A DNA stretch of 64,000 nucleotides from the NCBI RefSeq assembly GCF_022749515.1, contig NZ_CP094242.1, forward strand, positions 1,364,001-1,428,000. Direction: 5' to 3'. The first letter of the stretch is position 1. Each line of letters begins with the position of its first letter. Below the pieces are notes generated by a model, which saw only the letters and a list, made by a program, of their open reading frames with translations, had not been told where the DNA came from and searched no databases. The DNA is from Morococcus cerebrosus. Its GTDB lineage: Bacteria; Pseudomonadota; Gammaproteobacteria; Burkholderiales; Neisseriaceae. Both the position numbers and the translations under genes were made by a program. Below are positions 1-64,000 of the stretch, piece by piece.

Positions 1-72
1 CAATGCACCTGCACCATGTGCCAACAATTTCTCGCGCGGCCGCTCGCCTTCAGGCCATTGTTTGATACTCAT
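1..72 (-). CDS. radC: RadC-family protein, N-terminal fragment (runs off the left edge)
   Basis: The first 24 codons of a minus-strand gene are present, starting at the ATG at 70-72 and reading MSIKQWPEGERPREKLL. This matches the conserved start of RadC (JAB/MPN-type, formerly called a DNA repair protein). The rest, including the metal-binding region, lies outside the window. The start is shared with an AT-rich upstream region and faces potG divergently. The identification rests on a short but very characteristic N-terminus. Confidence 0.8.
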   Translation of the reverse strand, partial: MSIKQWPEGERPREKLLAHGAGAL

Positions 73-612
73 GTTTTACCCCTTGCGTGAACATTCACGA
101 AAAAATTTGTTTGAAAATCTGCTTGTTATTGCACTTTCTGCAATGAAATGCTTATTAAGCAACTATTGTAAATATTTTATATTTTATTATATTTTGAATG
201 AATATTTAAAATATAAGCATAATATCCATATAAATTAATTGCATAAAAACAACGCGCTCAACTTCGCTTGTGAAAGCGATTGCCTTTCCTTATTCACCCG
301 TATGGATTGACCGCAGATTCAATCTGACAGGTTTCAAAATGTCCTGTTTAAATCAAATCCGCGGGAAATCAGCCCCTTCGGGCAATTTCGTATTGCCCCT
401 GCGTGCCATAGGCTAATATAATAGCGAGTTCGGCGGAGACGGTTTATCCTTGGATTTCCACCCGTTTCCCATCCATGCTGCCCGTGCGCTTCACAAGAGT
501 TTCAGACGACGTTGCGACGTTGCGACTCCCGCCAGCAATCAAACAGCTTTTTATCACCCTTTCGAAAATCCGTTTTGCCGGTACTCGTCATTTTTATTGG
601 AGTATTGCCATT
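73..612. other. AT-rich divergent intergenic region between radC and potG
   Basis: No convincing gene is seen. The part at about 115-245 is very AT-rich and probably holds promoters for the two divergent genes. A degenerate uptake sequence (TTTCAGACGACGTT) lies near 500-514. An open frame runs into potG from 475, but it has no ribosome binding site and its extra residues do not resemble the transporter family. Confidence 0.5.
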
Positions 613-1737
613 ATGACCGCAACCACTGCGTCTTCAGCCAAACCTTATCTTAAAATCCAAGGCTTGGTGAAAAAGTTTGGTGACAATTACGCTGTCGATA
701 ACATCGACTTGGATATTTATCAACATGAAATCTTTGCCCTTTTGGGCAGCTCCGGCAGCGGCAAATCCACGCTGCTGCGTATGCTGGCGGGCATGGAAAG
801 CCCCAATCAGGGCAAAATCATTCTGGACGGTCAAGACATTACCAAACTTGCCCCCTACGAGCGCCCCATCAATATGATGTTTCAAAGCTATGCCCTGTTC
901 CCGCACATGACGGTGGAGCAGAACATTGCCTTTGGTCTGAAACAAGACAAAATGCCCAAAGATGAAATCGCCGCACGCGTAGAAGAAATGCTGCGTTTGG
1001 TGCAGATGACCAAATACGCCAAGCGCAAACCGCATCAATTATCCGGCGGTCAGCAACAACGTATTGCTTTGGCACGCAGCTTGGCAAAGCGTCCGAAAAT
1101 CCTGCTGCTTGACGAACCTCTCGGCGCATTGGACAAAAAATTGCGCCAACAAACCCAGCTCGAATTGGTCAATACGTTGGAACAAGTCGGCGTAACCTGC
1201 ATCATGGTCACGCACGACCAAGAAGAAGCGATGACGATGGCGACCCGCATCGCCATTATGTCTGACGGTCAGTTGCAACAGGTCGGTACGCCCAGCGACG
1301 TGTACGACTACCCCAACAGCCGCTTTACCGCCGAATTCATCGGCGAGACCAATATTTTCGGCGGCGTCGTGATTGACGACCATGCCGATTATGCCGTTAT
1401 CGAATGCGAAGGCTTGGAAAACCACGTCCGCATCGACCACGGTCTGGGCGGCCCGAGCGAACAAGACATTTGGGTCAGCATCCGTCCCGAAGACATTGAT
1501 TTGTACAAAGAAAAACCCGACCACTTGGGCAGCTTCAACTGGGCAAAAGGCACGGTAGAAGAAATCGCCTACTTGGGCAGCTTCGCCATCTACCACATCA
1601 AACTCGCCAACGGCCGCGTCGTCAAAAGCCAAGTTCCCGCACCTTATTGGTATGTCCGCAACATCACGCCGCCGACTTGGGACGAAACCGTCTATATCAG
1701 CTGGCCGGAAAACCAACCGACTCCGTTGTTCCGTTGA
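613..1737 (+). CDS. potG: Polyamine (putrescine/spermidine) ABC transporter ATP-binding protein
   Basis: ATPase subunit that powers polyamine import at the inner membrane (PotG type; labelled potA in some neisserial annotations). The 374-residue product has Walker A (GSSGSGKST), the Q-loop region (MMFQSYALFPHMT), the ABC signature (LSGGQQQR), Walker B (ILLLDEP) and the switch histidine (VTHDQEEA). A C-terminal TOBE-like regulatory domain follows. I chose the ATG at 613 because a GGAG lies about 10 bases upstream and the protein then has the normal family length; the frame is open from 475. It starts a three-gene operon with the two permeases; no substrate-binding protein is in the window. Confidence 0.9.
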   Translation: MTATTASSAKPYLKIQGLVKKFGDNYAVDNIDLDIYQHEIFALLGSSGSGKSTLLRMLAGMESPNQGKIILDGQDITKLAPYERPINMMFQSYALFPHMTVEQNIAFGLKQDKMPKDEIAARVEEMLRLVQMTKYAKRKPHQLSGGQQQRIALARSLAKRPKILLLDEPLGALDKKLRQQTQLELVNTLEQVGVTCIMVTHDQEEAMTMATRIAIMSDGQLQQVGTPSDVYDYPNSRFTAEFIGETNIFGGVVIDDHADYAVIECEGLENHVRIDHGLGGPSEQDIWVSIRPEDIDLYKEKPDHLGSFNWAKGTVEEIAYLGSFAIYHIKLANGRVVKSQVPAPYWYVRNITPPTWDETVYISWPENQPTPLFR

Positions 1738-1752
1738 TTTAAGGGGAATGAG

Positions 1753-2718
1753 ATGAACCTTAAAAAACTGAAAAACAAACTGTTCCGCCGCCCGGGTCAG
1801 CGCGCGGTCATTGCCGTGCCGTATATTTGGCTTTTGGTGCTGTTTCTGATTCCGTTCGCCATCGTGCTGAAAATCAGCTTTGCCGAACAAGAAATCGCCA
1901 TTCCGCCGTTTACGCCGCTGACCAGCGTCGATGAAGATTTAGGTCGTCTGAACATCGCCATCAGTTATCAAAACTATGCCGATATCTTCCAAAATTTTTG
2001 GAATACCCTGAATCCGTTCGGCGACAGCGAAAACAGCAATATCTATCTAATGACCTACTGGTCTTCGATTAAGACTGCGCTGACGACGACCATCATTTGT
2101 CTGCTGATTGGTTATCCGACTGCCTATGCGATTTCGCGCGCCAATCCCGCTATGCGCAACGGCCTGCTGCTTGCCATCATGCTGCCTTTCTGGACCTCTT
2201 TCCTGTTGCGTGTTTACGCATGGATGGGCCTGCTGGGACACAACGGCATCATCAACAATTTCCTGCTCAAAATGCAGATTATCGAAGAGCCTTTAGACCT
2301 GTTTTACAACGCGTTCTCGCTGAACTTGGTCATGGTTTATGCCTATCTGCCGTTTATGATCCTGCCGCTTTACACGCAACTGGTGAAACTCGACAACCGC
2401 CTGCTCGAAGCTGCTTCTGATTTGGGCGCAGGGCCGATTAAATCGTTCTTCACCATTACCCTGCCCCTGTCTAAAACCGGCATCATCGCAGGCTCCATGC
2501 TAGTTTTCGTACCCGCAGTCGGTGAATTTGTGATTCCCGAGCTGGTCGGCGGTTCGGAAAACCTGATGATAGGTAAAGTCTTGTGGCAGGCGTTCTTCGA
2601 TCAAAACAACTGGCCGTTGGCTTCCGCCGTCGCCGTCGTCATGGTCGCACTGCTGGTCGTACCGATTGCACTGTTCCAGCATTATGAAAACCGCGAATTA
2701 GAGGAAGGATCCAAATAA
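1753..2718 (+). CDS. potH: Polyamine ABC transporter permease, PotH-like
   Basis: Inner-membrane permease of the polyamine importer, 321 residues. A first membrane segment at about residues 20-42 is followed by a long polar loop and then several hydrophobic spans. The permease coupling motif is seen as EAASDLGAGPIKSFFTITLPLS. The length and the long first periplasmic loop fit PotH better than the shorter PotB. The gene begins 15 bases after potG with AAGGGGAATGAG as ribosome binding site, and its stop codon overlaps the potI start by one base (TAATG), so the two are translationally coupled. Confidence 0.88.
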   Translation: MNLKKLKNKLFRRPGQRAVIAVPYIWLLVLFLIPFAIVLKISFAEQEIAIPPFTPLTSVDEDLGRLNIAISYQNYADIFQNFWNTLNPFGDSENSNIYLMTYWSSIKTALTTTIICLLIGYPTAYAISRANPAMRNGLLLAIMLPFWTSFLLRVYAWMGLLGHNGIINNFLLKMQIIEEPLDLFYNAFSLNLVMVYAYLPFMILPLYTQLVKLDNRLLEAASDLGAGPIKSFFTITLPLSKTGIIAGSMLVFVPAVGEFVIPELVGGSENLMIGKVLWQAFFDQNNWPLASAVAVVMVALLVVPIALFQHYENRELEEGSK

Positions 2719-3605
2719 TGCAGAAATCCCGATTATCCTGGTTCCTGAAACTGATGCTGATGCTGTCGCTGGCGTTTCTGTATATTCCGCTGGTCGTCTT
2801 GGTCATCTATTCGTTCAACGAATCCAAGCTGGTTACCGTTTGGGGCGGCTTTTCGACCAAGTGGTACAGCGCATTGTTGGAAAACGACACTATCTTGGAA
2901 GCCGCTTGGCTGTCGCTGCGCATTGCCGCCGCATCCTCGCTTGCAGCCGTCGTTTTGGGCACGCTGGCAGGCTACGCGATGGCGCGCATCAAACGCTTCC
3001 GCGGCAGCACCTTGTTCGCCGGTATGATTTCCGCGCCTATGGTCATGCCTGACGTGATTACCGGTCTGTCCATGCTCCTGCTGATTATTCAGGTGCAAAT
3101 GTTCCTGCAAGGCAGCGAATTGCTCCAAAACCTGTACTTCGACCGCGGTTTCTTCACCATTTTCCTCGGACATACGACGCTTTGTATGGCATACATTACC
3201 GTCGTCATCCGCTCGCGTTTGGTGGAGCTGGATCAATCGCTCGAAGAAGCCGCAATGGACTTGGGTGCGCGTCCGCTGAAAATCTTTTTCGTCATCACCC
3301 TGCCCTTGATTGCCCCTGCCATCGCTTCAGGCTTCCTGCTCGGTATTACCCTGTCGCTGGATGATTTGGTGATTACCTCCTTCCTGTCCGGCCCTGGTTC
3401 TTCCACATTGCCGCAGGTGATTTTCTCCAAAATCAAGCTGGGTCTCGACCCGCAGATGAATGTGTTGGCAACCATTCTGATCGGCATCATCGGTACGCTG
3501 GTCATCGTCATCAATTATTGGATGATGCGCCAAGCAACCAAACGCGATCGGGAAGCCGCCGAAGCCTACCGTCAGGAAAAGCTCGCCGCAGAAAAAACAA
3601 ATTGA
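2718..3605 (+). CDS. potI: Polyamine ABC transporter permease, PotI-like
   Basis: Second inner-membrane permease of the importer, 295 residues, forming the channel with PotH. Hydrophobic spans are visible throughout, with the permease motif EEAAMDLGARPLKIFFVITLPL in the last third. It overlaps the end of potH by one base and is the last gene of the operon; a hairpin terminator follows within 50 bases. The C-terminal tail is charged and cytoplasmic. Together with the neighbouring FAD oxidase, the operon suggests uptake and oxidation of putrescine-type amines, which is inference from position. Confidence 0.88.
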   Translation: MQKSRLSWFLKLMLMLSLAFLYIPLVVLVIYSFNESKLVTVWGGFSTKWYSALLENDTILEAAWLSLRIAAASSLAAVVLGTLAGYAMARIKRFRGSTLFAGMISAPMVMPDVITGLSMLLLIIQVQMFLQGSELLQNLYFDRGFFTIFLGHTTLCMAYITVVIRSRLVELDQSLEEAAMDLGARPLKIFFVITLPLIAPAIASGFLLGITLSLDDLVITSFLSGPGSSTLPQVIFSKIKLGLDPQMNVLATILIGIIGTLVIVINYWMMRQATKRDREAAEAYRQEKLAAEKTN

Positions 3606-3614
3606 CCCAATCAG

Positions 3615-3653
3615 ACAGGCTGACCGCATCAATGCAAGGTCAGCCTGTTTTCT
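3615..3653 (+). terminator. Rho-independent terminator of the pot operon
   Basis: An 11-bp perfect stem (ACAGGCTGACC at 3615-3625 with its complement at 3638-3648) is followed by a T-rich tract, just after potI. Confidence 0.8.
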
Positions 3654-3675
3654 TCACACAACCCGTTTGACAACT

Positions 3676-3716
3676 TTTCAGACGACCCTTAACTACCCTC
3701 CAAAGGTCGTCTGAAA
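3676..3716. terminator. Inverted pair of DNA uptake sequences
   Basis: TTTCAGACGACC at 3676-3687 and GGTCGTCTGAAA at 3705-3716 form a 12-bp stem. It lies between the pot operon and the FAD oxidase and may also serve DNA uptake. Confidence 0.6.
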
Positions 3717-3735
3717 CCACACAAAGCATTACCCC

Positions 3736-5031
3736 ATGATTCATCCCAATTTCAAAGAATACCTTCCCTCCTATTATTTCAGCACCATCAATCCCCACGC
3801 CGCTTATCCCAAGCTTGAAGGTCGTCTGAAAACCGAGACCTGCGTTATCGGCGGAGGATTGACAGGACTTTGCACCGCCCTTCCCCTTGCCGAAAACGGA
3901 CACGAAGTGATCGTACTCGAAGCCGCACGCGTCGGCTTCGGCGCATCAGGGCGCAGCGGCGGGCAAGTCATCAGCGATTACGCCTGCGGTATGGAAGAAA
4001 TCGAAAAACAAGTCGGCTTGGAACAAGCCCGCTGGTTTTGGCAGCAATCCCTGCAAGCCGTCGAACTCGTTGACGAACGGGTTAAAAAACATCAAATCGC
4101 CTGCGACTGGCAGCGCGGCTATGCCACCGTCGCCATCCGCCCGCAGCATTGGGAAGAATTGCAACAATGGCATGAACACGCCCGACAACATTACGGCGCT
4201 ACCCATTACCAACTCTGGGATAAAGCCACGCTCAAGCAACAACTTGCCAGCGATATATACTTGGGCGCACAGTTCGACCCCCATTCCGGCCACCTCCATC
4301 CGCTCAACTACACCCTGGGCATCGCCCGCGCCGCCACCGAAGCAGGCGCTCAGATTTTCGAACAGTCCCCGATGACCCGTATCGAACCCTATCAAGGCGG
4401 CTGGCTCGTCCATACCCCGGACGGCAGCATCGAATGTCAAAACCTCGTGTATGCCGTCAACACCTACGCCGGTTTGCATCAAAAATTCAAGCCGTTGGAA
4501 AAAAAAGCCATCGCCGTCAGCACCTTCATCATCGCCACCGAACCGCTGGGCGAACGCGCCAAAGAACTCATCCGCAACAACATGGCCGTCTGCGACAACC
4601 GCCACGTCCTCGACTACTACCGCCTCAGCGCCGACGGCCGCCTGCTCTTCGGCGGCAAAGACAACGAGTTCATCGACGATCCCGACCGCATGACCGAGCT
4701 TGTCCGCCAAGACATGCTCAAAGTCTTCCCCCAGCTTGCCGATGTCAAAATCGAACATTCATGGGGTGGCGAATGCGACATTACCGCCAACCTCGCCCCC
4801 CACTTCGGCAGGCTCGCGCCCAATGTTTACTATGCCCAAGGCTACTCGGGACACGGCATGGCGATTACCGGCATAGCAGGCCTTGCCATCGCCGAAGCCA
4901 TCATGGGTGACGATGGTCGTCTGAAACCGTTTGAAAAACTCAAACACCCCAGCATCATTACCCAACCTTTCCTGCGCAAACTCGGCTCCTTCCTCGGCTC
5001 GAAATATTACCAATGGAAAGACAGCCGTTAA
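3736..5031 (+). CDS. FAD-dependent amine oxidoreductase (DAO family, PuuB-like)
   Basis: A 431-residue flavoprotein of the D-amino-acid-oxidase/glycine-oxidase superfamily. The FAD-binding Rossmann motif GGGLTG lies at residues 39-44, followed by the acidic end of the second strand (VIVLEA) and the GASGRSGGQV segment typical of PuuB/PuuB-like oxidases. Near the C-terminus GYSGHGMAITGIAGLAIAEA is the second FAD-contacting region. Its place directly after the polyamine importer suggests oxidation of putrescine or gamma-glutamylputrescine, but the substrate is not shown by sequence. Two uptake sequences are embedded in the frame and encode the GRLK tetrapeptides near residue 29 and near the C-terminus. 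Confidence 0.75.
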   Translation: MIHPNFKEYLPSYYFSTINPHAAYPKLEGRLKTETCVIGGGLTGLCTALPLAENGHEVIVLEAARVGFGASGRSGGQVISDYACGMEEIEKQVGLEQARWFWQQSLQAVELVDERVKKHQIACDWQRGYATVAIRPQHWEELQQWHEHARQHYGATHYQLWDKATLKQQLASDIYLGAQFDPHSGHLHPLNYTLGIARAATEAGAQIFEQSPMTRIEPYQGGWLVHTPDGSIECQNLVYAVNTYAGLHQKFKPLEKKAIAVSTFIIATEPLGERAKELIRNNMAVCDNRHVLDYYRLSADGRLLFGGKDNEFIDDPDRMTELVRQDMLKVFPQLADVKIEHSWGGECDITANLAPHFGRLAPNVYYAQGYSGHGMAITGIAGLAIAEAIMGDDGRLKPFEKLKHPSIITQPFLRKLGSFLGSKYYQWKDSR

Positions 5032-5060
5032 GCATTTGGTTAAGCTCGAACACATCAACA

Positions 5061-5105
5061 AAAGGTCGTCTGAAAACCCGATTCAGGTTTCAGACGACCT
5101 TTTTG
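5061..5105. terminator. Uptake-sequence hairpin terminator
   Basis: AAAGGTCGTCTGAAAACC and its complement (ending CGACCTTTTT) form a long stem after the FAD oxidase; T-runs on both sides allow bidirectional use. Confidence 0.75.
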
Positions 5106-5208
5106 ATATTGAATTGAAGGCTTCCAATCAAAATGCTATCGCATCAAATGCTCAATGAACGCTCAATAAGCCCAGATTTTCCCCTTCTCCGTTTGTGTTC
5201 CAAACCCA

Positions 5209-6036
5209 TTACATCAAATGAATCCCGCTTGCCGGATTGGAAACATTTTCATATACGGTAATCGAAACGATTTTTCCACTTTCGTCAAACACAATTTCCA
5301 GATAGGGCTTATCAGGGCTGCGGTCGTGGTTGAAAAGGCGGAATACCCTTTGCGCCTCAAAAATCTTTCCGTGTGCTTTCAAATATTCGGGCAACTGGCT
5401 GATGTTTTGAAAACTACCGCCAAACCCGCCGCCATGTTTCTTAAGATATTCCGGCGTTCCTTCTATGTCGAAATTGTGCGTTACCCTCAGCGGCTGATCC
5501 GAACCTTGGCTTGTCTGTTTGCCTGTTGATAAAACCAAAGTATCCCGACGCCTGAGTGCTTTCATTTCTTGTACCACCGGTTCAACCGCCTGCTGATTAT
5601 AGCTCCGCTCCCCTTTTCCCATCTGATCAATAGCCTCTATCACTTTATCAACGTTTTTAGGATCATTCGGATCAATATCAGGGAACAGTGCCTGCTCCAG
5701 CGGATCATCTCCGCCGGGAATGCCCCAAATCGCCGCCAATTCTTTAGGGCTGCGTTCAAACAAACAACTGGAATCGATATTCTCGGCAACCTGACGGACA
5801 AAATCATCAATGCCGCCAATCTGATGCAGGTTGGTGCAATTTGAAGAAGGTGCGCTTTCTACTTTGTTTATGTCCGTTTCTACGGTCTTATCATTTGTAT
5901 TGGATTTCTCGAAAACAGAAGATAAAGGCACAGAAGCGGCAGATTCTTTTACCTTATCCTGTTTTTCAGGAGAGCAAGCCGCCAATAAGACGGCGACGGA
6001 TAATAAGAAAAATTGGGATGTATTGTTTTTGATCAT
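5209..6036 (-). CDS. Putative lipoprotein of unknown function
   Basis: A 275-residue protein with a signal peptide ending in a lipobox (LLAAC, Cys21), so it is probably lipid-anchored in the outer or inner membrane. A polar, low-complexity linker rich in Lys, Glu, Ser and Asn follows to about residue 60. The body is hydrophilic, with no domain that I recognise. The C-terminal part carries a short beta-rich stretch (KPYLEIVFDESGKIVSITVYE). It is transcribed alone on the minus strand; the gene after it is the ferredoxin on the same strand but upstream in transcription. Function unknown. Confidence 0.75.
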   Translation of the reverse strand: MIKNNTSQFFLLSVAVLLAACSPEKQDKVKESAASVPLSSVFEKSNTNDKTVETDINKVESAPSSNCTNLHQIGGIDDFVRQVAENIDSSCLFERSPKELAAIWGIPGGDDPLEQALFPDIDPNDPKNVDKVIEAIDQMGKGERSYNQQAVEPVVQEMKALRRRDTLVLSTGKQTSQGSDQPLRVTHNFDIEGTPEYLKKHGGGFGGSFQNISQLPEYLKAHGKIFEAQRVFRLFNHDRSPDKPYLEIVFDESGKIVSITVYENVSNPASGIHLM

Positions 6037-6147
6037 TTTATTTTTCCAGTAATGTGTATTTAAAATATAAAAATCAGTCAGTTGATAGCTTCAAATAAAA
6101 ATACCCATATCCCTATTCGAATCCACTACCAATCTAATCAATTAAAG

Positions 6148-6450
6148 TTATTCCTGTTCATCAAACAAGCCGACATCGAACAAATCCGGTTCACTCACCC
6201 GCCCGCGGCAATCAACCTTAATGTCTTCATTTACCCGACAGCAACACGGCAGAATTTCACCGGGCGCGACAAAGGCCAGCGGGAAATCGTCGTAGGACAC
6301 CCTGCCGTCCAATATTTTGACGCGACAGGAACCGCAATAGCCGCTGCGGCACTGGTATTCGACCTCGTGGCCGGTGCGCTCCAAGCCCTCCAATAAGGTT
6401 TCTCCCTCTTGAAGCTCGAAGGTTTTGTCGTGTGTGCTGATAAGTGCCAT
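6148..6450 (-). CDS. 2Fe-2S ferredoxin of the ribonucleotide reductase locus (YfaE-like)
   Basis: A 100-residue plant-type ferredoxin. Cys34, Cys39 and Cys42 (CRSGYCGSC) plus a cysteine in the CCC run at 69-71 supply the cluster ligands. In E. coli the homologue YfaE is encoded after nrdB and keeps the NrdB diferric-tyrosyl cofactor in working state; the same place downstream of nrdB here supports that role. The two genes are separated by about 120 bases containing an inverted pair of uptake sequences near 6471-6532. Confidence 0.85.
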   Translation of the reverse strand: MALISTHDKTFELQEGETLLEGLERTGHEVEYQCRSGYCGSCRVKILDGRVSYDDFPLAFVAPGEILPCCCRVNEDIKVDCRGRVSEPDLFDVGLFDEQE

Positions 6451-6569
6451 TATTATCTGTTTAAGCGGGAAAGGTCGTCTGCACAGTGTAACCGAAATCT
6501 TTGATTTCGTTTCTACACCTGTTCAGACGACCCCTGATAATGGAAATGCGGAAAAACCGCTGAGTTTGA

Positions 6570-7703
6570 TTATAGTTCGAAATCGCCCAAATCGTCCGCG
6601 CTGACTTCCGAATCGATCTGACCGATTAAGTAAGAAGAAATTTCCACTTCCTGCGGCGCGACTTGTACGTTGTCGGACGACAGCCACGCGTTAATCCACG
6701 GAATCGGGTTTTGGGTCGCACCTTCGAATCCGGCAGGCAGACCGACCGCCTGCATACGCAGGTTGGTGATGTATTCGACGTATTGCGCCAGAATTTCCTT
6801 GTTCAGACCAATCATGGAACCGTCTTTAAACAGATAGGCCGCCCATTCTTTTTCCTGCTCCGCCGCTTTTTTGAAGAGTTTGAAACATTCGTCCTGCAAT
6901 TCGACGGCGATTTCCGCCATTTCAGGGTCGTCTGAACCGGCACGCATCAGGTTGAGCATATGCTGGGTGCTGGTCAGGTGCAGGGCTTCGTCGCGGGCAA
7001 TCAGTTTGATGATTTTGGCGTTGCCTTCCATCAACTCGCGCTCGGCAAAGGCAAACGAGCAGGCGAATGAAACGTAGAAACGGATGGCCTCCAACACGTT
7101 GACGCACATCAGGCAGAGATAGAGTTTTTTCTTCAACTCGCGCAAAGACACGGTAACGAGCTTGCCGCCGACATTATGCGTCCCTTCTCCCAACAGGTTG
7201 TAATACTGGGTGTATTCGATCAAATCATCGTAATAACAGGCGATGTCTTCGGCGCGGGCGATGATGTATTCGTTCTGCACGATGTCATCGAACACAACCG
7301 AGGGATCATTGACGATATTGCGAATGATGTGAGTATAGCTGCGCGAGTGGATGGTTTCGCTGAAGCTCCACGTTTCAATCCAAGTTTCCAGCTCGGGAAT
7401 CGACACCAAAGGCAGCAAGGCAACGTTCGGACTGCGGCCTTGAATGGAATCGAGCAGGGTTTGGTATTTCAGATTGCTGATGAAAATGTGTTTTTCGTGT
7501 TCGGGCAAGTTGGCGTAGTCAATACGGTCGCGCGACACGTCGATTTCTTCCGGCCGCCAGAAAAACGACAATTGTTTTTCAATCAGTTTTTCAAATACTT
7601 CGTATTTCTGCTGATCATAACGAGCGACATTCACCGGCTGACCGAAAAACATAGGCTCTTTAAGCGCATCGTTTTTGGTTTTGGAAAAGGTGCTGTATGA
7701 CAT
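6570..7703 (-). CDS. nrdB: Ribonucleoside-diphosphate reductase subunit beta (class Ia)
   Basis: Small subunit of aerobic ribonucleotide reductase. It holds the diiron-tyrosyl radical that starts reduction of NDPs to dNDPs in NrdA. The product has the helical-bundle metal-binding stretches ([39 protein letters not shown]) in the expected order. I chose [12 protein letters not shown] at 7703 (377 residues), the start I recall for neisserial NrdB; an in-frame ATG at 7724 would add seven residues and neither has a strong ribosome site. The C-terminal tail (DDLGDFEL) is the segment that docks to NrdA. In contrast to most genomes nrdA is not directly upstream: an abi gene intervenes. Confidence 0.95.
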
Positions 7704-7762
7704 GACTAGGTGTTCGCAGGACATGGGTTTTTCTCAGGTTTATTTAAATTTAGGAATTTGGA

Positions 7763-7802
7763 TTTCAGACGACCTTATATGTTTTAAGTAAGGTCGTCTG
7801 AA
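7763..7802. terminator. Inverted pair of DNA uptake sequences between nrdB and the abi gene
   Basis: TTTCAGACGACCTTA and TAAGGTCGTCTGAA face each other around a short loop. It may end transcription from nrdA-abi before nrdB or act only as an uptake signal. Confidence 0.55.
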
Positions 7803-7822
7803 TGTATCTGTACATTAAATTC

Positions 7823-7851
7823 TTGCCTTAAATATAGCTGTTAGTTATAAT
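7823..7851 (+). promoter_or_regulatory. Sigma-70 promoter driving the small RNA
   Basis: TTGCCT at 7823-7828 and a perfect TATAAT at 7846-7851 are 17 bases apart. Initiation would fall near 7858, only a few bases before the hairpin RNA. No open reading frame follows on this strand, so the promoter most plausibly serves the RNA alone. Confidence 0.7.
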
Positions 7852-7857
7852 CCTCCC

Positions 7858-7918
7858 TAACAACTCCCCCAACTTTGCCAACCTACGCGGTTGGAGCAAC
7901 AAGGTTGGGGGCTTTCTT
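7858..7918 (+). ncRNA. Small structured RNA next to the AbiF-like gene
   Basis: About 60 nucleotides with a strong promoter in front and a T-rich tract at the end. An outer 11-bp stem (7866-7876 with 7901-7911, one G-U pair) encloses an inner 6-bp hairpin (CCAACC 7878-7883 with GGTTGG 7889-7894, loop TACGC). The 3' side carries a six-base bulge, AGCAAC. CTTTCTTTT follows. The U-tract exists only on this strand, so it is not simply the terminator of the converging abi gene, whose stop codon is at 7919. Small RNAs have been reported next to AbiF/Abi_2 genes, and this looks like such a partner. The call is inference from structure and position. Confidence 0.6.
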
Positions 7919-8842
7919 TTATCTTTGCCACAATCTCCAGTTTCGCGGATCATTTTCCAAACCCATATCGCGCAAACTTACAGCTTTATTCACGACATCA
8001 GGAAACTCATCCAGTAAAGCAAGGAGACGGCTTCCCCATTCGGTTCTCGGACAAATAACATCCAACATCCGTTTCATCAAGCAAAAATACACAAACGGTT
8101 TATTGATAGACAGTGATTTCCATTCTGCATCAGACAAACCTTTCAAGCTGGCTTTAAACGTAATGTCTCTATTCCATAATCGACTGTGATGTGCCGAAAC
8201 GTTGCGAATAAAGTTAAATGCGTGCAGATGTGTTTGTAGATGCTTACCATCTTTCAAACGATACAATTTGGCAATAGGGTCTTTATCTTTATTCAACATC
8301 CCTTTATACAGCATAGACATCGTGCCGAAATCCCATACTTCGCAGGCTACCCAGACAGGTAAGTCGGCATAATGTTCCAAATGATGTTTAACAAAACTGG
8401 TTTTCTTTTCGCGCTCGACCAGCTTGTTATGCCTATCCAGCCATTCAGCATGGTCGAAGCCTGGGGTAGAATATTTGCTATCCTTGTAAGCCAAGGGACC
8501 ATGCCGCCCCAATGTATGGGCAATATTTACCCGAAGAGCTACTTCAATTCTTTCCAGTGCATCTAATGCCAATTGCCGCAATTTCTTATCGAACATATAA
8601 AGGCTTTTGACATCTTCAAAACGAGTATCTGTAATAAACTCATCCAACCTGCTCTTAGGATTTTCAGGAGCAAATTGTCGGAAAGAGTAAAAATAACCGC
8701 TTAATCGGTAATAACCGATGGTGCGTAAATATCCTAATGCCTTTTTCTCATCATCAATCTGCAATCCTCTACTTCTCAGAATTTCCAACTGCTCATCGTA
8801 AGATTTCCAAAGCTTGGGTTCTTTTATCTGCTTGCTTTGCAT
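7919..8842 (-). CDS. Abi family protein (Abi_2/AbiF-like, two HEPN RX4H motifs)
   Basis: Predicted abortive-infection protein, 307 residues from the ATG at 8842. A TTG at 8875 would add eleven residues and start two bases after nrdA, but has no better ribosome site. The N-terminal signature LRTIGYYRLSGYFYSFR is typical of Abi_2 (AbiD/AbiF). Two HEPN-type RX4H motifs are visible: RVNIAH near residues 104-109 and RNVSAH near 213-218, the second followed by HSRLWNR. HEPN motifs form metal-independent RNase sites, and AbiF-type proteins have been proposed as relatives of Cas13. The gene sits between nrdA and nrdB on their strand, with a small RNA converging on its 3' end. It probably reduces phage growth by RNA cleavage; this is family-based inference. 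Confidence 0.85.
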   Translation of the reverse strand: MQSKQIKEPKLWKSYDEQLEILRSRGLQIDDEKKALGYLRTIGYYRLSGYFYSFRQFAPENPKSRLDEFITDTRFEDVKSLYMFDKKLRQLALDALERIEVALRVNIAHTLGRHGPLAYKDSKYSTPGFDHAEWLDRHNKLVEREKKTSFVKHHLEHYADLPVWVACEVWDFGTMSMLYKGMLNKDKDPIAKLYRLKDGKHLQTHLHAFNFIRNVSAHHSRLWNRDITFKASLKGLSDAEWKSLSINKPFVYFCLMKRMLDVICPRTEWGSRLLALLDEFPDVVNKAVSLRDMGLENDPRNWRLWQR

Positions 8843-8877
8843 AGCCTGTTTCACTTTCAAATAGGTTAATTGCAAAG

Positions 8878-11157
8878 TTAAATCTTACAAGCCCCGCCTG
8901 CGCAGCCGTCATCCTGAATATCAGTCTGCGTATCGTCCGCTCCGTCGCGGGTGTTGTGGTAGTACAGGGTTTTGACGCCGTATTTGTAGGCGGTCAGCAG
9001 GTCTTTGAGCATTTGTTTCATGGAAACTTTGTTGCCTTCAAATTTGCCCGGGTCGTAGGCAGTGTTGGCGGAAATCGCCTGATCGACGAATTTTTGCATC
9101 ACGCCGACAAGTTTCAGGTAGCCTTCGTTGCCCGGAAGCTGCCACAGGGTTTCGTAGGCGTCTTTCAGGGTTTCAAATTCCGGTACGACCTGTTTCAGGA
9201 TACCGTCTTTCGATGCTTTAACCGTTACCAGTCCGCGCGGAGGCTCGATGCCGTTGGTGGCGTTGGCGATTTGCGAACTGGTTTCAGACGGCATGAGTGC
9301 GGTCAGGGTGGAGTTGCGCAGACCGTATTTGACGATGTCGGCGCGCAGGCTTTCCCAGTCACACAACAGCGGTTCGCTGCACACGGCATCCAAGTCTTTT
9401 TTGTAGGTGTCGATGGGCAATTTGCCTTGCGAATAAACGGTTTGGTTGAACAGCGGGCATGCGCCGTATTCTTTGGCGAGGTTCACCGATGCTTTGAGCA
9501 GGTAATACTGCATGGCTTCAAAGGTGCGGTGGGTCAGGCCAAGCGCGGAATCGTCGCTGTAACGGACGCCGTTTTTCGCCAGATAGTAGGCGTAGTTGAT
9601 AACGCCGATGCCGAGCGTGCGGCGGTTCATGGTCGCGGTGCGGGCGGCTTCGACCGGATAGTCTTGATAATCCAACAAGGCATCGAGTGCGCGCACGGTC
9701 AAATCGGCAAGCCCTTCCAGCTCATCCAAGCTGTTTAATGCGCCCAAGTTGAAGGCGGACAGGGTACACAGGGCGATTTCGCCGTTCGGGTCGTTGATGT
9801 TGTCCAGCGGTTTGGTCGGCAGGGCGATTTCCATGCATAGGTTGGACTGGTGCACGGGCGCGACGCGCGGGTCAAACGGGCTGTGCGTGTTGCAGTGGTC
9901 AACGTTTTGGATGTAGATACGTCCCGTTCCGGCGCGTTCCTGCATCAGCGTGGAAAACAAATCGGTAGCCGACAAGGTGCGTTTGCGGATGTTCGGATCT
10001 TGCTCGTATTTTGTGTAGAGACGCTCGAATTCGTCTTGGTCGGCAAAAAATGCGTCGTACAGGCCGGGAACTTCGTTGGGCGAGAACAGCGTGATGTTGC
10101 CGCCTTTAATCAGGCGGGTGTACAGCAGGCGGTTGATTTGCACGCCATAGTCCAACTGGCGGATGCGGTTGTCTTCCACGCCACGGTTGTTTTTCAACAC
10201 CAACAGGCTTTCGGCTTCGATATGCCACAAGGGATAGAACAAAGTTGCCGCGCCGCCGCGCACGCCGCCCTGCGAGCAGGATTTAACCGCCGCTTGGAAC
10301 ATTTTGAAAAACGGGATGCAGCCGGTGTGTTGCGCTTCGCCGCCGCGGATTTCGCTGCCCAAGCCGCGGATACGTCCGGCGTTGATACCGATGCCCGCAC
10401 GTTGGGAAACGTATTTCACAATCGCGCTGGTGGTGGCGTTGATGGAATCCAAACTATCGTCGCATTCAATCAATACGCAGCTTGAGAACTGGCGCGTAGG
10501 CGTGCGCACGCCGCTCATAATCGGGGTCGGCAGCGATACTTTAAATGTAGAAACGGCGTCGTAAAAGCGTTTGACGTAATCCAAACGGGTCTCTTTCGGG
10601 TATTTGCTGAAGAGGCACATCGCCACCAAAATATATAAAAACTGCGGCGTTTCATAAATCTGGCGGGTCACGCGGTTCTGCACCAGATATTTGCCTTCGA
10701 GCTGCTTCACGGCAGCGTAGGAAAAGGTCATGTCGCGGCTGTGGTCGATATAGGTATTCAGCTCGTCAAACTCTTCGCGGCTGTAATCTTCGATGATGTG
10801 GCGGTCGTATTTGCCCGCATCGGTGAGTTTTTTAACGTGGTCGAAGAGATGCGGCGGTTCGAACTCGCCGTAAGCGATTTTGCGCAGGTGGAAAATCGCC
10901 AAACGCGCAGCGAGATATTGATAGTCGGGCGTATCCTGCGAAATCAGGTCGGCAGCCGCCTTGATGATGGTTTCGTGGATGTCGTCGGTGCGGATGCCGT
11001 TGTAAAACTGGATGTGCGATTTGAGCTCGACTTGCGATACGGAAACGTTTTTCAAGCCTTCCGCCGCCCAAGTAACGACGCGGTGGATTTTGTCTAAGTC
11101 GAGATTTTCCAAACGTCCGTCGCGCTTGGTTACTTTCAAATCAGTCGGTGCATTCAT
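8878..11157 (-). CDS. nrdA: Ribonucleoside-diphosphate reductase subunit alpha (class Ia)
   Basis: Catalytic subunit of aerobic ribonucleotide reductase, reducing NDPs to dNDPs in the cytoplasm, 759 residues. An N-terminal ATP-cone (TKRDGRLENLDLDKIHRV) gives allosteric control. The RQFSSCVL segment holds an active-site cysteine, and NLCMEI with its surrounding motif holds the radical-site region. The C-terminal tail DDGCAGGACKI carries the redox shuttle cysteine pair. I chose MNAPTDLK at 11157 because GGATGGAG precedes it at the right distance; the frame stays open 60 bases further. The gene is followed within 40 bases by the abi gene. A 42-residue gene at 15651 copies this C-terminal tail. 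Confidence 0.95.
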   Translation of the reverse strand: MNAPTDLKVTKRDGRLENLDLDKIHRVVTWAAEGLKNVSVSQVELKSHIQFYNGIRTDDIHETIIKAAADLISQDTPDYQYLAARLAIFHLRKIAYGEFEPPHLFDHVKKLTDAGKYDRHIIEDYSREEFDELNTYIDHSRDMTFSYAAVKQLEGKYLVQNRVTRQIYETPQFLYILVAMCLFSKYPKETRLDYVKRFYDAVSTFKVSLPTPIMSGVRTPTRQFSSCVLIECDDSLDSINATTSAIVKYVSQRAGIGINAGRIRGLGSEIRGGEAQHTGCIPFFKMFQAAVKSCSQGGVRGGAATLFYPLWHIEAESLLVLKNNRGVEDNRIRQLDYGVQINRLLYTRLIKGGNITLFSPNEVPGLYDAFFADQDEFERLYTKYEQDPNIRKRTLSATDLFSTLMQERAGTGRIYIQNVDHCNTHSPFDPRVAPVHQSNLCMEIALPTKPLDNINDPNGEIALCTLSAFNLGALNSLDELEGLADLTVRALDALLDYQDYPVEAARTATMNRRTLGIGVINYAYYLAKNGVRYSDDSALGLTHRTFEAMQYYLLKASVNLAKEYGACPLFNQTVYSQGKLPIDTYKKDLDAVCSEPLLCDWESLRADIVKYGLRNSTLTALMPSETSSQIANATNGIEPPRGLVTVKASKDGILKQVVPEFETLKDAYETLWQLPGNEGYLKLVGVMQKFVDQAISANTAYDPGKFEGNKVSMKQMLKDLLTAYKYGVKTLYYHNTRDGADDTQTDIQDDGCAGGACKI

Positions 11158-11179
11158 CGTGAGCTTTCTCCATCCTGAA

Positions 11180-11195
11180 ACACAAGATACAGTAT
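11180..11195 (-). promoter_or_regulatory. Candidate NrdR box upstream of nrdA
   Basis: The minus-strand 16-mer ATACTGTATCTTGTGT matches the NrdR-box consensus ACACWAWATMTWGTGT at 14 of 16 positions by eye and lies about 23 bases before the nrdA start. A second palindrome (CACAATATAGTG, around 11213-11224) is two bases too short for a standard box. Confidence 0.4.
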
Positions 11196-11450
11196 GTATT
11201 AATATCGAGTGGCACAATATAGTGTATTTTTCGTCGCTTATCCAGTCTTGACAAGGCCGCTGTTTTGAAATCGGGCTTTTCCCAATTTTCTTTCAGACGA
11301 CCTCTTTCCCTATGATTCAAGCCTTACCGCAAAGATGCGTTTTTTAGCATCAAAACCCCCATTCGGCTATGCGCTTATGAAATAAGGCAAATTCGGATTT
11401 GTGTTAAATTTTGAAAATATAATGGCATACAACATGATGGAATAAGCAAT

Positions 11451-11493
11451 AAAGGTCGTCTGAAACCTTACTCCGGTTTTCAGACGACCTTTC
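11451..11493. terminator. Uptake-sequence hairpin terminator after hscB
   Basis: AAAGGTCGTCTGAAACC and its complement form a stem with T-runs at each end, just past the hscB stop codon. Confidence 0.75.
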
Positions 11494-11514
11494 AGATGCT
11501 CAAAATCTGGGTAT

Positions 11515-12021
11515 TTAATCTTGCAACGCGGCGGCGATTTCGTTGCGCAGTTTGTTTAAAAACCTGCCGTGGCGCACCCATTGGGCGGCGGTTTCGTGGT
11601 CTTTCCCGGCAAAGGCCGTCTGCAAATCTTGATACAGCTTGTCTTGTTCGCGGCTGATTTCTTGGTCCAACGCGCGCAGGGCTTCGTTGTTTTGCGCCAT
11701 TTGCGCATCCATCAGCGTTTCGCGCCATTCCATTTGCTGCATGAGAAATTCAGGAGCAAAAGAGGTATGCTCCGGCGCGTCGGCGTCTATGCCCAACGTT
11801 TTCAACAGATACGCGGCGCGGTCGATGGGATTTTTCAAGGTGCGGTAGGCATCGTTGATGGTGGAAGACATCATCACTGCCTGCTTTTGTTCGAAGGCGG
11901 AGGCTGAAGCGAATTTATCGGGATGGAAACGGGCAGCCAAGGCGCGGTAGGTTTGCTCCAAGCTTTCGGCGTCGATATCGAAAGCGGGTTCAAGCTGGAA
12001 GAGTGTGAAATATTGAGACAT
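11515..12021 (-). CDS. hscB: Fe-S assembly co-chaperone HscB
   Basis: A 168-residue J-domain protein that delivers IscU with its nascent cluster to the HscA chaperone. The J domain covers about residues 1-75 with the HPD motif at 33-35. The C-terminal three-helix IscU-binding domain follows (EFLMQQMEWRETLMDAQ). It is transcribed on the same strand as iscR, iscS, iscU and iscA but lies 260 bases beyond iscA, with the oppositely oriented arfA between. hscA and fdx are not in the window, so the neisserial isc genes are dispersed here. Confidence 0.92.
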   Translation of the reverse strand: MSQYFTLFQLEPAFDIDAESLEQTYRALAARFHPDKFASASAFEQKQAVMMSSTINDAYRTLKNPIDRAAYLLKTLGIDADAPEHTSFAPEFLMQQMEWRETLMDAQMAQNNEALRALDQEISREQDKLYQDLQTAFAGKDHETAAQWVRHGRFLNKLRNEIAAALQD

Positions 12022-12103
12022 GGCGGGATAATTAATGTGAAATTTTCGGCAGAAACCTGATTTTGCCTTATAATCTGCTGATTCTTAACCAAAAGGACTG
12101 AAT

Positions 12104-12325
12104 ATGAGCAGTAAAGTGCAGCACAATAAAGGCAAAATACGCGACAATGCTTTAAAAGCCTTAGTGAAATCCGATTTGTTCCGACACAAGGTGGAACGGA
12201 AAAGAAAAGGCAAAGGCAGCTACAACAGGCAGGAAGCGAAAAAATGGCGGGACGGTTTTGATACTGTCCCGCCATTTTTATGTCTTAAACGTGGAAGCTC
12301 TCGCCGCAGCCGCAAGAGTCTTTGA
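12104..12325 (+). CDS. arfA: Alternative ribosome-rescue factor A
   Basis: ArfA enters the empty A site of ribosomes stalled on broken mRNA and recruits RF2, as a back-up for tmRNA. The N-terminal part [20 protein letters not shown] and the basic [12 protein letters not shown] motif match ArfA, whose usual length is about 72 residues; this frame is 73. A strong intrinsic terminator lies inside the frame at about codons 46-58. Most mRNAs should therefore end without a stop codon and be tagged by tmRNA, the known control that makes ArfA appear only when tmRNA fails. The C-terminal codons past the hairpin overlap the end of iscA on the other strand and are probably rarely translated. Confidence 0.8.
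12241..12279. terminator. Intrinsic terminator inside arfA, also ending iscA
   Basis: A GC-rich stem (AAAATGGCGGGAC at 12241-12253 pairing with 12266-12279) has a T-run on the plus side and an A-run before it, so it can stop transcription both ways. On the plus strand it truncates the arfA message before its stop codon; on the minus strand it follows the iscA stop. Confidence 0.85.
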
Positions 12326-12605
12326 CATTCGGGTTTTCAAATTTGAAACCTTCCTGCAAACCTTCTTTGGTGTAATCGACTTGCGTGCCGTCCAGATAAA
12401 CCAAGCTTTTCGGGTCAATATAAACGCGCGCGCCGTGTTCTTCAAAAATCAGGTCGTCTTCGTTCACTTCATCGACAAATTCAAGGTTATACGCCATGCC
12501 CGAGCAGCCGCTGGTTTTCACACCCAAGCGCACGCCCAAGCCTTTGCCGCGCTTGGTCAGGTAGCTGTTGATGTGTTTGGCTGCGTTTTCTGTGATGGTA
12601 ATCAT
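12285..12605 (-). CDS. iscA: A-type iron-sulfur carrier protein IscA
   Basis: A 106-residue carrier that takes Fe-S clusters or iron to target enzymes. The three conserved cysteines are present: Cys34 in TSGCSGMAY and Cys98/Cys100 in [10 protein letters not shown] chose [11 protein letters not shown] at 12605 because AAGGAAAAAAGC lies just before it; the frame is open for seven more codons. The gene is on the same strand as iscU but is separated from it by about 1.8 kb holding a helix-hairpin-helix gene, a tandem repeat and an insertion sequence. The paralogue ErpA is less likely because of the isc setting. Confidence 0.88.
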
Positions 12606-12651
12606 GCTTTTTTCCTTATTTCGCAATCATTGTTTTGTTTGCCTACTTTCA

Positions 12652-12688
12652 TTTTCAGACGACCTCATATCTTTCAGGTCGTCTGAAA
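12652..12688. terminator. Inverted pair of DNA uptake sequences after the helix-hairpin-helix gene
   Basis: TTTTCAGACGACCT and AGGTCGTCTGAAAAC face each other; the second copy also encodes the last residues of the small gene that ends at 12674. Confidence 0.6.
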
Positions 12689-12919
12689 ACGCTGTTTTGC
12701 CCACTCTATCGCGGCGGAAACGGCAGCTTTTGCCTGCGGACTGTTTTTCCAACAAGTCGAGCCGGTCAATTTTGCGCCTTGTTCCAAAACGTCATCCAAA
12801 TTCGCTGCCGCCAGCGTGGTAACATCATCCAAACCCATTTGCTGCAAACGCTGCAATACAGTTTTACCTATGCCTTTGACGGCAAGCAGGGATTGGGCCT
12901 CTTCATCGGTAAAAGGCAT
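12674..12919 (-). CDS. Small helix-hairpin-helix protein (Cdd1/pathogenicity-locus-like)
   Basis: An 81-residue protein from the ATG at 12919, preceded by AAAAGGAGACGAA as ribosome binding site. It contains a helix-hairpin-helix motif (LLAVKGIGKTVLQRLQQMG) followed by a short cysteine-containing helix region (TGSTCWKNSPQ). This resembles the Cdd1 family, whose role is unknown; the motif suggests DNA binding or a structural role. The last residues RFQTT and the stop codon are spelled by an uptake sequence, so the C-terminus may have been shaped by it. The frame is open further upstream into the tandem repeat, which I consider noncoding. Confidence 0.65.
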   Translation of the reverse strand: MPFTDEEAQSLLAVKGIGKTVLQRLQQMGLDDVTTLAAANLDDVLEQGAKLTGSTCWKNSPQAKAAVSAAIEWAKQRFQTT

Positions 12920-12940
12920 TTCGTCTCCTTTTATTTTGCA

Positions 12941-13432
12941 GGCGTATTGACTAAATATAAGCCTACGGCTTATCGCCCTCTCCCTAACCCTCTCCCGCTG
13001 GGAGAGGGAATAGATTGGCAGGCAGTCCCAAATTTGGCGGCCACTTCCAAACAATTAAGTTATTGTGCCCTTATCCTCTTCTTCACGAAAGAAGGCATGT
13101 CGTCTCTTTTGATTTTTCAAGCGTATCGACTCAATATAAGCCTGCGGCTTATTACCCTCTCCCTAACCCTCTCCCGCGGGGAGAGGGGATAGATTGGCAG
13201 GCAGTCCCAAATTTGGCGGCAACTTCAAAAGGATTAGGTTTCTGTGTCCTTACCCTCTTCTTCACGAGAGAAGGTATGCCATCTCCTTTGATTCTGGAGG
13301 CGTATCGACTAAATATAAGCCTACGGCTTATCGCCCTCTCCCTAACCCTCTCCCACGGGGAGAGGGGATAGATTGGCAGGCAGTCCCAAATTTGGCGGCA
13401 ACTTCAAAAGGATTAAGTTTCTGTGCCCTTGA
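12941..13432. repeat. 179-bp tandem repeat, about 2.7 copies, with internal palindromes
   Basis: The anchor ATATAAGCCTRCGGCTTA recurs near 12955, 13134 and 13313, a period of 179 bases. Each unit carries a palindromic block of the CCCTCTCCC...GGGAGAGGG type and the segment AGATTGGCAGGCAGTCCCAA. The first unit is the most diverged. The units are open in some frames but the translations are repeat peptides without ribosome sites, so I treat the block as noncoding. It lies directly beside an IS5-family element. Confidence 0.8.
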
Positions 13433-13493
13433 CTTCCGACCTCCGAGGGTGAAGAGAACAAATCATCAGGTTTGCTTTTCCCGAAAATCCTAA

Positions 13494-14335
13494 GAGCGTG
13501 TTCATAGTCTTCGTAGCAGGACTCCCAAGAAAGCCAAAGCTACCATTTGCAGACTGGTACTCAACTTACGCTCGCAGTTTTTCCAAAGCCGCCTGTTCTT
13601 TTCCAACCAGGAAAAGCTGCGCTCTACTACCCATCGCTTCGGCAATACTGCAAAACGGTGCAATTCGTTTCGTTTGGCAATCTCTACCTCTGCACCAATC
13701 AACTCCTGTACCGACGAAGTAAATGCCTTACCCGTGTAACCACCGTCAGCAAGGATTTTTTGTATCGCACCAAGATTATCCCGCCCACGTTCCAATGCCA
13801 CCAGGCAGCCTTTTCTATCCGTAACATCCGCCGTCGTTACCGCAAGGGCATGCGGCAAACCTTGCGTGTCAACCGCTATATGTCGCTTGATACCGCTAAT
13901 CTTCTTGCCCGCATCGTAGCCTTTTTCCATGGCGGTATCCGTGTTCTTCACACTCTGCGCATCAATAATCAGGAAAGTAGTTGCTTCATGGCGCCCCTGC
14001 TTGCGGCGCTCCGCAACTACCTGATTTTTTTAATGCTTCCTCAAGGATGCTGATGCCACTCTCGCGTGGTTCGGTCCATCTCTGGAAGTAGGAATGCACG
14101 GTGCGCCATTTGGGGAAGTCGCCCGGCAAAGCGCGCCAGGAGCAGCCAGTGCGTTGCAGGTAGAGAATGGCACAAAAGACATCGTACAAGTCCACCTGGC
14201 GTGGCGCTGTGCGTTTACGGGCACTTTCCAGCAGGGGAAGGAGAGGCGCAAATTGCTCGCGACTGATATCGCTTGGGTAGGTTTTTCTGTTCATGCCGAT
14301 AGTTTACAGCAGAGGCTGAGACAATGAACACGTTC
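13494..14335 (-). mobile_element. IS5-family insertion sequence (IS1031/IS427-like), copy 1
   Basis: An 842-bp element bounded by imperfect inverted ends (GAGCGTGTTCAT at the left, ATGAACACGTTC at the right). It is flanked by TAA on both sides, consistent with the three-base TNA duplication of the IS1031 group. It encodes a DDE transposase in two frames. A second 842-bp copy in the same orientation lies at 39491-40332, differing by a few substitutions. The element sits between iscU and the tandem repeat, in a gap of the isc cluster. Confidence 0.85.
13502..14294 (-). CDS. IS5-family transposase in two overlapping frames (copy 1)
   Basis: The first frame (14294 down to 13986, 102 residues) encodes the DUF4096-type N-terminal domain (SDISREQFAPLLPLLE...GCSWRALPGDFPKW). 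The second frame (ending at 13502) encodes the DDE catalytic part, with LIIDAQSVKNTD upstream of its first ATG, KRHIAVDTQG, ADGGYTG and the ERSFSWLEKNRRL motif. The frames join at a run of seven adenines on the coding strand (14025-14031). Loss of one A, a +1 shift or transcript slippage would fuse them. Both copies keep the same run, so this looks programmed, not a decay mutation. Confidence 0.75.
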
Positions 14336-14390
14336 TAAGACTTTCAGAAATCCTATGAACGTCTGCCGACAAAACACCAACCGAATCGGG

Positions 14391-14777
14391 TTATTTGTTT
14401 TCCTGACGTTTGCGATAGTCGGCAACAGCCGCTTTTACCGCATCTTCAGCCAAGATGGAGCAGTGGATTTTCACAGGCGGCAGTTCCAATTCTTCGGCGA
14501 TTTCGCTGTTTTTGATTGCCAGCGCGTCATCCAGGCTTTTACCTTTTACCCACTCGGTAATCAGGCTGGACGAAGCGATGGCGGAGCCGCAGCCGTAAGT
14601 TTTGAATTTAGCGTCTTCGATGATGCCTTCGTCGTTCACTTTGATTTGCAGGCGCATAACGTCGCCGCAGGCGGGCGCGCCGACCATGCCGGTGCCGACA
14701 GACTCGTCGTCTTTGTCGAAAGTACCGACGTTGCGGGGGTTTTCATAGTGATCGATTACTTTATCGCTGTATGCCAT
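14391..14777 (-). CDS. iscU: Iron-sulfur cluster scaffold protein IscU
   Basis: The 128-residue scaffold on which IscS-derived sulfur and iron are built into Fe-S clusters. The three ligand cysteines are at 37 (GAPACGD), 63 (YGCGSAI) and 106 (IHCSIL). The LPPVK motif at 99-103 is the HscA recognition site. The start at 14777 is preceded by AAGGAAACCAC. In most bacteria iscU follows iscS directly; here nearly 1.8 kb with a FicA-Fic pair, a 42-residue gene and an AT-rich gene separates them, so its transcription may no longer depend only on the iscR promoter. Confidence 0.95.
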   Translation of the reverse strand: MAYSDKVIDHYENPRNVGTFDKDDESVGTGMVGAPACGDVMRLQIKVNDEGIIEDAKFKTYGCGSAIASSSLITEWVKGKSLDDALAIKNSEIAEELELPPVKIHCSILAEDAVKAAVADYRKRQENK

Positions 14778-14815
14778 GATGTGGTTTCCTTAAAATATCG
14801 TGGTTTGTTGATGTT

Positions 14816-15418
14816 TTAGTCGTCTGAAAAAGACGATTGTTCTAAATTTTCTAAAATTAGGCGTGCCAATAAGCTGCTATCGGCATGGTATGCCTGAATA
14901 CAGGCTTGAATCATTTGTTCGGCAGAGATATTTTGCCAATGTATCTGCAAACCGTTTTTCATTGCCAATTGCGTCATAAACAGGCGCAATGTTCTGCCGT
15001 TTCCTTCACGAAAAGGATGTAGGACGTTCAACTCGCCCAAATAATAGGCTACACGCTCGGCGAATTTATCTTTATCCAACCCCTGCAAATAGTTTTCGTT
15101 TCGCAGCTTCTCTAAAAGTTTACGGCTTTCGTTTTCGATAAAAGCAAAATTGGCAAATCGGGTATTACCTTTGGAAATATCAATCCGCCGGATTTCGCCT
15201 GCCCAATCATAAACATCGCCAAACAGTTCGCGATGAATAGTCTGTAAATGGGCCAAATCAAAATTGTCCGTAATGGGTTGCAAAAGCAGATATTGGGCGC
15301 GAACAGCGGAAAATTCTTTTTCGGCGGTTTTCAGCAATTCACTATCTTGGATGGAGAGCTTGTTTTTAAATACGCCTCCATTCATATAAATAGTGTCTTC
15401 TCCGCCGTATTTGCTCAT
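14816..15418 (-). CDS. Fic-family toxin, probable AMPylase
   Basis: A 200-residue Fic protein with the complete catalytic motif HPFREGNGR at residues 134-142 (catalytic His134). The upstream flap region (NTRFANFAFIENE) is also visible. Such enzymes transfer AMP to target proteins, in FicT types to topoisomerase IV and gyrase. No inhibitory helix is seen inside the protein; instead a small antitoxin gene overlaps its start by four bases (ATGA). This makes it a class I Fic module, unlike the class III NmFic of meningococcus. It is inserted between iscS and iscU. The target is unknown. Confidence 0.88.
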   Translation of the reverse strand: MSKYGGEDTIYMNGGVFKNKLSIQDSELLKTAEKEFSAVRAQYLLLQPITDNFDLAHLQTIHRELFGDVYDWAGEIRRIDISKGNTRFANFAFIENESRKLLEKLRNENYLQGLDKDKFAERVAYYLGELNVLHPFREGNGRTLRLFMTQLAMKNGLQIHWQNISAEQMIQACIQAYHADSSLLARLILENLEQSSFSDD

Positions 15419-15600
15419 TTTTCCGCCATTCTTTGTTTGATGCCGTCCAAAGCCTCATCCAAACTGATTTTGCCTTCCACCAAACGCTGCATATCATGTA
15501 TGGTCTCTAGACTGATGTTCAACTGCTCCATCCGCCACGAACCAATAATGGAATGCGTCGTTTGCGGCAAATGATGCTGTTCCTGAATTTGTAGGGACAT
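15415..15600 (-). CDS. Fic antitoxin (FicA/VbhA-like)
   Basis: A 61-residue protein from the ATG at 15600, preceded by AAGGAATCCC. SWRME at residues 21-25 fits the S/TxxxE part of the inhibitory motif that blocks ATP binding in Fic enzymes, although the following residue is Gln where Gly or Asn is usual. The C-terminal part RLVEGKISLDEALD resembles the conserved end of VbhA/FicA antitoxins. Its stop codon overlaps the fic start, giving the usual antitoxin-first operon. An upstream frame extension to 15663 overlaps an uptake sequence and is not preferred. Confidence 0.75.
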   Translation of the reverse strand: MSLQIQEQHHLPQTTHSIIGSWRMEQLNISLETIHDMQRLVEGKISLDEALDGIKQRMAEK

Positions 15601-15650
15601 GGGATTCCTTATTTTGCTTCCGAACAATATTTCAGACGACCCCTGCCGCC

Positions 15651-15779
15651 TTAGATTTTGCACGCGCCGCCTTCGCAGCCGTCGTCGTTTTCCGAATCGA
15701 CGCCGCCTTCCACAGTAACGCCGTCAAAATTTTCAAGCAGGTTGTCGAGATTGTCCAAGTCGAGTTCTTGTTCGTTCAT
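15651..15779 (-). CDS. 42-residue acidic protein with an NrdA-like redox tail
   Basis: A short gene, ATG at 15779 to TAA at 15651. The N-terminal half is acidic and leucine-patterned (MNEQELDLDNLDNLLENF). The end is DDGCEGGACKI, identical to the last eleven residues of NrdA in this window (DDGCAGGACKI) except for one. In NrdA this flexible tail carries the cysteine pair that passes electrons from thioredoxin or glutaredoxin to the active site. A free-standing copy could be a redox carrier, a decoy or a leftover fragment. It lies between iscS and the FicA-Fic pair on the isc strand. No ribosome site is obvious beyond a weak AT-rich leader. Function unknown. Confidence 0.6.
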   Translation of the reverse strand: MNEQELDLDNLDNLLENFDGVTVEGGVDSENDDGCEGGACKI

Positions 15780-15890
15780 AATTTATATACCTATATTTGT
15801 AAAGTTTTAAGTATGTTCAAAAAAGTTTTATAATTTGATTTAGATAGGTTGATACTTATTATTCATTTGTGTTTGCACCTTCTTACTTAG

Positions 15891-16505
15891 CTATTTTTTG
15901 TATGGCCAAAAATTTTTAGAAGTTCTAAGAACTGTATACCAATTTTTCACTTGAGAGTTATTATTTTCCTCTTCAGTGTCATGATTCTCCATTTGAAATT
16001 TATTATTCTTCAGTTTAATTTTTTTATTTTTCTGTTTTATATTATTTTTCTGTTTTATATAAAGAGTAAGTATTCCACTATCTTCTTTACAAATAGCTAT
16101 AAATTCAATATGTTCACTCTTCAATAAATTGGTATTTTTAGATTTAAATTTTATTATTCCAAAATTTGGAATAATGATTTTTGTAGTATTTAATTTTATT
16201 TTCGTTATATCTAAAAATAGATACCTAGGAATTTTATTACTTAACTTATAACACTCAATATAGTGTTTTATTTGATCAGGTACATTTTCCATCGAGTCAT
16301 AAATTTGGCATTGCTCTGCATCTTTTAATAAATTTTTATAAGGGAAACGTAGCTCATTCCAATTTTGTTTATTGTTAAGTATTTGTTTATTACTAAGCAA
16401 TATATTTGAAAATTTTTTAATTATTTCAAATAAATATTCTAATTCATCTTCCTGTTTTGAATCTAACGTTGATAAGATTGTATGTCTAGATAAAATAGGC
16501 TTCAT
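15891..16505 (-). CDS. AT-rich hypothetical protein, probably acquired
   Basis: A 204-residue lysine-, asparagine- and isoleucine-rich protein, far more AT-rich than its neighbours. No domain is recognised. The first half is predicted helical (DELEYLFEIIKKFSNILLSNK); the middle has beta-like strands (KIKLNTTKIIIPNFGIIKFK, then HIEFIAICKEDSGILTLYIK), and the end is a charged, low-complexity run. It has no signal peptide. It sits between iscS and the 42-residue gene, followed about 110 bases later by that gene. The composition suggests recent transfer, and its position beside a toxin-antitoxin pair makes a defence role conceivable but unproven. Confidence 0.65.
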   Translation of the reverse strand: MKPILSRHTILSTLDSKQEDELEYLFEIIKKFSNILLSNKQILNNKQNWNELRFPYKNLLKDAEQCQIYDSMENVPDQIKHYIECYKLSNKIPRYLFLDITKIKLNTTKIIIPNFGIIKFKSKNTNLLKSEHIEFIAICKEDSGILTLYIKQKNNIKQKNKKIKLKNNKFQMENHDTEEENNNSQVKNWYTVLRTSKNFWPYKK

Positions 16506-16526
16506 AATTATTATCTATTTCTATAT

Positions 16527-16569
16527 AGGTCGTCTGAAAAGGTCCCTTGCTATTTTCAGACGACCTTTT
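16527..16569. terminator. Uptake-sequence hairpin after iscS
   Basis: AGGTCGTCTGAAAA and TTTTCAGACGACCTTTT form a stem directly past the iscS stop codon, so iscR-iscS is likely a separate transcript from the downstream genes. Confidence 0.7.
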
Positions 16570-16576
16570 CTCTCAA

Positions 16577-17791
16577 TCAATGCGCTGCCCATTCAATTGA
16601 GTTCAAATCAATCCCGTCTTTGAACATTTCCCACAACGGCGACAGTTCGCGCAGTTTGCCGATTTTGGATTTGATCAGTTCTGCCGCAAACTGTACTTCT
16701 TCTTCGGTGGTCATGCGGCCGAAGGTGATGCGCAGGGATGAGTGCGCCAGTTCGTCGTTGCGGCCGAGCGCGCGCAGGACGTAGCTGGGTTCGAGCGAGG
16801 CGGAGGTGCAGGCGGAGCCGCTGGATACAGCGAGTTCTTTCACCGCCATAATCAGGCTTTCACCTTCGACGAAGTTGAAGCTGACGTTCAGGTTGTTCGG
16901 GGCGCGGTGTTCGAGGTCGCCGTTGATATAGACTTCTTCGATGCCTTCGATGCCTTTGAGGAAGATGTCGCGCAGTTTGCGGTAGTGCGCCATGTCTTGC
17001 TCGAGTTCTTCTTTGGCGATGCGGAAGGCTTCGCCCATGCCGACGATTTGGTGGGTAGGCAGGGTGCCGCTGCGGAAGCCGCGTTCGTGGCCGCCGCCGT
17101 GCATTTGGGCTTCGAGGCGGACGCGGGGTTTGCGGCGGACGTACAGTGCGCCGATGCCTTTGGGGCCGTATACTTTATGACCGGACATGGACAGCAGGTC
17201 GATTTTGGCGGCTTCAACGTCAACAGGCACTTTGCCGCAGGCTTGGGCGGCATCGACGTGGAAGATGATTTTGCGTTCGCGGCAGATTTCGCCGATGGCG
17301 GGAATGTCTTGCACTACGCCGATTTCGTTGTTCACCCACATCACGGAAATCAGGATGGTGTCGTCGCGGATGGCGGCTTTGAGTTCTTCCAAATCGATCA
17401 AACCGTTTTCTTGTACGCCGAGGTAAGTTACTTCAAAACCTTGGCGTTCGAGTTCGCGCATGGTGTCGAGCACGGCTTTGTGTTCGGTTTTGACGGTGAT
17501 GAGGTGTTTGCCTTTGGTTTTGTAGAAGTTTGCCGCGCCTTTGATGGCGAGGTTGTCAGACTCGGTCGCGCCGCTGGTGAAGATGATTTCTTTGGGGTCG
17601 GCGTTAATCAGGGCGGCGATGTCGGCGCGGGCTTTTTCGACAGCTTCTTCTGCTTCCCAGCCGAATGCGTGGCTGTTGGAAGCGGGGTTGCCGAAGGTTT
17701 CGGTCAGATAGGGAATCATTTTTTCGGCAACGCGTTTGTCAACGGGGGTGGTGGCGGCGTAGTCGAGATAAACGGGGGTTTTGACGGTCAT
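16577..17791 (-). CDS. iscS: Cysteine desulfurase IscS
   Basis: A 404-residue PLP enzyme that takes sulfur from cysteine and supplies IscU and tRNA thiolation. The PLP lysine is Lys206 in [12 protein letters not shown], and the persulfide-carrying cysteine is Cys328 in [14 protein letters not shown]. The N-terminal start [18 protein letters not shown] is typical. It follows iscR with a gap of about 30 bases, so the two form one operon under the IscR-regulated promoter at 18304-18336. The downstream order is disrupted: an uptake-sequence hairpin and an AT-rich gene come where iscU would be expected. Confidence 0.96.
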
Positions 17792-17820
17792 GGTTTGCTC
17801 TTTCTTTTTCTGTAATGTAC

Positions 17821-18267
17821 TTAATGGATATGTGTAAATTGGATGACGTGGCTGCCGTCATCGCTGTTTTTCTGTTCGATGATGCTTTGCAGGGTAACGC
17901 TGCTGAGGTAATCGTTGATGGTTTTGTTCAGGTTTTCCCAAAGGTCGTGCGTCAGACAGGGCGCGCCGTGGTGGCAGTTGGCTTTGCTGCTGCATTGGGT
18001 GGCGTCCAGCTTGTCTTCGGCGGCGGAAATGATTTGGGCGATATTGATTTGTGCGGGAGGGGCGGCGAGGATGTAGCCGCCGCCGGGGCCGCGCAGGCTT
18101 TCGACCAGCCCGGCGCGCCGCAGTTTGCTGAATAGTTGTTCGAGATAGGAAAGCGAAATACTTTGGCGTTCGCTGATGGCGCTGAGTTTGACAGCGCCGG
18201 TTTGCGCGTTCATCGCCAAATCAATCATGGCGGTAACGGCAAAACGCCCTTTTGTGGTCAGTCTCAT
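17821..18267 (-). CDS. iscR: Fe-S cluster-sensing transcriptional regulator IscR
   Basis: A 148-residue Rrf2-family regulator. The winged-helix DNA-binding part covers residues 1-65 ([36 protein letters not shown]). The [2Fe-2S] ligands Cys92, Cys98, Cys104 and His107 are all present. With its cluster, IscR represses its own operon; without it, it turns to other targets. A near-consensus type 1 binding site overlaps its promoter. It heads the iscR-iscS unit. Confidence 0.94.
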
Positions 18268-18303
18268 GGTAGGTGCCTGTGTCGGCTTTTTTATAGTGGT
18301 GCG

Positions 18304-18336
18304 ATTGTCTAATATCTGAGTGATTCAGTCAAGTAT
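18304..18336 (-). promoter_or_regulatory. iscR promoter overlapped by an IscR type 1 site
   Basis: On the minus strand TTGACT (18327-18332) and GACAAT (18304-18309) are 17 bases apart. The 25-base stretch at 18312-18336 matches the E. coli type 1 IscR consensus (ATASYYGACT...AGTCRRSTAT) at 23 of 25 positions by my alignment and covers the -35 element. This predicts autorepression by cluster-loaded IscR. Confidence 0.75.
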
Positions 18337-18543
18337 ATTTGGGCGTCTTCCGATTGTTTGTTTAAATGGCTGGGCGAATGGATTTTTATCTGCCTAAAGA
18401 TTTCTCTTTTTTTATCTGAAACTTGAATCCGAGGTCGTCTGAAAAGTGCTATTACCCTGCTTTTGGCGGGGTTAAAACCATTTGCTTTATAATTGCGATT
18501 GATATAGATTATCTAATTCATACTAAATCATTATGGTATTGCA

Positions 18544-18582
18544 AAAGGTCGTCTGAAACCGCCCTGCCCGTTTCAGACGACC
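18544..18582. terminator. Inverted pair of DNA uptake sequences upstream of lldD
   Basis: AAGGTCGTCTGAAAC and GTTTCAGACGACC face each other around a short loop, about 40 bases before lldD. Its location suggests an attenuating or insulating hairpin, or only an uptake signal. Confidence 0.5.
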
Positions 18583-18619
18583 CAAGCCATAAGCAACCCC
18601 TTAACAGAGGCAATCAACA

Positions 18620-19792
18620 ATGAAACGCGATTTGAGCAAAATGACCTGTATCGAAGACCTGCGCCTTGTCGCCAAGCGCAAGATGCCGCGCATGTTTTAC
18701 GATTACATCGATTCAGGTTCTTGGACGGAAACCACCTACCGCGAAAACACTACGGATTTCAAAGACATCCGCTTCCGCCAAAAGGTATTAGTCAATATGG
18801 AAGGCAGAAGCTTGGAAACCAAAATGATCGGTCAGGATGTGAAAATGCCGGTGGCGATTGCGCCGACGGGCTTTACCGGCATGGCGCACGCCGACGGCGA
18901 AATCTTGGCGGCGCGGGCGGCGGAGAAGTTCGGCATTCCGTTTACCCTCTCTACCATGTCCATCTGCTCGATTGAAGACGTTGCCGAAAACACCAGCGCG
19001 CCGTTTTGGTTTCAGCTTTATGTGATGCGCGACCGCGAGTTTATGGAAAACCTGATTAAGCGCGCGAAAGATGCCAAGTGTTCGGCATTGGTTTTGACCG
19101 CCGATTTGCAGGTTTTGGGTCAACGCCACAAAGACATCAAAAACGGCCTGTCCGCGCCGCCGAAACCGACCATCGCCAATTTAATCAACCTGGCGACCAA
19201 GCCTGAATGGTGCATGAAAATGCTGAACACGGAACGCCGCACGTTCCGCAATATCGTCGGACACGCTAAAAATGTCGGCGATTTGTCTTCGCTGTCTTCA
19301 TGGACTTCCGAACAATTCGACCCGCGCCTGAGCTGGGACGACGTTGCCCGAATTAAAGATTTGTGGGGCGGCAAGCTGATTATCAAAGGTATTATGGAAC
19401 CTGAAGATGCGGAAAAAGCAGTGAAAAGCGGCGCGGACGCATTGGTCGTTTCCAACCACGGCGGCCGCCAGCTCGACGACACCATATCCGCCATCAAAGC
19501 CTTGCCCGACATCGTCAGCGCAGTCGGCAGCGACATCGAAGTGTGGATGGACAGCGGCATCCGCAGCGGTCAGGACATCCTCAAAGCATGGGCTTTGGGC
19601 GCGAAAGGCACGATGATAGGCCGCGCATTCCTCTACGGCTTGGGCGCATACGGCGAAGAAGGCGTTACCCGCGCGCTGGAAATCCTGTATAAAGAAATGG
19701 ACGTATCCATGGCGTTTACCGGCCATCGCAATATTCAGGACGTCGATGCAAGCATCCTGCAAAGCACACGCTGGCCGAATGACAAATTCTGA
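18620..19792 (+). CDS. lldD: FMN-dependent L-lactate dehydrogenase
   Basis: A 390-residue membrane-associated flavoenzyme that oxidises L-lactate to pyruvate and feeds electrons to quinone. The alpha-hydroxy-acid oxidase fold is evident from YDYIDSGSWTETTYREN, PVAIAPTGFTGMAH, the catalytic-histidine motif VSNHGGRQLD and the FMN phosphate site MDSGIRSGQDILKA...GAKGTMIGRAFLYG. The start has GAGG about 12 bases upstream. It stands alone, followed by a clear hairpin terminator. Lactate is a main carbon source of Neisseria on mucosa. Confidence 0.94.
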   Translation: MKRDLSKMTCIEDLRLVAKRKMPRMFYDYIDSGSWTETTYRENTTDFKDIRFRQKVLVNMEGRSLETKMIGQDVKMPVAIAPTGFTGMAHADGEILAARAAEKFGIPFTLSTMSICSIEDVAENTSAPFWFQLYVMRDREFMENLIKRAKDAKCSALVLTADLQVLGQRHKDIKNGLSAPPKPTIANLINLATKPEWCMKMLNTERRTFRNIVGHAKNVGDLSSLSSWTSEQFDPRLSWDDVARIKDLWGGKLIIKGIMEPEDAEKAVKSGADALVVSNHGGRQLDDTISAIKALPDIVSAVGSDIEVWMDSGIRSGQDILKAWALGAKGTMIGRAFLYGLGAYGEEGVTRALEILYKEMDVSMAFTGHRNIQDVDASILQSTRWPNDKF

Positions 19793-19807
19793 TTGCTTTG
19801 AAACATC

Positions 19808-19840
19808 AAACCGGCGGTTAAACAAATTAACCGCCGGTTT
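19808..19840 (+). terminator. Rho-independent terminator after lldD
   Basis: A 14-bp stem (AAACCGGCGGTTAA and its complement) closed by a small loop and ending in TTT, 16 bases past the stop codon. Confidence 0.85.
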
Positions 19841-19861
19841 GATATTCTAAAATTGCAGAAG

Positions 19862-21080
19862 GAGACCTTTGCAAAATTCCCCAAAATCCCCTAAATTCAC
19901 ACCAAGACATTTAGGGGATTTTCCATGAGCACCTTCTTCCGGCAAACCGCACAAGCCATGATCGCCAAACACATCGACCGCTTCCCATTATTGAAGTTGG
20001 ATCAGGTGATTGATTGGCAACCGATCGAACAATACCTGAATCGTCAAAGAGCCCGTTACCTTCGAGACCACCGCGGCCGTCCCGCCTATCCACTGTTGTC
20101 CATGTTCAAAGCCGTCCTGCTCGGACAATGGCACAGCCTCTCCGATCCCGAACTCGAACACAGTCTCATCACCCGCATCGATTTCAACCTATTTTGCCGT
20201 TTTGACGAACTGAGCATCCCCGATTACAGCACCTTATGCCGCTACCGCAACTGGCTGGCGCAAGACGACACCCTGTCCGAATTGCTGGAACTGATTAACC
20301 GCCAACTGACCGAAAAAAACCTAAAAGTAGAGAAAGCATCCGCCGCCGTCATTGACGCCACCATTATTCAGACCGCCGGCAGCAAACAGCGTCAGGCCAT
20401 AGAAGTCGATGAAGAAGGACAAGTCAGCGGCCAAACCACACCGAGTAAAGACAAAGATGCCCGCTGGACAAAGAAAAACGGTCTCTACAAACTCGGTTAC
20501 AAACAACATACCCGTACCGATGAGGAAGGCTATATCGAGAAACTGCACATCACCCCCGCCAATACCCATGAGTGCAACCACCTGTCGCCTTTGCTGGAAG
20601 GCATTGCCGAAGGTACGACCGTCTATGCCGATAAAGGATACGACAGTGCGGAAAACCGGCAACATCTGAAAGAACATCGGTTGCTGGACGGCATTATGCG
20701 CAAAGCCCACCGCAACCGTCCGCTGACGGAAGCGCAAACCAAACGCAACCGATATTTGTCGAAGACCCGTTATGTGGTCGAGCAAAGCTTTGGTACGCTG
20801 CACCGTAAATTCCGCTACGCCCGGGCAGCCTATTTTGGTCTGCTCAAAGTGAGTGCGCAAAGCCATCTGAAGGCGATGTGTTTAAACCTGTTGAAAGCGG
20901 CTAACAGGCTAAGTGTGCCTGTTGCCGCCTAAAAGGCGGCCCGGATGCCTGATTATCGGGTATTCGGGGAGGATTAAGGGGATATTTGGGTAAAATCAGG
21001 AGCAATTAGGGGCGGAAATAGACGAAAACCTGTGTTTGGGTTTCGGCTGTCGGGGGGAAGGGCTTTTTTGCAAAGGTCTC
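19862..21080 (+). mobile_element. IS1106-like insertion sequence (IS5 family), copy A
   Basis: A 1219-bp element with inverted ends GAGACCTTTGCAAAA at both termini. It is flanked by the direct repeat AGAAG on each side (19857-19861 and 21081-21085), a target duplication. It carries one intact transposase gene. An identical-length copy in the opposite orientation lies at 35161-36379 with the same transposase protein sequence. Confidence 0.9.
19925..20932 (+). CDS. IS5-family transposase (IS1106-like)
   Basis: A 335-residue DDE transposase. The N-terminal DUF772-type domain includes YPLLSMFKAVLLGQWHSLSD and PDYSTLCRYRNWL. The first catalytic Asp lies in AAVIDATII, the second in VYADKGYDS, and the Glu in YVVEQSFGTLHRKFRY. 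The gene is complete with no frameshift and fills most of the element. The protein is identical to that of copy B, so both are probably recent insertions and potentially active. Confidence 0.93.
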   Translation: MSTFFRQTAQAMIAKHIDRFPLLKLDQVIDWQPIEQYLNRQRARYLRDHRGRPAYPLLSMFKAVLLGQWHSLSDPELEHSLITRIDFNLFCRFDELSIPDYSTLCRYRNWLAQDDTLSELLELINRQLTEKNLKVEKASAAVIDATIIQTAGSKQRQAIEVDEEGQVSGQTTPSKDKDARWTKKNGLYKLGYKQHTRTDEEGYIEKLHITPANTHECNHLSPLLEGIAEGTTVYADKGYDSAENRQHLKEHRLLDGIMRKAHRNRPLTEAQTKRNRYLSKTRYVVEQSFGTLHRKFRYARAAYFGLLKVSAQSHLKAMCLNLLKAANRLSVPVAA

Positions 21081-21146
21081 AGAAGATAAGGTTTTCAGAC
21101 GACCTTAATTGGGTTTCTCCTAAACTGACCGGTCGTCTGAAAGTGT

Positions 21147-21929
21147 TTATGCAATACGTTGGCGCATTTGCTCAAAGAGGCATACCGTTGCCGCCATGGC
21201 GACGTTTAACGACTCGGTCTGTCCCAGCATCGGGATTCTGACGCTGCCGTCGACTTTTTCCAAAATTTCCCGACTCACGCCGCTGCCTTCATTGCCGAAA
21301 ACCCAAGCACAATGAGCGTTTAAATCCAGTTGGTACAAATCGGAAGGATTGCGCCCGTCCAAAGCGGTTGCCCATATTTTGTCCTGATAAGCATCCAGCC
21401 ATTGCGGTAGAAAAACGCGGCTGTATATGTTCAACAGAAAATGCGCTCCCATACCCGCCCGCAATACCTTGGGCGACCAAATATCAACGCAGTCATTACC
21501 CAACACAATCTGCTTGACGCCCGAAGCTGCTGCGCTGCGTAAAACCGTACCGACATTGCCTGGATCTTGCAGTCTATCCAACACGACGCAATCGCCGCTT
21601 AAAGGCAAATCATCTTGCGGCGGAATCTCTATCCAAGTCATCACATCATCGGCGTCATTCAGACTGGTGATTTTAGACAAGGCTTCGTTTCCGACCCAAG
21701 TAATACAATCCTCATCCAAGCTGCTGATTAAATCTCGGATTTCAGAATGCGTGTTTTTACTTTCGGGCAAATACACTTGTTTGGGCGTATATCCCGCCTC
21801 TAAATAGACCTGCAAAAGATGCACGCCTTCCAACACGGTTTGCCCGTATTCACGGCGTGCTTTAGATTGTGTCAGCAGCTTGGACAAATGCTTGAGCTGC
21901 TCGTTTTGCGCGGAGGTAATCAATTTCAT
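21147..21929 (-). CDS. TrmH/SpoU-family RNA 2'-O-methyltransferase
   Basis: A SPOUT methyltransferase of about 260 residues that probably methylates rRNA or tRNA ribose. The N-terminal substrate-binding domain (ITSAQNEQLKHLSKLL, TVLEGVHLLQ) is followed by the SAM-binding knot with its three motifs: DRLQDPGNVGTVLRSA, VFGNEGSGVS and IPMLGQTESLNVAMAA. The start at 21929 (MKLITSAQ) fits the family; an ATG nine bases upstream adds MRH. The specific target nucleotide cannot be read from sequence. Confidence 0.88.
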   Translation of the reverse strand: MKLITSAQNEQLKHLSKLLTQSKARREYGQTVLEGVHLLQVYLEAGYTPKQVYLPESKNTHSEIRDLISSLDEDCITWVGNEALSKITSLNDADDVMTWIEIPPQDDLPLSGDCVVLDRLQDPGNVGTVLRSAAASGVKQIVLGNDCVDIWSPKVLRAGMGAHFLLNIYSRVFLPQWLDAYQDKIWATALDGRNPSDLYQLDLNAHCAWVFGNEGSGVSREILEKVDGSVRIPMLGQTESLNVAMAATVCLFEQMRQRIA

Positions 21930-22115
21930 GTGCCGCATTATATAGCGGATTCAAATAAAAAAGATACAGAAAGGCAGCCGCACGATACCGTTCGACTTTT
22001 TTCAAACCGCTTTTTCAGACGACCTCAAGATGCATCCGTTCAAAAATAAAACCCCTGCCCGAATAGCTCGGGAAGGGATTTCTCTACTTGATGGAAATCT
22101 GTCTCTATATGCAGT

Positions 22116-22691
22116 TTAGTGGACGATGGAATCCTGTTGAACCTGCATTTCAGTTCGAACCGTAGTCTGACTCACACCTTTTTCGTTCTTTATCGATTCA
22201 GGTAATACCACAGCGTCCGAAGCATTTTTAACAGCTGGATTAGCCACTACGGACACTATATTTTCCTGTTGTGCTTTGGTTTCAACAGCTTTTTCTGCGA
22301 CCATATCTGCTGATCCAACACTTTGCATTTGCGGAGCAAATTGCCATACGGCTACGGCAACTGCAGCAACGCTGGCAGCAACGGCGAAAGATTTAAAGAA
22401 GGAATTGTTTGCAGCTTGAACACCCTTAGCAGACATCGCTGCGGCAACTTCAGCCTTATGACGTTGCTTATGTTCTTCGCTGATTTCAGCAAGCGTAGCA
22501 GTAAATGCTGCGCTTTGCATGAAATCCGCATCACGCCCCGTACCTGCTTTATAGCGCATGTAATCGCCAATCAGATGGTACTCGTACCACGCTTCGGCAG
22601 CGGCATCGTCGGACAACAGACGATCAAGCATCTCTTCAGATACATCGTCGTTATCCATCAACATGGAGATATATTCGTGTGTTGTGTTCAT
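22116..22691 (-). CDS. Anti-sigma-E factor, RseA/MseR-like
   Basis: A 191-residue protein directly downstream of rpoE. The N-terminal cytoplasmic domain resembles the RseA N-terminal domain (EYISMLMDNDDVSEEMLDRLL, AEAWYEYHLIGDYMR), which binds sigma-E. A single hydrophobic segment (FFKSFAVAASVAAVAVAVW) anchors it, followed by a periplasmic tail of low complexity. I chose the ATG at 22691; the frame is open to 22715. In other Neisseria the equivalent protein (MseR) responds to redox conditions; this cannot be judged here. Confidence 0.8.
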   Translation of the reverse strand: MNTTHEYISMLMDNDDVSEEMLDRLLSDDAAAEAWYEYHLIGDYMRYKAGTGRDADFMQSAAFTATLAEISEEHKQRHKAEVAAAMSAKGVQAANNSFFKSFAVAASVAAVAVAVWQFAPQMQSVGSADMVAEKAVETKAQQENIVSVVANPAVKNASDAVVLPESIKNEKGVSQTTVRTEMQVQQDSIVH

Positions 22692-22708
22692 AGTTATTAC
22701 CATTTTTA

Positions 22709-23308
22709 TTACCACCTTTGATTTTCAGAAGTTTCCAGCAACGGCCTCAAATCTTTTGCTATCACTTCCCGTGCCCTGAAAATACGGGATCTAACCGTCC
22801 CTATCGGGCAATCCATAATCGTGGCGATTTCCTCGTAAGACAAACCGTCCATTTCCCGCAAGGTAATGGCTTTGCGTAAGTCCTCGGGCAAATGCGAAAT
22901 TGTTGATTCGACTGTTTGCAGGATTTCCCGATTGATCATCTCAGCTTCCGGCGTATGGTAATCCGCAATCTGATCCGACAAATCCAGAATATCCCCATCT
23001 TCATTGGCAGCCTCTGCACTGACGAACGGCTGCTTTCCTGATGTTACTAAGAAATTTTTGGCAGTATTGATAGCAATCCGGTACAGCCAGGTATAAAACG
23101 CGCTCTCGCTACGAAAATTCGGCAAGGCACGGTAAGCCCTGATCATTGCCTCTTGCGCCACATCGTTGACTTCGTGTTCGTCTTTGACAAAACGGGAAAT
23201 CAATCTGATGAGCCGACGCTGATATTTGGACATCAGCATCTCGAATGCTTTTTGTTCGCCTTTCTGCGCGCGCTCTACCAAGACCTGATCAATCTGGCGA
23301 TCATTCAT
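22709..23308 (-). CDS. rpoE: RNA polymerase sigma factor RpoE (sigma-24)
   Basis: A 199-residue ECF sigma factor. Region 2 is seen in FEMLMSKYQRRLIRLISRFVKDEHEVNDVAQEA and the -10-recognition stretch FYTWLYRIAINTAKNFL; region 4 ends with EEIATIMDCPIGTVRSRIFRARE. It controls envelope or redox stress genes, depending on the species. The gene is followed within 20 bases by its anti-sigma factor, the usual coupled arrangement. Confidence 0.93.
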   Translation of the reverse strand: MNDRQIDQVLVERAQKGEQKAFEMLMSKYQRRLIRLISRFVKDEHEVNDVAQEAMIRAYRALPNFRSESAFYTWLYRIAINTAKNFLVTSGKQPFVSAEAANEDGDILDLSDQIADYHTPEAEMINREILQTVESTISHLPEDLRKAITLREMDGLSYEEIATIMDCPIGTVRSRIFRAREVIAKDLRPLLETSENQRW

Positions 23309-23391
23309 ATTTTACCTTTTTATAATAACTGCATTATAAGCTATAAAGTAGTAAAGCGTGCTGTGCCAGTTAAAGACAGCTATTGCCGCAT

Positions 23392-24735
23392 TTAGTTCCA
23401 TTTATATCTCAAAAATTTTCCATAAACCGGTAAAAAACCGTCAATCCCTTGAAAATCGTGGCTTACCGTAAGGTTAACAATAGCAATGCAGTTTCCGTCA
23501 GTATTTGTGATAATCGGCCAGCATTTTCTGACGAACGGTACAATATGGTTTTCCTGCAACATTTTCTTAACGTTTTTATACAAAAAACCTACATTCATCA
23601 TATCATCACTACCCGCCGTCCGAATGATTCCTTCTTCTTCCAAGACCGATTCCGGCAATCCGTTGCGGTGTGGCACCAGAAAAAAACCGTTTTCTTGGAG
23701 AATATCTTTCAGACGACCTCTGACTTCTTTTCCCTTTATCCAATCCGCGTCCGCAAACTGGTTTTGTTTCAATATGAATAAAAAATCCCGGTATAAACAT
23801 ACCGATGTTTCGCCGAACTGCCATTGTGCAGTTTCTGCTTCCAACAGTATCCGCGCGAAATCCGCCAGCTTTCTCGGAGAACTTTCCACAATCCCATTCT
23901 CCTTAAAAAAACGCCAAAGAATCCGGCTGCGGCGTGCTTCGCTGAATGTCTGCCAACGGCTGACTTGGAAACGCCCGCTTTGGCAAACCGTCTGATAATC
24001 CGCATCGACAACTTCGTCCAAAATCGCCAAATCGGTTTGCAAAGAACGAATGTTGGCACAAACATGACGATCGAAATTCGGAATGCGCTCCCGCCAAACC
24101 GGCAACGCTTCGTAACGCATCCAATTCCTTAAAAAGGCAGTATCGGCGTTACTTTCGTCTTCAATGTTCGGCAGGTTGCAGGCAGCGGCGTAGCTTTCCA
24201 ATTCTTTTCGAGAAAACGTCAGCAGCGGCCGCCAAATTTGCGTTCCCTCATCCAGCTTGCGCCATTGTGGCATGGCGGCAAGTGCTTTAATGCCGCCGCC
24301 GCGAACCGCCGCGAGCATGAATGTTTCAATTTGGTCATCCTGATGGTGCGCCAACGCGATGACACCAGAGGGGTCGTCTGAAAACGCCTGATAACGTGCT
24401 TTCCGTGCGGCGGCTTCGATTCCCAACCCGTCTTTTTTGACTTCAACTTTTACGCTTCTGAACGGCACATTCCATTCTTGGCATAAGCGTGTGCAAAACA
24501 CCAGCCAGTCATCCGCATTGCGGCTCAATCCGTGATGAACGTGCAAAGCGTGTACATTCAAACCAAGCTCTTCCCGCAAACACGCGAGCATATGCAGCAA
24601 CACCACCGAATCCAAACCGCCGCTCAATCCGACCGTTACCGTACAACCATCAGGAAGCGAACGCGCCGAAAGACGCAGGGTTTCCAACAAACTGCGGCAT
24701 TGAGGCGGAAGGTTTTCAGACGACGTCGGGTTCAT
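23392..24735 (-). CDS. tilS: tRNA(Ile)-lysidine synthase TilS
   Basis: Converts C34 of the CAU-anticodon tRNA(Ile) to lysidine so that it reads AUA. The N-type ATP pyrophosphatase motif SGGLDS is at residues 38-43 of the 447-residue product, followed by HVHHGLS and the AHHQDDQIETF motif. The C-terminal TilS-specific domains follow. I chose MNPTSSENLPP at 24735; an upstream ATG at 24762 adds nine residues. Two uptake sequences lie inside the gene, one coding for the first residues (TSSEN) and one for GRLKD near residue 350. It is transcribed after accA, past a terminator. Confidence 0.9.
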   Translation of the reverse strand: MNPTSSENLPPQCRSLLETLRLSARSLPDGCTVTVGLSGGLDSVVLLHMLACLREELGLNVHALHVHHGLSRNADDWLVFCTRLCQEWNVPFRSVKVEVKKDGLGIEAAARKARYQAFSDDPSGVIALAHHQDDQIETFMLAAVRGGGIKALAAMPQWRKLDEGTQIWRPLLTFSRKELESYAAACNLPNIEDESNADTAFLRNWMRYEALPVWRERIPNFDRHVCANIRSLQTDLAILDEVVDADYQTVCQSGRFQVSRWQTFSEARRSRILWRFFKENGIVESSPRKLADFARILLEAETAQWQFGETSVCLYRDFLFILKQNQFADADWIKGKEVRGRLKDILQENGFFLVPHRNGLPESVLEEEGIIRTAGSDDMMNVGFLYKNVKKMLQENHIVPFVRKCWPIITNTDGNCIAIVNLTVSHDFQGIDGFLPVYGKFLRYKWN

Positions 24736-24778
24736 ATGGCGTAATCTATATTGTGTCGGCAAGGCAAGTTCTTAGAAA

Positions 24779-24816
24779 TGAAAAAGCAGGCAGGGGGGCT
24801 TCTGCCTGCTTTTCTG
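24779..24816 (-). terminator. Rho-independent terminator after accA
   Basis: On the minus strand AAAAGCAGGCAG pairs with CTGCCTGCTTTTT, with a T-run, 13 bases past the accA stop codon. Confidence 0.85.
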
Positions 24817-24828
24817 CACATTAATTGT

Positions 24829-25788
24829 TTACTTATCCGTAAACTTACCGTAAGCCATAATCCGGTCGAAACGGCGCGCCAGCAAGTCCGCCATCGGCAT
24901 ATTTTGCGCCTCGTGCAACTCGGTTTCCAACACCGTTTTGACGTTTTTCATGGTCGTTTCAAAATCACGGTGCGCACCGCCCAAAGGCTCGTTGATCACG
25001 CTATCGATCAAATCCAACTCTTGCAGGCGTTTGGCGGTAATACCCAAGGCTTGCGCGGCATCTGCCGCTTTTTCGGCGGTTTTCCACAGAATAGACGCGC
25101 AGCCTTCCGGAGAAATAACCGAGTAAGTCGAATATTGCAGCATATTGACGTAATCGCCGACCGCAATCGCCAGCGCGCCGCCGGAACCACCCTCGCCGAT
25201 AATGGTACACAAAACCGGCACACGCAGTCGGGTCAATTCGTACAGGTTGCGTCCGATGGCTTCGGACTGACCGCGCTCTTCCGCGCCGATGCCCGGATAC
25301 GCACCCGGCGTATCGACAAAAGTCATCACGGGAATATTGAATTTCTCGGCAGTCTGCATCAGACGCAACGCTTTACGATAGCCTTCAGGACGCGGCATAC
25401 CGAAATTGCGGCGGATTTTTTCTTTGGTGTCACGGCCTTTTTGATGGCCGATAACCATCACGCTTTGTCCGTTGAAGCGCGCCAAACCGCCGACGATGGC
25501 ATGGTCGTCTGAATAATGGCGGTCGCCGTGCAACTCTTCAAAATCGGTGAAAATGGCTTGGATGTAATCTAAGGTGTAAGGACGTTGGGGATGGCGTGAA
25601 ACCTGCGAAATCTGAGCGGGCGTCAGCTTATTGAAAATCGATTTGGTCAAGTCGTTGCTTTTCTTCTGCAATCTGGCGATTTCATCGGAAATATCGACGG
25701 CGGATTCGCCCTGCACAAAGCGCAGCTCTTCGATTTTATTGGTTAATTCGGCGATGGGTTGTTCAAAATCCAAAAAAACTGGTTTCAT
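24829..25788 (-). CDS. accA: Acetyl-CoA carboxylase carboxyltransferase subunit alpha
   Basis: A 319-residue subunit that, with AccD, moves carboxyl from carboxybiotin to acetyl-CoA, the first step of fatty acid synthesis. The family is recognised from the N-terminal helical start [18 protein letters not shown], the acyl-CoA site [19 protein letters not shown] and the glycine-rich oxyanion region [12 protein letters not shown], followed by EGCASILWK. The length is the usual one. It appears monocistronic, with a terminator before tilS. accD is not in the window. Confidence 0.95.
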
Positions 25789-26006
25789 AGGGTGAAGCTC
25801 TCGGTAGGGACGCTGCCGCTATCATACGCCAATCAGGCATATTTGGCAGCATTTCTCATGGAGGATATGCCGTGCAAAACGGCAGATAATCGGGCGGATG
25901 CCTTTTCAGACGACCTTTTACAACGATATAGTATATCTGCACTAAACAAATGAAGTGCCGTATCTTATGATAAACTTCCATTCAGTTCAATCATTTCAAA
26001 CAGGCT

Positions 26007-26408
26007 ATGAAAAACGAACACGACAATACGGCGATGCGGCTCGACAAATGGCTTTGGGCTGCACGCTTTTTCAAAACCCGCGCGCTGGCTCAAAAACATA
26101 TCGAATTGGGCAGGGTTCAGGTCAACGGCGCCAAAGTCAAAAACAGCAAAAACATCAGCGCGGGCGACATCATCGACCTGACGCTCAATTCGCTGCCTTA
26201 CAAAATCAAAGTATTGGCACTCAACCACCAGCGCCGCCCCGCCCCCGAAGCGCGCCGGCTTTACGAAGAAGACATGAAAACCGCCGCCGAACGCGAAGCG
26301 CAGAAACAACTCGACCAAGCAAGCCGCATCAGCGCGGCGTATCCCGACGGCAGGCCGACCAAACGCGACCGCCGCCAACTCGACCGCATGAAACGCGACA
26401 GCTGGTAG
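26007..26408 (+). CDS. hslR: Ribosome-associated heat shock protein Hsp15 (S4 domain)
   Basis: A 133-residue RNA-binding protein. The S4 domain occupies about residues 9-70 (MRLDKWLWAARFFKTRALAQKHIELGRVQVNG...) and is followed by a basic C-terminal helix (KRDRRQLDRMKRD). Hsp15 binds free 50S subunits carrying a nascent chain and helps recycle them after heat stress. The gene stands alone, divergent from accA, with an uptake sequence in the region upstream. Confidence 0.9.
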   Translation: MKNEHDNTAMRLDKWLWAARFFKTRALAQKHIELGRVQVNGAKVKNSKNISAGDIIDLTLNSLPYKIKVLALNHQRRPAPEARRLYEEDMKTAAEREAQKQLDQASRISAAYPDGRPTKRDRRQLDRMKRDSW

Positions 26409-26439
26409 GATTCGGAGTTTGTCTTGGTGGAATCGTACT

Positions 26440-26483
26440 TTTCAGACGACCTTTATCAGGAAACAGGTAAAGGTCATCTGAAA
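26440..26483. terminator. Imperfect inverted uptake-sequence pair after hslR
   Basis: TTTTCAGACGACCTTTA faces TAAAGGTCATCTGAAA; the second copy has one changed base (GGTCATC), so only the first is a full uptake sequence. Confidence 0.55.
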
Positions 26484-26496
26484 TCTTATCCGAACT

Positions 26497-26528
26497 AAAA
26501 CAGGCAGGTTTTCCCTGCCTGTTTTTTC
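26497..26528. terminator. Bidirectional hairpin terminator between hslR and the porin
   Basis: AAAACAGGCAGG pairs with CCTGCCTGTTTTTT. A- and T-runs flank the stem, so it can end both converging genes. Confidence 0.85.
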
Positions 26529-26556
26529 GTTTCTACAAAACCTTTATCCAAACGGC

Positions 26557-27675
26557 TTAGAATTTGTATTCCACTTGACCGCGCAAGACGTTGACGTCTT
26601 GTCTGCTTGAGCCGGCAGTCGGGGTAACTTGTTTGCCCGCCAAGTAAAAGCCTGACACTTTCCAGTTTTTCCAAGGAACGTAGGTCGCGCCGACTTGTAC
26701 GCCTTGTACGTTTTTACTGTAGTCTTGTACGGAAGATACGCCCGAAAGCGCACCGACGCGGCGGTAATTCAGGAAGGCGTCGTAGGAATTGCGGACTTTC
26801 CAGTCGGCAAGTTTATAGCGGACTTCGGTAAACACGCCGTCGTTTTTGATTTTTTGTCCTGCGTCGTTATAGGCTTTGATGTTGGACTTGCTGACTGCCG
26901 CCATCCAACGCCAATCGTCATTGAATTTGACATCTGCGCCGATTTCGCCGAAGACGGCGTTTTTCTTCGCGCCGCGCACGTCTATGTCTTTCATGTAGCT
27001 GACGGTTGCGCCGACGTTGATGTTTTCGTTAATCGGCAGGCTGCTTTGAATGGCGGCGAAGTGTTTGCGGCGGCCGCCTATGCCCCATACGTTGTCGTTG
27101 AGGCTGCCGGTACGGCGGCCAGCATAGATTTTGGTGGGCAGGGTTTTGTTGTCAAAGAAGATTTCGCCGCCGGTTACTTCGGTATCCCAGACGCGTCCGT
27201 AGGAGGAGAATGCACCGAATTTACCGACGCGGGCTTTGACGCCTTCGGTAATTGAGCCTTCAGCATAGAGTTTGTTCACGGGAACATCATGGTCGCCGTT
27301 GAATTTGCCGGTTTTCAAGTCGATGTTGGGTTCGATTTGGGTCACCAGTTTCCAGTCTTTATAAAGTTTGGCGCGCAACCAGAATTCGGCGTTGAAATTG
27401 GTATTGGAGGCGTCGGGCGTGGGATTGGTGCTGCTGTTGTTGGCATTGATGTCTTTGGTGTCGGCACGGACGCGGAATGTGCCGTTTACGGTCAGCAAAT
27501 CGTTGAAAATGCTGATTTTGTCTTCGTCTTTGCGGATGACGCTGCCCGAATTGACGTAATCGCTCGTCGTTGCCAATGCGGCGGCATCGCGCTCTACGCT
27601 AGCGGTTTCTGCAAATGCGGTGGGTAATGCCGCCAAGGCAGCACATACAACGGCAAAGTTTTTTTGGATGTTCAT
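26557..27675 (-). CDS. Putative outer-membrane porin
   Basis: A 372-residue beta-barrel protein from the ATG at 27675, which has GGAG eight bases upstream. A signal peptide ends at about LAALPTAFA. The mature part alternates polar and aromatic residues in the way of transmembrane strands (EFWLRAKLYKDWKLVTQIEP, VQVGATYVPWKNWKVSGFYL) and ends in the aromatic residue needed for barrel insertion (GQVEYKF). It is not the classical PorA/PorB type by its N-terminus. It is closer to the 'putative porin' group with a short helical start (ASVERDAAALA). Substrate unknown. Confidence 0.75.
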   Translation of the reverse strand: MNIQKNFAVVCAALAALPTAFAETASVERDAAALATTSDYVNSGSVIRKDEDKISIFNDLLTVNGTFRVRADTKDINANNSSTNPTPDASNTNFNAEFWLRAKLYKDWKLVTQIEPNIDLKTGKFNGDHDVPVNKLYAEGSITEGVKARVGKFGAFSSYGRVWDTEVTGGEIFFDNKTLPTKIYAGRRTGSLNDNVWGIGGRRKHFAAIQSSLPINENINVGATVSYMKDIDVRGAKKNAVFGEIGADVKFNDDWRWMAAVSKSNIKAYNDAGQKIKNDGVFTEVRYKLADWKVRNSYDAFLNYRRVGALSGVSSVQDYSKNVQGVQVGATYVPWKNWKVSGFYLAGKQVTPTAGSSRQDVNVLRGQVEYKF

Positions 27676-27856
27676 GCCAATCTCCGATTGAAGGGTAAAA
27701 GGTATTTTTAACAAAAATTCCTAATCAATATTTGTTAGAAATTTACTAATTTTTGTAATCGAACGGCTGTAATCCTATGAAAGACGGCACAAACCGTCAA
27801 GAAGATTTAGAGTATTATGCTTATTTCCAAACTGATTTTGACGCATATCAATAGAG

Positions 27857-27909
27857 AAAGGTCGTCTGAAAACTCCCGGCAGCATCCGTTCCGTTTTCAG
27901 ACGACCTTT
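27857..27909. terminator. Uptake-sequence hairpin after recD
   Basis: AAAGGTCGTCTGAAAAC and GTTTTCAGACGACCTTT face each other around an 18-base loop, just past the recD stop codon. Confidence 0.7.
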
Positions 27910-27919
27910 AGGGTTTGAT

Positions 27920-29677
27920 TCAAGCTTTCGGCACGAACATCGCGTCCAAGATGTCGCCCAATGCCGTGCGGCGGGTTTTGCGGGTCTCCACCGCCAACCG
28001 CCATTGTTCTTCATTTCCCCAAAAGACGAAGCGTTCCCGCGCGCGGGTGATGGCGGTGTAGAGCAGCGCATTGTTTAAGCCAGACAGCGCGTCATCTCCG
28101 CCCTGCTCTATTTTCCCCGACGGCGGCAGCAGCCAGACTTCCCGATATTCCGAACCTTGGCTTTTATGCACGGTCATGGCGAACGCGGAATCAAACTGCG
28201 GCAGGCGGCTGATGGCGATTTTTTTGAAACCGTCCGCATTCGGAAAATACGCCGCCAAGCCGTTCGCCGATTCCGCGTCGGGCATAATCAGCCCGATGTC
28301 GCCGTTGAACACTTCCAGCGTATAGTCGTTGCGCGCAATCATGATGATTTGTCCCGCGAACCACGGCGTATCCGCGCCCGCCCGATGTTTGCGTTGCAGA
28401 TAACGGCAATACTCTTCGTTGAACGCCTCCGCGTCCTGCCGCCATGCCGCCAAAACGACCACATCCGCCGCGTGTCCGAACGCCAGCGCCACATCGTTTT
28501 TATCGACTGCCTGCCAGTATTTTTCGTGTTTGCGGTAAAGCAGCTCCGCCTGCTGTTTCAGACGACCTTCGCGGATTTCCAGTTCGTCGGGGAACAAGGC
28601 AAACTGCGCCCAACCTTCCCCGCTCTTGCCCGATACGACCGCCCTAGCCAGACAGCCGATGCCGCTGTCTGCGCCGAAACGGTGGCTGACTGTCAGTTGC
28701 GCGACGTTTTGCGACAAAACCGGCGGATTTTCCTCCACGGGGAAACCGTGTTCCGGCAGATAAATGCTCAGCTGATCCGCCGTCTCCTTATCCAAAACCG
28801 TCCGTCTCGACAACGCCGCCAATACCGCGCCGACGCCGACCGAAGGCAGTTGGAACTCGTCGCCCAAAAAAATCACGCGGCAGCCCGACGGAATCGCACG
28901 CAGCAAGTGAAGCAGCAGGGAAACATCCAACATCGAAGCCTCATCCACCACCAACACATCCAAAGGCAGCGGGTGGTTGCCGTCAAACGCAGGCAGCATT
29001 TGCGGCGGGCGCAGTTTCAAAAGGCGGTGGACCGTCTGCCCTTCCAGCGCGGACAAATGATTGCGCACCGCATCCGGCATCTCGAAACCGTCCACTGCCC
29101 GATGCAGCGCGCGCGCCATATGCGCCGCCGCCTTGCCCGTCGGCGCGGCAAGCGCAATACGCGGCAGGCGCGTGGCAGAGTTGGTGCAAACCAGCCCCAA
29201 AAGTTTCGCCACAGTCGTCGTCTTGCCCGTACCCGGCCCGCCCGTAATCAGCATAAACGCTTGAAGCAGGGCAAGCCCCGCCGCATCCCGCTGCCCTGCG
29301 CTGCCTTTGTCGGCAAACCAGCCGGACAAGTTTTGCGACGCGCTCATCCAATCCACAGGCTCGACTTCCGCTTCTGCCAAACGCTTGATTTCAGCCGCCA
29401 AATCATGCTCGAGCTGCCACATCCGCCCCAAAAACAGCTTTCTGCCCTGCAACACCAACGGCGACGTGCCCTGCCCGACCGTCGGCGCCAATCCCGCCAA
29501 TTCCTCCGCCTCGCCCTCATCCAGCCAAACAAACGAATGCCCGTTCTGCAAAGCAGCAAACAGCCGCAACACATACGGCGTCAGCACCGCAGCATCCTCC
29601 GGTACGCAACGCTCCAGCAAATGCCCGGCCGCTTGTGCGGCGGCAAGGTTCAAATCATCGGCAGTATTCTCAGCCAT
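27920..29677 (-). CDS. recD: Exodeoxyribonuclease V subunit alpha, RecD helicase
   Basis: A 585-residue 5'-to-3' helicase subunit of RecBCD, which processes double-strand ends for recombination. Walker A GGPGTGKT lies at residues 146-153, Walker B in VLVVDEASMLD, and the C-terminal superfamily 1 motifs in AMTVHKSQGSEY and LYTAITRARER. An uptake sequence is embedded in the frame and encodes EGRLKQQ near residue 365. recB and recC are not adjacent, as is usual in Neisseria. A long open frame on the other strand is a shadow of this GC-rich gene. Confidence 0.94.
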   Translation of the reverse strand: MAENTADDLNLAAAQAAGHLLERCVPEDAAVLTPYVLRLFAALQNGHSFVWLDEGEAEELAGLAPTVGQGTSPLVLQGRKLFLGRMWQLEHDLAAEIKRLAEAEVEPVDWMSASQNLSGWFADKGSAGQRDAAGLALLQAFMLITGGPGTGKTTTVAKLLGLVCTNSATRLPRIALAAPTGKAAAHMARALHRAVDGFEMPDAVRNHLSALEGQTVHRLLKLRPPQMLPAFDGNHPLPLDVLVVDEASMLDVSLLLHLLRAIPSGCRVIFLGDEFQLPSVGVGAVLAALSRRTVLDKETADQLSIYLPEHGFPVEENPPVLSQNVAQLTVSHRFGADSGIGCLARAVVSGKSGEGWAQFALFPDELEIREGRLKQQAELLYRKHEKYWQAVDKNDVALAFGHAADVVVLAAWRQDAEAFNEEYCRYLQRKHRAGADTPWFAGQIIMIARNDYTLEVFNGDIGLIMPDAESANGLAAYFPNADGFKKIAISRLPQFDSAFAMTVHKSQGSEYREVWLLPPSGKIEQGGDDALSGLNNALLYTAITRARERFVFWGNEEQWRLAVETRKTRRTALGDILDAMFVPKA

Positions 29678-29697
29678 CTTCGTTTCCCGTATTGAAA

Positions 29698-29739
29698 AAA
29701 GGTCGTCTGAAAACGGAAATCCGAGTTTCAGACGACCTG
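29698..29739. terminator. Inverted pair of DNA uptake sequences between recD and rlmJ
   Basis: AAAGGTCGTCTGAAAAC faces GAGTTTCAGACGACCT in the divergent region. Two more uptake sequences follow at about 29811-29824 and 29872-29886. Confidence 0.5.
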
Positions 29740-29891
29740 TATTATATCGGACAAAACAAAAATTTCCGCGACGGCAGCCTGTCAGGACGGTTTACTTCCA
29801 GCGCAATCCCAAGGTCGTCTGAAAGCCCGGCAACAGTCCCGCTGCATTTGCGGATATAATCGCCCTTCACTGTTTTCAGACGACCCCTGCC

Positions 29892-30737
29892 ATGCTCAGC
29901 TACCGCCACGCCTTCCATGCCGGCAACCACGCCGATATGCTCAAACATTTCACCCTCTTCCTGACACTGGAATATTTCAACCTCAAAGACAAACCGTATT
30001 GGTATATCGACACCCATAGCGGCGCAGGTTTGTATGATTTGCGTGGCGAGCAGGCGCAGAAGGTCGGAGAATACCGGCAGGGGATTGCACGGTTGCTTCA
30101 AGCAGATGCGCTGCCCTCGGATTTGTCCGACTTTACCGGTCGTCTGAAAGAAATCCTGCCCGATGAAAACCTCTACTGCGGCTCGCCCTGGCTTGCCCGC
30201 TTTCTCACCAGAGAATGCGACAAACTTCGCCTGTTCGAGCTTCATCCTGCCGATTTTGCGCATTTGCAAAACAACATGAAAGAAGCCCGCCTGGGCAAAC
30301 GCGGGCAAATCGCGCAAGCCGACGGCTATCGCGGACTGATTTCGCTGCTTCCCCCTCCGCCGCGCCGCGCCGTGGTACTGATCGACCCACCCTATGAGGA
30401 GAAACAAGATTACCGCCGCGTCGTCCAAACCCTGCAAGACGCGCTCAAACGTTTCGAGTCGGGCTGTTATCTGGTTTGGTATCCCTGCTTGAACCGCGAA
30501 GAGAGCCGTAAGATGCCGGAACAGTTGAAAAAACTCATGCCCGAAAATTACCTTCAAGCCGAGCTTTATGTTCACAAAGCTCGTGAAGACGGCTTCGGTA
30601 TGCACGGCAGCGGGATGCTCGTCATCAATCCGCCCTATCTGCTGGCAAAAAAATTGGCGGATACGCTGCCCAAGCTGACGGAAATTCTGGCTCAAGATGA
30701 TGCGGCGCGTTTCGTTTTAGACTATCAAATCAAATAA
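29892..30737 (+). CDS. rlmJ: 23S rRNA (adenine-N6)-methyltransferase RlmJ
   Basis: Methylates A2030 of 23S rRNA (E. coli numbering). The 281-residue product begins MLSYRHAFHAGNHADMLKH, the hallmark of RlmJ. The SAM-binding segment YIDTHSGAGLYDL and the catalytic N6-methylase motif DPPY (in VVLIDPPYEEK) are present. An uptake sequence lies within the gene (TGRLKEIL near residue 81). It appears as a single gene between recD and dinB. Confidence 0.94.
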   Translation: MLSYRHAFHAGNHADMLKHFTLFLTLEYFNLKDKPYWYIDTHSGAGLYDLRGEQAQKVGEYRQGIARLLQADALPSDLSDFTGRLKEILPDENLYCGSPWLARFLTRECDKLRLFELHPADFAHLQNNMKEARLGKRGQIAQADGYRGLISLLPPPPRRAVVLIDPPYEEKQDYRRVVQTLQDALKRFESGCYLVWYPCLNREESRKMPEQLKKLMPENYLQAELYVHKAREDGFGMHGSGMLVINPPYLLAKKLADTLPKLTEILAQDDAARFVLDYQIK

Positions 30738-30743
30738 ACCGGC

Positions 30744-30777
30744 AAAGGTCGTCTGAAACTGGTTTCAGACGACCTTC
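30744..30777. terminator. Uptake-sequence hairpin after rlmJ
   Basis: AAAGGTCGTCTGAAAC and GTTTCAGACGACCTT are nearly adjacent, giving a tight 14-bp stem right after the stop codon. Confidence 0.75.
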
Positions 30778-30831
30778 CTCTATCGTTTTCCGCTAAAATA
30801 CCCGTCTCTTTTTCCTTCCCGACCGTCTTCA

Positions 30832-31890
30832 ATGTCCCAGCGCAAAATCATCCATATCGACATGGACGCGTTCTACGCATCGGTAGAACTGCGCGAGCAG
30901 CCGCATTTGAAAGGACTGCCCGTGGTCGTCGCGTGGGAGGGCGCGCGTTCGGTGATTTGCGCCGCATCGTATGAGGCGCGGCAGTTCGGGCTGCATTCCG
31001 CGATGTCGGTGGCGACGGCGAAAAGGCTGTGTCCGCAAGCGGTGTATGTGCCGCCGCATTTCGATTTGTACCGTCAGGTTTCCGCGCAGATTCACGCCGT
31101 ATTCAGGCGCTATACTGATTTAATCGAACCCCTGTCGCTGGACGAAGCCTATCTTGACGTGACCCATAATTTCAAAAACATCCCATACGCCAGCGAAGTT
31201 GCCAAAGAAATCCGCGCCGCCATTTTTGCGGAAACCGGCCTGACCGCTTCCGCAGGCATCGCGCCGAACAAATTTCTAGCGAAAATCGCATCGGACTGGC
31301 GCAAGCCGAACGGGCAATTCGTCCTGCCGCCGCACAAAGTCATGGCATTTTTGGAAACCCTGCCCTTGGGCAAAATTCCCGGCGTGGGCAAGGTAACGTT
31401 GAAAAAAATGCAGTCGCTGGGTATGCAGACGGCAGGCGATTTGCGCCGTTTCGAGCGCGGCGAACTGTTAAACCATTTCGGACGCTACGGCTACCGCCTT
31501 TATGATTTGGCACGCGGTACGGACGAACGCCCCGTCAAAGCCGAACGCGAACGCCTCCAAATCTCCACCGAAATCACCTTGCCCGAAGACCTGTCGCTCG
31601 AACAGGCCGCCGGACATCTGCCCCATCTTGCCGAAGACCTGTGGCGGCAAATCACGCGCAAAAACGTCGAAGCCAAAGGCGTAACCCTCAAGCTGAAAAC
31701 CCACGATTTCCGCATCATCACCCGCTCCCTGACCTACTCTTCCGTCCTGCCCGACACCAACGCCCTGCTTTGCGCCGCGCAAACCCTGATGCAGCGCGTG
31801 CCGCCCCAGCGCGAAGACGCCTTCCGCCTGATCGGCATAGGCGTGAACCACCTCGTGCCGAAAGACCAGCAGCAATCGCTTTGGTTATAA
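30832..31890 (+). CDS. dinB: DNA polymerase IV
   Basis: A 352-residue Y-family translesion polymerase. Metal-binding acids are in IIHIDMDAFYASVE (Asp10) and in EPLSLDEAYLDV. The finger and thumb regions include GIAPNKFLAKIASD and the helix-hairpin-helix IPGVGKVTLKKMQSLG. The very end, DQQQSLWL, resembles a beta-clamp binding motif. There is no LexA-type operator that I can see upstream, in line with the reported lack of an SOS response in Neisseria. Confidence 0.94.
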   Translation: MSQRKIIHIDMDAFYASVELREQPHLKGLPVVVAWEGARSVICAASYEARQFGLHSAMSVATAKRLCPQAVYVPPHFDLYRQVSAQIHAVFRRYTDLIEPLSLDEAYLDVTHNFKNIPYASEVAKEIRAAIFAETGLTASAGIAPNKFLAKIASDWRKPNGQFVLPPHKVMAFLETLPLGKIPGVGKVTLKKMQSLGMQTAGDLRRFERGELLNHFGRYGYRLYDLARGTDERPVKAERERLQISTEITLPEDLSLEQAAGHLPHLAEDLWRQITRKNVEAKGVTLKLKTHDFRIITRSLTYSSVLPDTNALLCAAQTLMQRVPPQREDAFRLIGIGVNHLVPKDQQQSLWL

Positions 31891-31954
31891 AGAAATAGAA
31901 AAGCATTCTTTCCCCTTCGCGCGAGACCGCCCGACAATAATGTTCCGTACAAAC

Positions 31955-31996
31955 TTTCAGACGAGCCCTTTGCCGCAAGAGGGGTCGTCTGAAAAC
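31955..31996. terminator. Imperfect uptake-sequence pair between dinB and cysH
   Basis: TTTCAGACGAGCCC faces GGGGTCGTCTGAAA; the left copy has an inserted G, the right one is intact. Confidence 0.5.
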
Positions 31997-32019
31997 AAAA
32001 AACAAGGAACAAGCCAACC

Positions 32020-32751
32020 ATGTCCCTCTTCCGTCCCCAGCTTTGGCGCATCCCGACGACAGGCGAAGCCGAACGGCGCCGGCTGCCCGAGTTGACCGCC
32101 ACGCTCGAAACCCGCCTCAAACACATCGCCCGCCGTTATCCGCAAGCCGTCTTCGCCTCCAGCCTTGCCGTCGAAGACATGATCATTACCGACGCCATCT
32201 GCCGCCTGAAACTCCCCCTGCGCATCATCACCCTCGACACAGGCAAGCTCAATCCCGAAACCGCCGCCCTGATTACCGCCGTCAACGTCCGCTACCAAAT
32301 CGATCTGGAAGTTTTCCACCCCGACCCCGAAAGCGCGCGACAGTTTGAGCAGGAATTCGGCGCAACCGCCATGTACGACAGCGTCGAGCTGCGCCGCCGT
32401 TGCTGCCACATCCGCAAAATTGAGCCGCTCAACCGCGCCCTGAAAAACGCCCCCGCCTGGCTGACCGGACAACGCCGCAGCCAATCGGCCACCCGCAGCG
32501 AATTGGATTTCGAAGAAACCGACCACAGCCGCAACATCGCCAAGTTCAACCCCATTTTCGACTGGGAAGAAAACGACGTCTGGGCATACGCCCAAGCCTA
32601 CGACGTCCCGCTCAACGCCTTGTATTTCCAAGGCTACCCGAGCATAGGCTGCGAACCCTGCACCCGCCCCGTCAAAGCAGACGAAGACATCCGTGCCGGA
32701 CGCTGGTGGTGGGAAAGCAAAGACAGCAAAGAATGCGGGCTGCACAAATAA
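32020..32751 (+). CDS. cysH: Assimilatory adenylyl-sulfate (APS) reductase CysH
   Basis: Reduces activated sulfate to sulfite in cysteine synthesis. The 243-residue protein has the PP-loop region (FASSLAVEDM) and the active-site motif ECGLHK at the C-terminus (Cys239). It also has the four cluster cysteines, Cys128-Cys129 (RRRCCHIRK) and Cys211/Cys214 (GCEPC). These mark the [4Fe-4S] type, which prefers APS, so a CysC kinase may not be needed. cysD and cysG lie within 5 kb but on differing strands and with unrelated DNA between, so the usual cys operon is broken up. Confidence 0.92.
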   Translation: MSLFRPQLWRIPTTGEAERRRLPELTATLETRLKHIARRYPQAVFASSLAVEDMIITDAICRLKLPLRIITLDTGKLNPETAALITAVNVRYQIDLEVFHPDPESARQFEQEFGATAMYDSVELRRRCCHIRKIEPLNRALKNAPAWLTGQRRSQSATRSELDFEETDHSRNIAKFNPIFDWEENDVWAYAQAYDVPLNALYFQGYPSIGCEPCTRPVKADEDIRAGRWWWESKDSKECGLHK

Positions 32752-32769
32752 CCCTTGTCAGGCAAAGCA

Positions 32770-32815
32770 AAAGGTCGTCTGAAACCCAAATTCAGGTTTT
32801 CAGACGACCTTTTTC
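32770..32815. terminator. Uptake-sequence hairpin after cysH
   Basis: AAAGGTCGTCTGAAACC and its complement ending CGACCTTTTT form a stem just past the stop codon. The next 250 bases to the carbonic anhydrase are AT-rich with no gene. Confidence 0.75.
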
Positions 32816-33066
32816 ATAGGGCGGTTTTCCTTTAATTTTTCTCTCGCGCCAATCAGCGTTTTTCTATTGCAAATTATTATCCATTCCTAAAACGACAATA
32901 TCGTTTTTTAAAAAATGAATTCGCTTTAACTTCATAGCCTTAAATTAATTAGCAAAAGAAGGCTTGACCTGATGATTTAATATGGCTATGGTTCAATAAA
33001 AAATAACAATATTCTATACACGCACCGCAATGCTTTTCCCCTCCTCCTTACAGAAAGGATATTGCA

Positions 33067-33825
33067 ATGCCCTGCTTGACCCGTACGTTGCCTCGTCTGA
33101 CTGTTTTCCTGCTGTCCACCTTCGCAGCATTCTCCGCCGCCGCACACGGAAACCACACCCATTGGGGTTACACCGGACACGACTCCCCCGAAAGCTGGGG
33201 CGAGCTTTCTGAAGAGTTCCGTTTGTGTTCCACAGGCAAAAACCAATCCCCCGTCAACATCACAGAAACCGTCTCCGGCAGACTGCCCGCCATCAAAGTC
33301 AATTACAAGCCGAGCGCGGTTAACGTGGAAAACAACGGCCACACCATTCAAGTCAACTACCCCGAAGGCGGCAATACCCTCAGCGTGAACGGACGCACCT
33401 ACACCCTGAAACAATTCCATTTCCACGTCCCCAGTGAAAACCAAATCAAAGGCCGCACCTTCCCGATGGAAGCCCACTTCGTCCACCTAGACGAAAACCG
33501 CCAGCCTTTGGTATTGGCAGTATTGTACGAAGCCGGCAAGACCAACGACCGCCTCGCGCCTATATGGAACGTGATGCCGATGAAGGAAGGAAAGGTAAAC
33601 CTCGACAAAGCTTTCGACGCCGGCACCCTGCTGCCGAAACGGCTGAAATACTACCGCTTTGCCGGCTCACTGACCACGCCGCCGTGCAGCGAAGGCGTAT
33701 CGTGGCTGCTGTTGAAAACCTACGACTACATTGATCAGGCGCAGGCAGAAAAATTCACCCGCGCCGTCGGCTCGCACAACAACCGCCCCGTCCAGCCGCT
33801 TAACGCGCGTGTTGTCATCGAATAA
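33067..33825 (+). CDS. Alpha-type carbonic anhydrase, periplasmic
   Basis: A 252-residue enzyme interconverting CO2 and bicarbonate. An N-terminal signal peptide (RLTVFLLSTFAAFSAAAHG) sends it to the periplasm. The zinc ligands His118, His120 (FHFH) and His137 (EAHFVH) are present, as is the substrate-pocket segment SLTTPPCSEGVSW. Cys54 and the cysteine in that segment probably form the conserved disulfide. It is the type found in Neisseria gonorrhoeae. It has AGAAAGGA as ribosome site and an AT-rich promoter region upstream. Confidence 0.93.
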   Translation: MPCLTRTLPRLTVFLLSTFAAFSAAAHGNHTHWGYTGHDSPESWGELSEEFRLCSTGKNQSPVNITETVSGRLPAIKVNYKPSAVNVENNGHTIQVNYPEGGNTLSVNGRTYTLKQFHFHVPSENQIKGRTFPMEAHFVHLDENRQPLVLAVLYEAGKTNDRLAPIWNVMPMKEGKVNLDKAFDAGTLLPKRLKYYRFAGSLTTPPCSEGVSWLLLKTYDYIDQAQAEKFTRAVGSHNNRPVQPLNARVVIE

Positions 33826-33845
33826 ACATTAAAGCCGTAAACGAA

Positions 33846-33889
33846 AAAGTCGTCTGAAAACCTAAATTTGGTTTTTCAGACGACTTTTT
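33846..33889. terminator. Degenerate uptake-sequence hairpin between carbonic anhydrase and cysD
   Basis: AAAAGTCGTCTGAAAACC pairs with GGTTTTTCAGACGACTTTTT. Both arms share the same change (AGTCGTC in place of GGTCGTC), so the stem is kept although the uptake word is lost, which points to a terminator role. Confidence 0.75.
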
Positions 33890-33968
33890 TCGCTCTTCAT
33901 CACAATGTTTCCGGAACAAAGTCATCGGCTTGGGTTTCAACTCAAACCGATTTTGCCAGCAGCTCCGC

Positions 33969-34883
33969 TCAAAAATACCCCGCCTTTTTGCGCTCTTCCA
34001 TCGCCGCTTCCGACACGCGGTCGTCCATGCGCGTGGCGCTGCGCTCGGAGATGGTTGCCGCTGCGGTTTCGGCGATGATGTCTTCGGGCGTGGCGGCGGT
34101 GCTGGCTACGGGGCAGGTGCAGGAAATGTCGCCGACGGTACGGAAGCGCACGTCGCGGATTTGGGAAACTTCGCCTTCGCGTTTCGGCGTCAGCGGGGTA
34201 ACGGGGACGAGCAGCCCGCCGCGTTCGACGACCTCGCGTTTGTGGCTGTAATAAATCGGCGGCAGCGCGAGGTTTTCGCGGGCGATGTATTGCCAGATGT
34301 CGAGTTCCGTCCAGTTTGAAATGGGGAACACGCGCATGTTTTCGCCGCTGAATAGCCGCGTATTGTAGAGCGACCACAGTTCGGGACGCTGGCTTTTCGG
34401 GTCCCATTGTCCGAATTCGTCGCGGAACGAAAATATCCGCTCCTTCGCCCGCGCTTTTTCCTCATCGCGCCGCGCGCCGCCCATCAGCGCGTCAAAGCCC
34501 TGTTCTTCAATGGTTTCCACCAGTGTAACCGCCTGCGCGGCGTTGCGCGAATCGGTTTCGCGGCGCAGGACGACCGTGCCTTTTTTGATGGAATCTTCGA
34601 CGCTGCCGACCACCAGTTGCACGCCCGTGCGCGCGACGGTTTCATCACGGAACTGAATCACTTCGGGGTAATTGTGTCCCGTATCGACGTGCAGCAGCTT
34701 GAACGGCAGCTTGAGCGGACGGCCTTCGAGTTTGAACGCTTTGACCGCCAGCGCCAGCAAAACGACGGAATCCTTGCCACCGGAAAACAGCAGCGCGGGA
34801 TTTTTCGCTTCGGCAACGACTTCGCGGATGATGTAGATGGACTCGGCTTCGAGCCAGTCTAGGTGGTGGTTTTGAATAGACAT
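33969..34883 (-). CDS. cysD: Sulfate adenylyltransferase subunit 2 CysD
   Basis: Small catalytic subunit of ATP sulfurylase, which makes APS from ATP and sulfate. The 304-residue product has the PP-loop SGGKDSVVLL near residue 35 and the conserved tail (SERSATRMDDR...MEERKKAGYF). The start MSIQNHHLDWLE at 34883 has GAGAACA upstream; a longer open frame runs through two uptake sequences and is not coding. The GTPase partner cysN normally follows cysD, but a carbonic anhydrase on the other strand comes next, so cysN must be elsewhere or lost. Confidence 0.93.
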   Translation of the reverse strand: MSIQNHHLDWLEAESIYIIREVVAEAKNPALLFSGGKDSVVLLALAVKAFKLEGRPLKLPFKLLHVDTGHNYPEVIQFRDETVARTGVQLVVGSVEDSIKKGTVVLRRETDSRNAAQAVTLVETIEEQGFDALMGGARRDEEKARAKERIFSFRDEFGQWDPKSQRPELWSLYNTRLFSGENMRVFPISNWTELDIWQYIARENLALPPIYYSHKREVVERGGLLVPVTPLTPKREGEVSQIRDVRFRTVGDISCTCPVASTAATPEDIIAETAAATISERSATRMDDRVSEAAMEERKKAGYF

Positions 34884-34989
34884 ATTGTTCTCTTTAGCAA
34901 AACTCGGATAAGGCGGTACTCTAAAGAGGTCGTCTGAAAAACGGAAAGAATGGTTTGTTTGAAGCAAAGATGATTTCGTTATATTGGCG

Positions 34990-35032
34990 GGGTCGTCTGA
35001 AAAGGGATTGGCGTTTTCAGACGACCTTTTTG
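34990..35032. terminator. Inverted uptake-sequence pair upstream of cysD
   Basis: GGGGTCGTCTGAAAAG faces TTTTCAGACGACCTTTTT. A further single uptake sequence lies at about 34926-34940. Confidence 0.5.
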
Positions 35033-35160
35033 CCGCGCGGCAACGGAAACGACACATATAGTGGATTAACTTTAAACCAGTACGGCGTTGCCTCGCCTTG
35101 CCGTACTATCTGCACTGTCTGCGGCTTCGTCGCCTTGTCCTGATTTAAATTTAATCCACC

Positions 35161-36379
35161 GAGACCTTTGCAAAAAAGCCCTTCCCCCCGACAGCCGAAA
35201 CCCAAACACAGGTTTTCGTCTATTTCCGCCCCTAATTGCTCCTGATTTTACCCAAATATCCCCTTAATCCTCCCCGAATACCCGATAATCAGGCATCCGG
35301 GCCGCCTTTTAGGCGGCAACAGGCACACTTAGCCTGTTAGCCGCTTTCAACAGGTTTAAACACATCGCCTTCAGATGGCTTTGCGCACTCACTTTGAGCA
35401 GACCAAAATAGGCTGCCCGGGCGTAGCGGAATTTACGGTGCAGCGTACCAAAGCTTTGCTCGACCACATAACGGGTCTTCGACAAATATCGGTTGCGTTT
35501 GGTTTGCGCTTCCGTCAGCGGACGGTTGCGGTGGGCTTTGCGCATAATGCCGTCCAGCAACCGATGTTCTTTCAGATGTTGCCGGTTTTCCGCACTGTCG
35601 TATCCTTTATCGGCATAGACGGTCGTACCTTCGGCAATGCCTTCCAGCAAAGGCGACAGGTGGTTGCACTCATGGGTATTGGCGGGGGTGATGTGCAGTT
35701 TCTCGATATAGCCTTCCTCATCGGTACGGGTATGTTGTTTGTAACCGAGTTTGTAGAGACCGTTTTTCTTTGTCCAGCGGGCATCTTTGTCTTTACTCGG
35801 TGTGGTTTGGCCGCTGACTTGTCCTTCTTCATCGACTTCTATGGCCTGACGCTGTTTGCTGCCGGCGGTCTGAATAATGGTGGCGTCAATGACGGCGGCG
35901 GATGCTTTCTCTACTTTTAGGTTTTTTTCGGTCAGTTGGCGGTTAATCAGTTCCAGCAATTCGGACAGGGTGTCGTCTTGCGCCAGCCAGTTGCGGTAGC
36001 GGCATAAGGTGCTGTAATCGGGGATGCTCAGTTCGTCAAAACGGCAAAATAGGTTGAAATCGATGCGGGTGATGAGACTGTGTTCGAGTTCGGGATCGGA
36101 GAGGCTGTGCCATTGTCCGAGCAGGACGGCTTTGAACATGGACAACAGTGGATAGGCGGGACGGCCGCGGTGGTCTCGAAGGTAACGGGCTCTTTGACGA
36201 TTCAGGTATTGTTCGATCGGTTGCCAATCAATCACCTGATCCAACTTCAATAATGGGAAGCGGTCGATGTGTTTGGCGATCATGGCTTGTGCGGTTTGCC
36301 GGAAGAAGGTGCTCATGGAAAATCCCCTAAATGTCTTGGTGTGAATTTAGGGGATTTTGGGGAATTTTGCAAAGGTCTC
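35161..36379 (-). mobile_element. IS1106-like insertion sequence (IS5 family), copy B
   Basis: A 1219-bp element with the same inverted ends as copy A, in the opposite orientation. It is flanked by the direct repeat CCACC, taken from the terminal repeat of the Correia element it interrupts. It lies between cysD and cysG, divergent genes, about 280 bases upstream of cysD. Confidence 0.92.
35309..36316 (-). CDS. IS5-family transposase (IS1106-like), copy B
   Basis: Complete 335-residue transposase, identical in protein sequence to the one in copy A, with the DDE residues in AAVIDATII, VYADKGYDS and YVVEQSFGTL. The ATG is placed 64 bases inside the element end, as in copy A. Both being intact and identical suggests a recent burst of transposition or gene conversion between copies. 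Confidence 0.93.
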   Translation of the reverse strand: MSTFFRQTAQAMIAKHIDRFPLLKLDQVIDWQPIEQYLNRQRARYLRDHRGRPAYPLLSMFKAVLLGQWHSLSDPELEHSLITRIDFNLFCRFDELSIPDYSTLCRYRNWLAQDDTLSELLELINRQLTEKNLKVEKASAAVIDATIIQTAGSKQRQAIEVDEEGQVSGQTTPSKDKDARWTKKNGLYKLGYKQHTRTDEEGYIEKLHITPANTHECNHLSPLLEGIAEGTTVYADKGYDSAENRQHLKEHRLLDGIMRKAHRNRPLTEAQTKRNRYLSKTRYVVEQSFGTLHRKFRYARAAYFGLLKVSAQSHLKAMCLNLLKAANRLSVPVAA

Positions 36380-36484
36380 CCACCATATAACCAAATTCGA
36401 TAAGATAAGCAAAAACCATTCTTTCCGCCGAAGCCTGCGGGATTTTAAGATGGGCGGCACGATAACTTAATAAGAGAACACGCC

Positions 36485-37900
36485 ATGAACCATTATCCCC
36501 TGTTTGCCGATTTGAACGGCCGCCCCGTCCTGCTGGCGGGTGCGGGCAAAGTGGCGGAACGCAAAGCCGAAAGCCTGTTGCAGGCAGGGGCTGCGGTCAG
36601 GGTTGTCGCCCGCGAACTCAATCCCGTTTTCCAAAAGTGGGCGGACGAAGGCAAAATCGAATGGCTGGGCAGCGAATTTCACGAGGACGATTTGGATGAC
36701 GTGTTTTTCGCCGTCGCCGCCACCGACGATTACGCCTTCAACCGCCGCATCTTCCAAGCGGCGGAGCAGCGGGCGAAACTCTGCAACACCGTCGATACCG
36801 CGGATTTGTGTTCCTTCACCGTCCCCGCCGTCATCGACCGCAGCCCGCTCAAAATCGCCGTCTCCAGCGGCGCGACCGCTCCCGTTTTGGCGCGCAAGTG
36901 GCGGCAAATCATTGAAACGCTCATCCCGCTGCACACCGGTCAAATGGCGGCACTCGCCGGCAAATGGCGCAACGCGGTCAAAGCCAAAATCAAAGGCACG
37001 GCAAACCGCCGCCGTTTTTGGGAAAACCTGTTCGACAGCCGCTTTAATGCGCTCGCCGCCCAAGGCAACCTTGATGCCGCCGAAGCAGAGCTTGCCGCGC
37101 AGCTTGACGGCTTCGGCGCGGCAAAAGGCGAAGTCGTCCTTGTCGGCGCAGGCCCCGGCGACGCAGGGCTGCTCACCTTGCATGCTTTGCAGGCGATACA
37201 GGCGGCGGATGTTGTGTTCCACGATGCCTTGGTTTCAGACGACGTCTTAAGCATGGTGCGCAAAGATGCCGACAAAATCAGCGTCGGCAAACGCGCAGGC
37301 TCGCACCACGTCCAACAAGAAGAAACCAACCGCCTCCTGGTCGAATACGCCCGCCAAGGTTTGCGCGTCGTCCGACTCAAAGGCGGCGACCCCTTCGTTT
37401 TCGGGCGCGGCGGCGAAGAAGCCCAAGTCCTGCGGCAGGCAAACATCCCCTACCGCATCATCCCCGGCATCACCGCCGCACTGGGTGCGACCGCCTACGC
37501 AGGCATCCCCCTGACGCACCGCGACTGCGCCCAAAGCGCGCTCTTCGTTACCGGACACAGCAAACATGACGGCCACCAACCCGACTGGCGCACGCTCGCC
37601 CTGAGCAACCAAACACTGGTCGTCTATATGGGCACGCTCAAAGCCGCCGAAACCGCCGAAAAACTGATGGCACACGGACGCAGCGGCGACACACCCGTCG
37701 CCATCGTCTCCAACGGCACGCTTCCGCATCAGAGCGTCGTGACAGGTCATCTGAAAAACCTGTCCGAGCTGGCAGAAAACGCCCCGCGCCCCGCGCTGAT
37801 CGTTATCGGCGAAGTCGTTTCCCTGCGCGACGAATTGAAATGGTTTCAAGAAAACCCTGCGCAAAGCCGCCTTCACACAATGCACGAACAAGCCGCCTGA
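36485..37900 (+). CDS. cysG: Siroheme synthase CysG
   Basis: A 471-residue trifunctional enzyme making siroheme for sulfite reductase. The N-terminal half is the precorrin-2 dehydrogenase/ferrochelatase (NAD-binding PVLLAGAGKVAERKAESLL, TDDYAFNRRIFQAAE). The C-terminal half, from about residue 215, is the uroporphyrinogen-III methyltransferase (VGAGPGDAGLLTLHALQ, RLKGGDPFVFGRGGEE). It belongs to the sulfate assimilation genes with cysD and cysH nearby, but faces away from cysD across the insertion sequence. Confidence 0.94.
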   Translation: MNHYPLFADLNGRPVLLAGAGKVAERKAESLLQAGAAVRVVARELNPVFQKWADEGKIEWLGSEFHEDDLDDVFFAVAATDDYAFNRRIFQAAEQRAKLCNTVDTADLCSFTVPAVIDRSPLKIAVSSGATAPVLARKWRQIIETLIPLHTGQMAALAGKWRNAVKAKIKGTANRRRFWENLFDSRFNALAAQGNLDAAEAELAAQLDGFGAAKGEVVLVGAGPGDAGLLTLHALQAIQAADVVFHDALVSDDVLSMVRKDADKISVGKRAGSHHVQQEETNRLLVEYARQGLRVVRLKGGDPFVFGRGGEEAQVLRQANIPYRIIPGITAALGATAYAGIPLTHRDCAQSALFVTGHSKHDGHQPDWRTLALSNQTLVVYMGTLKAAETAEKLMAHGRSGDTPVAIVSNGTLPHQSVVTGHLKNLSELAENAPRPALIVIGEVVSLRDELKWFQENPAQSRLHTMHEQAA

Positions 37901-37929
37901 AGCGTTGGTTCAAATTGTTTAAATAAACG

Positions 37930-37972
37930 AAAGGTCGTCTGAAAAACCAAATCCGGTTTTCAGACGACCTTA
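37930..37972. terminator. Uptake-sequence hairpin between cysG and the ydcH-like gene
   Basis: AAAGGTCGTCTGAAAAACC and GGTTTTCAGACGACCTTA form a stem that can serve both converging genes. Confidence 0.75.
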
Positions 37973-37984
37973 TTCAAATCCCGA

Positions 37985-38203
37985 TTACTTGCCTGAAGCC
38001 TTTTGCAACAAAGCGTACAACTCGTCTTTCAGTTTCAATTTGGCTTTTTTCAGCTCTTCAATCTCATCAGCACCGCTGGTAACAGGATTATTAACCAAAC
38101 CTGTAATCTTATCGTCCAACTCATTATGCTCGTCAAACAGACGGGCGAAGTGGGCGTCTTCTTGTTTTAATTTGGAAATTAAATCGCGATATTCTGGAAA
38201 CAT
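37985..38203 (-). CDS. YdcH/DUF465 family small protein
   Basis: A 72-residue, highly charged helical protein (MFPEYRDLISKLKQEDAHF, EIEELKKAKLKLKDELYALL). This pattern is typical of the YdcH/SlyX-like DUF465 family, which forms a coiled-coil hairpin and has no known function. The ATG at 38203 has AAAGAGGA upstream; the frame remains open 66 codons further but without a ribosome site. It appears monocistronic. Confidence 0.82.
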   Translation of the reverse strand: MFPEYRDLISKLKQEDAHFARLFDEHNELDDKITGLVNNPVTSGADEIEELKKAKLKLKDELYALLQKASGK

Positions 38204-38520
38204 TTTGTTTTCCTCTTTCGTTAATATGAATAAAACGGCGCAATGCCAAGAAAAGTATGTAACTGCCAGTAGTTTTATTATAACAAAGCTGCCATTTTTA
38301 TCCAGCCCCTTGCCAATCAAACCCTGCATTGCATCAAATTTATCCGACAGCCCGAAGCTGGAAAATCTGATTTGATCAGAACAGAACAAATCCGATTTCA
38401 ATCGTCTGAAAGACAGAGATTTGATGGATTAAAAATTTCCTATTTTACAGATAATTTTTCAGAGATAACCATCAAAAAGTAAATGGTTACAGGCGGTTTA
38501 AATCAGGAAAGCACCGTCTG
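38204..38520. other. Gap between the ydcH-like gene and the CRISPR array
   Basis: AT-rich sequence with no gene seen. It contains a partial uptake word (ATCGTCTGAAA near 38401) and no recognisable cas gene or leader. It borders the degenerate, leader-distal end of the array. Confidence 0.5.
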
Positions 38521-39490
38521 GTTTCGACATATGGTTAGCTGAAGATGGCTGAGCCTGCGCCTCTACATCTGCTCCCTCGGCTACGGGTTTCAATACACAG
38601 TCGCCTGAAGGCAGCTAGCAAAATCAATCGCCAGTACGGTAGAGGTCGTCTGTTTCAACACACAACCACCTGAAAGCGGCTGGGGCGGTTTTCCGTGTAG
38701 CATTTTAATCAATCCGTTTCAACACACAGCCGCCCGAAGGCGGCTGCAAACGCAGACGGCGGCATACCGCCCGAATCGCTGTTTCAACACACAGCCGCCC
38801 GAAGGCGGCTGCCGACAACTTAGATTTGCCGCGCATCAAACACTTGTTTCAACACACAGCCGCCCGAAGGCGGCTGGACTTCGCGCAGCACATGCCGCCT
38901 GCCATCAGTCAGTTTCAACACACAGCCGCCTGAAGGCGGCTGGTTCCGCGTGAGGTTTACCTCTGATACGGTGGATTTTGTTTCAACACACAGCCGCCTG
39001 AAGGCGGCTGGTTCCGCGTGAGGTTTACCTCTGATACGGTGGATTTTGTTTCAACACACAGCCGCCTGAAGGCGGCTGGGGGCTTGGCTTGGATAAAACC
39101 CCCGTCCGCATTACGGTTTCAACACACAGCCGCCTGAAGGCGGCTGGAACGCATCAATGTTGATAAGTTTCATGCCTTATACGTTTCAACACACAGCCGC
39201 CTGAAGGCGGCTGGGAACATCTGCGCGAACTTGCGGGTTCCGTTTTGGGTTTCAACACACAGCCGCCTGAAGGCGGCTGGGCCACTGGTCGCCGCTTCAA
39301 CCACTGGGTCAATGTTTCAACACACAGCCGCCTGAAGGCGGCTGGGTTTATGAGTAATCGCAGCGCAAAAGTAATACAGGTTTCAACACACAGCCGCCTG
39401 AAGGCGGCTGGTATATCGCTTGCCGAAGCACGCGAAAGGCGGAAAGTTTCAACACACAGCCGCCTGAAGGCGGCTGGCGTGGACGCCTTA
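38521..39490 (-). CRISPR. CRISPR array, 15 repeats, no cas genes in the window
   Basis: Repeats of 31 bases (GTTTCAACACACAGCC followed by GCCTGAAGGCGGCTG) start at 38521, 38587, 38652, 38716, 38781, 38846, 38912, 38980, 39048, 39116, 39183, 39249, 39314, 39380 and 39446. Spacers are 33-37 bases. The first three are degenerate, and the next three share a CCCGAAGG variant. In the opposite strand the repeat ends in GTGTTGAAAC after an 8-bp GC-rich hairpin, like type I-C/I-B repeats. Transcription is therefore probably right to left with the leader on the right. There, a 14-base spacer remnant meets an insertion sequence at 39491 and no leader is seen. The spacers at 38943 and 39011 are identical. 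Confidence 0.95.
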
Positions 39491-40332
39491 GAGCGTGTTC
39501 ATAGTCTTCGTAGCAGGACTCCCAAGAAAGCCAAAGCTACCATTTGCAGACTGGTACTCAACTTACGCTCGCAGTTTTTCCAAAGCCGCCTGTTCTTTTC
39601 CAACCAGGAAAAGCTGCGCTCTACTACCCATCGCTTCGGCAATACTGCAAAACGGTGCAATTCGTTTCGTTTGGCAATCTCTACCTCCGCACCAATCAAC
39701 TCCTGTACCGACGAAGCAAATGCCTTACCCGTGTAACCACCGTCAGCAAGGATTTTTTGTATCGCACCAAGATTATCCCGCCCACGTTCCAATGCCACCA
39801 GGCAGCCTTTTCTATCCGTAACATCCGCCGTCGTTACCGCAAGGGCATGCGGCAAACCTTGCGTGTCAACCGCTATATGTCGCTTGATACCGCTAACCTT
39901 CTTGCCCGCATCGTAGCCTTTTTCCATGGCGGTATCCGTGTTCTTCACACTCTGCGCATCAATAATCAGGAAAGTAGTTGCTTCATGGCGCCCCTGCTTG
40001 CGGCGCTCCGCAACTACCTGATTTTTTTAATGCTTCCTCAAGGATGCTGATGCCACTCTCGCGTGGTTCGGTCCATCTCTGGAAGTAGGAATGCACGGTG
40101 CGCCATTTGGGGAAGTCGCCCGGCAAAGCGTGCCAGGAGCAGCCAGTGCGTTGCAGGTAGAGAATGGCACAAAAGACATCGTACAAGTCCACCTGGCGTG
40201 GCGCTGTGCGTTTACGGGCACTTTCCAGCAGGGGAAGGAGAGGCGCAAATTGCTCGCGACTGATATCGCTTGGGTAGGTTTTTCTGTTCATGCCGATAGT
40301 TTACAGCAGAGGCTGAGACAATGAACACGTTC
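39491..40332 (-). mobile_element. IS5-family insertion sequence (IS1031/IS427-like), copy 2
   Basis: 842 bp, nearly identical to copy 1 at 13494-14335 with a few substitutions. Its left end interrupts a CRISPR spacer. The flanking bases differ (TTA on the left, TGA on the right), unlike the matching TAA pair of copy 1, so DNA next to this copy has probably been deleted or rearranged after insertion. Confidence 0.88.
39499..40291 (-). CDS. IS5-family transposase in two overlapping frames (copy 2)
   Basis: Same arrangement as copy 1: a 102-residue N-terminal frame from 40291 and a catalytic frame ending at 39499, meeting at seven adenines on the coding strand (40022-40028). It differs from copy 1 by a few residues (for example Val for Ile in AGKKVSG, His for Arg in CSWHAL). 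Keeping both frames open in both copies supports a functional, slippage-dependent transposase. Confidence 0.75.
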
Positions 40333-40379
40333 TGAAAACGAAATTTCCGTTTTCAGGCGACCTTTTTCAATAGAATCGT

Positions 40380-41255
40380 TTAATTCCGCGAATGGTGTTC
40401 GTCAACGATGTTTTTCAAGCGGATGTTGGCGACGTGGGTGTAGATTTGGGTAGTGTTGATGTTGGCGTGTCCGAGCATAAGCTGTACGGCACGCAAATCG
40501 ACGCCGTGGTTGACGAGGTGGGTGGCGAAGGCGTGGCGCAGGCCGTGCGGGCTGAGTGAGGTGATGCCGGCTGCTTCGGCGTAGTTTTTGACAATCATCC
40601 ACGCGAGTTGGCGGGAGATGCCGCTGCGTTTTTGGCTGACGAAGACTTCGTCGCAGATTTTGTTTTTGAGCAGCAGCGGGCGCGATTCGGCGCAATAGCG
40701 TTCGATCCAGTAAACGGCTTCTTCGCCCATAGGCACGATACGCAGTTTGTCGCCTTTGCCTATGGTGCGGATGCAGCCGCGGTTGAGGTCGAGATCACCC
40801 AGTTGGAGCTTGACGGCTTCGGTTACGCGCAAACCTGTGGCGTACATGACTTCGAGCAGGGCTTTGTCGCGCAGGCCGTGCGGCGTGTCGGTATCGGGTG
40901 CGGCAAGCAAATTTTCGATTTGCGCTTCGGTAATCAGGGTGGGCAGCTTTTGCGTCTGTTTCGGGGCTTTGAGGAAACGGGTCGGGTTGTCCGTCCGACG
41001 CTCAGTCTCTTCCAACCAGGCGTATAGGCGTTTGCAGGCGGACAAGGCGCGCGCCTGCGAGCTGTGTTTTTCGTCCGTCACATAGACGGCATCCGCCAAA
41101 TCGGCGGCTTCGGCATCCAGCCAAGTATGCCCGCCCGCTTCCAAACGCGCGGCGATTTTTTCCAAATCGCGGCGGTAGCCTTGCAAGGTGTTATGGCTGA
41201 GACGGTCTTGCAGCCACAGGGATTCGAGCAGTTTGTCTATGAGTTCGTTGGTCAT
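40380..41255 (-). CDS. xerD: Site-specific tyrosine recombinase XerD
   Basis: A 291-residue recombinase that, with XerC, resolves chromosome dimers at dif. The N-terminal core-binding domain (LDRLS-type start, NTLQGYRRDLEKIAARL) and the catalytic domain are complete. Catalytic residues are visible as Arg in ATGLRVTEAVKL, HGLRH, His in LGHANINTTQIYTH and the Tyr of that motif. Absence of phage or integron features nearby supports housekeeping XerD. No dif site was recognised in the window. Confidence 0.92.
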   Translation of the reverse strand: MTNELIDKLLESLWLQDRLSHNTLQGYRRDLEKIAARLEAGGHTWLDAEAADLADAVYVTDEKHSSQARALSACKRLYAWLEETERRTDNPTRFLKAPKQTQKLPTLITEAQIENLLAAPDTDTPHGLRDKALLEVMYATGLRVTEAVKLQLGDLDLNRGCIRTIGKGDKLRIVPMGEEAVYWIERYCAESRPLLLKNKICDEVFVSQKRSGISRQLAWMIVKNYAEAAGITSLSPHGLRHAFATHLVNHGVDLRAVQLMLGHANINTTQIYTHVANIRLKNIVDEHHSRN

Positions 41256-41345
41256 GGGGTTTTACAGGCAGTCCGAAGATGGGGTATCGTGGATCGAATA
41301 TGAATCAGGACAAGCCAACCCTGCCCTGATTGACGTCCATTATAA

Positions 41346-41412
41346 AAGGTCGTCTGAAAATGAAAACCTGCTTGGGCAGAGCCCGCCATGTTCGTTTTCA
41401 GACGACCTTTTG
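41346..41412. terminator. Uptake-sequence pair between xerD and bcp
   Basis: AAAGGTCGTCTGAAAATGAA and GTTTTCAGACGACCTTTT enclose a GC-rich loop; placed after the bcp stop codon on the minus strand. Confidence 0.65.
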
Positions 41413-41425
41413 CTGCATTATCGGT

Positions 41426-41863
41426 TTATCGGGACAGCGTTTCCAACACTTCCTGCGCGTGTCCGGCGACTTTGACTTTCCGCCATTCGTGGATGATTTC
41501 GCCGTTTGCGTCCAATACGAATGTGCTGCGTTCAATACCCAAAGACTCTTTGCCGTACAGTTTTTTCAGCTTGATCACGTCAAACATTTTGCACACGGTT
41601 TCGTCTTTGTCGCTCAACAATTCAAAATTGAAGCCTTGTTTGGCGCAGAAATTCTGATGCGATTTCACGCCGTCGCGCGAGATGCCGACGACGGTGTAGC
41701 CGAGTTCTTTAAATTGCGGCAAACGGGCGTTGAAATCCAAGCCTTCGGTGGTGCAGCCGGGCGTGCTGTCTTTGGGGTAGAAATAGACAATCAGCGGCAG
41801 ATGTTCGGCGGAATCGAAGTCGTTGCCGCTGCTTGAGGGCAAAGTGAATCGGTATTGGGTCAT
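41426..41863 (-). CDS. bcp: Thiol peroxidase of the Bcp/PrxQ family
   Basis: A 145-residue peroxiredoxin that reduces hydrogen and organic peroxides with thioredoxin. The peroxidatic Cys37 lies in YPKDSTPGCTTEG. A further cysteine (HQNFCAKQ) lies downstream and could be a partner thiol. The ATG at 41863 has AAAGGAGAC right before it; an open extension upstream contains an uptake sequence (GRLKGD) and is unlikely to be translated. Confidence 0.9.
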   Translation of the reverse strand: MTQYRFTLPSSSGNDFDSAEHLPLIVYFYPKDSTPGCTTEGLDFNARLPQFKELGYTVVGISRDGVKSHQNFCAKQGFNFELLSDKDETVCKMFDVIKLKKLYGKESLGIERSTFVLDANGEIIHEWRKVKVAGHAQEVLETLSR

Positions 41864-41973
41864 GATGTCTCCTTTCAGACGACCTAAGACGGAAACGCAG
41901 AAGCGGGCAAGGAAATAAAATAAATCCCCCAACATAGCCGCTTCGGCGTTTCACCACAATCTTGCAAACTGCG

Positions 41974-42609
41974 TCAGCGTTCGCTCAAATTCAGATAATT
42001 GCGCGTTCCCTGCAAATCATTCAGCGCATTGAGCAACAGCCGGAAATGTTCATCATTGCCTTGCAAGTCCAACTCGTCGGCATTGACGGTCAGCAGCGGG
42101 GCGTTTTGATAAAGGTGGAAAAACTGGCTGTATCCCTCGTGTATCCGCCCCAAATAGCCTTCGGGGAAGAGATTGATGATGCCGTCGCCGCGTTTTTGCA
42201 GGCGTTTGCGGTTGCCGTCCACGGCGGTTTGCAGGTAGATCACCAAATCGGGCGCGGGATACTGCGGCAGGATTTTTTGTTTCAAATCGGCGAAGAGCTG
42301 CTGCTCGTCTTCATTCAACACGACCGGCGTGAAAATCCGGTCCTTTTCCAACAGGAAATCGGCGACGACCATGCCGCCTTGTGCGTATTCGTTTTTGATG
42401 ATGTCCACGCTTTCGGCGCGGCGCATCAGGAAAAAAAGCTCGGTTGCCAAGCCGTGATGGGAGGCGTTGGCGTAAAACTTCATGAGGAAGGGGTTGTGTT
42501 CGGGGTTTTCCGCCAGCGACAGCGCGCTGAAATGTTCTGCAAGGCGGCGGCTCAAGGCGTTTTTCCCGCTGCCGATGGAGCCTTCGACGACAATATAACG
42601 GTAGTTCAT
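41974..42609 (-). CDS. Deoxynucleoside kinase family protein
   Basis: A 211-residue P-loop kinase. The start IVVEGSIGSGKNALSRRLAEHF holds the Walker A motif. The substrate-binding acid is in ENPEHNPF, the catalytic ER-like region is in FLLEKDRIF, and the lid region is KRLQKRGDGI. It resembles deoxyguanosine/deoxyadenosine kinases and, by position near folK, the small kinase often annotated as deoxyadenosine kinase in beta-proteobacteria. The exact nucleoside is unknown. It precedes bcp and follows folK on the same strand. Confidence 0.82.
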   Translation of the reverse strand: MNYRYIVVEGSIGSGKNALSRRLAEHFSALSLAENPEHNPFLMKFYANASHHGLATELFFLMRRAESVDIIKNEYAQGGMVVADFLLEKDRIFTPVVLNEDEQQLFADLKQKILPQYPAPDLVIYLQTAVDGNRKRLQKRGDGIINLFPEGYLGRIHEGYSQFFHLYQNAPLLTVNADELDLQGNDEHFRLLLNALNDLQGTRNYLNLSER

Positions 42610-42710
42610 GGTTTGATGGATGATTTTGTTTTGATATTTTGGAAAGGTGGCATTTTATCAGACCGACGGAGTTTGCCCAAACCTGCCGCCGTCCTTCTTG
42701 AAAGGTCGTC

Positions 42711-42753
42711 TGAAAAAGGAAACTTCCAAGCCATTTCCCTTTTCAGACGACCT
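42711..42753. terminator. Uptake-sequence hairpin between folK and the nucleoside kinase
   Basis: AAAGGTCGTCTGAAAAAGG and its complement (CCTTTTCAGACGACCT) flank a short loop. Confidence 0.65.
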
Positions 42754-42830
42754 CTTGAACCTAGCTTGCTTCAAATAGAAACTTCGACACGCGATCAAAG
42801 CAAACTGGCGTTTTATTTCACTACCTTGCT

Positions 42831-43325
42831 TCAAACAGCTTCAAACAGGTGTACACCTTCATCGCCCAAAGCGACCGCCAAATCCGCCGCCCGTCCGTGT
42901 CCGCCCAAAACAAAATCGGGCAGGATTTCTGCCAGCGGCTTCATCACAAAGCTGCGTTCGTGCGCGCGCTGATGCGGTAGGGTCAGATGCGGGTCGCTGC
43001 TGGAGATGCCGTCAAAATCGATGATGTCCAGATCCAATGTGCGCGGGGCGTTTCGGAACGTGCGTTCCCGCCCGAAATCCGCCTCGATGCGGTTCAACAC
43101 GGCAAGCAGCGAAACGCCGTCTAATGAAGTGCGGACGGAACAAACGGCATTGACGAAATCAGGCTGATTGTCGTAGCCGACCGGCGCGGTCACATACAGC
43201 GAGGAAGTTTTTTCGATTTGAATCTGCGGATGCGCCTCCAGCACGGACAAGGCGGCGCGGACTTGGCGGGCAGGTTCGGCAAGGTTGCTGCCCAAAGCGA
43301 TGACGGCAAAATGGGTTTGCGGCAT
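42831..43325 (-). CDS. folK: 2-amino-4-hydroxy-6-hydroxymethyldihydropteridine pyrophosphokinase
   Basis: A 164-residue folate-synthesis enzyme that moves pyrophosphate from ATP to the pterin. The N-terminal ALGSNLAEPARQVRAAL, the pterin region YDNQPDFVNAVC and the metal- and ATP-binding stretch RTFRNAPRTLDLDIIDFD are all clear. HQRAHERSFVMKPLAEI is the conserved C-terminal part. It lies between sirB2 and the nucleoside kinase; an uptake sequence ends immediately upstream of its start. Confidence 0.93.
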   Translation of the reverse strand: MPQTHFAVIALGSNLAEPARQVRAALSVLEAHPQIQIEKTSSLYVTAPVGYDNQPDFVNAVCSVRTSLDGVSLLAVLNRIEADFGRERTFRNAPRTLDLDIIDFDGISSSDPHLTLPHQRAHERSFVMKPLAEILPDFVLGGHGRAADLAVALGDEGVHLFEAV

Positions 43326-43340
43326 TTTCAGACGACCTCT

Positions 43341-43715
43341 TTAAAACGGCAGCGTTTTGGTTTTGGCAAGATAGACGATGCAGCCGACGCAAGCCATCGA
43401 CAACACATAAATGGCGTAAAACTTCGGCGAACGCGGACGGGCGCGCATCATGACCATGCCCAGCCCGATGTAAACCAGCAGCAGCAGGATTTTGCTGCCG
43501 AGCCAGGGCGCGTTGAAGGGCGAAAAGTGGGTAATCTTCATCAGCCACAAGCCGGTAAAGAGCAGCATGGTGTCGTTCAGGTGGGGAAGGGCTTTCCAGA
43601 ATCCCGCCAAAGGTTTGTCGGGATGCCGCCAAAGCAGGAAGAAGCGGATATTGAACACCAAAATGGTGATGGTGACGAAAATCTGATGGCTGTATTTTAC
43701 AAACAGATATTGCAT
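43341..43715 (-). CDS. SirB2-family membrane protein
   Basis: A 124-residue inner-membrane protein with four hydrophobic segments, starting YLFVKYSHQIFVTITILVFN, the SirB2 signature, and containing HLNDTMLLFTG. The family's role is not established. It shares the minus strand with folK 15 bases downstream and is probably cotranscribed with it. Confidence 0.85.
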   Translation of the reverse strand: MQYLFVKYSHQIFVTITILVFNIRFFLLWRHPDKPLAGFWKALPHLNDTMLLFTGLWLMKITHFSPFNAPWLGSKILLLLVYIGLGMVMMRARPRSPKFYAIYVLSMACVGCIVYLAKTKTLPF

Positions 43716-43767
43716 AGCGGTCGCACGTTATTGTTTTTGAAAGAAGCGCCTATTCTACCCCAAACAT

Positions 43768-44337
43768 TCATTCTTGACGTAACTTTTCAAACGCCAACAA
43801 ATACGGCGGGCAGTTGCGGCGGTTGATAAAACCATAACGCAAAACGGCAAATTCATCCTGCGGCAACCGCTGCGCCCAATCTTCGATTGCCTGCGCTTCA
43901 TGCAGCCCCGCCTCATGCCCGGGATACAGGACGGCAACCGCCACCCCGCCCGTTTTCAGCAGCGACAAGGCGGATGCCAACGCGCGGATACTGGTTGCCG
44001 CTTTTGTCGTACAGCTTTTATCGCCGCCGGGCAGCCAGCCGAAATTGAATACCGCCGCGTCCAGCGCTTCGCGGATATGGACGGCAAGGTTTTCATGTCC
44101 GTCCAATATCAGCGCCACCCTATCCACCATGCCCGCTTCTTCCAAGCGCATTCGGGTGTTTGCCAATGCCTGCTCTTGAACGTCAAACGCCCACACTTTC
44201 CCGCCGCTGCCGATCGAACGCGCCAGCATCAGCGTATCGTTGCCGTTTCCCGCCGTACCGTCCAAAGCGCGGGCATCGGGTTTTAAGGCTTGTTTGAGAA
44301 GCGAGTGTGCAAAAGGGAGGATGTTTTCGAGCTGCAT
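43768..44337 (-). CDS. SAM-dependent methyltransferase, YtqB/MnmM-like
   Basis: A 189-residue class I methyltransferase of the rRNA_methylase (PF06962-type) family. The SAM motif is ALDGTAGNGNDTLMLA, followed by the acidic end of strand 2 (VWAFDVQEQAL). FNFGWLPGGDKSCTT is the family's characteristic region. Characterised members (MnmM) methylate the wobble uridine of tRNA; whether this one does is unproven. It is on the same strand as hfq but after its terminator. Confidence 0.78.
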   Translation of the reverse strand: MQLENILPFAHSLLKQALKPDARALDGTAGNGNDTLMLARSIGSGGKVWAFDVQEQALANTRMRLEEAGMVDRVALILDGHENLAVHIREALDAAVFNFGWLPGGDKSCTTKAATSIRALASALSLLKTGGVAVAVLYPGHEAGLHEAQAIEDWAQRLPQDEFAVLRYGFINRRNCPPYLLAFEKLRQE

Positions 44338-44364
44338 AAAATTAAAGGTCGTCTGAAAATAAAA

Positions 44365-44392
44365 ATACCTTACCGGCCAAGCGGTAAGGTAT
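44365..44392 (-). terminator. Rho-independent terminator of hfq
   Basis: On the minus strand ATACCTTACCG pairs with CGGTAAGGTAT, followed by TTTTTATTTT and then an uptake sequence, 27 bases past the hfq stop codon. Confidence 0.88.
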
Positions 44393-44418
44393 CAGAATCG
44401 ATTAATGCGTTACATACA

Positions 44419-44709
44419 TTATTCGGCAGGTTGTTGCACGGTCTCAACTTGAACCGGGGCAGCCGCGGCGGCTTGGGGTTTGTTCTCGTGTTGCAGGCTT
44501 ACGGCACGGGCAGGGACGATAGTTGAAATCGCGTGTTTATAAACCATTTGGGTAACGGAAGTATTACGCAGCAGAACGACGTATTGGTCAAACGACTCGA
44601 CTTGGCCTTGCAGTTTGATACCGTTGACCAGATAAATCGAAACCGGAACGTGCTCTTTACGCAACGCATTCAAAAAAGGATCTTGTAACATTTGTCCTTT
44701 AGCTGTCAT
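44419..44709 (-). CDS. hfq: RNA chaperone Hfq
   Basis: A 96-residue Sm-like protein that forms hexamers and pairs small RNAs with mRNAs. The Sm1 motif ([25 protein letters not shown]) and Sm2 motif ([15 protein letters not shown]) are intact; the C-terminal tail is a short, Ala/Gln-rich disordered region. The ribosome site GGAGCTTAGAA precedes the ATG. In many bacteria hfq is next to hflX or miaA; here it stands alone. Confidence 0.96.
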
Positions 44710-45036
44710 ATTCTAAGCTCCATTATTATGATTTTGAAATCGTTTTGAAAACGAACATGAGTCGGATTGTAGACCCGAACGAGAAAAATTACCAACTATT
44801 TTTCCGTAAGAATATGCAAACCTCTATCAAACGACGGGCTTTCCAACGATTTTTTACCCAAATGCGTTATATAAATCATTTTAATACAAACGATTTTTAC
44901 CATAGGGAACAGGTCGGCAGATTTGGATTTTCAGACGACCTTATCATCAGATAAAAAATTTTTATTACAATCCCTTAGCTAAAATCTTTAAGAGGATTCA
45001 CCTCCAACCGCCCTATTCGTCCCGACAGCAATCTAA
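44710..45036. other. Upstream region of hfq and tail region of der
   Basis: No gene recognised. The segment is AT-rich with a single uptake sequence (TTTCAGACGACC near 44929). It probably carries the hfq promoter. A 69-codon frame on the plus strand has no ribosome site or recognisable product. Confidence 0.45.
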
Positions 45037-45066
45037 AAGGGGCAAGCCTCGCGGTGCGCCCCTTGT
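45037..45066 (-). terminator. Hairpin terminator after der
   Basis: On the minus strand AAGGGGC pairs with GCCCCTTTT around a 14-base loop, about 10 bases past the der stop codon. Confidence 0.7.
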
Positions 45067-45076
45067 TCCGTCAGAT

Positions 45077-46534
45077 TTATTTGCTGTGCTGTTTTTTCAC
45101 GCTGACTTTGGTTTTCTTTTTAAAACGGTTTTTCTCTTCCTTGCGGCCTTCGCGTTTTTCGATGCGGTTGCTCAGGCTGACCCGGCGCAGCGGTTTTTTC
45201 TTCGGTTTGTCTTCCACATTTTCATACGGGTTTTCCGAAACATTGTATTGAATCCGCAGCGGCGTGCCTTGCAGGTTGAAGGCTTTGCGGAACGTCTGGG
45301 TCAGGTAGCGCGTATAGCTGTCGGAAATCGCGTGCAGCGAATTGCCGTGTACGACAATCACAGGCGGGTTCATGCCGCCTTGGTGGGCATAACGCATTTT
45401 CGGGCGTACCAAACCTGCGCGCGGCGGCTGTTGACGCTCGACGGCGCTTTGCAGGACGCGGGTGATTTTCGGCGTCGGCATCTTAATCATGGCAGCGTTG
45501 TAGGCTGCCTGAATGCTGTCGAACAACCCGTCTATACCGCGTTCTTTCAATGCGGAAATGAAGTGGAACTTGGCAAAATCGAGGAAATACAGTTTGCGGG
45601 AAATGTCGCGTTTGATCTGCTCGCGCCGCTCTTCGCTGATGCCGTCCCATTTATTGACGGCAACCACCAGCGCGCGCCCTGCTTCCAAGGCGAAACCGGC
45701 AATCGTGGCATCTTGGTCGGCGATGTCCTGCTGCGCATCCAACACCAAAACGGCAACGTTTGCCGCTTCAACCGCCTGCATGGCTTTGATAACGGAGAAC
45801 TTTTCCACCGCCTCATCGACTTTGCCGCGGCGGCGCACACCTGCGGTATCGATGATGGTAAACGGTTTGCCTTCGCGCTCGAAATCGATGTGGATACTGT
45901 CGCGCGTCGTGCCTGCCATATCGAAGGCAATCACGCGCTCTTCGCCGAGAATGGCGTTAACCAGCGTGGATTTGCCGACATTCGGACGACCGATAACGGC
46001 AAAAACGGGATGTTTTACATCGGCTTCTTCGGCTTCAGGCTCAGGGAAATTTTCTAAAATTTCTTCAATCAGGTAATACACACCGTCGCCGTGCGCACCG
46101 GAAATAACGTGCGGCTCGCCCAATGCCAACTCGTAAAACTCGGCGGCAAGCACGGCTCTGTTGCCGCCCTCGCCTTTGTTTACCGCCAGATAAACGGGGC
46201 GCGGACTTTGGCGCAGACGGTCGGCGATGATTTTGTCTTGCGGGGTCAAGCCGGTGCGGCCGTCCACCAAGAACACGACGGCATCGGCTTCATCGACAGC
46301 CTGCAAGGTCTGCTTCGCCATTTCGTGCAAAATCCCGCTGTCCACAACCGGCTCGAAACCGCCGGTATCGATGACGAGATAAGGTTTGCTGCCGATTTTG
46401 CCGTGTCCGTAATGGCGGTCGCGGGTCAGGCCGGGCAGGTCGTGCACAAGCGCGTCTTTGGTGCGCGTCAGGCGGTTGAACAAGGTGGATTTGCCAACAT
46501 TCGGGCGGCCGACAAGGGCGATGGTGGGTTTCAT
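45077..46534 (-). CDS. der: Ribosome-assembly GTPase Der (EngA)
   Basis: A 485-residue protein with two GTPase domains in tandem, needed for 50S assembly. The first G1 motif is [11 protein letters not shown] at the N-terminus, the second [11 protein letters not shown] near residue 185. DTGGF and DTAGV (G3) and NKGEG/NKWDG (G4) are present. The KH-like C-terminal domain and a very basic tail ([13 protein letters not shown]) follow. I chose MKPTIALVG at 46534; the open frame continues 50 codons upstream without family similarity. It follows yfgM and hisS on the minus strand. Confidence 0.95.
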
Positions 46535-46779
46535 GATGAGGTCTTTCTGTGTCAAGTGTCGGTTCGGAAGCGAACCTGCAACACAAGCAGGTGTTTTCAA
46601 AACACGGTAGGTTAAAAAAGATAAGGGGTCGTCTGAAAATAGATTCAACAGTAACAATGGCTTGAGCTGGAATTTCCGTCCCATACAGCCATCTTTGACT
46701 TGGGGAACTTGCCTGCGCTTATCAACTACAAATATGGTATGGCGAGTTTCATCCAGCCATAGTTAATGGATTTTACGCA

Positions 46780-46956
46780 ATGAAAAAAATCATCTTAACA
46801 TCACTATGCATTTTTCTCCCTGTAAATTTCGGGATTGGCTTATTGCTCGGCGTGTATCAAACAGACCGACCACTCAAAATCATAGTCTCATTAATTATCA
46901 GCACGCTTTTTTATATCGTACCTATGTATTTTCTACTCAAACGCAAAGCCAAATAA
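46780..46956 (+). CDS. 58-residue membrane protein, unknown
   Basis: A short open frame from ATG at 46780 to TAA at 46956 with two hydrophobic stretches: IILTSLCIFLPVNFGIGLLL and, after a polar turn (YQTDRPLK), IIVSLIISTLFYIVPMYFLL. It ends with the positive run KRKAK. The topology looks like a two-span inner-membrane peptide with the ends inside. The ribosome site is weak (TTAATGGA). It lies between der and yfgM in opposite orientation. The membrane pattern is convincing, translation less so. Confidence 0.5.
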   Translation: MKKIILTSLCIFLPVNFGIGLLLGVYQTDRPLKIIVSLIISTLFYIVPMYFLLKRKAK

Positions 46957-47060
46957 TCTGCCTTTTCAGACGACCTGTTCGGCGAATCTTGTCCCTGCAT
47001 GATGCATATTCAAACAAAAGGTCGTCTGAAAATATAGTGGAACACAATTAAAACAGACAA

Positions 47061-47087
47061 GGCTTGCCGGAAAGATTCCGACAAGCC
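47061..47087 (-). terminator. Hairpin terminator after yfgM
   Basis: GGCTTG(C)CGG pairs with CCG(A)CAAGCC around a small loop, about 30 bases past the yfgM stop codon. A T-run is not obvious, so this may be a stability hairpin. Confidence 0.5.
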
Positions 47088-47115
47088 ACATAGTCTTTCA
47101 ATTTTTCAGATGACC

Positions 47116-47745
47116 TTATTTTTGCGAATCCAGCTTCATTTGCAGCAATTCGCGTTCGATGGCGTCTTTAGGCAGCTTTTCCAAAGCCTGCTGATAGCTT
47201 TGCGCGGCTTCTTTGGTTTTGTTTTGCGCGGCATAAACATCGCCTTTCGCTTCCAAAAGCAGCGGCTCGAAATCTGCTTCAACTTTCGTATTCAAGGCTG
47301 CAATCGCGGCATCGTATTTTTTCTGCTGCAACAGGACGATGCCCAAACGCTGCGCCGCCAATGCTTGAACCAGCGGGGCTTTTTGGTTTTTCAACACCCA
47401 GTTCAGATGACCTTCCGCCACATCGTAACGGCGGGCATCATATTCGGTCGCAGCCGCCATCAGCGTCGCTTGCGCGGCGGCAATGGAGTCCGGGTAATTT
47501 TGCTGGAGGTTGGTCAAATCGGCATTCACTTCGGCTTGCGAGGCTTTTGCCTGCATTTTATCGACGATTTTCGCCAATACTTCGGCAGCTTCCTGACTTT
47601 GCGAGGCTTTATGGCTCTTATACATGGTATAGCCCAAATAGCCCAATGCCGCCGCGATCAGCAGGGCAAACAGCCATCGGCCGGTACTTTTCCAAAAGTA
47701 TTTAAAATTGTCTAATTCTTGTTGTTCTTCGAGATGGGCTGCCAT
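47116..47745 (-). CDS. yfgM: YfgM-family TPR protein, ancillary SecYEG subunit
   Basis: A 209-residue protein with a cytoplasmic N-terminus (LEEQQELDNFKYFWKSTGRW), one membrane span (LFALLIAAALGYLGYTMY) and a periplasmic TPR-like domain (YDVAEGHLNWVLKN, KYDAAIAALNTKVEAD, KEAAQSYQQALEKLP). In E. coli YfgM associates with SecYEG and PpiD. The gene start directly abuts the hisS stop codon (TAAATG), and der follows about 0.6 kb later, the gene order hisS-yfgM-(bamB)-der known from other bacteria, here without bamB. Confidence 0.88.
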   Translation of the reverse strand: MAAHLEEQQELDNFKYFWKSTGRWLFALLIAAALGYLGYTMYKSHKASQSQEAAEVLAKIVDKMQAKASQAEVNADLTNLQQNYPDSIAAAQATLMAAATEYDARRYDVAEGHLNWVLKNQKAPLVQALAAQRLGIVLLQQKKYDAAIAALNTKVEADFEPLLLEAKGDVYAAQNKTKEAAQSYQQALEKLPKDAIERELLQMKLDSQK

Positions 47746-49041
47746 TTATGCGTTCTTCCATTGTTGTAAAGTGTGGATTAAATCGTCGGCGGCGACGGTT
47801 TGCTGACCGTGTGCGCCGTTCATGTCTTTAAGCGTAACCGTACCGTTCGCCAATTCGTCTTGCGCAACAATCAGGGCAAAGCGCGCGCCGCTGTTGTCGG
47901 CTTTTTTCATTTGCGCTTTCAGGCTTTGATAGCCGGAATGCTGCATCACGTTGAAACCTTGTGCGCGTAAGGCTTGCGCGTATTTCATCACTTGCAAATC
48001 CGCGCCCTCGCCCTGATGCATGGCGTACACGTCAGGCGCGGCATTGACTTCCAGCGAACCGTATTCGCTAACCAGCAGCAGCAGCCGCTCGATGCCCATT
48101 GCAAAGCCGATAGACGGAGCGGGCTTGCCGCCGAGTTCTTCAATCAAACCGTCGTAACGGCCGCCGCCGCACACCGTCGCCTGCGCGCCGAGTTTGTCGG
48201 TCGTCCATTCAAAAACGGTTTGGTTGTAATAATCCAAGCCGCGCACCAGCCGCGGATTTTCAACATATTGAATGCCCAAGCCTTCCAGCATGGCTTTGAA
48301 ACGGCTGTAATGATTGCGCGATTCCTCGCCCAGATAATCAGTCAAATGCGGCGCGGCATTGCAGATTTCCTGCAAATCGGGATTTTTAGAATCCAAAACG
48401 CGCAACGGATTGGTTTTCAGACGACGTTTGCTGTCTTCATCCAATTTGTCTTCATAACGGGTCAGATATTCGACCAAAGCCGCACGGTGCGCCGCACGCT
48501 CTTCGCGGTTACCCAAGCTGTTGATTTCCAAAGTCAGGTAATCGCGGATACCCAGCTTGTCCCACAAATCCGCCGACATCGCGATGATTTCGGCGTCGAT
48601 GTCCGGACCTTCAAAACCCAACGCCTCGATACCGACCTGATGAAACTGGCGGTAGCGTCCTTTTTGCGGACGCTCGCGGCGGAACATCGGCCCCATGTAC
48701 CACAGCTTTTGCGGGCTGTTGTACAACAGATTGTGTTCGACCACCGCACGCAGGCAGGATGCCGTACCCTCCGGCCGCAGACTCAGGCTCAAAGAATCGT
48801 TGGAATCGGAAAAAGTGTACATTTCCTTACCGACCACATCGGTTTCTTCGCCGATGGAGCGGACAAACAAACCCGTCTGCTCGACAATCGGCGTACGGAT
48901 TTGCTGATAACCATAAGCACGCGTCCAGCGGCCGACCACATCTTCAAACGCCTGCCAAAACGCAGCGGTCAGCTTGAAATCTTTTTGTTCGACGGGCAAA
49001 AGGTCGTTCATGCCTTTGACGGATTGGATTTTTTGTGCCAT
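47746..49041 (-). CDS. hisS: Histidyl-tRNA synthetase
   Basis: A 431-residue class II synthetase from the ATG at 49041 ([16 protein letters not shown]). Motif 1 and 2 regions ([42 protein letters not shown]), the histidine-specific motifs [14 protein letters not shown] and [13 protein letters not shown], and motif 3 ([14 protein letters not shown]) are all present. The C-terminal anticodon-binding domain follows. An upstream ATG adds twelve residues. It is cotranscribed with yfgM. An uptake sequence-like stretch (CGTCTGAAAACC) encodes part of RRLKTNP. Confidence 0.95.
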
Positions 49042-50264
49042 TTCAAATAGGGATACCGGAATCAAAATAGTCGGCAATTATAGCTGATTTTTAAGGAGTT
49101 GTGAGGTTTTGGCAATGAAGGGTTTGGGCCAAAAGGTCGTCTAAAAAAATTTTCAGACAACCTTATTGGCTCAAATTCAAAATGCACGCCACCATTTTAT
49201 CTGGCCGACTGCGTACTCCGTCTGACATTTCGGACTTCAAGTAAAAAAACGATGTATCACGTTCAGCTTCCTCTTCATAAATAATTTGTATAAAAGAGTA
49301 ACACCATTCTCATTATATTCACCAAGAATAAATATACAACAGCATATATCATCTTGACTGCCGTATATCTCACCATTTCACATAATGAACAAATATGTGA
49401 ATATTAAGAAAAAAGATAACAAAATAATAGATGAACTCACACCAACCATTTTTACAAGCAAATTTTTTATATAATTTGCGTAAAATAATATTGAATGCAA
49501 TCATCAAAGCAAATGTTATGTACAAATTTGACATTTCGCATCACCATTCAAATTGGAGTCAGCAGCGGTTTTCTTGATGGAGAAGATGCAGATAAATATG
49601 ATGGCGAACATCCACCAGCAGCTCCTCCTATAACTCCGCCAACAAATGATTTAATAAAGCCGGATTTTCACCGTCCTAAACAGCAGTATAATTAATCCCT
49701 AATTGATATTTTATAGGCTCTTATCCTTGGCTTTATTTTAAGCATACCATTTAAATTACGGCTTTCCTCCCATAAATAACTGACGTTACCATACAATTCT
49801 GCCTTTTCTCTTATATCATAAGGTATGCCTACCATACTCAAGCCCATATTCTTATTCCGATTATTTTCTTGAAGTTCAGTTGAAATGAAAATAAACTTGC
49901 TGGGTCTGTCTGGATGTAGATAGCAGAAGATAATTCCGAATACCAACTTTCACTATTTACATAAATGACAGCAGCTTATAATTTAACCCTTTCCCTATCA
50001 GTAAAGAAAATTCAGCTAAAGCAACAGACGGCACAAAGGAAAAATTGGGATGAAAATATTTTTCATGCCTTCCTCGGTTTCTCATCATATTTTTTAAAAA
50101 ATTAATTTATCAAATATTTATTGTCAACAATTTTTGTAAATTTTTTTTAAAAAACGATGATAAAACGCTAAATCAAAAGCTTAAATCCGTTTAGACAGTC
50201 GAATTTATCAATTACAGAACCATTCAATCATTTTTATACAATTTTTTTATAAGCAATCCGCCGC
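49042..50264. other. AT-rich accessory gap with at most two doubtful short frames
   Basis: This 1.2-kb stretch has much lower GC than the neighbours. It carries only a degenerate uptake pair (GGTCGTCTAAAA and TTTTCAGACAACC near 49136-49162). Two short open frames exist: 66 codons at 49495-49695 (plus) and 84 codons at 49692-49946 (minus, with ELYGNVSYLWEESRNLNGML). Neither shows a clear ribosome site or recognised domain. It looks like the remains of transferred DNA. Confidence 0.45.
49692..49946 (-). CDS. Doubtful 84-residue hypothetical frame
   Basis: An open frame in the AT-rich gap between hisS and the pseudouridine synthase. The translation is not low-complexity and has a balanced residue mix in its second half (SMVGIPYDIREKAELYGNVS), which is why it is listed. 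No ribosome site, partner gene or family is recognised. It could be the surviving end of a decayed gene. Confidence 0.25.
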   Translation of the reverse strand: MVFGIIFCYLHPDRPSKFIFISTELQENNRNKNMGLSMVGIPYDIREKAELYGNVSYLWEESRNLNGMLKIKPRIRAYKISIRD

Positions 50265-51188
50265 ATGAAAAAACGCTCCAACCCCCTCCCCCTTTTAAAC
50301 GGTATAAAGCCCAGCTATTTGGTGCTGCCGCATGAAAAAGAGTTCTACGGCCTGCCGCTTTTGCATTTTCTCTGCACACGCTTTCCTTTTGTCGGTGAAG
50401 AAAATTGGCGCAGGCGGCTGAACAGCGGCTTTGTGGTAGGTGCGGACGGGACGCCGTTTAACGAGCATACGGTGTTTGAAGCGGGCGAGACGATGTTTTA
50501 TTACCGTGAAACCAGCAGGGACAGCGAACCACGGATTCCGTTTGAAGAGAAGATTCTGTTTGTCGATGAACATCTTATCGTGGTTGATAAACCGCATTTT
50601 CTGCCCGTCATCCCCAGCGGGCGTTTTTTGCGTGAAACGCTGCTGACCCGCCTGCGCCTGCGGCCGCAATTGCAGCATTTGAATGTAGCGGACATTACGC
50701 CGATTCACCGCTTGGATAAGGATACGGCAGGGGTCATGCTGCTGTCGCACAATCCTGCCACGCGCCGAGATTATCAAACCATGTTCCAAAATAAAACTGT
50801 CTGCAAAACTTATCAGGCAATCGCACCGACGCGGACGGATTTGGTTTATCCGCTGAACATTTCTTCACGCATGGTGCGCGGGGAAAAATTTTTTACGACA
50901 CTTGAAGTGGAAGGTGAGCCGAACGCACACACGACAATCGAGCTTATCGAAAACCGTGGCGCGTTCAGCCTCTACCGCCTTACGCCGCATACGGGAAAAA
51001 AACACCAACTGCGCGTGCATATGATGAGCCTGGGCATGCCGCTGATGAACGATGCACTTTATCCCGTTCCGTCTGCGGCGGGTGATGAGGATTATGGGAA
51101 ACCTTTGAAACTTTTGGCAAAAAGAATTGAGTTTACCGATCCTATCAGCGGACAGGCACGGATATTTGAAAGCGGTTTTGAGTTTTAG
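50265..51188 (+). CDS. RluA-family pseudouridine synthase
   Basis: A 307-residue enzyme that isomerises uridine in rRNA or tRNA. The catalytic Asp is in the signature HRLDKDTAGVMLL, followed by KTYQAI, the RluA-type motif and the C-terminal GKKHQLRVHMMSLGMP. An N-terminal region with S4-like character (NWRRRLNSGFVVGADG) precedes the catalytic domain. It resembles the RluA/RluC/TruC branch, but the target cannot be told. It follows the AT-rich gap and is followed by an uptake-sequence terminator. Confidence 0.88.
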   Translation: MKKRSNPLPLLNGIKPSYLVLPHEKEFYGLPLLHFLCTRFPFVGEENWRRRLNSGFVVGADGTPFNEHTVFEAGETMFYYRETSRDSEPRIPFEEKILFVDEHLIVVDKPHFLPVIPSGRFLRETLLTRLRLRPQLQHLNVADITPIHRLDKDTAGVMLLSHNPATRRDYQTMFQNKTVCKTYQAIAPTRTDLVYPLNISSRMVRGEKFFTTLEVEGEPNAHTTIELIENRGAFSLYRLTPHTGKKHQLRVHMMSLGMPLMNDALYPVPSAAGDEDYGKPLKLLAKRIEFTDPISGQARIFESGFEF

Positions 51189-51207
51189 CGGTAGAGTTGT
51201 ATTTGAT

Positions 51208-51243
51208 AAAGGTCGTCTGAAAGCTGGTTTTCAGACGACCTTT
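51208..51243. terminator. Uptake-sequence hairpin after the pseudouridine synthase
   Basis: AAAGGTCGTCTGAAAGC and GGTTTTCAGACGACCTTT form a tight hairpin with T-runs on both ends, 20 bases past the stop codon. Confidence 0.78.
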
Positions 51244-51292
51244 ATTATTGGAATTCCTGCGGAAAATGACGGTACGAGTCCATTTTCATCTG

Positions 51293-52786
51293 CTACAAAA
51301 GCGGACTGACTAAGCGGACGGTATTTTCAATCAGCCCGCGGAATTTGGAGCGTTGCTGCCATGCTTTGACGGTGATGTAGCTGCTGTTTTTGAGGTAGTC
51401 GCGTTGGAGGTTGCAGATTTGTTTGGTGATGTCGCGGTCGTAGATGGCGAGGCTGATTTCGAGGTTGAGGAAGAAGCTGCGCATGTCCATGTTGACCGTG
51501 CCGAAGAGGGCGTAGTCTTCGTCTATGGTCATGGTTTTGGCGTGTAGCAGTCCGCCTTCGAACATGGCGATTTTGACGCCTGCGTCGAGCAGCATGGGGT
51601 AGTAGGCGCGGGAGGCGTAGCGCACCATGAGGGAATCGACTTTGGCGGGCAGGATCAGGGTAACTTTGACGCCGCGTTTGGCGGCGATGGTCAATGCCAT
51701 CAGGAGGGGTTCGTCGGGGACGAAATAGGGGGTGGTGATGGTGATTTGTTTGGTGGCGGCGTAAATCGCGCTGATGATGGTTTCGTAAATGACGTGGCTG
51801 CCTTGTTCGGGCGCGGAGGGGATGACTTGGGCGACGATGTCGCCCTGCTGCATTTTTTCGGGAAGGATTTCGGGAATGCGCTCTTGCGCCTGCGTCAGAT
51901 ATTGCTGCACGCTTTCGAGGTTTTCGTCGGTTTCGACGGCAAGGTCGGCAAAGAAGACGGCGGAGAGTTCGAGTACCAGTGGGCCGGTGCAGCGCATCAT
52001 GACGTCCACCCATTCGCCGACGCCTGAATCTTTTTTGAAGAAGCGGGGATCGGCGAGGTTGAAGCTGCCGGTGTAGCCGATTTTGCTGTCAATGACGAGG
52101 ATTTTGCGGTGGTTGCGCAGGTCGGTGCGGGTGAAGAAGGTGCGCCAGACGCCGACGGGCAATGAGGCGTGGACCTCTACGCCGGCTTCGCGCAGGGTTT
52201 CTACCCAGCCGCTGTCGAAAAAGCGGCTGCTGCCGACGGCGTCGGCGAGGATGGCGCAATCCAAACCTCTGTCGGCGGCGGCGAGGAGTTCGTTTAACAA
52301 TTCTTCTATCCTGCCTTCGGGTTCGATGATGTAGAAGGCGAGCATGCAGGAATGGCGGGCGGCGCGGATGTCGGCAAGCATGGTGTCGATGATTTCATCG
52401 GTGGTGGACAGCAGCGTCATGGCGTTGTTGCGCGTGGCGCCGAGTCCCGTTCCGCTCGCAGCGACTTTGCTGATGCCGTGATAACGGGATTTGACTTTGT
52501 CGCCGATATCAAGGTAAAGATTAGACAGATAAGTTTCGACGAAACCTTGATAAAAACGGTTCATCTCGCCCGTGCGCTTTGCCCGCGCCGTGCCGAGCCG
52601 CGGTTCGCCGATAAGCAGGTAGGCGATGGTACCGAAGACGGGGAATAGGAAGAGGATAATCAGCCAGGCGAAGGTGGAGCCGATGTTTTTTTGTTTGTAC
52701 AACACGCGCAAGACGCAGCCGAGCGCGGCGCAGGTGTGGGCGAAAATGAAGATTTCTGTCCAGGTGATGTCTTTTAGAAAAGTCAT
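51293..52786 (-). CDS. cls: Cardiolipin synthase (phospholipase D type)
   Basis: A 497-residue inner-membrane enzyme that condenses phosphatidylglycerol to cardiolipin. Two N-terminal membrane spans (IFIFAHTCAALGCVLRVLY; FAWLIILFLFPVFGTIAYLL) are followed by two HKD motifs: HRKILVIDSKIGYTGSFN and HAKTMTIDEDYALFGTVN. The length and two-span start match ClsA. The gene begins 36 bases from a full-length Correia repeat, which may supply promoter or regulatory elements. Confidence 0.92.
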   Translation of the reverse strand: MTFLKDITWTEIFIFAHTCAALGCVLRVLYKQKNIGSTFAWLIILFLFPVFGTIAYLLIGEPRLGTARAKRTGEMNRFYQGFVETYLSNLYLDIGDKVKSRYHGISKVAASGTGLGATRNNAMTLLSTTDEIIDTMLADIRAARHSCMLAFYIIEPEGRIEELLNELLAAADRGLDCAILADAVGSSRFFDSGWVETLREAGVEVHASLPVGVWRTFFTRTDLRNHRKILVIDSKIGYTGSFNLADPRFFKKDSGVGEWVDVMMRCTGPLVLELSAVFFADLAVETDENLESVQQYLTQAQERIPEILPEKMQQGDIVAQVIPSAPEQGSHVIYETIISAIYAATKQITITTPYFVPDEPLLMALTIAAKRGVKVTLILPAKVDSLMVRYASRAYYPMLLDAGVKIAMFEGGLLHAKTMTIDEDYALFGTVNMDMRSFFLNLEISLAIYDRDITKQICNLQRDYLKNSSYITVKAWQQRSKFRGLIENTVRLVSPLL

Positions 52787-52822
52787 GTTCGATAGGCGGT
52801 AGAGGAATGGCGGGAGCGGATG

Positions 52823-52978
52823 TATAGTGGATTAACTAAATCAGGACAAAGCGACGAAGCCGCAGACAGTACAGATAGTACGGAACCGATTCACTTGGTG
52901 CTTCAGCACCTTAGAGAATCGTTCTCTTTGAGCTAAGGCGAGGCAACGCCGTACTGGTTTAAAGTTAATCCACTATAT
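52823..52978. repeat. Full-length Correia repeat (CREE), 156 bp
   Basis: Inverted ends TATAGTGGATTAACTAAATC at the left and TTTAAAGTTAATCCACTATA at the right. The internal region includes ACTTGGTGCTTCAGCACC and GAGAATCGTTCTC, marking the longer class. It lies just upstream of cls on the minus strand. TA flanks (TG|TATA, TATA|TT) fit the usual TA target. Such elements can carry promoters, IHF sites and RNase III-cut hairpins. Confidence 0.93.
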
Positions 52979-53029
52979 TTTTGAGTCTGACTGGTTTGAG
53001 GCGGTAAGGTTCAGATGGTAAGTATATAC

Positions 53030-53075
53030 AAAGGTCGTCTGAAAAACGAGTATAGCGATTTTTCAGACGACCTTT
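53030..53075. terminator. Uptake-sequence hairpin after hemE
   Basis: AAAGGTCGTCTGAAAAA and TTTTTCAGACGACCTTTT flank a short loop, 17 bases past the hemE stop codon. Confidence 0.75.
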
Positions 53076-53091
53076 TACGTTACACGCTCAA

Positions 53092-54153
53092 TCAAGCGTG
53101 ATATTGGCGCGACAGTTCGTGTACGGTATCGACTAAGATTTTGGCGTGTTCGGGGTCGGCGTGTTGGTTGATGCCGTGTCCGAGGTTGAAGACATGGCCG
53201 CTGCCGTTTCCGTAGTCGGCTAGGATGCGCGCGACTTCGGTGCGGATGGATTCGGGCGTGCCAAAGAGGGCAAACGGGTCGAAGTTGCCTTGCAGGGCGA
53301 CTTGGTTGCCGACGCGGCGGCGTGCTTCGCCGATGTTGCACGTCCAGTCCAAGCCCAATGCGTCTGCGCCGATTTCCGCCATACCCTCCAGCCACAGTCC
53401 GCCGCCTTTGGCAAACACGATAACGGGAACGCGCCTGCCTTCGCTTTCGCGTTTCAATCCGGCAACGATTTGGCGGATATATTTGAGGCTGAACTCTTTA
53501 AACGCCGCATCGCTCAGGACGCCGCCCCAAGTGTCGAAAATCTGCACGGCCTGCGCGCCCGCGTCGATTTGGGCGTTGAGGTAGGCGGTAACGGCTTGGG
53601 CGTTGGTGTCGAGGATTTTGTGCAGCAAATCGGGGCGCGAGTACATCATGGTTTTGATGGTGCGGAATTCTTTGCTGCTGCCGCCTTCGACCATATAGCA
53701 GGCGAGCGTGAACGGGCTGCCGGAGAAACCGATAAGCGGTACGCGGCCGTCCAATGCTTTGCGGATGGAGCCAACGGCGTCAAAGACGTATTGCAGTTTT
53801 TCCATATCGGGAACTTGCAGCTTGGCAATGTCGGCTTCGTGTTGCAAGGCGCGTTCGAATTTCGGGCCTTCGCCTTCGGCAAAATACAGACCCAAGCCCA
53901 TTGCGTCGGGGACGGTCAGGATGTCGGAGAACAGAATCGCCGCGTCCAAATCGAAGCGGTCTAAGGGCTGGATGGTGACTTCGGTCGCCAATTCGGTGTT
54001 TTTACACAAATCGAGAAAGCTGCCCGCTTTCGCGCGTGTGGCTTTGTATTCGGGCAGATAACGCCCCGCCTGACGCATCATCCAAATCGGTGTGTATTCG
54101 ACGGGCTGTTTGAGCAGGGCGCGGAGAAAGGTGTCGTTTTTCAAAGAGGTCAT
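53092..54153 (-). CDS. hemE: Uroporphyrinogen decarboxylase
   Basis: A 353-residue cytosolic enzyme converting uroporphyrinogen III to coproporphyrinogen III in heme synthesis. The signature [15 protein letters not shown] is at the N-terminus, the conserved [15 protein letters not shown] near residue 75, and [21 protein letters not shown] in the middle. It is the last of the minus-strand group hemD-hemX-hemY-hemE, separated from hemY by an inverted uptake-sequence pair. Confidence 0.95.
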
Positions 54154-54195
54154 GTGGGGCTTTCGGTTTGTTTGTAAAACGGGGAAGGAAAACGG

Positions 54196-54245
54196 TTTTC
54201 AGACGACCTTTGCGGCGGTTTCCGCAATGAAAGGTCGTCTGAAAA
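54196..54245. terminator. Inverted uptake-sequence pair between hemY and hemE
   Basis: TTTTCAGACGACCTTTGCGG faces its complement around a short loop, giving an unusually long stem (GGCGGTTTCCGC adds to it). It may cut transcription between the two heme genes. Confidence 0.65.
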
Positions 54246-54272
54246 GGAGATAGATAAAGATGTTTCCCAAAC

Positions 54273-55496
54273 TCAGCTATGCTGCTCCAACGCTGCGTGG
54301 CGTTCGTCATCGGAGACGGCTTCCAAAACCAATTTCCGCTGTTCCTGAGCTTTTTGCGGCTGTCCGGTTTCATCGAGTACGCGCGCCAGCATGAGGCGGG
54401 CGGCAATGCTCGGTTGCAGGGCGATGCTGGCTTCGAGGTAACTTTGTGCCTTGCCCCACAGGCTGCGGCCGTAGGCAAGCTGTCCGAGGTACATCAAGAG
54501 CGGTGCGTCGTCGGGTTTGTCTTTCAGCCAAGAATCGGCAAGGTCGATGGCTTTTTGCTGGCCGCGTTCGTTGAAGAAGCGGACGCTTTCGACGAAGGCT
54601 TCCAAAAGTTCGGGGCGGCGGTTTTGCGGGTAGTATTGGCGCACCCATTTGACGGCTTCGGTATAGAGTCCGAGACGCTCGTATTTTTCGGCAATGGCGA
54701 CACACAATTCGTCCGCCTTGAGTGCTTCGGGAATGCGCTTCAGACAGGTTTTCAGACCGGCTGCGTCTGATGCTTCAGCCAACAGGCGGCGGTATGCCCA
54801 GCTTTGGTATTGCTCCGCTTCAAAATCGTTAATCGCGCCGACTTTCATCAATTTTTCGGATTTCGCCAACACGTCTTCCGCATCGCCGTGGTCAAAGGCA
54901 TAACGCAGTTGCAGGCGGGCGAGGCGGGACAGGTTGGGATGGATGCGCGCGGCGGCGTTCAGATTTTCCAGGGCGGTCGGATAATCGCGGCGGCCGAGTG
55001 CGGATTCTGCCAACAACAGATAGCGGGAAAGCTGCTGTTTGTTCGGCAGTTTTTCGATGTCTTTCAGGTAGTGGTCGCGCAGTTCGAAGTTTTCCATTTG
55101 GTCGGCGGCGTGCGCGCCCAGCATCAACGCGAGGTTGCGGTTGTCGCCGGCTTCTTTGTTTTCCAATACTTTGGCGGCTTCCTGCTCCGCTTTTTCAAAG
55201 CGGCCTTCAAAAAACGCCAAACCTGCGCTGTTCAAAGCGACGGCTGCCTGACGGCCTTTGCGCGCCGTGCCGAAACGCTGCATACGGGCGGGGATGTTCA
55301 TCAGGCCGACGATGAATTTGATCAGGAAATACAGGGTAACGACAAACAGAACCAGCCCTAAGATAAAGGCGTGCAGGTTGACCCGCATCATGACCTGTCC
55401 GACGACGATATAGACATTACCCGTGTAAATACCGGAAGTTAGGACGATGCCGACTGCGGCGGCGAATAAAACGACAATCCAGACAACGGCTTTCAT
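54273..55496 (-). CDS. hemY: HemY-type TPR membrane protein of heme synthesis
   Basis: A 407-residue protein with two N-terminal membrane spans (AVVWIVVLFAAAVGIVLTSG; AFILGLVLFVVTLYFLIKFI) and the HemY N-terminal domain. Many TPR-like helices follow (AGLAFFEGRFEKAEQEAAKV, LAESALGRRDYPTALENLNA). It is not the protoporphyrinogen oxidase called HemY in Gram-positive bacteria; the proteobacterial HemY has no settled role. Its start overlaps the end of hemX by four bases (ATGA), so it is translationally coupled. Confidence 0.9.
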   Translation of the reverse strand: MKAVVWIVVLFAAAVGIVLTSGIYTGNVYIVVGQVMMRVNLHAFILGLVLFVVTLYFLIKFIVGLMNIPARMQRFGTARKGRQAAVALNSAGLAFFEGRFEKAEQEAAKVLENKEAGDNRNLALMLGAHAADQMENFELRDHYLKDIEKLPNKQQLSRYLLLAESALGRRDYPTALENLNAAARIHPNLSRLARLQLRYAFDHGDAEDVLAKSEKLMKVGAINDFEAEQYQSWAYRRLLAEASDAAGLKTCLKRIPEALKADELCVAIAEKYERLGLYTEAVKWVRQYYPQNRRPELLEAFVESVRFFNERGQQKAIDLADSWLKDKPDDAPLLMYLGQLAYGRSLWGKAQSYLEASIALQPSIAARLMLARVLDETGQPQKAQEQRKLVLEAVSDDERHAALEQHS

Positions 55497-57025
55497 GCAC
55501 GGCCTCCTTTGGTCTCAGCATCGGTGGCAGGGCGGCTTTGTTTTTCAGGGGCCGCTTTCTTTTCCGGCTCGGAAATGTTTTGCGATTTGGCCTCGGAAGG
55601 CAGCGCCGGAGCTTCTAAAGGCTTCGCGTCTGTTTGGGCGGCAGGTGCGGATTTCTGCGCAGGAGCGGGTCTTGCTTTGGCAGGATGGGCAGCCCTCGGA
55701 GCCGGTGCGGTTTTCGGTGCGGAAGCAGTTTCATTCACCTGAGAGGCGGCTTGAGGAGCGGCAGCTTCGGACGCGGCGGAGGGCAGGGGCGCGGACGCGG
55801 CGGTCGTTACGGGTTCGGGCAGCGCGACCGGAGTACGCGTACCGTCTTGATAGGCGCGGATTGCGCTGAGGCTGGCTTTCAGGCTGTCGTCTGAAATCAT
55901 GCGCACATCCAGCGCTTTCAATTCGGACAACTCTTTCAGCCATGCCTGTGTTGCGGGCGATTTGCCGTCAAAGTATTGCTTGACTGCCGCTTCGACGTAG
56001 TTCAAATCGCTTTGATAAACCTCGCCGTTGTGCTGCATCAGCGCGGTACGCGCATCCAAAAGGCGCAGGCGCAGGTTTTCGCGGACGAAATACGCCTGTT
56101 CGGGCGACAGCAGCATCGCGTCTTTATTGTCGAGTCGGCGGACTTCCACCAGCCCTTTCAGTGCAACCAAAGATTTATCCCAAGTATTTTGCCACCAAGA
56201 GCCTGAAGACGCGCCGTTGCTTTGTGCCTGCTCGCCCGGCTGCAATACGCCGTCCAACACCAGCGGTAGGCCGGAAACGGCGGTTTCCAAGCGGTCGAGG
56301 CGCAGCGCCGTACCGGAAATATCGACATACGGACGGTTTTTCAATGCCGCCAAATCATGGCTGACGGCTTGTTTGATGGGCAGCAGCTCGGGCTGGTCGA
56401 AACGGCTCAGGCGGCCGTCGATGTGTTCCAACACCGCCGCCGCGCCTTGTACGTTGCCCGACAGCAGCAGTTGCTGCGAGGCGAGGTTCAACATGGTTTC
56501 CGCTTCGTCAACCAGCCAGTTGACGCGCCCTTTGGTCAGCTCCTGATACGCTTTTTGCGTCAACAGGATTTGTTCGCTGTTTGCCATTTGGGCTTTGCCC
56601 AAGCGCTCCAATTCGGCTTGGATGGCGGTTTGGCGGTTTAAATGGTCTTTCAGAAGTAAAGCGTTTTCAGATTCGCCCAAGGCGGCTTTATCGAGCTTTT
56701 GGTTAAACGAAAGCTCTTGGTTTTTCAAGACATTTTGTCCTTGCACAAACAAAAAGCCGCTTGCGCCCAAACCCAGCAGCGCCAGCACCAGCGCGCCTAC
56801 CGCCAGCCCTCTGCCGCCGGATTGTTTGATGATGACGGGGGCGGGTTGGTTTTGAGGAAGATTTTTAGATTCAGACATGTGTGTTCCTGCGTATTCGGAG
56901 GTTTTAGGCTGCTTGGCCTTTTTCGGAGCCGCTGTTTCAGACGACCCCGCGTTGCCCTGACTGTCGACGATAATCGGCCGACCGGCTTCGTTTGCTTCGG
57001 ATGGATTGTCTTCAGACCGGCTCAT
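55493..57025 (-). CDS. hemX: HemX-like membrane protein
   Basis: A 510-residue protein, often mislabelled uroporphyrin-III C-methyltransferase. A disordered N-terminus is followed by one membrane span (GLAVGALVLALLGLGASGFLFV), a coiled-coil stretch (NQELSFNQKLDKAALGE...LERLGKAQ) and the conserved HemX periplasmic domain (VNWLVDEAETMLNLASQQLLL). An Ala/Pro/Glu-rich tail of about 110 residues closes it. No SAM-binding motif is seen, so methyltransferase activity is unlikely. It overlaps hemD by 14 bases and hemY by four. Confidence 0.88.
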   Translation of the reverse strand: MSRSEDNPSEANEAGRPIIVDSQGNAGSSETAAPKKAKQPKTSEYAGTHMSESKNLPQNQPAPVIIKQSGGRGLAVGALVLALLGLGASGFLFVQGQNVLKNQELSFNQKLDKAALGESENALLLKDHLNRQTAIQAELERLGKAQMANSEQILLTQKAYQELTKGRVNWLVDEAETMLNLASQQLLLSGNVQGAAAVLEHIDGRLSRFDQPELLPIKQAVSHDLAALKNRPYVDISGTALRLDRLETAVSGLPLVLDGVLQPGEQAQSNGASSGSWWQNTWDKSLVALKGLVEVRRLDNKDAMLLSPEQAYFVRENLRLRLLDARTALMQHNGEVYQSDLNYVEAAVKQYFDGKSPATQAWLKELSELKALDVRMISDDSLKASLSAIRAYQDGTRTPVALPEPVTTAASAPLPSAASEAAAPQAASQVNETASAPKTAPAPRAAHPAKARPAPAQKSAPAAQTDAKPLEAPALPSEAKSQNISEPEKKAAPEKQSRPATDAETKGGRA

Positions 57026-57743
57026 CGGTTTGCTCCTTAGGAAATGATGAAAGTGCCGCTTTCAGAGAAGCGACGACCCGTATGTGGCGCGCACCCGCCT
57101 CGCGAAGCGCGTCAGCTATGCGCGGATGATGGGTGAAGTATAACAAGGATTCGAAGAATCGGGAAAATTGCGGCGGAACCTGCGCAAACAGCCCGCGTAC
57201 CAGTTCGCCCGAAGCGATAAAGGCGGCATCAATGGATTCGGCATCAAAATCCTGCCAATTCAATTCATTAGGTCGTCTGAAATACGCTTCCACGATTTCC
57301 ACTGCAAAGCCTTTTTTCTTTAACGACTCCGCCAAAAAATCGCGCCCGCCGCGTCCGCGCACAATCAATACGCGTGCGCCCTGCGGCAGCGTATCCCAAA
57401 CCGGCAGCCGCAACACTGCCTCGCTGTCGTTGCCTTCTTGCGGCACAGACACATTTTTCGCGCCACACCGCTGCAAAGCCTGACCGCTTGCCTGACCGAC
57501 CGCTACCTGAACCTTCAGGTCGTCTGAAAAATCCACATACGGCGCAGCGGTTTCGATGGCTGTCGGACTGACCCAAAATACCGCGTCCGCACGGGAAAAC
57601 TGTTCTTTCAAGCTGCGCAACGCCGTTTCATCCGGCTCGATTTCAACCGGACTCAACACCCGCGCGCGCCACCCTGCCTGCGAACAGGTGCGCACATCAT
57701 CTCCCGCGCGCGCGGACGGACGGACAATCAGCATGACAGGCAT
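57012..57743 (-). CDS. hemD: Uroporphyrinogen-III synthase
   Basis: A 243-residue enzyme that closes hydroxymethylbilane with inversion of ring D. The family is divergent; the recognisable stretches are FSRADAVFWVSPTAIETA near residue 50, VQVAVGQASGQALQRCGAKNV, RVLIVRGRGGRDFLAESLKKKG and DAAFIASGELVRGLF. It is first of the four heme genes, and the stop codon lies inside hemX. An in-frame uptake sequence encodes part of the middle (FRRPNEL). Confidence 0.85.
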   Translation of the reverse strand: MPVMLIVRPSARAGDDVRTCSQAGWRARVLSPVEIEPDETALRSLKEQFSRADAVFWVSPTAIETAAPYVDFSDDLKVQVAVGQASGQALQRCGAKNVSVPQEGNDSEAVLRLPVWDTLPQGARVLIVRGRGGRDFLAESLKKKGFAVEIVEAYFRRPNELNWQDFDAESIDAAFIASGELVRGLFAQVPPQFSRFFESLLYFTHHPRIADALREAGARHIRVVASLKAALSSFPKEQTDEPV

Positions 57744-57960
57744 TTCAGACGACCTCTTTAAATAAGGTTAAACCCAAGTTGTACAAAAAATATGGGAAAA
57801 AGTAAATATAAAAGCGCAATGCCGACATAGGTGGGAATTCATCAAATCCAGCAAATAAACAGACGGCAAAACGTCGATGCTGATTGTATTGGGAGTTTTC
57901 AGATAAAGCCCAAGCTAAACTTTTATTTATCCCAAACCCTTGTTACCTGACTATACTTAA

Positions 57961-58002
57961 AAAGGTCGTCTGAAAACCTGTTTCGTTTTCAGACGACCTT
58001 TC
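57961..58002. terminator. Uptake-sequence hairpin after cbpM
   Basis: AAAGGTCGTCTGAAAAC and GTTTTCAGACGACCTTTCTT form a stem 20 bases past the cbpM stop codon. The remaining 57744-57960 upstream of hemD holds no recognised gene. Confidence 0.72.
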
Positions 58003-58021
58003 TTCACATATAACAACGCCC

Positions 58022-58318
58022 TTATTGTCCTTCTTCTTCCAGCAACACCGACGGCCGCTGCGCTTTCCGCAACTCTTCCACTTCGTCCAAAAGCCGCATA
58101 ATCAAGCCCAACGCCGGGATGCCGGCTTCAAAATCACGGCTCAAACGCTGTGCGCGGCGGATACGTGCAAGGTGGAAACCGCTGAACGTAGTTTGTTCGG
58201 GCTTGCCGCCTATGCTGATGATGTCTTCCTCGATGAGTTCCAACAGCCAATCGCGGCGGCAATGGCTGACAGCAATGATTTCTTCAAAAGTCAATGTGAT
58301 GTCGGTGGATTGCGTCAT
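58022..58318 (-). CDS. cbpM: Chaperone modulator CbpM
   Basis: A 98-residue MerR-like helix-turn-helix-derived protein (TLTFEEIIAVSHCRRDWLLELIEEDII, ARIRRAQRLSRDFEAGIPALGLIMRLLDEVEEL). It binds the J domain of CbpA and blocks its co-chaperone and DNA-binding activity. It follows cbpA by 15 bases in one operon, the usual pairing. Confidence 0.88.
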   Translation of the reverse strand: MTQSTDITLTFEEIIAVSHCRRDWLLELIEEDIISIGGKPEQTTFSGFHLARIRRAQRLSRDFEAGIPALGLIMRLLDEVEELRKAQRPSVLLEEEGQ

Positions 58319-58333
58319 GGTTTATCCTTTCTT

Positions 58334-59293
58334 TCATGCGTGTTTCGCAGCGAAATGTTCTGCCAGTTTCTCCCATGCGGCACGGTCGGCTTCACTTTCT
58401 GCAACAGGGACATTGATGCGGATATTCAAGTATAGGTCTCCCGCCTCTTTCGCCGGAATGCCCTTGCCTTTAAGGCGGATGGTTTTGCCGCTCTGAGTGT
58501 TGGCAGGCAGATTGACCTGTAAGCGGCCGGATGCGGTAGGAACGATGATTTTGCCGCCCAATACCGCCTCCCACGGTTTGACGTCTATCGTCTGATATAC
58601 GTCTTTTCTGTTTTTGACGTACAAGTCCGGCCGGTCGTGGAACTTGATTTTCAAGTACAAATCCCCGTTCGCTCCGCCGTTGCTGCCCGGCAGCCCTTGC
58701 CCTGTCAGACGGATTTGCTGGCCTTCGGCGATGCCTTTGGGAATTTTGACGTTGAGGGTTTTGCTTTGGTAAGCCATACGGCCATATTCGTCCAAAGTCG
58801 GCACATTCAAAGTCAGACTGCGTTCCGCACCGGTATAGGCTGCGTAAATATCAATGCTCAATTCGGCGTGTTGGTCTTCTCCCTTGACAGGGCCGCGCGG
58901 CTGCTCGGGTCGGGAGCCGGCGTGGCGGAACGATGAAAACAAGTCTTCAAAATTAAAGTCGCCCGCGCCGAACGGTTCCCCTTCCCGATACTCATAACGG
59001 AAACCTCCGCCGTCGAAACCGTTGCCGAACGGGTTTCCGCCTTGTCCGAACGGATTGCCCCCTGCGTTGCGGCCATAAGGGTTTGCCAACATTTCATCAT
59101 ACTCGGTACGTTTCTCCTTGTCGGAAAGCGTCTCGTAAGCACGGTTGATTTCCGCCGTACGCTCAACGGCATCCGGCTCTTTGCTCACATCAGGATGGTA
59201 TTTGCGCACCAGCTTACGGTAGGCTTTTTTAATAGCGGCTTCATCCACATCTTTAGCGACGCCCAATATTTCATAATAATTTTTTTCTGCCAT
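58334..59293 (-). CDS. cbpA: DnaJ-class co-chaperone CbpA
   Basis: A 319-residue DnaJ-like protein. The J domain covers residues 1-70 with the HPD motif in YRKLVRKYHPDVSKE. A Gly/Phe-rich linker follows (PYGRNAGGNPFGQGGNPFG), then the two C-terminal beta domains that bind substrates (KTLNVKIPKGIAEGQQIRL, TASGRLQVNLPANTQSGKTI). It lacks a zinc finger, which places it with CbpA and not DnaJ. I chose MAEKNYYEILGV at 59293, preceded by AAAGGAATAAC; the frame runs 47 codons further upstream. CbpM encoded next to it confirms the type. Confidence 0.93.
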   Translation of the reverse strand: MAEKNYYEILGVAKDVDEAAIKKAYRKLVRKYHPDVSKEPDAVERTAEINRAYETLSDKEKRTEYDEMLANPYGRNAGGNPFGQGGNPFGNGFDGGGFRYEYREGEPFGAGDFNFEDLFSSFRHAGSRPEQPRGPVKGEDQHAELSIDIYAAYTGAERSLTLNVPTLDEYGRMAYQSKTLNVKIPKGIAEGQQIRLTGQGLPGSNGGANGDLYLKIKFHDRPDLYVKNRKDVYQTIDVKPWEAVLGGKIIVPTASGRLQVNLPANTQSGKTIRLKGKGIPAKEAGDLYLNIRINVPVAESEADRAAWEKLAEHFAAKHA

Positions 59294-59381
59294 GTTATTC
59301 CTTTGATTAATAATACACAAAATTTTTATTGATTTTATAGTTAAGGGCAATCGCTCTAAAATCAAGCCCGACGGAAATAAA

Positions 59382-59412
59382 AAACGCCGTTTCGGCAAAC
59401 GGCGTTTTGACA
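59382..59412. terminator. Bidirectional hairpin terminator
   Basis: AAAACGCCGTTT pairs with AAACGGCGTTTT around a tiny loop. It lies between the small membrane protein gene and cbpA, both on the minus strand, and ends the former. Confidence 0.85.
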
Positions 59413-59439
59413 GATTGATTTGATGCTTGACCAACCGAA

Positions 59440-59835
59440 TTATTGGACATTACGCGATTTTTTCCATTTAAATGCATATCCGGCAACGACAGGCAGCAAA
59501 GCCAGAAAAGACTTGAAAATCCAGCCTGCGTACCAAGGTTTCGCAACTACAATCGCACCCGTCTCAGAATTCGGCACAACAATATCTTTGACGGCGAGCC
59601 AATCCAACATCGGCCACCAGCAAACGACAAGGCATCCCAAAAAAACAGGCCAAATATTACGCTCCCAGCCTTTCTGCCAAAAGCGGAAACATACTGCCGC
59701 CCAAACCAAAGTCAGCCCCGTGATCAATATCACCGTATAAGCATCCGCCCCGCAATATGCGGCCAAAAAATACGTCAAGACCACCCATAAAACAGCCAGC
59801 ACCAAAACAATGATTTCTTCAGGACGTTTAAACAT
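59440..59835 (-). CDS. Small membrane protein, unknown
   Basis: A 131-residue protein with three to four membrane spans (EEIIVLVLAVLWVVLTYFLA, AYTVILITGLTLVWAAVCF, NIWPVFLGCLVVCWWPMLDW, IFKSFLALLPVVAGYAF) and a cytoplasmic basic end (KWKKSRNVQ). No family is recognised. It appears monocistronic, with a terminator behind it and divergent to corA. Confidence 0.75.
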   Translation of the reverse strand: MFKRPEEIIVLVLAVLWVVLTYFLAAYCGADAYTVILITGLTLVWAAVCFRFWQKGWERNIWPVFLGCLVVCWWPMLDWLAVKDIVVPNSETGAIVVAKPWYAGWIFKSFLALLPVVAGYAFKWKKSRNVQ

Positions 59836-59995
59836 TCTTACAGCTCCAAAAACTTTTCCCGCAAAGGAAACAACCGTGTACCAACAGACGACACTATACC
59901 CGAAACAACATACTTTGAATATGCGCCGCCTTTCACTTTTCAGGCGACCTCGGTGTCTGCCCTACTCTGTTACAATGCTAATAATTTAAAACCAA

Positions 59996-60031
59996 GGTCG
60001 TCTGAAAAAACATTCCGTTTTCAGACGACCT
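59996..60031. terminator. Inverted uptake-sequence pair upstream of corA
   Basis: AAGGTCGTCTGAAAAA and TTTTCAGACGACCTT face each other directly before corA. Because it lies in front of a gene, an uptake or attenuation role is as likely as termination. Confidence 0.5.
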
Positions 60032-60051
60032 TCAGACATACCTTTTCAATC

Positions 60052-61128
60052 ATGATGAACACACCACCCGCTCCCGAGACAATACCCGCAGAAATCCCGC
60101 AAGACCAAACTGTCCCGCGCAGCAATACCGACAACGCGCCGCGTTCCGCCATCCACCAGACGCTTTATTCCGCCGATACGTTTGCCCAGCACGATTATCT
60201 CGCGGGTAAAAAACTGCCCGACATCGTCCGTCCGCAAGCGGGGCAGACCAACTGGCTGCATTTCGTCGGCATCAACGACGCCGCGCTGCTCAAACACACG
60301 CTGGAGCCTTACGGCATACACGAACTGGTCATCGAAGACATCCTCAGCCGCAAACAGCGCCCCAAAATCGAAGACTACGACAATTATCTGTTTATCGCCG
60401 CGCAGGTTTACCACTACACCGCCGCCGGCAAACTGAATTCCGACCAAGTGTATCTGATTATCGGCAAGGATTTCGTGTTGTCGTTCCAGCAAAAACCGCT
60501 GGGGCTGTTCAGCCAGCTGCGCCGCCAAATGAGCGAAAACCCGCGCGGCATCCTCGGCAAAAATACCGCCTTCCTCGCCTATTGCCTGCTCGACCGCATT
60601 GTGGACGACTATTTCATCGTTTTGGAAGAGTACAACAACCGTGTCGAAGCCATAGACAAATCCCTGTTTAAAGATGAAAACAGCGACATCCTCGGCAAAA
60701 TCCACCGCCTCAAGCGCGATGCCGTCCGCCTTCGCCGCACGCTCTTGCCTTTACGCGACGTGTTCTATCAACTTGCCGTGCGCGTCGATTTCACCATTTT
60801 CAAAGGCGAGTCCACCGTCTATCTGCGCGACGTTTACGACCACAACATGCAGCTTCTCGAATCGCTCGACGCCTCGCGCGACATGGTGTTGAGCATGATG
60901 GACATCTACCTTTCCTTCCAATCCAACCGCATGAACCAGCAGATGCGCGTCCTGACCGTCATCACCATCATCTTCATGCCGCTGACCGTCATTACCGGCA
61001 TCTACGGCATGAACTTCGACAACATGCCCGAGTTGCATTGGCATTACGGCTATTTTATCGTTTTAGGTTTGATGCTGTGCATCATCGTCGGGCTGCTGAT
61101 TTTCTTCTCGCGCAGAAAATGGTTATAA
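60052..61128 (+). CDS. corA: CorA-type magnesium/cobalt transporter
   Basis: A pentameric divalent-cation channel, about 358 residues. A large cytoplasmic domain (FVGINDAALLKHTLEPYGIHELVIEDIL, RQRPKIEDYDNYLFI) leads through a long helix (NMQLLESLDASRDMVLSMMD) into two C-terminal membrane spans. The selectivity motif GMN is in GIYGMNFDNMPEL, and the second span is followed by the basic end RRKWL. Two ATGs lie back to back at 60052 and 60055; the open frame further upstream crosses the uptake-sequence hairpin and is not coding. Confidence 0.93.
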   Translation: MMNTPPAPETIPAEIPQDQTVPRSNTDNAPRSAIHQTLYSADTFAQHDYLAGKKLPDIVRPQAGQTNWLHFVGINDAALLKHTLEPYGIHELVIEDILSRKQRPKIEDYDNYLFIAAQVYHYTAAGKLNSDQVYLIIGKDFVLSFQQKPLGLFSQLRRQMSENPRGILGKNTAFLAYCLLDRIVDDYFIVLEEYNNRVEAIDKSLFKDENSDILGKIHRLKRDAVRLRRTLLPLRDVFYQLAVRVDFTIFKGESTVYLRDVYDHNMQLLESLDASRDMVLSMMDIYLSFQSNRMNQQMRVLTVITIIFMPLTVITGIYGMNFDNMPELHWHYGYFIVLGLMLCIIVGLLIFFSRRKWL

Positions 61129-61257
61129 ACCCATAAAAAAATCCAATTTCCGTATATTCATATATTAAATACAATCGGCAAGGTCGTCTGAAAACCATCC
61201 CAACCACTGAACGGCCGCCCGTCTAACACAAACATTCATTTTTAAAAGAGGAACACC

Positions 61258-61740
61258 ATGGACCAAACCCGCCAACTCCCTTCACACGAACTCATCATGT
61301 CCGAACTGATGATGCCGGACACCGCCAATTTCAGCGGCAACGTCCACGGCGGCGAACTTTTGCGCCTGCTCGACCAAGTCGCTTATTCCTGCGCCAGCCG
61401 TTACAGCGGTAATTATTGCGTTACCCTGTCTGTCGATAAAGTCTTGTTTAAAGAGCCGATACACGTCGGCGACTTGGTAACTTTCTACGCCAGCGTCAAC
61501 TACACAGGCCGAACTTCTATGGAAATCGGCATCCGTGTCGAAGCGCAAAACATCCGCACCGGCGAAGTGCGCCATACCAATAGTTGCTACTTCACCATGG
61601 TTGCGGTTGAAGACGGCAAACCCGTTCCCGTCCCGCCGTTGGAAATCACCACCGAGCGCCAACGCTGCCGCTATGAAAAAGCCAAAAAACGCAAAGCCTT
61701 GAGCCTCCAGGCATCGGACGAGGCTTCCTGCGGATGCTGA
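61258..61740 (+). CDS. Hotdog-fold acyl-CoA thioesterase (YciA-like)
   Basis: A 160-residue enzyme hydrolysing acyl-CoA to CoA and free acid. The hotdog signature is NFSGNVHGGELLRLLDQVAY, with the conserved Asn-x-His-Gly region and the Asp of the long helix as likely catalytic residues. The strands VTLSVDKVLFKEPIHVGD and TGRTSMEIGIRVEAQN follow. It ends SCGC. The start has AGAGGAACACC. It resembles the meningococcal acyl-CoA hydrolase that is known to be controlled by GDP and CoA; substrate range unknown here. Confidence 0.88.
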   Translation: MDQTRQLPSHELIMSELMMPDTANFSGNVHGGELLRLLDQVAYSCASRYSGNYCVTLSVDKVLFKEPIHVGDLVTFYASVNYTGRTSMEIGIRVEAQNIRTGEVRHTNSCYFTMVAVEDGKPVPVPPLEITTERQRCRYEKAKKRKALSLQASDEASCGC

Positions 61741-61769
61741 AAACAGACGGATAAAACGGATTGCAAGAC

Positions 61770-61814
61770 AAAGGTCGTCTGAAAACCAAGGTTCAGGTTT
61801 TCAGACGACCTTTT
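61770..61814. terminator. Uptake-sequence hairpin after the thioesterase
   Basis: AAAGGTCGTCTGAAAACC and GGTTTTCAGACGACCTTTTC form a stem 30 bases past the stop codon. The following 270 bases to the lipoprotein gene are very AT-rich and hold no gene. Confidence 0.75.
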
Positions 61815-62082
61815 CTTTCATTATTGAACAAGAAAAATAATGTAACCATTAAAACGCCAAATAAAACAAAGTTGCTATTTAAATAATTTTAGATCTTTTC
61901 GTATAAATTCAATTAAGAAACACTATTTAATAACGGTATTTATTAAATAAAATCCCTTTTTTTTATATGCCAAAAATATATTTAATTACATGATTTAAAA
62001 AAAAAAGAATAACTATACTTGACACACTACTCAAATAATTTAATATATCGTTTCTTTTAACCAAAATTCAAAAGAGAGACTC

Positions 62083-62451
62083 ATGAAAACATCAGTTTTA
62101 TTGGCAACTCTGCTAACCGCACTGTCCTTGTCCGCATGTGGAGGCAGCTCTTCTTCTGCTGTTTGCGACGAATACGAAAAAGCCTTTGCCGACATTACTA
62201 AAGGTGTTGATGCAGGCACAAAAGACCTGATGCAAAAATCATTTGAGCAAACTAAAGCAGCCTTAAAAGATATGCCTGCCGACCAAAGAGACGCTACCTG
62301 TAAAGCAGCTTTGGATGGATTGAAAGGCGATGCCCCTGCCGCTTCTCCTGAAGATAAAGCCGAAGAAGCAAAAGAAGCTGCTGAAGAAGCGAAAGACACT
62401 GCGGAAGAAGCCAAAGATGAGGCTGCGGCAGCTAAAGAAGAAGCTAAATAA
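62083..62451 (+). CDS. Small lipoprotein with an acidic Ala/Glu/Lys repeat tail
   Basis: A 122-residue protein with a lipoprotein signal (LLTALSLSAC, lipid-modified Cys19) and a short Ser-rich linker. A helical body contains two cysteines (VCDEYEKAF, RDATCKAAL) that may pair. The tail is a heptad-like repeat (EAKEAAEEAKDTAEEAK), likely a coiled coil or an extended helix reaching from the membrane. AAGAGAG precedes the ATG, and a terminator follows closely. The function is unknown; similar repeats occur in small surface lipoproteins of Neisseria. Confidence 0.8.
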   Translation: MKTSVLLATLLTALSLSACGGSSSSAVCDEYEKAFADITKGVDAGTKDLMQKSFEQTKAALKDMPADQRDATCKAALDGLKGDAPAASPEDKAEEAKEAAEEAKDTAEEAKDEAAAAKEEAK

Positions 62452-62470
62452 TACGAGACATCTTATAGCG

Positions 62471-62504
62471 AAAACGGATTCCGACTACTCAGAATCCGTT
62501 TTTT
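62471..62504 (+). terminator. Rho-independent terminator after the small lipoprotein
   Basis: AAACGGATTC pairs with GAATCCGTTTTTT around a ten-base loop, about 20 bases past the stop codon. Confidence 0.87.
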
Positions 62505-62529
62505 ATTTATGCCTTCCAATCTGCAATTT

Positions 62530-62559
62530 GCTTTCAGACGACCTCAAAGGTCGCCTGAA
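62530..62559. repeat. Uptake-sequence pair next to the transposase remnant
   Basis: TTTCAGACGACCT is followed at once by AAAGGTCGCCTGAAA, whose third-last triplet is altered (GCC for GTC), so one copy is intact and one degenerate. Confidence 0.55.
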
Positions 62560-62563
62560 ACAT

Positions 62564-62905
62564 TCAAAACGGCAAACCGTCAATTAGATGACCACGTTCG
62601 TGCCGCCGCTGTTTGCTGGCAGACAGGTTTTCGGCACGAGGGAAATGTGCGGAGAATTTGGTTTTAATCAGCCGCCAGCGCAGGGAATAATCCGCATCGT
62701 CGGGCGGCAGCGTCTAAATGGCGTGAATATGGTTCGGCAGCACGCATACGGCGACGGTTTCAAAGGGATATTGTTTTTGCACATCCATATAGGCCGCACG
62801 CAATAGGTCGATATGTTCGACAAGCAGGCGCGATTTTGGGTCGGCGAGTTTGACGGTGAAAAAGAATGTGCCGCCGGCAATGAAGTTTCTGCGATAACGC
62901 GCCAT
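62564..62905 (-). pseudogene. Remnant of a REP-associated tyrosine transposase (RayT)
   Basis: The first 63 codons read MARYRRNFIAGGTFFFTVKL and continue to the Y1-transposase histidine motif PNHIHAI, then meet a TAG codon at 62714-62716 where the family has Trp. The same frame stays open after it (TLPPDDADYSLRWRLIKTKF, NLSASKQRRHERG) to a TGA at 62564, well short of the catalytic tyrosine region. The gene is thus broken twice, by a stop and by loss of its 3' half. REP-like DNA lies on both sides. Confidence 0.82.
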
Positions 62906-63063
62906 AGGATTGTTGTTTGTGGTTTGGGTGTTGGAGAAGGAACGGTTTGTTGTTTAAGGTTTTAACTTTGTTGGAGCTGATGTTTTCAGACGGCATTGGA
63001 GGTCGTCTGAAAGCGCTAGCTTCAACGAAGTTAAAAGTTAAAACGGCGAACCGTCAATCAACC

Positions 63064-63159
63064 CACCGCGTGCGTGCGTACCGCACACACCCTACACGTT
63101 GGTTTTAAAGTTCCGTGTGATTCACAGGTAGGGTGTGTGGCGCAGCCACGCACGCGGTG
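63064..63159. repeat. REP-like palindrome pair beside the RayT remnant
   Basis: A GC-rich block (CACCGCGTGCGTGCGTACCG...CACACCCTAC, 63064-63095) is repeated as its inverse at 63128-63159 (GTAGGGTGTGTGGC...GCACGCGGTG), with 32 bases between. The short stretch AAAACGGCRAACCGTCAAT occurs at both ends of the transposase region (62567 and 63040). Such palindromes are the normal substrates of RayT enzymes. Confidence 0.75.
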
Positions 63160-63185
63160 AGTGTGTAAACTACGGCATGCTATGG

Positions 63186-64000
63186 CTAATTAAGTAATTG
63201 ATTTATCCGGTTACAAATATTCATATAGTAATTTTTTCTTATTTCATCATCTAAAAGAGTGTATTTTAAAAGACCGCATGCCTGAGAAAATAAATTATCA
63301 GATGGCAAAGACTTAATATCACCTAAATTTTTAATAAATACTAACAATGCACTCTGTAAAAAATGTCCACGTAGCCATCGTATAAAGTCATCTAAAGAAG
63401 GCTCTATATGCTCTTTTATTTTAATCTCATTTTCTAAATTTAATATTTCATTTTTAATAAAATCAATATTAAATTTAAAGTTGTTTTGCTTCATAAGAAA
63501 TTTAGAGCAATTATCTCCTAAAACTTTTTTACTGCAACCTTCTGTTACGCAAAAATAATCAAATTCCCATAAATATAATAAATTTTCAAACAAGTAATTA
63601 TAAAAAAATTCTATATTTTCCTCACAACTTTCATTATTTCGACAATTGCTTTTTATCAATTCTGCGATTGCATCCTTATTAAAGATACAGTTTTCTATAG
63701 AGTACCCATAAGTATAAATTACTCTATCATTATATTTAGCTTTACTACTCAATACTATATAATCAGCATCCCTTGCTACTAGAATGGTATTCCCAAGTTC
63801 AAATTTAATGATTTTCTCTATTTTATTATCTAGCTCAGCACAACCACCAACTGGTTCAAAATAATACGTAAACTTAACTTTATTTAACTTAAATATAGTA
63901 TCCCAAAAATATTTATCATCCTCATCCTCAACATAGATAATAAAATCTGTCTCATGAAACTTACTTAATACATTAACAGCATCTCTAGAGTATTCTAAAA
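63186..64000 (-). CDS. TOPRIM/DUF4435-like protein, possible AriB-type nuclease (5' end beyond the window)
   Basis: The frame is open from the right edge to TAA at 63186, at least 270 residues; the first ATG-like start inside (TTG at 63752) is not the true start. Two TOPRIM-type acidic motifs are visible: FIIYVEDEDDKYFW and, after GGCAEL, ILVARDADYIVL; then YGYSIENCIF, resembling the conserved 'xIENxL' of DUF4435. A cysteine-containing helical domain follows (CSKKVLGDNCSKF). DUF4435 proteins include AriB, the nuclease of PARIS anti-phage systems, whose ATPase AriA would lie upstream, outside the window. Low GC suggests transfer. Domain assignment is by motif reading only. Confidence 0.65.
   Translation of the reverse strand, partial: LEYSRDAVNVLSKFHETDFIIYVEDEDDKYFWDTIFKLNKVKFTYYFEPVGGCAELDNKIEKIIKFELGNTILVARDADYIVLSSKAKYNDRVIYTYGYSIENCIFNKDAIAELIKSNCRNNESCEENIEFFYNYLFENLLYLWEFDYFCVTEGCSKKVLGDNCSKFLMKQNNFKFNIDFIKNEILNLENEIKIKEHIEPSLDDFIRWLRGHFLQSALLVFIKNLGDIKSLPSDNLFSQACGLLKYTLLDDEIRKNYYMNICNRINQLLN

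Follow-up and report, generated by a model that had tools for sequence, protein, structure and literature searches.

A predicted small RNA convergent with an AbiF-family gene in Morococcus cerebrosus, and candidate decoy copies of such RNAs in phages

An abi gene lies between nrdA and nrdB in a 64,000-nt stretch of the Morococcus cerebrosus genome (the window; contig NZ_CP094242.1), and a short structured RNA is predicted on the opposite strand at its end. Is this RNA the partner of the abi protein, or is it a signal that ends transcripts? The first-pass annotation, made from the letters alone, had read the pair as an RNA-protein module, consisting of an AbiF-family HEPN protein and its own adjacent small RNA. 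This reading was supported, and the hairpin recurs at homologues. Quite probably the locus is an AbiF-type toxin-antitoxin module of two parts, unusually arranged, in which the RNA inhibits AbiF directly.

The Abi_2 signature noticed in the first pass was confirmed. The abi product matched PF07751 in Pfam with E = 2.4e-53 and 181.6 bits, against a curated cut-off of 25.6, and PADLOC named it AbiD (E = 8.8e-66). Its AlphaFold2 model had a mean pLDDT of 96.8. The sole significant PDB match of this model in a Foldseek search was the PbAbiF dimer with its ncRNA (8vz6_A, E = 1.3e-16, TM 0.85), and a sequence profile also matched PbAbiF (E = 7.8e-55) at 28% identity. Compared at the protein level, the two systems are thus alike in fold and sequence profile, and both have a bulged RNA. 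The protein belongs to the AbiF/AbiD group, as it has the AbiF fold and the HEPN motif RN..AH. It had been called a double-HEPN protein, and two RX4H strings do occur in it. Among 147 aligned homologues, His109 of the first string (RVNIAH) was found in 77 and was missing from 70, with Tyr in 38, as against all 147 for Arg213 and His218 of the second. The double-HEPN reading was rejected, the conserved motif being found only at 213-218, and the two HEPN motifs per chain of the Cas13 type were not seen, the first RX4H being poorly conserved. As there is one conserved HEPN motif per chain, the protein should act as a dimer, like published AbiF proteins.

The site between nrdA and nrdB was confirmed by Pfam. 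Since nrdA ends so close to the abi start codon (Table 1), abi may be transcribed from the nrdA transcript. It had been suggested that the site mattered through dNTP supply as a phage target. We matched nrdB in 43 of 46 genomes and inspected 30 nrdB loci; the end of nrdA was within reach in 26 of the 30, with gaps of 65-1400 nt, and abi occupied the gap in the window's genome and in G044 only. Ten cargo frames were scanned: six had a Pfam domain (NYN-LOTUS, CAP12/TIR, Abi_alpha twice, EcoRII and NERD), four had none, and five had a PADLOC match, one of them weak. For the EcoRII locus the nrdA end lies beyond the available stretch, and its location between nrdA and nrdB is only presumed. Across the genus the cargo at this spot varies: the gap often holds defence-type genes and is otherwise short (L257-L286). 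As other genomes of the genus carry Abi_alpha, TIR-type, NERD or NYN-LOTUS genes or short gaps there, the dNTP-targeting logic was unneeded and we dropped it. Elsewhere in the window, 12635-13493 is a repeated stretch with plus-strand frames that share the peptide PLPNPLPxGEG, probably a dispersed repeat, and two open frames at 13502-14294 resemble an IS transposase.

The small RNA and abi are arranged tail to tail (Table 1). The hairpin at 7866-7911 had a folding energy of -28.1 kcal/mol (z -5.3), and none of 200 shuffles was equally stable. The covariance model of its class, R2, matched 7862-7921 with 74.4 bits, which is by construction, the hairpin being a training row. A simple terminator scan, with a loop limit of 8 and bulges disallowed, did not list it. 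The promoter that had been proposed is present as TTGCCT-17-TATAAT at 7823-7851; alone it is at chance level (3 in the stretch vs a shuffle mean of 3.0), and its support came from other loci, in a set of 65 convergent ones. The nested hairpin with a U-tract, proposed as the end of the RNA, also stood, with one correction: the U-tract runs into the abi stop codon, where the first pass had the RNA ending one base away. A repeated word forms an inverted repeat beside this promoter, and we take it to be uptake-sequence-like. A structured RNA gene here adjoins the gene of a putative toxin RNase, as in type III toxin-antitoxin systems. ToxI-like antitoxins are tandem repeats; the window has a single hairpin.

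Table 1. Positions of the abi gene, the predicted small RNA and neighboring features in the window
Feature	Position	Strand	Remark
nrdB	6570..7724	-	Pfam
Inverted repeat TTCAGACGACC..GGTCGTCTGAA	7764..7802	.	Between RNA promoter and nrdB, by eye
-35-like box TTGCCT of small RNA	7823..7828	+	Position conserved across loci
-10-like box TATAAT of small RNA	7846..7851	+	Position conserved across loci
Predicted small RNA (5' leader, bulged hairpin, U-tract)	7858..7920	+	Start inferred from -10 box
Hairpin (outer stem 12 bp, inner stem 6 bp)	7866..7911	+	Folding; covariation in class A
5-nt 3'-side bulge AGCAA	7895..7899	+	Flanking GGA and ACA invariant in six class A rows
U-tract TTTCTTTT	7913..7920	+	Overlaps abi stop codon (complement of 7919-7921)
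abi (AbiF/AbiD, Abi_2 family)	7919..8842	-	307 aa, intact, TAA stop
HEPN motif R213-N-V-S-A-H218	8189..8206	-	Arg213 and His218 in 147/147 homologues
nrdA	8878..11157	-	Ends 35 nt before abi ATG

The abi protein was present in 23 of 83 Neisseriaceae genomes, and nearly all inspected copies had a hairpin with a U-tract directly past the stop codon on the opposite strand. We then compared the best 80 of 572 GTDB genome loci together with 68 viral-contig loci. At the best 80 of 572, a hairpin with a U-tract at or below -12 kcal/mol was found on the convergent flank in 58 cases, upstream in sense in 33, downstream in sense in 12 and upstream in antisense in 21; at or below -18 kcal/mol, the convergent flank retained 40 of 80. 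Antisense hairpins with a U-tract were seen at 67 of 255 control gene ends at the first threshold and at 24 of 255 at the second. This gene-end comparison omitted L097 (early stop), L184 (too short) and 17 of the 68 viral loci, which were near-copies or truncated. Because 67 of the 255 neighboring gene ends pass too, energy alone is weak evidence; the energy-only scan was dropped as too permissive, and a strict RNA motif and covariance models were used instead.

The strict motif was written after the loci had been inspected and was applied equally to all four flanks. In a quick tree of 147 Abi_2 proteins with a midpoint root, from which L097 was also excluded, one clade comprised 79 rows (SH-aLRT 94), including L005 (a Neisseriaceae genome) and L066 (Stenoxybacter), one sequence present in two collections and counted twice among the 79; their identical Abi_2 protein ties the window to the Neisseriaceae. 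Within this clade the motif was found on the convergent downstream flank in 65 rows, upstream in sense in four, and on the remaining two flanks in none. The corresponding counts in the other 68 rows were two, 16 and none. Most of the 14 clade rows that failed the convergent motif had hairpins by other analyses, and L145 and L148 had their RNA upstream. The first pass had named conservation of the hairpin beside homologous abi genes as a test of its reading, and the 65 of 79 rows answer it in favor. In six Neisseriaceae loci (L015, L017, L018, L019, L020 and L022), abi is split by stops or frame changes and the adjoining RNA is kept.

The convergent set holds three RNA classes. Class A includes the window, one further Neisseriaceae genus, Haemophilus haemolyticus and a Moraxella osloensis plasmid; class B has the core CCUCUGC..GUACG, and class C the core UCGG..GCUGCU. 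In 19 class B hairpins, nine of 14 pairs changed on both sides, in 40 cells vs 12.9 in shuffles, and pairing stood at 94.6% vs 28-48% when slid. In class A, both-side changes were seen in five of 18 pairs among six sequences; R2 was trained on six sequences, two of which are orphans or remnants. Promoter-like matches before the hairpin in the 65 convergent loci averaged 9.0 of 12, vs 6.0 in mononucleotide shuffles. The match was at least 9 in 40 of the 65 and absent from one locus, and the -10 box lay mostly 9-13 nt before the hairpin, which gives a steady promoter distance.

A second model, R1, was built from the 19 convergent class B hairpins only and run on 98 loci (577 kb). It gave 52 matches, of which 37 were convergent, 14 upstream in sense and one unrelated. 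The convergent matches came from 36 loci, 17 being training rows and 19 not; L005 reached only E = 0.68. In L067 the convergent RNA occurs twice beside one abi, at 3446-3493 and 3679-3718. The upstream matches lay directly before abi in 14 loci with E from 3e-8 to 9e-3, including the near-copies L129/L136, L131/L154 and L145/L148. In both layouts the RNA has the toxin gene on its 3' side. Since the direction of the gene alone differs, inversion of abi beside an unchanged RNA seems the simplest account. Because the upstream layout also turns up within the convergent clade, at L145 and L148, the inversion would have happened at least twice or been reversed. The Rfam abiF RNA, RF03085, had no match in the window, either at the gathering threshold or at E <= 10, and none in 37 convergent-set loci (17 + 20 scanned). 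It was detected upstream of abi in one of 20 other loci scanned (L141). RF03085 is also a short hairpin, and has GCCUCU on the 5' side as in the sister class B RNAs.

Could the hairpin be a mere transcription terminator, bidirectional between converging genes, with an RNA that has no role of its own? It stands at a gene end with a U-tract, as do hairpins at the control gene ends counted above. Against this, the U-tract serves the anti-abi direction only, in 65 loci a promoter closely precedes the hairpin at a steady spacing, the bulge and the core nucleotides are conserved, with covariation in the stems, and the same RNA model detects upstream-sense RNAs and finds few other genomic matches. 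R1 and R2 together gave 15 matches in 83 Neisseriaceae genomes, 12 of them adjoining an intact or broken abi. Six were R2 matches (three adjoining an intact abi, one a broken abi, and two without), and nine were R1 matches (eight beside abi, one without). The three without abi sit among phage-like genes: in G053 between tail genes (PHROGs), in G048 with a tail gene on one side and a head-closure/tail-tube-type gene on the other, and in G017. The G017 hairpin (L247) was set aside as probably false, being a perfect stem without a bulge, like a plain terminator, near what by eye is a lysis-like gene. Across 369 genomes of the class, R1 gave five matches, two of them at an abi gene, intact in one case and broken in the other, and three without. 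L357 is probably a relic, with an abi-like tail after the RNA by eye; L356 adjoins a vsr-like gene by eye; and L358, within an open frame, is probably a chance match. We therefore consider a terminator without further function unlikely.

The proposed role of the small RNA as an antitoxin draws on published AbiF systems. The passages of PMC12373285 describe AbiF-Cd of the C. difficile prophage phi027 as toxic, with R202/H207 needed for toxicity, and its RNA RCd22 as binding and neutralising the protein in trans and also attenuating abiF transcription. The window resembles this system in its Abi_2 protein, the single HEPN motif RN..AH and an adjacent structured RNA with its own promoter and terminator. 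RCd22, as described in the same passages, lies upstream on the same strand and contains two abiF motifs (RF03085), whereas the window RNA is one hairpin, placed downstream and convergent, and is without an RF03085 match. In PbAbiF, one RNA is bound per monomer (passages of PMC12737573). By analogy, the abi product would be a HEPN RNase working as a dimer with one motif per chain. The small RNA would be transcribed constantly from a promoter of its own on the strand opposite abi, would end at the bulged terminator hairpin in the abi stop codon, and would bind AbiF via this hairpin and keep it off. When a phage halts host transcription or destroys RNA, the small RNA might be lost first, and AbiF would then cut RNA and arrest the cell. 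Because the RNA and the gene converge, cis attenuation of abi is impossible, and neutralisation by binding would therefore have to carry the load.

Direct RNA-protein inhibition may be joined by transcriptional collision or antisense read-through. That the RNA mainly regulates abi expression by antisense action or collision, without binding the protein, seems to us still less likely than a plain terminator. The convergent layout and the end of the RNA over the abi stop codon suit such a role, and in L010 and L027 the abi frame extends into the hairpin. On the other side, the predicted overlap with the abi reading frame in the window is just 3 nt, the same hairpin in the upstream-sense layout cannot be antisense to abi, and published AbiF RNAs bind the protein in trans (passages of PMC12373285). 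Cas13-like guidance of AbiF to phage RNA, which the first pass had also entertained, is hardly credible: AbiF/AbiD HEPN domains do group with those of Cas13 (passages of PMC12165695), but we saw a single hairpin with no variable spacer, array or repeat, its conserved parts are the stems and the bulge, each chain has one HEPN motif, and a 2025 review presents AbiF as a toxin that works unguided and has an RNA for its antitoxin (passages of PMC12737573). AbiF is regarded as an ancestor of Cas13, and its RNA as a forerunner of crRNA, in passages of PMC12165695 and PMC12737573.

We also scanned viral contigs for the RNA alone. With one pattern, the class B core was found in 49 IMG/VR contigs. The 5' outer strand, which the pattern left unfixed, paired at 6/6 in 45 of the 49, vs 0.76% of random draws; the other four (L319, L337, L342 and L343) were set aside as chance. 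An Abi_2 gene was present in two of the 45 (L295 and L323) and absent from 43. Together with L296, found by another pattern, the class B orphans came to 44 contigs in 20 clusters by flanking DNA. For class A, three orphans were found, with R2 scores of 69.0 bits (L293), 79.6 (L352) and 58.6 (L353), L293 being the same element as the prophage of G053, a genome of the window's genus. Chance matches made up four of five in the first class A scan (L290, L291, L292 and L294), one of four in the second (L351) and two of three in the class C scan (L297 and L299). PF07751 was detected in three of 50 whole records (L295, L323 and L298) and in none of the four of a second set, many viral records being fragments. 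On the 3' side, which is the abi side in both layouts, at least 300 nt were present in 46 of 47 orphans; L305 had 29 nt.

Among 27 inspected orphan hairpins, 22 were intergenic, vs 29% of random 40-mers. The C-terminal abi pattern W.LW before a stop followed none of the 27, a weak control because only 27 of 147 abi proteins carry it. Covarying structure was kept in 24 orphans (five pairs, 28 both-side cells, none of 500 shuffles as high), in an alignment that was model-fitted. Of the 20 clusters 17 were scanned, and nine had phage-type PHROG neighbors and eight had none. The neighbors included terminase, portal, head-tail adaptor, integrase, DNA polymerase, exonuclease, ribonucleotide reductase and carbamoyltransferase. 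The window hairpin had no blastn match in annotated phages, and two phage orphan hairpins had partial weak matches only.

Some placements recurred. The orphan RNA lies within phage tRNA arrays in L330, L346, L306, L314 and L334, directly past the tRNA CCA end in L330, L334 and L346. In L301 (9160-9202) and eight near-copies it comes after the gene for a phage ribonucleotide reductase (large subunit, PHROG), a placement that echoes the nrdA-nrdB site of the window. Class A RNAs without abi lie between tail genes in L287 (9411-9469, the G053 prophage) and L293 (12806-12864), with TATAAT directly upstream. Elsewhere in the G053 genome, a class B RNA accompanies an AbiF gene (L012).

The first pass had stated that the hairpin at many loci without abi would speak against the link. 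This held in part: such loci do exist, in phages and prophages, which suggests counter-defence rather than a refutation. An intact RNA in a phage without the toxin gene, as expected of a decoy, was seen in these viral contigs, many of which are fragments. Stand-alone RNAs of the window's class come from a prophage in the same genus and from two further viral contigs. We would put at about even the chance of the following joint reading: solitary AbiF antitoxin RNAs of many unrelated phages, the window's class included, are decoys that disarm host AbiF in an arms race of RNA mimicry, and the flip of the gene shows cis attenuation to be dispensable. The rival is that the phage copies are relics of lost modules or have some other phage function; the chromosomal L357 looks like such a relic.

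The decoy reading has parallels in other systems. Stand-alone RNA parts of host defence are carried by phages in the case of phiTE pseudo-ToxI against ToxIN (passages of PMC3475682) and of the RNA anti-CRISPRs, or Racrs (passages of PMC10651486). An abiF-family RNA is found in the genome of cyanophage S-CREM1, and Rfam counts abiF RNA in three bacteriophage genomes; the S-CREM1 RNA belongs to RF03085, one phage is described, and an anti-AbiF decoy reading is absent from the passages of PMC9964418. AbiF with an RNA antitoxin is already known; the decoy role of the phage RNAs against AbiF is proposed here. Neither the convergent AbiF-RNA layout nor phage decoys of AbiF RNA were found in the literature searched, whose coverage left Weinberg 2017 and Zilberzwige-Tal 2025 outside.

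A clade in which the RNA is convergent to the toxin gene separates the two roles of RCd22, cis attenuation and trans neutralisation, and it is therefore directly testable which of them matters. Should the phage copies prove to be decoys, they would form an RNA-only class of counter-defence against AbiF, detected with a rerunnable model, and would argue that AbiF exerts real pressure on phages in nature.
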